Assembly (NCBI RefSeq): GCF_000014445.1
Contig: NC_008531.1
Coordinates: 1-25,000 of the forward strand
Source of the DNA: Leuconostoc mesenteroides subsp. mesenteroides ATCC 8293
Lineage (GTDB): Bacteria > Bacillota > Bacilli > Lactobacillales > Lactobacillaceae
Reading direction: 5' to 3'
Length of the DNA stretch: 25,000 bases
The first letter of the stretch is position 1; the number at the start of each line of letters is the position of its first letter. The position numbers and the translations under genes are program-made. Shown one piece after another: positions 1 through 25,000 of the stretch. A model generated the notes under the pieces. It was given only the letters and a program-made list of their open reading frames with translations. It did no database searches and was not told where the DNA came from.

Positions 1-115
1 TGCTACTTCTTCTATATTAGAAAAGTCGTCGGTTCAATCCATAATCTTCGTTAAATACTATCAACGTAAGATCGTCATTTCATTCTGACTTGAACCATAT
101 TTAGGAGAGATAATC

Positions 116-1462
116 GTGACAAAACCAATAACCAAAGAAGAATTATGGTCAAAAGTGCAAGCCGAATTTTTTACCAAGCTCGGTCGTGTTACTTTTTCCA
201 CCTATATAGAACCGCTAAAACCGCTGACACTAGGGGATACCAGTTTAACATTAGCAGTACCAAGTGATATGGCACAAGATATCATTGATCAATGGGATAG
301 TGAATACTCCATGGATTTTGTACAATTTGCCATGTCGATTGCTGATGGTTTTATTAAGCCCGACTTGCAAGTGGCCGAAGCAAAGCCTACCACTATACCA
401 ACTTTTTCAGATAATTTATCATTTACGCGCGAATCTGACTTAAATCCAGATTTTACTTTTGAAAAATTTGTTATCGGTTCAGGAAACGAAAATGCCTATG
501 CTGTCGCGCGTGCAGTTGCTGATGAGCCTGGACAAGTATACAATCCTTATTTAATTTATGGTGGGGTTGGTCTTGGGAAAACACATTTGATGCAAGCTAT
601 CGGCAACGCGTATGCTGTGTCGACGCCAAGCGCACACATCAAATACGCTACAGCTGAAGATTTTTTGAACGATTTTACTGAATCTTTGCGCGCAGGGGAT
701 GGCGCTACAGCAGCTTTTAAGCAAGAATATCGTTCTGTTGACCTCTTACTTGTTGATGACATCCAATTCTGGTCTGGAAAAGAAAAAGTTCAGGAAGAAT
801 TTTTCAATACTTTTAACGTTTTAACTAAAAATGGTAAACAAATCGTTATGACTTCAGATAAATTACCAACAGAGATTGTTGATCTACAAACACGATTAAC
901 ATCACGTTTTGAAGCCGGCATTATGATGGATATTCAAAAACCTGATTTACCGACAAGAGTAGCTATTCTACAAAATTTGTCTGAATCTGATGGCTTAGAT
1001 ATTCCTAACGATGTGTTAGAACTGATTGCCGAAAAAATTGATTCCAATGTGCGTAGCTTAGAAGGGGCGTTTCATAAGTTTGAAGCCAGCTTGCGATATA
1101 TGAATAAACCGGCTACAAAAGAGACTGCTCAACAAATATTAGGTGATTTAAATATTAATCAAGGCTTCAAGATCACTGTTGAGCGCATTCAACAGGTTGT
1201 GGCAGATTATTATATGCAAACTATTGATGATCTTAAAAGTTCAAGTCGCAAAAAAGATCTTGTCACTGCACGGCATGTTGCTATGTATCTAACAAGAACG
1301 CTAACAAATGAAAGTTTGCCTGACATTGGCCGTTCATTTGGTGGGCGAGATCATTCTTCGGTACTACATGCCACGACCAAAATAACTGAAAAATCAGAGA
1401 GCGATTCGCGTACAAAGGAAATGTTGGACGCCCTAACTGATGAAATTAAACATGGCAAATAA
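116..1462 (+). CDS. dnaA: Chromosomal replication initiator protein DnaA
   Basis: DnaA is an AAA+ ATPase that binds DnaA boxes at oriC, melts the origin and helps load the replicative helicase. The 448-residue product has the usual family length. Visible parts are an N-terminal interaction domain (about 1-85), a short linker, the AAA+ core with Walker A GGVGLGKT (149-156) and Walker B LLLVDD (210-215), and the C-terminal DNA-binding domain, whose signature runs from ARHVAMYL (about 385) through GRDHSSVLHA. The GTG start is chosen because a good Shine-Dalgarno sequence (AGGAGAG, about 103-109) lies just upstream and the N-terminus matches the family. dnaN follows across a 212-bp gap that looks like the origin. 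I saw no clear DnaA box in the 115 bp upstream, so autoregulation cannot be judged from this window. Confidence 0.98.
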   Translation: MTKPITKEELWSKVQAEFFTKLGRVTFSTYIEPLKPLTLGDTSLTLAVPSDMAQDIIDQWDSEYSMDFVQFAMSIADGFIKPDLQVAEAKPTTIPTFSDNLSFTRESDLNPDFTFEKFVIGSGNENAYAVARAVADEPGQVYNPYLIYGGVGLGKTHLMQAIGNAYAVSTPSAHIKYATAEDFLNDFTESLRAGDGATAAFKQEYRSVDLLLVDDIQFWSGKEKVQEEFFNTFNVLTKNGKQIVMTSDKLPTEIVDLQTRLTSRFEAGIMMDIQKPDLPTRVAILQNLSESDGLDIPNDVLELIAEKIDSNVRSLEGAFHKFEASLRYMNKPATKETAQQILGDLNINQGFKITVERIQQVVADYYMQTIDDLKSSSRKKDLVTARHVAMYLTRTLTNESLPDIGRSFGGRDHSSVLHATTKITEKSESDSRTKEMLDALTDEIKHGK

Positions 1463-1571
1463 CTCTAAGCATTGCTCATAAAAACGTATGTTTATAAAGT
1501 TGTAAAAATAGGGTAGTTACCAACAGCGTTGTGAACAACTACTTGTAAACGTTCTGTTAGTCACAGGTAAC

Positions 1572-1580
1572 TTTTCCACA
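1572..1580 (+). promoter_or_regulatory. DnaA box (one mismatch)
   Basis: TTTTCCACA differs from the consensus TTATCCACA at one position. It sits 13 bases before the DnaA-trio repeats and in the orientation expected for loading DnaA onto them. Confidence 0.65.
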
Positions 1581-1593
1581 ACATCAACACCCC

Positions 1594-1610
1594 TTATTAT
1601 TACTACTACA
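1594..1610. promoter_or_regulatory. DnaA-trio repeats / unwinding element
   Basis: The top strand reads TTA TTA TTA CTA CTA CA. The bottom strand, read 3' to 5', is therefore AAT AAT AAT GAT GAT G, which fits the DnaA-trio rule 3'-(G/A)AT-5' for five consecutive triplets. It lies directly after a CCCC cluster and before an AT-rich tract, as in characterised Firmicute origins. Confidence 0.75.
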
Positions 1611-1674
1611 TATTTTTTATATAATTATTAATATAACTATCACTTATTTGCTTAATTTAAAAAGGAGTAACATC

Positions 1675-2811
1675 ATGCAATTTACAATTAACCGTTCAGC
1701 CTTTATTAAAGCACTCAATGATGTATCACGTGCTATTTCATCACGAACAACTATTCCAATTTTGACTAATATCAAATTAGTTTTAAATGATGAAGAATTA
1801 GTCCTTACTGGTTCAAATGCAGATATTTCTATTGAAACAACTGTGCCACAATCAGATACTAGTGCCCAATTAATTATCACAACTCCTGGTGGCATTACCT
1901 TACCGGCAACTTTCTTTATTAATATTGTTAAGCGCCTTCCTAATGATGCAATGACTCTTAATATTGAGGGCTTACGAGCTACTATTACATCTGGTGCCTC
2001 ATCATTTACAATTAATGGACAAGACGTACAAAACTACCCACAATTACCAGAAATGGATGATGTGCAAAGTTTGAGTGTTTCTGCTGCGCAACTTGTCGAT
2101 ATTATTTCGCAAACAAAAATTTCAGCTTCTACACAAGAAAGTCGACCAATTTTAACTGGGATACATCTACAATTAACAGGAAATAGCGTGAAGGCAGTTA
2201 CAACTGATTCTCATCGCTTATCCCAACGCATTGTTCAACTAACAGGAACTGACGCCAACAATGTTGATGCAAATGTAATTATTCCAGCAAAATCTTTTAA
2301 TGAATTACAAGCATTACTCGAGGGACAAGATCGTGTGGAAATCAAGTTTTCTACAAACCAAGCGGTGTTTGATTTAGGACATACAACATTTTATTCACGT
2401 TTACTAGAGGGAAACTATCCTGAGACAGATCGTTTGATTCCCACGGAGAGCACGACACAAATCACAATTGAGGCAAGCTCATTACTGGGTGCAATTGATC
2501 GAGCAAGCTTACTGAGTCACGAAAGTCGGAATAACGTTGTTCAATTGTCATTAAAAGCAGGGCGTGCAGTGTTAACCGGTACATCTCAAGAAGTTGGACA
2601 GGTGACCGAAGAGTTGAATGCCAATAGCATTGAAGGGGAGGACTTAGAAATCTCTTTCAATCCGGATTACGTTCGTGATGCTTTGCGTATTTTTAATGGC
2701 AAGCGTGTAGATGTTAAATTTACAAGTAATTTACGTCCGTTTACTTTGACACCTGAAGGAGAGACAGACAATAAACAATTACAACTCATAACACCAGTCC
2801 GCACGTTTTAA
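1675..2811 (+). CDS. dnaN: DNA polymerase III subunit beta (sliding clamp)
   Basis: This is the ring-shaped processivity clamp of the replicative polymerase. From the ATG at 1675 the product is 378 residues, a typical clamp length, and it starts MQFTINRSAFIKAL, like other beta clamps. A longer reading from a TTG at 1648 adds nine residues, but the strong Shine-Dalgarno AAAGGAG (about 1661-1667) sits seven bases before the ATG, so the ATG is preferred. Conserved clamp stretches include the TTDSHRLS region and the C-terminal ITPVRTF end that helps form the hydrophobic partner-binding pocket. The gene is downstream of oriC and followed by a strong terminator, so dnaN does not obviously share a transcript with yaaA-recF. 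Confidence 0.97.
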   Translation: MQFTINRSAFIKALNDVSRAISSRTTIPILTNIKLVLNDEELVLTGSNADISIETTVPQSDTSAQLIITTPGGITLPATFFINIVKRLPNDAMTLNIEGLRATITSGASSFTINGQDVQNYPQLPEMDDVQSLSVSAAQLVDIISQTKISASTQESRPILTGIHLQLTGNSVKAVTTDSHRLSQRIVQLTGTDANNVDANVIIPAKSFNELQALLEGQDRVEIKFSTNQAVFDLGHTTFYSRLLEGNYPETDRLIPTESTTQITIEASSLLGAIDRASLLSHESRNNVVQLSLKAGRAVLTGTSQEVGQVTEELNANSIEGEDLEISFNPDYVRDALRIFNGKRVDVKFTSNLRPFTLTPEGETDNKQLQLITPVRTF

Positions 2812-2882
2812 ATTGAAAAATATGTCATTTGTTCAAATACTTGAAAATAAACCCGTTTAAACAAAAATAAACAAAACACACT

Positions 2883-2927
2883 AACGAGGCCTAGAATTGC
2901 TTATATACAATTTTAGGCCTCGTTTTT
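2883..2927 (+). terminator. Intrinsic terminator after dnaN
   Basis: A 17-bp stem with one G-U pair (arms 2883-2899 and 2908-2924, around AACGAGGCCT...AGGCCTCGTT) encloses an eight-base loop and is followed by a T run. It separates the dnaA-dnaN unit from yaaA-recF-gyrB-gyrA. Confidence 0.9.
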
Positions 2928-2956
2928 GAGCTTTTAGGGTTTAAAAATGGTATAAT
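2926..2956 (+). promoter_or_regulatory. Promoter for yaaA-recF
   Basis: An extended -10 (TGGTATAAT, with TATAAT at 2951-2956) is preceded by a weak -35 TTGAGC at 2926-2931 with a long 19-base spacer. The -35 overlaps the tail of the dnaN terminator. The extended TG motif would compensate for the poor -35. The leader to the yaaA start is about 40 bases. Confidence 0.6.
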
Positions 2957-3003
2957 ACTATAGTAACTACCGTGACCATTAACTCACAAAGAGAAAGCGA
3001 TAT

Positions 3004-3450
3004 ATGACAACCAGCGTACGTATCACAACTGAATACATTACTTTGACACAATTATTAAAAGAAGAGAACATTATTTCATCAGGCGGCCAGGCCAAATATT
3101 ATTTAATGGATTTTCCGGTGTTACTCAACGGAGAAACAGAAAATCGTCGCGGTAAAAAGTTATACGATCATGATGAGATTGTTATTGATGGCGAAACATA
3201 CACAATTGAATTAGCAGAGAATGCTGAAGAGTTGATAGCAGAAGCTGAGACGCAAAGAGCTGAACGTGCTATGAACGCTAAAAAAACCGTCCGTGATGAT
3301 CGTATTAAGGCACAAAAGGCAGCTGCAGCCAAAGCCCGTAAGGAAGCTAGATTTGCTGAATTACGCAAAAAAAATCGTACTCGTGCTGGTGGATTTGGTC
3401 GCTCGACAAACAAACCTAAAGGACCCGGTTCGTGGAACTCGAATCGTTAA
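3004..3450 (+). CDS. yaaA: S4-domain RNA-binding protein YaaA, with long basic C-terminal extension
   Basis: Residues 1 to about 69 form a single S4-type RNA-binding domain ([22 protein letters not shown], then [19 protein letters not shown] strands), the whole of the usual YaaA protein, which is about 70 residues in Bacillus. Here the protein is 148 residues. Residues 70-115 are Glu/Ala/Lys/Arg-rich and likely helical, and about 115-148 form a Lys/Arg/Gly/Asn-rich tail probably disordered and nucleic-acid binding. The Shine-Dalgarno is GAGAAAG just before the ATG. The 3' end overlaps recF by 19 bp, so the two are likely co-translated. Its position between dnaN and recF is the conserved Firmicute order. 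The exact role is not well established; an RNA or ribosome-associated function is inferred from the S4 fold. Confidence 0.88.
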
Positions 3451-4556
3451 AGCTCGATCATTATCGTAATTATTCAGATTTAACGCTGGAATTCAGCTCG
3501 GGTGTGAATGTTTTTCTTGGTGAAAATGCGCAAGGAAAAACAAACTTATTAGAAAGTATTTATGTATTGGCACTTGCAAGGTCACATAGAACCAGTAGTG
3601 ACAAAGACTTGGTCCAATGGCAAGCAAAAGAAGCAACTATCAGTGGCCGGGTTAAACGTTCTATTAGTGAGACCCCGCTGTCGCTCCATTTTTCTAATAA
3701 GGGTAAAAAAGCACGGGTTAATCATCTTGAACAATCAAAGCTGTCGCATTATATCGGGCAACTCAATGTCATTTTGTTTGCACCAGAAGATCTTGAGCTG
3801 GTTAAAGGGGCGCCAAGCGTACGTCGCCGTTTTATTGACATGGAGTTTGGCCAAATGAACCCCTTGTATTTGTATAATACGACACAATACAAGCGGATTT
3901 TAAAAGAAAGAAATGCTTATCTTAAGCGTTTGCAACTTAAACAGACAACGGACACAGTATTCTTGGATGTATTGAGTGAACAATTGGTTGATGTAGGTTC
4001 ACAAATTTTAATTGCACGTCAAGAATTTTTGAACAAATTAGAATTGGCTGCACAACCAATTCACGCTGAAATATCTGATCAGCGTGAAGCTTTGAAATTA
4101 CGATATATGAGTTCGGTTGATTTTGCTTCAGATGCTAGTCTTGAAGAGGTGAAATCGGTATTCGCTGATGCATTGTCACGTCAGCGTTCACGTGAAATTA
4201 TGCAAGGATCGACAATGGTTGGCCCTCATCGCGACGAATTACAATTTGATGTTAATGGGAATAATGTTGCTATTTTTGGTTCACAAGGACAGCAACGAAC
4301 AACGGCGTTGGCTATTAAATTAGCCGAAATTGATTTAATGCAACAAGAAACTGGGGAGTATCCAGTATTGCTTCTCGATGATGTACTTAGTGAACTTGAT
4401 GCCAGTCGGCAGACACATTTATTATTGGCAATTCAAGATAAGGTGCAAACATTTATCACTGCACCAACACTCAGCGATATTGCACGGCAACTCATTCGAA
4501 AACCACGTGTGTTTCATGTGAAACAAGGAGTGATTACACTCGAAAACGACACATAG
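3432..4556 (+). CDS. recF: DNA replication/repair protein RecF
   Basis: RecF is an SMC-like ATPase that helps load RecA at single-strand gaps. The 374-residue product begins at a GTG (3432), giving [17 protein letters not shown], which matches the family N-terminus. Walker A GENAQGKT is at 30-37, the ABC-type signature is around [17 protein letters not shown], and Walker B with the D-loop is [11 protein letters not shown] (about 313-323). The start lies inside yaaA (19-bp overlap), and AAAGGA at 3418-3423 can act as the ribosome site, so translation is probably coupled. Codons 360-365, near the C-terminus, encode a near-consensus parS site (4510-4525). Confidence 0.97.
4510..4525. promoter_or_regulatory. 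parS-like ParB binding site inside recF 3' end
   Basis: TGTTTCATGTGAAACA matches the Bacillus-type parS palindrome TGTTTCACGTGAAACA at 15 of 16 positions; the only difference is C to T at position 8. It lies in the last 15 codons of recF, about 3 kb from the putative origin. Function is inferred from the match and from the perfect copy in gyrA. Confidence 0.75.
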
Positions 4557-4559
4557 GTT

Positions 4560-4577
4560 AAATCAATGAATTGATTT
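4560..4577. repeat. Perfect 8-bp inverted repeat upstream of gyrB
   Basis: AAATCAAT-GA-ATTGATTT is a perfect inverted repeat with a two-base centre, located 40 bp before the gyrB start. It is not followed by a T run, so it is more likely an operator-like or chance palindrome than a terminator. No convincing gyrB promoter was recognised beside it. Confidence 0.4.
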
Positions 4578-4596
4578 TGCTATGTGATGATAATAG

Positions 4597-6636
<2,040 letters not shown>

Positions 6637-6710
6637 TCCAAGTGTGTTTAGTATTGAATTTAAAAACACAATATAAAAGTCATAAAATATTTGCGAGGAG
6701 TAAATAAGTA

Positions 6711-9257
6711 ATGTCTGAGTTAAACGACAGCCGTATTAAAAATGCGAATTTGTCAGAACAAATGAAAACGTCATTCTTGTCATATGCCATGTCTGTTATT
6801 GTGGCACGTGCACTGCCAGATGTGCGCGATGGCATGAAGCCGGTACATCGACGAATTCTGTATTCAATGATTGAACAGGGAAACACACCAGATAAGCCAC
6901 ACAAAAAGTCGGCTCGTATTGTTGGGGATGTAATGGGTAAATATCACCCCCACGGAGATTCTGCAATTTATGAGTCAATGGTCCGGATGGCACAACCTTT
7001 TTCATACCGACACATGTTAATTGACGGTCACGGAAACTTTGGTTCTGTCGATGGCGACGGTGCTGCTGCTATGCGGTATACGGAAGCTCGTTTGAGTAAA
7101 GTCGCCATGGAAATGGTTCGTGATTTAAACAAAGATACAGTTAATTTTATTCCCAACTATGATGGTGAGGAACGCGAACCGGAAGTATTACCAGCACGTT
7201 TTCCAAATTTGTTGGTTAACGGGGCCACCGGAATTGCTGTTGGAATGACAACGAACATTCCAACTCATAACCTTGCTGAAGTGATTTCTGCGCTTCATAT
7301 TTTGATGAATAATCCAGAGGCTACCACAGCCGACCTGATGGAAGCATTACCTGGACCCGATTTTCCCACTGGTGGTATTGTTATGGGAAAGTCAGGTATT
7401 CGTCGTGCATATGAAACTGGACGTGGCACTGTAACTGTACGTGCAAAAGTAGATATTGAGCAACTTAAATCAGGTAAAGAGCAGATTGTTGTAACTGAGC
7501 TACCTTACGCCGTTAACAAGGCGCGTTTAATTGAGCGTATATCTGAATTAGCACGTGATAAAAAGATAGAAGGCATCACAGGAATTCGCGATGAATCCGA
7601 TCGTGAAGGCTTACGAATTTCTATTGATGTTCGTCGCGATGCTTCGGCAAGTGTCATTTTAAATAATCTATATAAGCAAACATTATTGCAGACTAGTTTT
7701 AGCTTTAATATGTTGGCGATTGATCACGGTGCGCCTAAGACAATGAGTTTGAAAGAGATACTTGTTGCTTATCTGGCACATCAACGTGAAGTTATCCGTC
7801 GTCGTACAGTATTTGAATTACAAAAGGCACAAGCGCGCGCACATATTTTAGAAGGTTTACGCATTGCGCTTGATCATATAGACGAAATTATCACAATTAT
7901 CCGTTCGTCAAAGACCTCTGAGGAGGCTAAAACTCGTTTAATTAATGGTTATGCTTTATCTGATAAACAAGCACAAGCTATCTTGGACATGCGTTTGGTT
8001 CGTTTGACTGGCTTGGAACGTGACAAGATTGAAGAAGAATATCAAAAACTTGTTGCTCTGATTGCTGATTTGAAAGATATTTTGGCGCATGAAGAACGTG
8101 TTGATGAAATTATTTATAATGAGCTACTAGAAATCCAAACAAAGTTTGGTGACAAGCGTCGCACAGAATTGCAGGTTGGTGACGTTCTAAGTATTGAAGA
8201 TGAAGATTTGATTGAAGAAGAAGATGTAATCGTAACATTGACTAATAGTGGTTACATCAAACGCGTTGCAACTGGAGAGTTTAAGGCACAAAATCGAGGT
8301 GGTCGTGGTGTTCAGGGTATGAATGTTCATGATGAGGATTTTGTTGACCAGATGATCTCTACATCAACGCATGATACTTTGTTGTTCTTTACTAATAAGG
8401 GTAAAGTCTACCGTATGAAAGGCTATGAAGTACCAGAATATGGTCGCCAAGCGAAGGGAATCCCAGTTGTTAATCTTTTGAATTTTGAAGGAAATGAAAA
8501 AATTCAAACCGTTATCAATGTTCGTGGGGAAGCCGGTGAAAGCAATGATTACCTATTCTTTGTAACTCGTTTGGGTGTTGTCAAGCGTACAGCGGTAAAG
8601 GAATTTGCAAATATTCGTACGAATGGACTAAAAGCCTTAACTTTGCATGATGATGATGAAGTACTATCTGTTCAAATTACTGATGGTACGCAAAATATTA
8701 TTATTGCGACACACAATGGTTATTCAGTTAGTTTTGCTGAAAACGATGTACGTGTTATGGGACGTTCAGCTGCTGGAGTCCGTGGTATTCGCCTTCGCGA
8801 AGGGGATCTAGTGGTTGGTTCTGACGTGTTGGAAAAAGATCATAATGTTTTGATCATCACGGAAAAAGGTTACGGAAAGCAAACACCAGTGAGCGAATAT
8901 CCAATCAAGGGTCGTGGCGGTAAAGGAATTAAAACGGCAAATATCACCGAGAAAAATGGTCCCCTTGCTGGAATGACTATTGTCAGTGGCCAAGAAGATA
9001 TTATGGTTACGACGACACAAGGTGTAATGATTCGTTTTAATGTTGATTCTGTCAGTCAGACAGGACGTGCAACACTGGGTGTACGTTTGATTCGCTTAGA
9101 AGGTAATGCCAAAGTGGCTACGTTAGCAAAAGTAGAACACGAGGAAGTGCTAGAGGATGTTTCACGTGAAACATCTGATAAGGCACCGTTGGATGAGCAA
9201 CAAATTGACCAAGTTTCAGAACTATTAGATCGTGCACAAGACGATACTGATAAATAA
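6711..9257 (+). CDS. gyrA: DNA gyrase subunit A
   Basis: GyrA is the DNA-cleaving subunit of gyrase. The 848-residue product has the breakage-reunion domain with active-site Tyr123 ([11 protein letters not shown]) and the quinolone region [14 protein letters not shown]. Ser84 and Glu88 are present, the state associated with susceptibility in Gram-positives. The C-terminal beta-pinwheel carries the GyrA-box variant QNRGGRG (527-533), which marks it as gyrase rather than topoisomerase IV. An acidic, probably flexible tail follows from about residue 805. GAGGAG lies before the ATG. Codons 816-821, within the tail, encode a perfect parS site. A terminator follows directly. Confidence 0.98.
9158..9173. 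promoter_or_regulatory. parS (ParB/Spo0J centromere site) inside gyrA 3' end
   Basis: TGTTTCACGTGAAACA is a perfect 16-bp palindrome identical to the Bacillus-type parS consensus. It falls in the acidic C-terminal tail of GyrA, where coding constraint is probably low. It is about 7.6 kb from the putative origin, within the zone where parS sites cluster. Confidence 0.9.
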
Positions 9258-9260
9258 CAA

Positions 9261-9306
9261 AAAATAAACCAACAGGACGTTAGTAGCCTGTTGGTTTATT
9301 TTTTTA
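9261..9306 (+). terminator. Intrinsic terminator after gyrA
   Basis: The arms AAATAAACCAACAGG and CCTGTTGGTTTATTT (about 9262-9276 and 9287-9301) form a long stem with a ten-base loop, followed by more T. It ends the gyrB-gyrA unit. Confidence 0.9.
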
Positions 9307-9368
9307 TAAAAGATAGAACAATTGAAAACTTGGTAGAAAACAAATAGTATAACAACTAATTTTCATAA

Positions 9369-9377
9369 TGTTATAAT
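9369..9377 (+). promoter_or_regulatory. Extended -10 promoter for the peroxidase gene
   Basis: TGTTATAAT is an extended -10 element (TATAAT at 9372-9377). No good -35 is present at the normal distance. It lies 25 bases before the ATG. Confidence 0.55.
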
Positions 9378-9402
9378 ACATTAAAATTAAGGAGTAGTGA
9401 TT

Positions 9403-9876
9403 ATGAGCATATACGATTATTTTGCAACCTTAGAAAACGGAGAAACTTATTCACTTAATAAGCTAGCCAATCATCCAGTAGTGATTGTTAATACTGCTAC
9501 GAAGTGCGGCTATGCACCACAATTTGGTGAGTTAGAAAAATTATATAAGAAGTATAAAGATAAGGGACTAGTAATTTTAGGCTTTCCATCTAATCAATTC
9601 AAACAAGAGTTAGAAACCGCATCACAAGCAGCCCAAGCATGTCAACTTACTTATGGTGTAACTTTTCCAATGCATCAACTAGTTGCCGTGAATGGTAAAA
9701 ACACAGATCCTTTGTTTAAATATTTGAAAGAGAATTCAAAAGGAATGCTGGGTAGTAGCACAATCAAATGGAATTTTACAAAGTTTTTAGTGGATAAGGA
9801 GGGAAACGTCGTAAAACGCTATGCCCCAAAAACAGAACCCAAGGATCTTGAAGAAGATATTGAAGATGTTTTATGA
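9403..9876 (+). CDS. Glutathione-peroxidase-family thiol peroxidase
   Basis: This protein probably reduces hydroperoxides with a cysteine peroxidatic centre; bacterial members often use thioredoxin rather than glutathione. The ATG at 9403 (157 residues) is preferred over a GTG two codons earlier because AAGGAG (9389-9394) is eight bases from the ATG and only two from the GTG. Family motifs are NTATKCGYAPQF with the peroxidatic Cys35, GFPSNQF with Gln65, and KWNFTKFLVD with Trp123 and Asn124, so the Cys-Gln-Trp-Asn tetrad is complete. Cys80 is in the helix where two-cysteine members carry the resolving residue. The common FPCNQF cysteine is a serine here. The gene stands alone between the gyrA terminator and a convergent regulator gene. 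It is homologous to gpx/bsaA/btuE; no symbol is assigned. Confidence 0.92.
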   Translation: MSIYDYFATLENGETYSLNKLANHPVVIVNTATKCGYAPQFGELEKLYKKYKDKGLVILGFPSNQFKQELETASQAAQACQLTYGVTFPMHQLVAVNGKNTDPLFKYLKENSKGMLGSSTIKWNFTKFLVDKEGNVVKRYAPKTEPKDLEEDIEDVL

Positions 9877-9900
9877 ATGTCACGCATTCCGGTAAAAACC

Positions 9901-10614
9901 TTAAGTATGTATTGTTGGTGTCTTAAACTGGATCAAATGGTGTTGGAATTTACGTGTCACCGGTAACAGTGTACCATCTGTTAATTCAATTATTTTTTCT
10001 GACTTTAAGTATTGCTTGATAAAGTCACGATTAATACAAAATGATGCATGAATCTGTATGAAGTTTTCATGGCTTGAAGCAATGGTTTTGATTGTATTTC
10101 GAATTTTGCTTACACCATTCTTTGTGAAAACATTGATATAATGTGTACCCTTATTACTGGAGACATAAGAAAGATGGTTGAGGTCGAATTGGACGAGGTG
10201 TGCACCATTGCGTATAGTAATCAGGTTAGGAGATTTTTTATCGTATCGTTTAAGTACTTGATCAGCTGTGTAAATAGCCGACTTGAGTTGTTGTGCGAAC
10301 GCAGACTCAGGTTGTGATTTGTCAATAAAGTCCAATGCACTGATGTGATGTTGAAATGTGTGCCATGATAATTCACAATGAGTTGTGACAATAATAATCG
10401 GTGAAATAATATCATTCTTGCGAATTAGTTGCGCAGTTTGAAGACCTGCATAAATGACGTCTTTAATTTCAAGATCCAGTAAAATAATCTTCGGGGTTTT
10501 ATCTTTTAGCACTGCAGATAATAAATTGGCAGGCGAAGTGAACGTGTGAATATGTTGTATATACTGTTTAATACGCTTTTGTTGTGTAATGTCGTCTTCT
10601 AGCAGATAAATCAT
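9901..10614 (-). CDS. LytTR-family response regulator (AgrA/ComE type)
   Basis: The 237-residue protein has an N-terminal receiver domain with acidic pocket E6-D7-D8, phospho-acceptor Asp47 (KIILLDLEI), the switch threonines at 77-78 and conserved Lys99 (DFIDKS). A LytTR DNA-binding domain follows from about 136 to 237, ending with the FIQIHASFCINRDFIKQYL block typical of AgrA-like proteins. It probably activates or represses genes when phosphorylated by the adjacent kinase. Its start overlaps the kinase gene by 47 bp, so the pair is one operon. The ATG is backed by a GGAG site nine bases upstream. It converges on the peroxidase gene with only a 24-bp gap, and I see no terminator hairpin there. 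Targets are unknown; the divergent glycosylation operon is a candidate by position. Confidence 0.9.
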   Translation of the reverse strand: MIYLLEDDITQQKRIKQYIQHIHTFTSPANLLSAVLKDKTPKIILLDLEIKDVIYAGLQTAQLIRKNDIISPIIIVTTHCELSWHTFQHHISALDFIDKSQPESAFAQQLKSAIYTADQVLKRYDKKSPNLITIRNGAHLVQFDLNHLSYVSSNKGTHYINVFTKNGVSKIRNTIKTIASSHENFIQIHASFCINRDFIKQYLKSEKIIELTDGTLLPVTRKFQHHLIQFKTPTIHT

Positions 10615-11401
10615 TGTGAAGTTCTCCGATAGTAAGCGTCTGCGTAAAATTCCGATTCATCAAAGTAGCATGCATCGAAATCGTAGGCATCCGCGCCATG
10701 TACTGTTCTACAAAGGTTAATCCAATACCAGAGTGACCCGGTTTCGTTGAGAAACCATTTTTGTTCATGTTTGAAAGGGTCACATTCTGATTAATGGTAT
10801 TTGTAATACTGACAATATGATAATCGTTATCTGACAAAATAGATAAAATGACCTTCCTTTCGATGCTGTTTATGGCTCCCTCAATGGCATTATCAAGCAA
10901 AATACCAATAGTTCGATAAAGATCTAGCGTCACAGTCATATTGAACTTTTCTGCAATATCGACTTTAAAAAATAGACCACTATCAATAGCATATTGATTT
11001 TTGACAACGAGTAAACTACGTAGGTTTAAATCGGTGATCAATTGAAGATTTAAAGTTGGTGAAAGAGGTAAAGCACTAGTACTTTCTGATAAGAAAGAAT
11101 GATAGACTTCTTCTATTTCACATAAATTTTTGGTATCAATCGCTAGAGCTAAACTGGCAAGTATATTTTTATAGTCATGTTGAAAATGTCTGTAGGACGA
11201 ACAAATTTGCTCCAGTTTCGTAACATATGTCTGTGTGGCGCGACTTTCATATTCGTGTTGTGTGCGTAATTGCTGAAAATACCTGCAGAGGGGGTAGATC
11301 ATGATAATTAGTAAAAAAATAAATGTTAATTCAACTAACCAGATAGAATCTAAGAACATATTGATAGGTATCGTAATTGATAAATTCAGAGTAGGGTTCA
11401 T
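10568..11401 (-). CDS. AgrC-like histidine kinase (HPK10 class) with a short sensor part
   Basis: The 277-residue protein ends in a GHKL ATPase domain with N-box LLDNAIEGAINS and G-box GHSGIGLTFV. Phospho-acceptor His75 is in FQHDYKN, the motif of the AgrC/ComD class. Ahead of it is a single strongly hydrophobic segment (about 21-39) and then a likely coiled linker. Typical AgrC/ComD kinases have about 430 residues with six or seven membrane segments that bind a peptide pheromone, so that domain is missing here. The start region is AT-rich and noncoding upstream, so this looks like the true N-terminus rather than a sequencing truncation. It presumably phosphorylates the overlapping response regulator. 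What it senses is not visible. Confidence 0.85.
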   Translation of the reverse strand: MNPTLNLSITIPINMFLDSIWLVELTFIFLLIIMIYPLCRYFQQLRTQHEYESRATQTYVTKLEQICSSYRHFQHDYKNILASLALAIDTKNLCEIEEVYHSFLSESTSALPLSPTLNLQLITDLNLRSLLVVKNQYAIDSGLFFKVDIAEKFNMTVTLDLYRTIGILLDNAIEGAINSIERKVILSILSDNDYHIVSITNTINQNVTLSNMNKNGFSTKPGHSGIGLTFVEQYMARMPTISMHATLMNRNFTQTLTIGELHNDLSARRRHYTTKAY

Positions 11402-11666
11402 TTTGAAAGTCTTTCGTTTGTATAATAATAGAGGATTATGTAAATAAATTACAAATACTTTGCTAATCGTATAATACGAAATAAATTTTCGAAAAGCTTA
11501 TTTTGAATTCATAGCGTTGTCGGTTTAATTGCTAATTAATCCATGAGTTTTAAAATTGGATATAATTAGGGTGAGAATTATATTTTCTTAATTCGGAAAG
11601 GAATTTGTGACAGCATATGTGAGCATTCTGCTGACTGTTTACATTTGTTAGGTCATTATTTATAGA
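11402..11666. promoter_or_regulatory. Divergent intergenic region between the two-component system and the glycosylation operon
   Basis: This 265-bp AT-rich gap must hold promoters for both directions. Visible elements are a TATAAT at 11561-11566, a candidate -10 for the rightward operon with no good -35; an 11-bp palindrome CGTATAATACG at 11468-11478 that itself contains TATAAT; a palindrome TTTTCGAAAA at 11486-11495; and TATAATAATA near 11421-11430, which could serve the leftward operon. I found no convincing pair of LytTR-type direct repeats. A very short reading frame is listed separately. Confidence 0.5.
11607..11651 (+). CDS. Possible 14-residue hydrophobic leader peptide
   Basis: A GTG at 11607 follows GGAAAGGA (11595-11602) at a short four-base spacing and reads 14 codons (MTAYVSILLTVYIC) to a TAG at 11649. 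The peptide is hydrophobic and ends in cysteine. It lies 15 bases before the glycosyltransferase start, in the same frame. It could be a leader peptide, a small signal, or chance. No family is recognised. Confidence 0.2.
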   Translation: MTAYVSILLTVYIC

Positions 11667-13292
11667 ATGATTTTTTTCTTAAATGCAACTATGCAACCAC
11701 AGAAATCAGGAATTGAGCATGCGCAATTAAAACGCGCCGATCTTTTTCGAGCACATGGAGAACAGTTTAAAATTGTGCTTCGCGAATGGGATCCTCTTTT
11801 GCATGAAAACATGAAAGCAACCAGCTTAAAATCCTTCGAGGTGATTAACATGTTTGATTATTTTCAGGAAGCAACTGAGGTATCCGATCAGACGATAACA
11901 GTTGATAATCTAGATTTTGGTGTGGCTAACACGCATAGAGTTGAAGAGCTTAAAAAAAATCGTTATCTTATTTACGATATAAATCAACAGCTTATTGCTC
12001 GTGTTAATTATCGGACTGATCAAAAGCAAGTGGCATCTACTGAGTTGTTTGATGGTTTTGGTAATTTATATTGTGTTAATATGTATGATTCTCGAGGCTT
12101 TGTTTCTCTATCTCAATGGTACACACCTGATAATAAGATTGGTTCCGAAACATGGCAAAGTCCGGAAGGAAGAACGGTTTTAGAAGCATTTAACAAAATC
12201 AATAGTGATGGATCGGTTGAAAAAGTTTGTTGGCGGTTGATAAGTAGGGTAGGCGAAATCCATATTTTTGATACACTTGAGCAAGTAACCTTGCACTTTT
12301 TAAATTTGCTTAATGATGAGTACTGGTCAAAAAATGAACCAAATATTTTTATATTAGATCGTGCACATTTAGCTCAAACTGTATTGCGTTATTTGGATAA
12401 ACCATCGTACAATGTACTTTTTTTGCATAATTCTCATGCTAGTGACGCGAGTCATCCTGAAAAGGGCATATTAAATAATAATTATGAGTATAGTTTGTTT
12501 AATATTAACGTCTATGATGCTGTGGTTAGCGCTACGGAAAGGCAAAAAAATGATATTCGCAGTCGATTCAAACCAACCACGAAACTATTTACAATTCCAG
12601 TTGGCGTTATACCAATGAAACAGTTACAACAGCAACGTGTGCCTATGGCAGAGCGAACATTTGGTAAAGTCGTGGCATTGGCACGTAAAGCACCAGAAAA
12701 ACAACTTGACCAATTAGTAAAAGCGGTTGCGTATGCGCGCCAGCAAGTGCCACAAATAACGCTTGATTTATATGGGTACAAGGATCCAACCAATAATTTT
12801 CTTGCTGAACGTTTGATTGAGTCAGCCATTAGAGAAAATAATTTAGAAAACATTGTGACATTGCATGATTATACTAATCAGGTTGCATTGGTCGAACAAG
12901 ACGCGCAAGTTTTTGGTGTTACTTCAAGTATGGAAGGGTTTAATTTATCGCTGATGGAAGCGTTGGCACAGGGAGACATTGGGGTAACTTACGATGTCAA
13001 CTATGGTCCAAATGCAATTATTAATGAGGGAAAAAATGGTTACATCGTGCCTCTAAATGATTACAAATCTATGGGTGAAGCGTTAATTCACATCTTCAAA
13101 GAGCCACGTCTCATGCAACAACTCAGCGACACATCCTATGAAATGTCTTATCGATATAGTTCTGACACGGTGTGGGCACAATGGTGTTTACTTTTGGTCG
13201 ATGCAAAAAAAATGTGGCCAGTCAAACAAGCTAATTATTTTCATATGACGATTAATGATCTAAAGGGTGCGGATGAGGAGAGTGAATCATGA
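11667..13292 (+). CDS. gtfA: GtfA-like glycosyltransferase of the accessory Sec locus (GT-B, family 4)
   Basis: The 541-residue protein resembles GtfA, which adds the first O-linked GlcNAc to Ser/Thr of serine-rich repeat adhesins in the cytoplasm. Visible features are an N-terminal SGIEHAQLKRADLF helix start, an inserted beta-meander (about 115-180, DGFGNLYCVNMYDSRGF onwards) that recognises acceptor protein in this family, and the C-terminal nucleotide-sugar domain with VALARKAPEKQLDQL. The EX7E motif EGFNLSLME has Glu423 and Glu431, followed by YDVNYGPN. Catalytic residues look intact. The start at 11667 fits family N-termini, although its ribosome site is weak. It overlaps the next gene by 4 bp (ATGA). 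TagE-type teichoic acid glucosyltransferases are related, but the asp1-3 neighbours favour the accessory Sec role. Confidence 0.85.
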   Translation: MIFFLNATMQPQKSGIEHAQLKRADLFRAHGEQFKIVLREWDPLLHENMKATSLKSFEVINMFDYFQEATEVSDQTITVDNLDFGVANTHRVEELKKNRYLIYDINQQLIARVNYRTDQKQVASTELFDGFGNLYCVNMYDSRGFVSLSQWYTPDNKIGSETWQSPEGRTVLEAFNKINSDGSVEKVCWRLISRVGEIHIFDTLEQVTLHFLNLLNDEYWSKNEPNIFILDRAHLAQTVLRYLDKPSYNVLFLHNSHASDASHPEKGILNNNYEYSLFNINVYDAVVSATERQKNDIRSRFKPTTKLFTIPVGVIPMKQLQQQRVPMAERTFGKVVALARKAPEKQLDQLVKAVAYARQQVPQITLDLYGYKDPTNNFLAERLIESAIRENNLENIVTLHDYTNQVALVEQDAQVFGVTSSMEGFNLSLMEALAQGDIGVTYDVNYGPNAIINEGKNGYIVPLNDYKSMGEALIHIFKEPRLMQQLSDTSYEMSYRYSSDTVWAQWCLLLVDAKKMWPVKQANYFHMTINDLKGADEESES

Positions 13293-14761
13293 ATTATTTC
13301 ATTTCGGAGAATGCATTTGAATTTAACTCCGGTACTGAATTTTCTCAGGCTGCTCGCACATCGATGTATAATTCATTTGGCAATTTAACGTTATTTGTTA
13401 CACGGAATTATACACCAGTATTCCATCGGACAATTAAAACCCTTGGGTTAAATGACCATCAAGTTTTGAATATGTATGATTTTTTCCAAGAGGCGACGCG
13501 GGTTAGCCGAGCCAAACAAAATTTACGCGAATCTGTCACAATTCCTAAAAAAAGATACGTCATTGAAAGTCCTAATCCCGACCAATCATTGATCCTAAAT
13601 GAGGGACGCACTGTTGCTAAGGTAAATGTCATGCCGGCGACAGTTGCGCTAATGGGTAATGTTGAATACTTTGATCGCTTTGATCATATTGTTGCACGTG
13701 ACGAATGGGACTATCGTGGTTTTAAGTCGTCAACCGCTTATTTTCATCCAAATGGTGAAGTTAGTCTGCAAAAATTCTATACTCCTGTTGGGAAAGTTGT
13801 TTTAGAGATCACACATATGAATGTCCAAGGGCATTTGATGCCAACGATGTATAAGTTGATTAATTATTGTGGTGCAAATTACCGGTTTAATACAGAAAAT
13901 GAATTATTTACCTTTTTTATGAACGAGCAACTGAAACAAAATCCTGGGACTATAATTTTAGAAAGAGCTAGTATGTTGAATACCATACCGGGAATAAAAA
14001 GTACAAAAGGAAAATATTTTTATTTGCATAGTTCACATACAAATTTGAAGGGACAATTGTTGACAACATTAGTTGAATTGATGCGCGGGGCACTAGATTT
14101 TACCGGTATTATTGTGGCCACGAAACAACAACAGCAAGATATGCAGCCATTAACAACACTACCCGTGTTGGCTGCACCAGATACGATTGTCAAAGAAAAT
14201 AAAACAAATTTATTGGCCAATTGTAAATCACATAAAATTTTAGTATTGGGCCGAATTGCCAAAGAAAAACAACCACAAGATGCGCTGTATATCCTAAAAA
14301 GCGTGCAAGCTAGTGTAGCAGATGCGACGCTAGAATTTCGGGGTTACAGTACTGATCGGCAGCTATTAAATGAGTTAGATTTATTAATTGAACAACTAGG
14401 GTTAAAAAATACTGTTACATTTGGTAACTATGTTGTTGGTAAAATGTTGGATGATGTAATAGAAGGAGCGCAAGTATTGCTATCAACCGTACCAACTGAA
14501 GGGAACGGTATGCAAAATATTGAAGCGATGTCGCATGGACTTCCTGTAATCGCGTATAATGTTAATTATGGACCAAATACATACATGTCAAATGAACAAC
14601 TTGTACCAATTGGTAATTATGATCAGGCTGCAAACAGAATAGTTTCGCTATTTCAAGATGATAAGCAATGGCAAGAGGCTAGCATATTAGCGTCCCAACA
14701 AGCACAATTATTTACCAAAGATAGTGTTTATAAGCAGTGGCAAGATTTGAACTTGCAATGA
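13289..14761 (+). CDS. gtfB: Second GtfA/GtfB-type glycosyltransferase of the accessory Sec locus
   Basis: The 490-residue protein is a paralogue of the preceding one. Both share the MYDFFQEATRV block, a beta-meander (VEYFDRFDHIVARDEWDYRG), a C-terminal GT-B domain (VLGRIAKEKQPQDAL) and NVNYGPN. In streptococci the second protein, GtfB, acts mainly as an acceptor-binding partner of GtfA and has lost sugar-nucleotide binding. Here the EX7E motif EGNGMQNIE (Glu404, Glu412) is still present, so it may be catalytic or only recently diverged. Translation is coupled to gtfA through the 4-bp ATGA overlap. The name gtfB is by position and homology, and a separate glycosyltransferase role is possible. 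Confidence 0.75.
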   Translation: MNYFISENAFEFNSGTEFSQAARTSMYNSFGNLTLFVTRNYTPVFHRTIKTLGLNDHQVLNMYDFFQEATRVSRAKQNLRESVTIPKKRYVIESPNPDQSLILNEGRTVAKVNVMPATVALMGNVEYFDRFDHIVARDEWDYRGFKSSTAYFHPNGEVSLQKFYTPVGKVVLEITHMNVQGHLMPTMYKLINYCGANYRFNTENELFTFFMNEQLKQNPGTIILERASMLNTIPGIKSTKGKYFYLHSSHTNLKGQLLTTLVELMRGALDFTGIIVATKQQQQDMQPLTTLPVLAAPDTIVKENKTNLLANCKSHKILVLGRIAKEKQPQDALYILKSVQASVADATLEFRGYSTDRQLLNELDLLIEQLGLKNTVTFGNYVVGKMLDDVIEGAQVLLSTVPTEGNGMQNIEAMSHGLPVIAYNVNYGPNTYMSNEQLVPIGNYDQAANRIVSLFQDDKQWQEASILASQQAQLFTKDSVYKQWQDLNLQ

Positions 14762-14787
14762 GTTAAATATGATTTAGTCTAAAATCA

Positions 14788-14802
14788 GGAGAATTGATCT
14801 CC
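14788..14802 (+). other. Short stem-loop before asp1
   Basis: GGAGA-ATTGA-TCTCC forms a five-base stem in the 61-bp gap between gtfB and asp1, with no T run after it. It would hide an alternative GGAG site upstream of the real one (GAGGT, about 14811-14815). It could be a processing or translation-control element, or insignificant. Confidence 0.3.
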
Positions 14803-14822
14803 GTACATATGAGGTACTTTCG

Positions 14823-16286
14823 ATGAGAATTCACATTATGCCAAACTGGAGCGAACTTGGCGTAGAGATACCACAATTTAATGACAGCATCCATCAAGCA
14901 CAATTATTTTTAGAACAAGGACAAGAAGTTGCCTTCATCTTGTGTGATTATCTACCCAAATTGCGTGGTATATTGTCAAACAAAAATATTGATAAAGCTA
15001 CCGTTTGGTCAGCGTTTGATGTATTACAACATATTGACTTGTCAGCGCCACGACCTGTGGCATTAAATGACTTTACTTGGCCGGATTATGCAGAGTTTAT
15101 GACGTTGACCGATCGAATTCTAGTCAACGTTTCTGGCCAGCACTACGCGACAATTTGGAGTGATCAATTATCATTTGACCATATTGACTTGTTTGCTGAC
15201 GATATGATGACGCAACAATTAATCATTGATGATCGAGGATTTGTATCAAAAGTTATCGTATTTGATGAGGGTAATCAAGTTCGAACAGACTACTTGACCC
15301 CTAGTGGTGATATTGCGTTGCAAGAGGATGAACTGACTGGTCTTGTAACAACGCAACAGTTGTGGACAGAGCAGACACAATTTTCTAATATGACGGTATT
15401 GATTCATGAACTCGTAAGTTATTACTTGAATAAAATACCCGATGATGAAAATATAATTATTTCTCCAAGCGTAACTACTGGTGAAATACTTGAGGATATT
15501 GCTATCAAACAACCAATAATTGTCAGCGTACAAAATAATTTTGTTGAAGTAGGCAAGGAATTGGGAAAAATTAGCGATTTTATTGTTACGGACAATGAGC
15601 GACATCAACAACAAGTAATAGCATTTGATGGTGAAACAAAGGAAGTTGCTATCGTTCCACCATACGCAACAGATATGGTGGAAAACGAACATCTCCAGAG
15701 TCCACTGGTAAGTCTATTTATTTCAGCACATAATTTATCTGTTGCACAACAAACGATAGTTATTGCTGCATTAATTAATATTATTAATGAATATGACACG
15801 ACGACAGTTGTATTTGAAACTTCTGATAAAACTTCAGCAATGCAAAAACAAATTCATGAAGCAAGTTTAAAAGCTAAAAATGAGCATGGCTTGGTAGATC
15901 AGGACAGTCAAATGGCCTTTAAATCACGTTTTCATTTCTTGGAGACTCAAAATGAAGAACAACTTGTGCGTTATATGAAACACACACAAATCCTAATTGA
16001 TTTGGATAATGAACCAAATCAATTCTTACAAACCGTGGCAATTAATTTTTCTATACCACAAATTAACAGCGCGGAAACAGTCTACCTTGAGCCTGATAAA
16101 AATGGTAAAGTATTGGCAGACTTTGCAGAGTTAGACAAAGCAATAAGTTTCTTTTTGGATAATAAAAAGCATTTTGAAATAGCACAAGAAGTATCCGCAG
16201 ACATACAAGCGGAATATACTAGTGAAATGCTATGGATTAAATGGCAGCAAGTATTCAACAAAATCAAAAGTAAGATGAATAACTAA
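14823..16286 (+). CDS. asp1: Accessory Sec system protein Asp1
   Basis: Asp1 is a cytoplasmic, catalytically inactive GT-B-like scaffold that works with Asp2 and Asp3 to pass glycosylated adhesins to SecA2. The N-terminus (HIMPNWSELG, then FNDSIHQAQLFLEQGQEVAFILCDYLPKLR split across about 1-48) resembles streptococcal Asp1 (Pro-Ser-Trp start, then a LxxYxPxLR block). The middle carries a beta-meander (RGFVSKVIVFDEGNQVRTDY) like those of the two upstream glycosyltransferases. No EX7E motif is seen, consistent with a non-catalytic member. At 487 residues it is slightly shorter than streptococcal forms (about 525). GAGGT lies before the ATG, and asp2 begins 27 bp after its stop. Confidence 0.85.
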   Translation: MRIHIMPNWSELGVEIPQFNDSIHQAQLFLEQGQEVAFILCDYLPKLRGILSNKNIDKATVWSAFDVLQHIDLSAPRPVALNDFTWPDYAEFMTLTDRILVNVSGQHYATIWSDQLSFDHIDLFADDMMTQQLIIDDRGFVSKVIVFDEGNQVRTDYLTPSGDIALQEDELTGLVTTQQLWTEQTQFSNMTVLIHELVSYYLNKIPDDENIIISPSVTTGEILEDIAIKQPIIVSVQNNFVEVGKELGKISDFIVTDNERHQQQVIAFDGETKEVAIVPPYATDMVENEHLQSPLVSLFISAHNLSVAQQTIVIAALINIINEYDTTTVVFETSDKTSAMQKQIHEASLKAKNEHGLVDQDSQMAFKSRFHFLETQNEEQLVRYMKHTQILIDLDNEPNQFLQTVAINFSIPQINSAETVYLEPDKNGKVLADFAELDKAISFFLDNKKHFEIAQEVSADIQAEYTSEMLWIKWQQVFNKIKSKMNN

Positions 16287-16313
16287 ATAATTTGATGCAA
16301 TGACAGGTGAAAA

Positions 16314-17834
16314 ATGACAATATCAATTTTACAAATTGGCGCAGAAAACTGGGCACCATATATTACTGATAAGCTCGATTGGCACCATACATCAGTACTG
16401 GACCTACCTACTTTTTTAGCCATGCAAAGGGATCCGTACGTATTAGAACAAACCTATGTGTTGCTCACAGATGATCATCTTGAAAGCACGCTGCTATCCA
16501 GTCAAATTAATGAATGGCCTGCATTACGAGTGATTTATTTTGCTCATGAAGTAGCGTCTGATTTTCAAAAAATTCTTGATGAGCGACGCGCTTTTCGTAT
16601 TGAAGAAAATACACCAGAAAATGTTGAAAAAAGAATAGTTACTGATATGGATACCAGCCAATATGGTTTTTCGACACGCTTTAGCGCCGAACAATTTATT
16701 CCTTATGTGCCTGAAGGAATTCATTTGCAACGACAAGGAGATTTTTCAACACAATTTGAAGGTGAATTTGGAGAAGATTGGCAACAATTAGGAACACTAA
16801 AGGCTGGTACAAGTGATTTTCAAAGTGGTCGGGCAAACGAGGTATGGTTGGAATACAATCATACAGAGAAAGCTGAACCGGCCTTGCTATTTGTGTTTTA
16901 TAAAAATGGTGAAGTATTGACTCAACAGTTGATAGCTGGTCAATCATTGCGCCAATTGACAACTGTAGCGCCCCCTGAAGATTACGAAAATTATGAAATC
17001 TTGGTTTTGGGTAAAGGTCAGGGAACCATTGATTTTTACGTCATTCACCAAAGAGCCTCTCGACATGGGTTGGGACATTTGCTACCAGGTGGAACGTGGC
17101 AGCTTACCAAAGAAAATGAAGAAGTGTTAAGTTACTTTAATCCCGGAGATCGTCAAAAACCACTGATTGTCAGTTTTGCGGATACGAGGCTTCATGTTGA
17201 TGGGTTTGAAATGCAAGAAGCGTTAAATCGTCTAGGAACACCATATTTATTGTTTACAGATGCGCGTGTACAGGGTGGCGCATTTGATATTGGAACAGCA
17301 GAATATGAAGCGACCATCATTAGAATAATTAAGCAAAAAATGAAAACATTAGGACTACGTGCCGAAGATCTTATTTTGATGGGTGCTTCTATGGGTAGTT
17401 ACCCTGCTTTGTACTACGCTGCTGATCTTAACCCCGCTGCTGTTGTCATTGCAAAACCAATTGTTAATTTGGGCACATTCACTGCTGGATCAACTATTTC
17501 ACGTGGCTTTGATTATGGTTGGCGTTTAGATGTACGACGTTATTTGAGTGGCTATGTTAGGCCTGATGATAACGTAGCCATGAATGAAAAGTTATGGGAA
17601 CACATTGAGAATACGAACTGGACAAATATCAAAGTGGCTTTATTTTCGATGTCTCAAGATGAATATGATGGTCAGAGCTTAGGTCAATTATTAGATTTCT
17701 TTGCCAAGCATAATGTCCCAGTAAAGCATGAAAGTGAAGAAGGGCAACATACGGAGAAACTTGATGAAATGGTTGACTTCATGATGACTAATTTAAATGT
17801 ATTACAAAACACTATGCGAGCGGAGGGTGAATAA
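16314..17834 (+). CDS. asp2: Accessory Sec system protein Asp2 (alpha/beta-hydrolase acetyltransferase/esterase type)
   Basis: Asp2 is required for export of serine-rich adhesins, and in streptococci it also O-acetylates their GlcNAc. The 506-residue protein has an N-terminal region (about 1-125), a beta-sandwich carbohydrate-binding-like module (about 140-255) and a C-terminal alpha/beta-hydrolase domain. The nucleophile elbow is GASMGS with Ser359. The best acid candidates are Asp449/Glu450 in MSQDEYD, and the histidine is His479 in EEGQHTEK. From memory, the S. gordonii triad is Ser362, Glu452 and His482, so spacing agrees. The Shine-Dalgarno is AGGTG. Its stop codon overlaps the asp3 start by one base (TAATG). 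Confidence 0.9.
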   Translation: MTISILQIGAENWAPYITDKLDWHHTSVLDLPTFLAMQRDPYVLEQTYVLLTDDHLESTLLSSQINEWPALRVIYFAHEVASDFQKILDERRAFRIEENTPENVEKRIVTDMDTSQYGFSTRFSAEQFIPYVPEGIHLQRQGDFSTQFEGEFGEDWQQLGTLKAGTSDFQSGRANEVWLEYNHTEKAEPALLFVFYKNGEVLTQQLIAGQSLRQLTTVAPPEDYENYEILVLGKGQGTIDFYVIHQRASRHGLGHLLPGGTWQLTKENEEVLSYFNPGDRQKPLIVSFADTRLHVDGFEMQEALNRLGTPYLLFTDARVQGGAFDIGTAEYEATIIRIIKQKMKTLGLRAEDLILMGASMGSYPALYYAADLNPAAVVIAKPIVNLGTFTAGSTISRGFDYGWRLDVRRYLSGYVRPDDNVAMNEKLWEHIENTNWTNIKVALFSMSQDEYDGQSLGQLLDFFAKHNVPVKHESEEGQHTEKLDEMVDFMMTNLNVLQNTMRAEGE

Positions 17835-18871
17835 TGCAATATCAAATTTATTGGACACCCAATACTGAACTGCTGGGACTTCAAGGGGCAACAGTTGACT
17901 TCAGGTCGTTGAATGAAGTGTATTATGAAAATTATTTTTTACCAAGTGGAGAGGTTGTTGCGAGATGGCATTCTACATACAACAGAATGAGTGGTCAACC
18001 GGTGGTGAAGGCAGACTTGCCCCAGCTGTCACACGGTGAGACATATGTGATAGAGCGTCATATTGATGCCAGTGACCGGATGTTTGCCTATTTGGTGGTG
18101 ACTTTTTTTGATCAGCAATACCAGCCAATTGCTACTTTCAGTGAAAATACTGAAAGACTGTTGATCAATACACCAGATGAATATGCTTTCTATGTTATTG
18201 ATTTAGTTTCTGCAGGAAGCGGACATTTTACATTTCATAATTTCGATATTCGCATAAAAAGGGCTGGTATTTTGCGAGAAGACGACCAAGAAATAGCGCC
18301 ACAATTATATAATTATTTGCACCAGCCAGAGAAAGTGACGAGTAAAGTATTACGGGTTATTTTTTCAGAGCCAGAAGAAGCGGTAACTGACTATGTCACG
18401 AAAAAAATAAAAACAACGCAACAAGCCGTATTATTTGTTGCAAGTGGCACACTAAAAGCAGGTTATTATCGTCAGTTAGAACTAATATCAGGCATTAAAA
18501 CTGCACGAAAACAGGCTAAGGCGCACAGTCTTGAGTTTGTTGGTTATGGACCAATATCTAGTTACGCTGCCCTCTATTATCAGCAACAAATTAAAAAGAG
18601 TGTGGCCATAATTAGCGAAGATATTTTATTGTCCCCTGGAAAGTCAGAATGGACAATTGAACGTAGCGTTGATGGCGTCAGCTATCTTACTAGTTCGATA
18701 ATGCCCAACACTCAACTTGATCTAATCATTTCACATCCAAAATATGAGCGATTAGAAACACTGACATATGAGACGCCAACGCCTGAAGAATATGAGCAGC
18801 AATTGTTGTATGAGGCAGCACATCCAAAACCTGGCGCATTCTCTAAGCTTTTTGGTCAAAAAAACAAATGA
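17834..18871 (+). CDS. asp3: Accessory Sec system protein Asp3, extended by a hydrolase-like C-terminal half
   Basis: Residues 1 to about 145 match the Asp3 beta-sandwich: a WTPNTELLG start, FRSLNEVYYENYFLPSG, LPQLSHGETY, a LVVTFFDQQYQPI strand and YVIDLVSAGSGHFTF. Asp3 binds Asp1/Asp2 and adhesin carbohydrate in streptococci. That family is usually about 150-310 residues, whereas this product has 345. Residues 170-300 look like an alpha/beta-hydrolase core. GYGPISSYAALYY (237-249) lines up with GASMGSYPALYY of Asp2 but lacks the nucleophile serine, so it is probably inactive. The C-terminus is a charged tail (KPGAFSKLFGQKNK). Translation is coupled to asp2, and a terminator follows. Confidence 0.85.
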   Translation: MQYQIYWTPNTELLGLQGATVDFRSLNEVYYENYFLPSGEVVARWHSTYNRMSGQPVVKADLPQLSHGETYVIERHIDASDRMFAYLVVTFFDQQYQPIATFSENTERLLINTPDEYAFYVIDLVSAGSGHFTFHNFDIRIKRAGILREDDQEIAPQLYNYLHQPEKVTSKVLRVIFSEPEEAVTDYVTKKIKTTQQAVLFVASGTLKAGYYRQLELISGIKTARKQAKAHSLEFVGYGPISSYAALYYQQQIKKSVAIISEDILLSPGKSEWTIERSVDGVSYLTSSIMPNTQLDLIISHPKYERLETLTYETPTPEEYEQQLLYEAAHPKPGAFSKLFGQKNK

Positions 18872-18883
18872 TAAGTTATTTAT

Positions 18884-18940
18884 AACCAACAAAAAAGAGC
18901 CAAACATTTACTTGTTTAGCTCTTTTTCTGTTGGTTTTTT
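18884..18940. terminator. Bidirectional terminator between asp3 and the thioesterase gene
   Basis: A long imperfect stem (AACCAACA...AAAGAGC with GCTCTTT...TGTTGGTT) encloses a small loop. It has an A-rich run on the left and TTTTTT on the right, so it can end transcription from both converging genes. It includes the last codons of the minus-strand gene. Confidence 0.85.
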
Positions 18941-19290
18941 AAGGTAACAGTAGCTATACTCGTTAATTGGTTAGTAATATTTTCTGTAATTTTAACATGC
19001 CATACTTGAAGTGAATGACCAATATTAACTGGGGTTGCAGTGGCAATCAAAATTCCTTTGCTTACTGGTTTTAAATGGTGTGTTTGGATATCGACACCAA
19101 CAGGAAATTGATTATCAGATAAAGCTTCTTTTGCACCTAATGAGGCTGCTGTTTCAGCTAATAAGGCGTTAATACCACCATGAACAATGCCATAAGGTTG
19201 CATAATTTTATCAGTGACAGCTAACTCAACAACTGTTTTATCAGCAGACAATATGGTGGTTTTTAATTCTAAAAGTTCTATAATATTCAT
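18916..19290 (-). CDS. Hotdog-fold acyl-CoA thioesterase (PaaI/MenI-like)
   Basis: The product, MNIIELLELK onwards, has 124 residues and fits small hotdog thioesterases. The motif QPYGIVHGGINALLAETAAS contains the HGG-x8-E signature of this subfamily, with Glu as the catalytic base. Because menB is directly divergent, the best guess is hydrolysis of 1,4-dihydroxy-2-naphthoyl-CoA (MenI), the step after MenB in menaquinone synthesis. The sequence alone does not fix the substrate. The internal ATG (complement of 19288-19290) is preferred over one at 19332 because AAAGGA sits just upstream of it and the longer form would run into the menB start. The stop lies within the bidirectional terminator. 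Confidence 0.85.
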   Translation of the reverse strand: MNIIELLELKTTILSADKTVVELAVTDKIMQPYGIVHGGINALLAETAASLGAKEALSDNQFPVGVDIQTHHLKPVSKGILIATATPVNIGHSLQVWHVKITENITNQLTSIATVTLKNQQKKS

Positions 19291-19313
19291 AATAACTAAT
19301 TTCCTTTCTGAAT

Positions 19314-19323
19314 GGAGTATAAC
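19314..19323 (-). promoter_or_regulatory. Candidate -10 for the thioesterase gene, overlapping the menB ribosome site
   Basis: On the minus strand TGTTATACT (complement of about 19316-19324) is an extended -10. It lies about 25 bases from the thioesterase ATG and overlaps the GGAG (19314-19317) that serves menB. The gap between the two start codons is only 35 bp. No -35 is obvious. Confidence 0.4.
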
Positions 19324-19325
19324 AA

Positions 19326-20159
19326 ATGACAACTTGGAGCGCTATTAAGAAGTACGACGAGATTCTTTTTGAAAAAAATAGTGATGGCAAAAATCCTGGA
19401 AAAATTGCTAAAATTACGATGAACGACGTCGCAACACACAATGCTTTTACACCGGGGATGGTATCTGAAATGATAGATGCTTTTACAATTGCACGAGATA
19501 ACGCTCAAATTGGTGTGATTATTTTAACTGGTGCTGGAGATAAAGCTTTCTCCTCAGGTGGGAACCAAAAAGTACGTGGTAATGGTGGGTATGTTGGTTC
19601 TGATGGCATTCCTCGTTTAAATGTTTTGGACTTGCAACGACTAATGCGTATTATTCCTAAGCCGATTATTGCTATGGTCAAGGGTTGGTCTGTCGGCGGT
19701 GGAAACGTATTGCAATTGGTTGCTGATCTGACTATTGCTGCTGACAATGCTAAATTTGGTCAAACAGGACCAATGGTAGGCTCGTTCGATGCTGGATATG
19801 GTTCAGGCTATTTAGCTCGAGTAATAGGGCATAAGCGTGCCAAGGAGGTATGGTTCTTGAATCATTTCTATACCGCTGAGGAAGCCTATCAAATGAATTG
19901 GATTAATAAAGTGGTGCCAATAAATGGAGTAGAAGACGCCACAATTGAATGGGCTGATGAACTATTAACTAAGTCGCCAACTGCTCTCCGCTTCATTAAA
20001 GCGGCGATGAATGCCGATACAGATGGACTTGCAGGCTTACAGCAATTTGCTGGGGATGCCACTATGCTGTACTATACATCAGACGAGGCTAAAGAAGGTC
20101 GTGATTCATTCAAAGAAAAGCGCGATCCTGATTTTGATCAATTCCCAAAGTTCCCATAA
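19326..20159 (+). CDS. menB: 1,4-dihydroxy-2-naphthoyl-CoA synthase MenB
   Basis: MenB closes the second ring of the menaquinone nucleus from O-succinylbenzoyl-CoA. The 277-residue crotonase-fold protein has the oxyanion-hole block [11 protein letters not shown] (75-85), [19 protein letters not shown] (120-138) and [20 protein letters not shown] (145-164), all diagnostic for MenB rather than general enoyl-CoA hydratases. Gly148 in QTGP is the feature of the bicarbonate-dependent MenB type (E. coli-like), rather than the Asp-containing type. GGAG precedes the ATG by eight bases. The other men genes are not in the window. The amidase gene follows 20 bp later and may be co-transcribed, although it belongs to a different pathway. 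Confidence 0.95.
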
Positions 20160-20179
20160 ATAACGGAGGTTTAACACGT

Positions 20180-20974
20180 ATGACCTTAAAAATTGCGATT
20201 GCACAAATTGATATAGCACTGGGGAAACCAGCCATTAATGAGCAAACAGTAATCGAGTATGCTCAGAAAGCTGCAGCAGTCGAGGCTGATATTTTAGTTT
20301 ATCCTGAAATGTGGAATACGGGGTATGATCTCCTTAATTTGGAGACCGTATCTGATCCTCAAGGACAAAGAAGCGTTAATTTGTTGCGTGATCTCGCTAA
20401 AAAATATCATCTCAACATTGTTGGTGGTTCTGTGGCAACAGCCCAAGCAGAGAACAAATTTTACAACACGATGTTTGTTTTCAATGACAAAGGCGAACAA
20501 GTTAGTGAATACAATAAGTTACATTTATTTGGACTAATGAATGAAGAGAAATTCATGTCAGCGGGCAATAAAACAAATCTTTTTAATTTGGCGGATGTAC
20601 CATCTGCCGGTGCCATTTGCTATGATATTCGCTTTCCAGAGTGGTTACGTACTATGATGAGTCAAGGGCCACAAGAAATTTTGTATATCGTTGCCGAATG
20701 GCCAATTCAACGAATAAAACAATGGCAACTTTTGCTGCAAGCACGAGCTATTGAAAATCAAACATTTGTGGTCGCTGCGAATCGTGTAGGTCGAGATAAC
20801 GACAATACATTTGGTGGTCGTTCATTAATTATTGACCCACTAGGAAATATTGTCCAACAAGCAAGCGATGACAAAGTGGAATTATTAGTAGCAGAAATTA
20901 ATATTAATGATGAAAAAGCTATTCGAGGAGAAATCCCAGTGTTTAGCGATCGTCGTCCAGAACTTTACAGATAA
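20180..20974 (+). CDS. mtnU: Nitrilase-superfamily omega-amidase (MtnU/NIT2-like)
   Basis: This is a carbon-nitrogen hydrolase of 264 residues with the Glu-Lys-Cys triad Glu43 (YPEMWNTGYD), Lys113 (YNKLHLFG) and Cys147 (GAICYDIRFPE). NIT2/MtnU-type enzymes hydrolyse alpha-ketoglutaramate to 2-oxoglutarate and ammonia. That product arises when glutamine is the amino donor for transamination. The next gene, 12 bp downstream, is an MtnE-like aminotransferase, which fits this glutamine transaminase/omega-amidase pairing. A strong GGAGGT precedes the ATG. A general deaminated-glutathione amidase is an alternative, but the neighbour favours omega-amidase. Confidence 0.85.
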   Translation: MTLKIAIAQIDIALGKPAINEQTVIEYAQKAAAVEADILVYPEMWNTGYDLLNLETVSDPQGQRSVNLLRDLAKKYHLNIVGGSVATAQAENKFYNTMFVFNDKGEQVSEYNKLHLFGLMNEEKFMSAGNKTNLFNLADVPSAGAICYDIRFPEWLRTMMSQGPQEILYIVAEWPIQRIKQWQLLLQARAIENQTFVVAANRVGRDNDNTFGGRSLIIDPLGNIVQQASDDKVELLVAEININDEKAIRGEIPVFSDRRPELYR

Positions 20975-20986
20975 GGTGAATAACGT

Positions 20987-22171
20987 ATGCATTTTGAAGA
21001 ATCCGACTTACTTAAAACACTACCTAAACAATTTTTTGCAACACTTGTTGCCAAAGTGAATGCGAAAATTGCTGCCGGCAAAGATGTGATTAACTTGGGG
21101 CAAGGGAACCCTGATCAACCTACCCCTGAGTATATTGTTGAATCTTTACAAGCGGCTGCAGAAAATCCGGCTGATCACAAATATTCATTATTTCGCGGTG
21201 AAGAACGTTTTAAGAAAGCCATTGCAGAATTTTATGCTGATGAGTATGGCGTGTCAATCGACCCAGAAACAGAAGTAGCTATATTAGCCGGCTCGAAAAT
21301 TGGTTTGGTTGAGCTGCCGTGGGCATTAATGAATCCTGGGGAAACATTATTATTACCAGATCCTGGGTACCCTGATTATTTATCTGCCGCAGCATTGGGG
21401 CGCGTAAATTATGAAGCAGTACCTTTAAAGCAAGAAAATAATTTTTTGGTTGATTATGAAGCGATTCCAAACTCAGTAGCTGAAGCAGCTAAGTTTTTAT
21501 ATTTAAACTATCCTAACAATCCAACTGGCGCAATTGCAACTTCAGAATTTTACCAACAAACTGTGCGTTTTGCAGAAGAAAATCAGGTTGGTATTGTATC
21601 TGATTTTGCCTATGGGGCAATCGGCTATGATGGCCATAAGCCACTATCATTTCTACAAACAGAAAATTCAAAAAGTGTTGGAATTGAAACATATACTTTC
21701 TCAAAAACGTTCAATATGGCGGGGTGGCGAGTAGGATTTGCTGTTGGAAATGCAGAGATGATTGAAGCGCTTAATCTAATTCAAGATCATTTATTCGTTT
21801 CATTATTCCCAGCGGTTCAAGATGCAGCAATTGAGGCCTTAACAAATAGAGCAGCGCGTGAAAAAGCTGTTACAGATCTGACCAATCTATATCAACGTCG
21901 TCGTGATGTATTTATTAATGCAGTTCGAGAATTTGGTTGGGAACCTTACGTTCCGCGGGGAGCCTTTTATGTGTTGATGCCTGTACCTAAAGGCTATACG
22001 TCGAGTGAGTTTGCAGATTTACTATTAGAAGAAGCTAATGTTGCTGTAGCTGATGCATCTGGATTTGGTAAGGGTGGGCAAGGTTATATACGTGTCGGAT
22101 TAACAATTGTTGAAGAACGTTTAGCTGAAGCTGCAAAACGAATTAGTAAGTTACCTATATTTTCAAAGTAA
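20987..22171 (+). CDS. mtnE: PLP-dependent aminotransferase (MtnE/YkrV-like)
   Basis: The product is a class I/II fold-type I aminotransferase of 394 residues. The pyridoxal-binding lysine is Lys240 in TFSKTFNMAGWRVGFAVGN. Other conserved parts are NLGQGNPDQPTPE near the start, YPNNPTGA (substrate loop) and the C-terminal YIRVGL arginine that binds the carboxylate. The N-terminus (KTLPKQFFATLVAKVN) closely resembles Bacillus MtnE/YkrV, which converts 4-methylthio-2-oxobutanoate to methionine in the methionine salvage pathway, often with glutamine as donor. The upstream amidase supports this. Other salvage genes (mtnA, B, D, K, W, X) are not in the window, so a broader aromatic or methionine transaminase role remains possible. 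AAGGTGA precedes the ATG. Confidence 0.85.
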   Translation: MHFEESDLLKTLPKQFFATLVAKVNAKIAAGKDVINLGQGNPDQPTPEYIVESLQAAAENPADHKYSLFRGEERFKKAIAEFYADEYGVSIDPETEVAILAGSKIGLVELPWALMNPGETLLLPDPGYPDYLSAAALGRVNYEAVPLKQENNFLVDYEAIPNSVAEAAKFLYLNYPNNPTGAIATSEFYQQTVRFAEENQVGIVSDFAYGAIGYDGHKPLSFLQTENSKSVGIETYTFSKTFNMAGWRVGFAVGNAEMIEALNLIQDHLFVSLFPAVQDAAIEALTNRAAREKAVTDLTNLYQRRRDVFINAVREFGWEPYVPRGAFYVLMPVPKGYTSSEFADLLLEEANVAVADASGFGKGGQGYIRVGLTIVEERLAEAAKRISKLPIFSK

Positions 22172-22193
22172 GCTGGAGACAGCTTATTTTTTT
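22169..22193 (+). terminator. Intrinsic terminator after mtnE
   Basis: TAAGCT-GGAGAC-AGCTTA followed by seven T forms a short hairpin terminator. The mtnE stop codon TAA is the first part of the stem. Confidence 0.8.
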
Positions 22194-22309
22194 ATTTTCA
22201 TAAAAAACGAACGTTATTGACTTGTTACTGGAAATAAACAATACAGATACGATTAATAGTTTGCGAAATAAGAAAAAGGACAAGTAAAAAAAACAAGTAA
22301 AAAAAGTAG

Positions 22310-22338
22310 TTGACGAGGGGGAATAAAGTTGGTATATT
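22310..22338 (+). promoter_or_regulatory. rRNA promoter P1
   Basis: TTGACG (22310-22315), a 17-base spacer and TATATT (22333-22338). The region upstream is nearly pure A/G with A tracts, as expected for a strong rRNA promoter. Confidence 0.8.
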
Positions 22339-22348
22339 AGTATATGTT

Positions 22349-22420
22349 CCGACGGAGCGAAGCGACGCAAAGCGTTGCGAGGCAAGGGGGAGCGAGAGCG
22401 TAAGGGCAGTGAGGTCGACG
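22349..22420 (+). repeat. GC-rich, GCGA-repetitive spacer between rRNA promoters
   Basis: This segment is clearly richer in G and C than its surroundings and repeats GCGA/AGCG-type words many times. It includes a hairpin GCGACGC-AAA-GCGTTGC (22362-22378, one G-U pair). It would be the 5' leader of P1 transcripts. I do not recognise it. Confidence 0.45.
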
Positions 22421-22441
22421 AAAACTTCTTAAAAGAAGTAG

Positions 22442-22470
22442 TTGACAAAGCGAAACGAGCGTGGTAAGAT
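22442..22470 (+). promoter_or_regulatory. rRNA promoter P2
   Basis: TTGACA (22442-22447) is a perfect -35. A 17-base spacer ending in TGG (extended -10) is followed by TAAGAT (22465-22470). The start seven bases later would be G (22477), in keeping with GTP-initiated rRNA promoters in Firmicutes. Confidence 0.85.
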
Positions 22471-22500
22471 AATATAGTTGTCTCAGCGACAACGAGTAGC

Positions 22501-22515
22501 ACATTGAAAACTGAA
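22501..22515 (+). promoter_or_regulatory. Conserved leader element (boxA-like), copy 1
   Basis: ACATTGAAAACTGAA occurs here and again, identically, at 24430-24444 before 23S. It resembles the antitermination/processing element found in Firmicute rRNA leaders and spacers. Its function is inferred. Confidence 0.5.
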
Positions 22516-22535
22516 CAAAACTTTGAACAAACGAA
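22502..22535 (+). other. 16S processing stem, 5' strand
   Basis: The stretch containing GAACAAAACTTTGAACAAAC is nearly complementary to 24255-24288 after the 16S gene. The two would pair around the whole 16S precursor and form the RNase III cleavage stalk. Confidence 0.75.
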
Positions 22536-22665
22536 TCTGTAGCTGTTACGTAAAGTAACAAAAACAAATTTGCGAAGTCAATTCGTAACAAACAATAAAC
22601 GGATTACGTTATAGAGATATAGCGAAATATAGTCAGTTTAATCGAAGAGCAATCTTCAAATTTTC

Positions 22666-24224
<1,559 letters not shown>

Positions 24225-24254
24225 ATCGGAAAGCGACAGGGACTTAAGTGTCAA

Positions 24255-24288
24255 TTTGTTTGTTTCAAAGTTTTGTTTAGTTTTGAGT
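24255..24288 (+). other. 16S processing stem, 3' strand
   Basis: This segment, containing TTTCAAAGTTTTGTTTAG, is the near-reverse complement of 22502-22535 upstream of 16S, which supports an RNase III stalk. Confidence 0.75.
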
Positions 24289-24329
24289 GTGATACTTTAA
24301 TAGGTATCATGGTCTCAAAGTGATCCTAT

Positions 24330-24402
24330 GGGGAATTAGCTCAGCTGGGAGAGCACCTGCTTTGCAAGCAGGGGGTCAGCGGTTCGATCCCGCTATTCTC
24401 CA
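24330..24402 (+). tRNA. tRNA-Ala (anticodon TGC)
   Basis: A 73-nt cloverleaf: acceptor GGGGAAT paired with ATTCTCC, including the G3-U70 pair that identifies alanine tRNA; D arm AGCTCAGCTGGGAGAGC; anticodon loop TTTGCAA on stem CCTGC/GCAGG; T arm with GGTTCGATCC. The CCA end is not encoded. It lies in the 16S-23S spacer; no tRNA-Ile accompanies it. Confidence 0.97.
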
Positions 24403-24590
24403 TAGCTAGTCGAAAGGCTAGCATGTTGTACATTGAAAACTGAATAGTAACAAATTCTTTTAAAAGCAATCGTAAGATTGCACTAAAATGAACCGAGAAA
24501 CAACACAAAAAGTTCTTTAAAAAGAACGGTTTAATCGCAGGTCTGAAAAATGACCAACTCATAAACTTAAACCACAACTTCGGTTGTATA
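24403..24590 (+). other. tRNA-Ala to 23S spacer
   Basis: This is transcribed spacer with several small hairpins: GCTAG/CTAGC just after the tRNA, GCAATC-GTAA-GATTGC (24466-24481), GTTCTT/AAGAAC near 24510-24526 and ACAAC-TTCG-GTTGT (24574-24587) directly before 23S. The second copy of the boxA-like element is at 24430-24444. No open reading frame here is credible. Confidence 0.7.
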
Positions 24591-25000
24591 GGTTAAGTTA
24601 ATAAGGGCGCGTGGTGAATGCCTTGGCACTAGGAGCCGATGAAGGACGTGACTAACTACGATAAGCTTTGGTGAGCGGTAAGTACGCTATGACCCAAAGA
24701 TTTCCGAATGGGGAAACCCAACTCGTAAGAGTTGTCTGTATCTGAATACATAGGATATTTGACGGAATACGCTGTGAACTGAAACATCTCATTAGCAGCA
24801 GGAGCAGAAAGAAAAATCGATTCCCTAAGTAGCGGCGAGCGAACGGGGAAGAGCCCAAACCAACGTGCTTGCATGTTGGGGTTGTAGGACTGATATATAA
24901 GAGTTACAAAAGTGTTTTATAGCAGAACAAGTTGGGAAACTTGGCTATAGAGGGTGATAGCCCCGTAAGCGAAATGAAGCACACTCTTTTCAGGATCCTG
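24591..25000 (+). rRNA. 23S ribosomal RNA, 5' part (continues past the window)
   Basis: The sequence starts GGTTAAGTTAATAAGGGCGC and continues GGTGAATGCCTTGGCACTAG, the conserved 5' end of bacterial 23S rRNA. AGTAGCGGCGAGCGAACGGG near 24829 is also a conserved 23S block. Only the first ~410 nt are inside the window. Confidence 0.97.

Follow-up and report, generated by a model that had tools for sequence, protein, structure and literature searches.

A Gtf/Asp operon without its accessory Sec translocase is an inherited variant in Leuconostoc and its relatives

The proteins Asp1, Asp2 and Asp3 are described from accessory Sec (aSec) systems, whose locus in L. gelidum is reported to run secY2-asp1-asp2-asp3-secA2-nss-gtfA-gtfB-asp4 (PMC4895993). 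According to the account given for S. gordonii, Asp2 is a GlcNAc O-acetyltransferase which acetylates only during aSec transport, and no longer does so after secA2 deletion or rerouting of the substrate to canonical Sec (PMC5578698), and canonical Sec export of SRRP is said to be blocked by glycosylation (PMC5796085). Related glycosyltransferases are described in other settings: the structure 7vfk, identical in sequence to 7ec1, is presented as staphylococcal SdgB (PMC8561734), and Gtf1/Gtf2 of L. plantarum WCFS1 are described as modifying AST-rich surface proteins (PMC5796085). A search of open-access titles and abstracts retrieved no literature on Asp1-3 without SecA2.

The window analysed here is a stretch of 25,000 nucleotides from the origin side of a Leuconostoc mesenteroides contig, containing dnaA, dnaN, recF, gyrB and gyrA (assigned from the ORFs by inspection); the whole genome (G000; 2,075,763 bases in 2 contigs, 99.99% complete) was searched as well. 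The preliminary description, which had placed a gtfA-gtfB-asp1-asp2-asp3 operon lacking a translocase at 11667-18871, is partly confirmed. The ORF list does contain five co-directional genes at that position (Table 1) and, among its entries of at least 60 aa, no gene for a translocase or an adhesin was recognized, so the serine-rich repeat adhesin that adjoins an accessory Sec cluster is missing from this list too; the Pfam/NCBIfam scan within the window covered the eight proteins around the operon. The overlapping starts and stops reported earlier are present at two of the four junctions (gtf1/gtf2, 4 bp; asp2/asp3, 1 bp), the other two being gaps of 61 bp (gtf2-asp1) and 27 bp (asp1-asp2). 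Likewise, the hairpin that had been read as a bidirectional terminator was recognized as terminator-like solely on the minus strand, and a two-way function is plausible given its A-rich left flank. An AgrC/AgrA-like sensor kinase and LytTR regulator pair lies divergently from gtf1 (window 9901-11401, minus strand), with relatives at the matching position in G018, G003 and G016, and none there in G010 and G013. A role in phage defence was also considered and dropped, as PADLOC gave no match for any of the five operon proteins.

Table 1. Features of the operon in the window and related genes elsewhere in the same genome (C2, contig of G000).
Feature	Position	Strand	Length	Description
gtf1	11667..13292	+	541 aa	GT4 O-glycosyltransferase, DUF1975-type N-terminus, SdgB/SdgA-like
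gtf2	13289..14761	+	490 aa	Second SdgA/SdgB-like GT4, not GtfB chaperone
asp1, type B	14823..16286	+	487 aa	TIGR03713, 218 bits; PF16993, 160 bits
asp2, type B	16314..17834	+	506 aa	TIGR03712, 280 bits; Gap2 6oyc_B, 183 bits
asp3, type B, long form	17834..18871	+	345 aa	Sandwich and hydrolase-like domain
Terminator-like hairpin	18891..18928	.		Closes operon, facing menI; 16-pair stem, T tail on minus strand
Candidate substrate	C2:1273996-1276284		762 aa	Ser/Thr-rich KxYKxGKxW protein
Core GtfA-like/short GtfB-like pair (cgtA-cgtB)	C2:1891348-1893620			Beside pgk; from profile scores

The identity of the last three genes is clear, since Asp1, Asp2 and Asp3 all pass their NCBIfam cut-offs (218 vs 136, 280 vs 211 and 163 vs 67 bits). 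The first two genes resemble the Sdg enzymes. The best NCBIfam model of each is SdgA, far under the Sdg cut-off of 800 (gtf1: SdgA 226, SdgB 212 and GtfA 163 bits, the GtfA cut-off being 575; gtf2: SdgA 170 and SdgB 139). The best solved structures are those of SdgB, with 168 bits over residues 3-507 for gtf1 (7ec1/7ec3/7ec7; GtfA 5e9t reaches 122) and 117 bits for gtf2. The gtfB label proposed for the second gene does not hold: the GtfB model TIGR02919 gives only 24 bits (cut-off 338), and the EX7E pattern, which we take to be the mark of catalytic GT4 enzymes, is kept in both proteins (at 423 in gtf1 and 404 in gtf2). Therefore, gtf2 is a second catalytic-type enzyme rather than a GtfB chaperone, and the pair consists of two adjacent, full-length GT4 enzymes. 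Judging from profile scores, the GtfA/GtfB-like pair proper is instead the one beside pgk, composed of a GtfA-like protein (226 bits against a cut-off of 575) and a short protein related to GtfB (34 bits against 338; 276 aa, no EX7E), hereafter cgtA-cgtB.

The absence of a translocase extends to the whole genome. A single SecA passes the cut-off (399 bits; the other match, of 18.7 bits, is below it) and a single SecY was found (317 bits), so that neither a SecA2 motor nor a SecY2 channel was detected by the SecA and SecY models across the 2 contigs. These searches are able to see the missing components, as a second SecA was found by the same search in nine of 19 genomes of the genus, whose coordinates always place it no more than ~3 kb from an Asp2 of high score, and the SecY model scores the SecY2 of locus L059 at 172 bits. 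With both controls positive, one SecA and one SecY mean that SecA2 and SecY2 are absent and that this is not a split but otherwise ordinary aSec system. Thus, unless a gene has escaped the 99.99%-complete assembly, the suggestion that secA2 and secY2 sit elsewhere is refuted, as is the more specific scenario of a complete secA2-secY2-adhesin set in another part of the genome.

Asp2 proteins of the genus fall into two score classes. The lower class, at 248-278 bits ('type B'), is present in 19/19 genomes, twice in G016, and the higher, at 506-640 bits ('type A'), occurs additionally in 9/19, in loci with the order secY2-asp1-asp2-asp3-secA2-gtf. In a sample of 301 genomes of the family, full-length Asp2 proteins score at most 278 or at least 322 bits, with none between; a partial match of 113 bits in G200 was left unclassified. 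The two types were tallied by hand against SecA counts from listings of these 301 genomes. Type A is found in 68, with at least two SecA matches in 66 of them, and the two exceptions are incomplete genomes (G177, 87% complete; G268, 76%). Type B is found in 34, ten of which also have type A, and none of the 24 genomes with type B alone has a second SecA. At least two SecA matches without type A were seen in seven genomes, including G200. Six genomes (G020, G036, G066, G119, G239 and G240) show two SecA matches and no Asp2 match, and could possibly represent the reverse case, SecA2 without Asp proteins.

An unrooted tree of 47 Asp2 proteins from these loci and three database proteins separates the 36 type B from the 11 type A sequences by one branch with 100/100 support. 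A protein of Weissella cibaria joins the type B side on a long branch, its placement being unsure. Outside the family, the Asp2 profile retrieved 32 proteins among the best 8000 candidates by shared words.

Beyond Leuconostoc, type B is present in 13/13 sampled genomes of Fructobacillus (g2), 2/2 of a group that is probably Convivina (g7), 1/1 of g8, 2/2 of g39 and 1/7 of g29. All 14 loci fetched from g2, g7 and g39 carry cgtA-cgtB-asp1-asp2-asp3 as one operon, and no SecA2 or SecY2 relative was labelled within these 14 stretches. A cgtB-like gene (at least 149 bits; 34/301 genomes) is found in 33/34 type-B genomes and 1/267 others, the exceptions being G101 (cgtB without type B) and G180 (type B without cgtB). 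In Leuconostoc, the two parts are separated: the core trio adjoins menI-menB in 18/19 genomes (the contig of G004 is too short), and cgtA-cgtB lies apart from it in 15/15 sampled genomes, adjoining pgk in all five fetched; G016 has a further cgtA-cgtB copy next to its extra trio. Among the 19 genomes, the Sdg-like pair gtf1-gtf2 directly precedes the trio only in G000 and one sister genome (G018); genes with at least 50% identity to gtf1 occur in G000, G018, G003 and G016, and the last two carry the pair (50% identity) away from the core trio. Together, these observations point to an old branch of the accessory Sec machinery, passed on by inheritance, and not to a copy that is broken or scattered. 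Gtf/Asp machinery lacking the translocase is a real, inherited variant.

The genes are also under purifying selection, with dN/dS of 0.08-0.21 for asp1-3 against three relatives (dS against G013 being saturated) and 0.15-0.18 for gtf1-gtf2 against G018, which argues that the operon is more than chance; gyrA and menB show lower values (0.01-0.04). The window Asp2 keeps the GxSxG nucleophile S359, D449/D452 and H479. Among the 36 type-B Asp2 proteins, the serine is kept in 31 and Asp449, Asp452 and His479 in all; five intact genes (L047, L052, L056, L152 and L164, from G009, G014, G017, G019 and G025) have Gly, Ala or Asp in place of the GxSxG serine and appear, from their sequences, to be natural catalytic-site losses. 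Acetylation cannot therefore be the whole function. In the structure model, Asp3 has a carbohydrate-binding-like sandwich and a hydrolase-like domain without GxSxG, a pair of domains also found in Asp2. Asp3 is related to Asp2 along most of its length, GYGPISS standing where GxSxG would be, and looks like a non-catalytic sister of Asp2. Its tail was at first sight a novelty, an idea dropped because the same tail is present in the S. agalactiae Gap3 structure.

Adhesin-like genes adjoin type-B operons in two relatives. On G016:C3 (L055/L067), a serine-rich protein of 2557 aa, bearing a KxYKxGKxW-type signal, adjoins the extra type-B operon, in the order adhesin, 215-aa gene, GtfA-like, 276-aa GtfB-like and trio. 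On G180:C21 (L165), an incomplete LPXTG protein carrying SSSASQ-type repeats lies 166 bp before gtf1-gtf2-asp1-asp2-asp3, the order of the window. Searches of both stretches by tblastn found neither SecA2 nor SecY2. Nevertheless, a SecA2 is present on a different contig of G016, and the genome of G180 is 65% complete, its contig stopping 124 bp past asp3, so that neither locus proves independence from SecA2.

In the genome of the window, a 762-aa protein (Table 1) is possibly a substrate. It combines a KxYKxGKxW signal and a Cthe_2159 domain with a repeat rich in S/T, where the densest 80 residues reach 66% S+T, and with an LPKTG end recognized by eye and pattern only (Pfam anchor 15.7 bits, under the 20-bit cut-off). 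Full-length relatives occur in only 3/19 genomes of the genus (G000, G018 and G013); in G015 and G016 the match is weak and N-terminal. A role as the dedicated partner of gtf1-gtf2 is not supported, since the distributions differ (G000/G018/G013 vs G000/G018/G003/G016). KxYKxGKxW signals are present in 257/301 family genomes, most without any Asp; they were therefore rejected as a marker of type-B substrates and provide no evidence for the interpretation proposed below. G009, which has one SecA, encodes (L137:6202-12138) a Ser/Thr-rich KxYKxGKxW protein ending in LPKTD, followed by an SdgA-like GT4 and then by a 568-aa protein whose C-terminal part resembles a galactofuranosyltransferase, and G006 (L138) has a similar repeat-protein/GT pair. 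G000 itself carries a tandem array of three KxYKxGKxW proteins, each ~1000 aa long, that share the same last 45 residues (L135:824-10473; C2:1396823-1406472) and, by eye, a pilus-like cluster in which three anchored proteins accompany two sortase-like genes (L069:3682-11554; C2:1528681-1536553), whose 508-aa protein passes the LPXTG model.

With moderate confidence, we propose that the window carries the Asp1-Asp2-Asp3 component, along with a second Gtf pair, of a SecA2/SecY2-free branch (type B) of the aSec glycosylation machinery, which would serve cytoplasmic glycosylation and O-acetylation, followed by housekeeping Sec export. The GT4 pairs (the pgk-linked core and the Sdg-like gtf1-gtf2) would put GlcNAc on Ser/Thr-rich surface preproteins in the cytoplasm. 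The Asp1-Asp2-Asp3 complex would then bind the glycosylated tract, and Asp2 would O-acetylate the GlcNAc, as its conserved catalytic residues may allow. The preprotein, with a KxYKxGKxW or an ordinary signal, would finally exit via SecA/SecYEG, because no other translocase is present in the genome. Given the coupling of acetylation to aSec in S. gordonii and the block of canonical Sec by glycosylation, type B would have to differ from the described systems. The interpretation in the preliminary description is partly supported, and the alternative it offered, another export route or another product, is the favoured one: the trio does form a distinct Asp clade kept without a second SecA, and both the route and the product are our inference. 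A bolder version, which we put forward tentatively and consider somewhat doubtful, is that Asp1-3 and a Gtf pair are a free-standing protein-glycan module working with housekeeping SecA/SecYEG, acetylation being uncoupled from SecA2.

Several other explanations deserve consideration. A split but ordinary aSec system, with secA2, secY2 and an adhesin elsewhere in the genome, would fit the complete secY2-asp1-3-secA2-gtf locus found elsewhere in 9/19 related Leuconostoc genomes (described also, for its part, in PMC4895993), but it is almost certainly wrong for a genome with one SecA over the cut-off and one SecY, and where both loci coexist the canonical one has its own type A Asp1-3. The missing translocase genes, the serine lost from five type-B Asp2 proteins and dN/dS values above those of gyrA and menB could also be expected of what was once an aSec locus and is now in decay, without present function; this is very improbable for genes that are intact throughout the genus and in other genera, kept together in an operon and constrained at the dN/dS given above. 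That gtf1-gtf2 and asp1-3 are accidental neighbours, a mobile Sdg-like pair having landed upstream of an old trio, is rather unlikely, although it accounts for the adjacency in G000 and G018 alone, the location elsewhere in G003 and G016 and the persistence of the core pair beside pgk. Against it, G180, which belongs to another genus, shows the same five-gene order after an adhesin (pair identities of 28.5% and 24.5%), though the G180 gtf2 gives a score with GtfB (32 bits) but none with Sdg.

The remaining two readings concern what the module does. It might modify a polymer other than protein, for example wall teichoic acid or exopolysaccharide, as TarM structures are matched by gtf1 (76 bits) and gtf2 (44 bits) and no single substrate gene tracks the trio. 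We regard this as distinctly improbable, because SdgB and GtfA outscore TarM, serine-rich adhesins adjoin two type-B operons and Asp1-3 are, in the accounts available, known only with SRR glycoproteins (PMC5578698, PMC7948813). It is likewise unlikely that Asp1-3 are only a glycan-binding escort or export chaperone in which Asp2 catalysis is incidental: the replaced serines in intact genes, the domains common to Asp2 and the Asp3 model and the S. gordonii export reported not to need Asp2 catalysis (PMC5578698) agree with this, but the catalytic residues are kept in most or all type-B Asp2 proteins.

Under our preferred interpretation of a SecA2/SecY2-free branch, type B is a case in which glycan processing is naturally separated from a dedicated translocase, with Asp2 in genomes without the aSec translocase and five natural serine losses. 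It could help to establish if Asp1-3 depends on SecA2 in the first place, and could show how glycosylated preproteins cross the ordinary Sec channel. If the free-standing module were true, canonical aSec would be a module that gained its own SecA2/SecY2, and type B would keep the other, perhaps older, state (the Asp2 tree being unrooted) in Leuconostoc, Fructobacillus and relatives. Leuconostoc and Fructobacillus are food and bee bacteria. In practice, the automatic label 'accessory Sec system protein' does not imply an aSec system.

To our knowledge, the SD-repeat substrates of staphylococcal SdgA/SdgB need no dedicated translocase. The window pair differs from these enzymes in standing far under the Sdg cut-offs and in being joined to asp1-3, in an operon without an SD-repeat protein, and shares with them, as they are described, two full-length GT4/DUF1975 enzymes encoded adjacently (PMC8561734). 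The O-GlcNAc Gtf1/Gtf2 of L. plantarum WCFS1, likened here by description and not by sequence, are also a DUF1975 GT pair outside a secA2 cluster, and the account of them makes no mention of Asp1-3 where the pair is presented (PMC5796085). In comparison with the accessory Sec systems of streptococci, lactobacilli and some Leuconostoc, the genome of the window is without SecA2 and SecY2, its Asp2 lies in a separate clade, its GtfB is short (276 aa), no adhesin is adjacent and the gtf genes come first. GtfA-like and GtfB-like genes are present, but elsewhere in the genome; what is held in common are the same Asp1, Asp2 and Asp3 families, with an Asp3 that is long, as in S. agalactiae Gap3.
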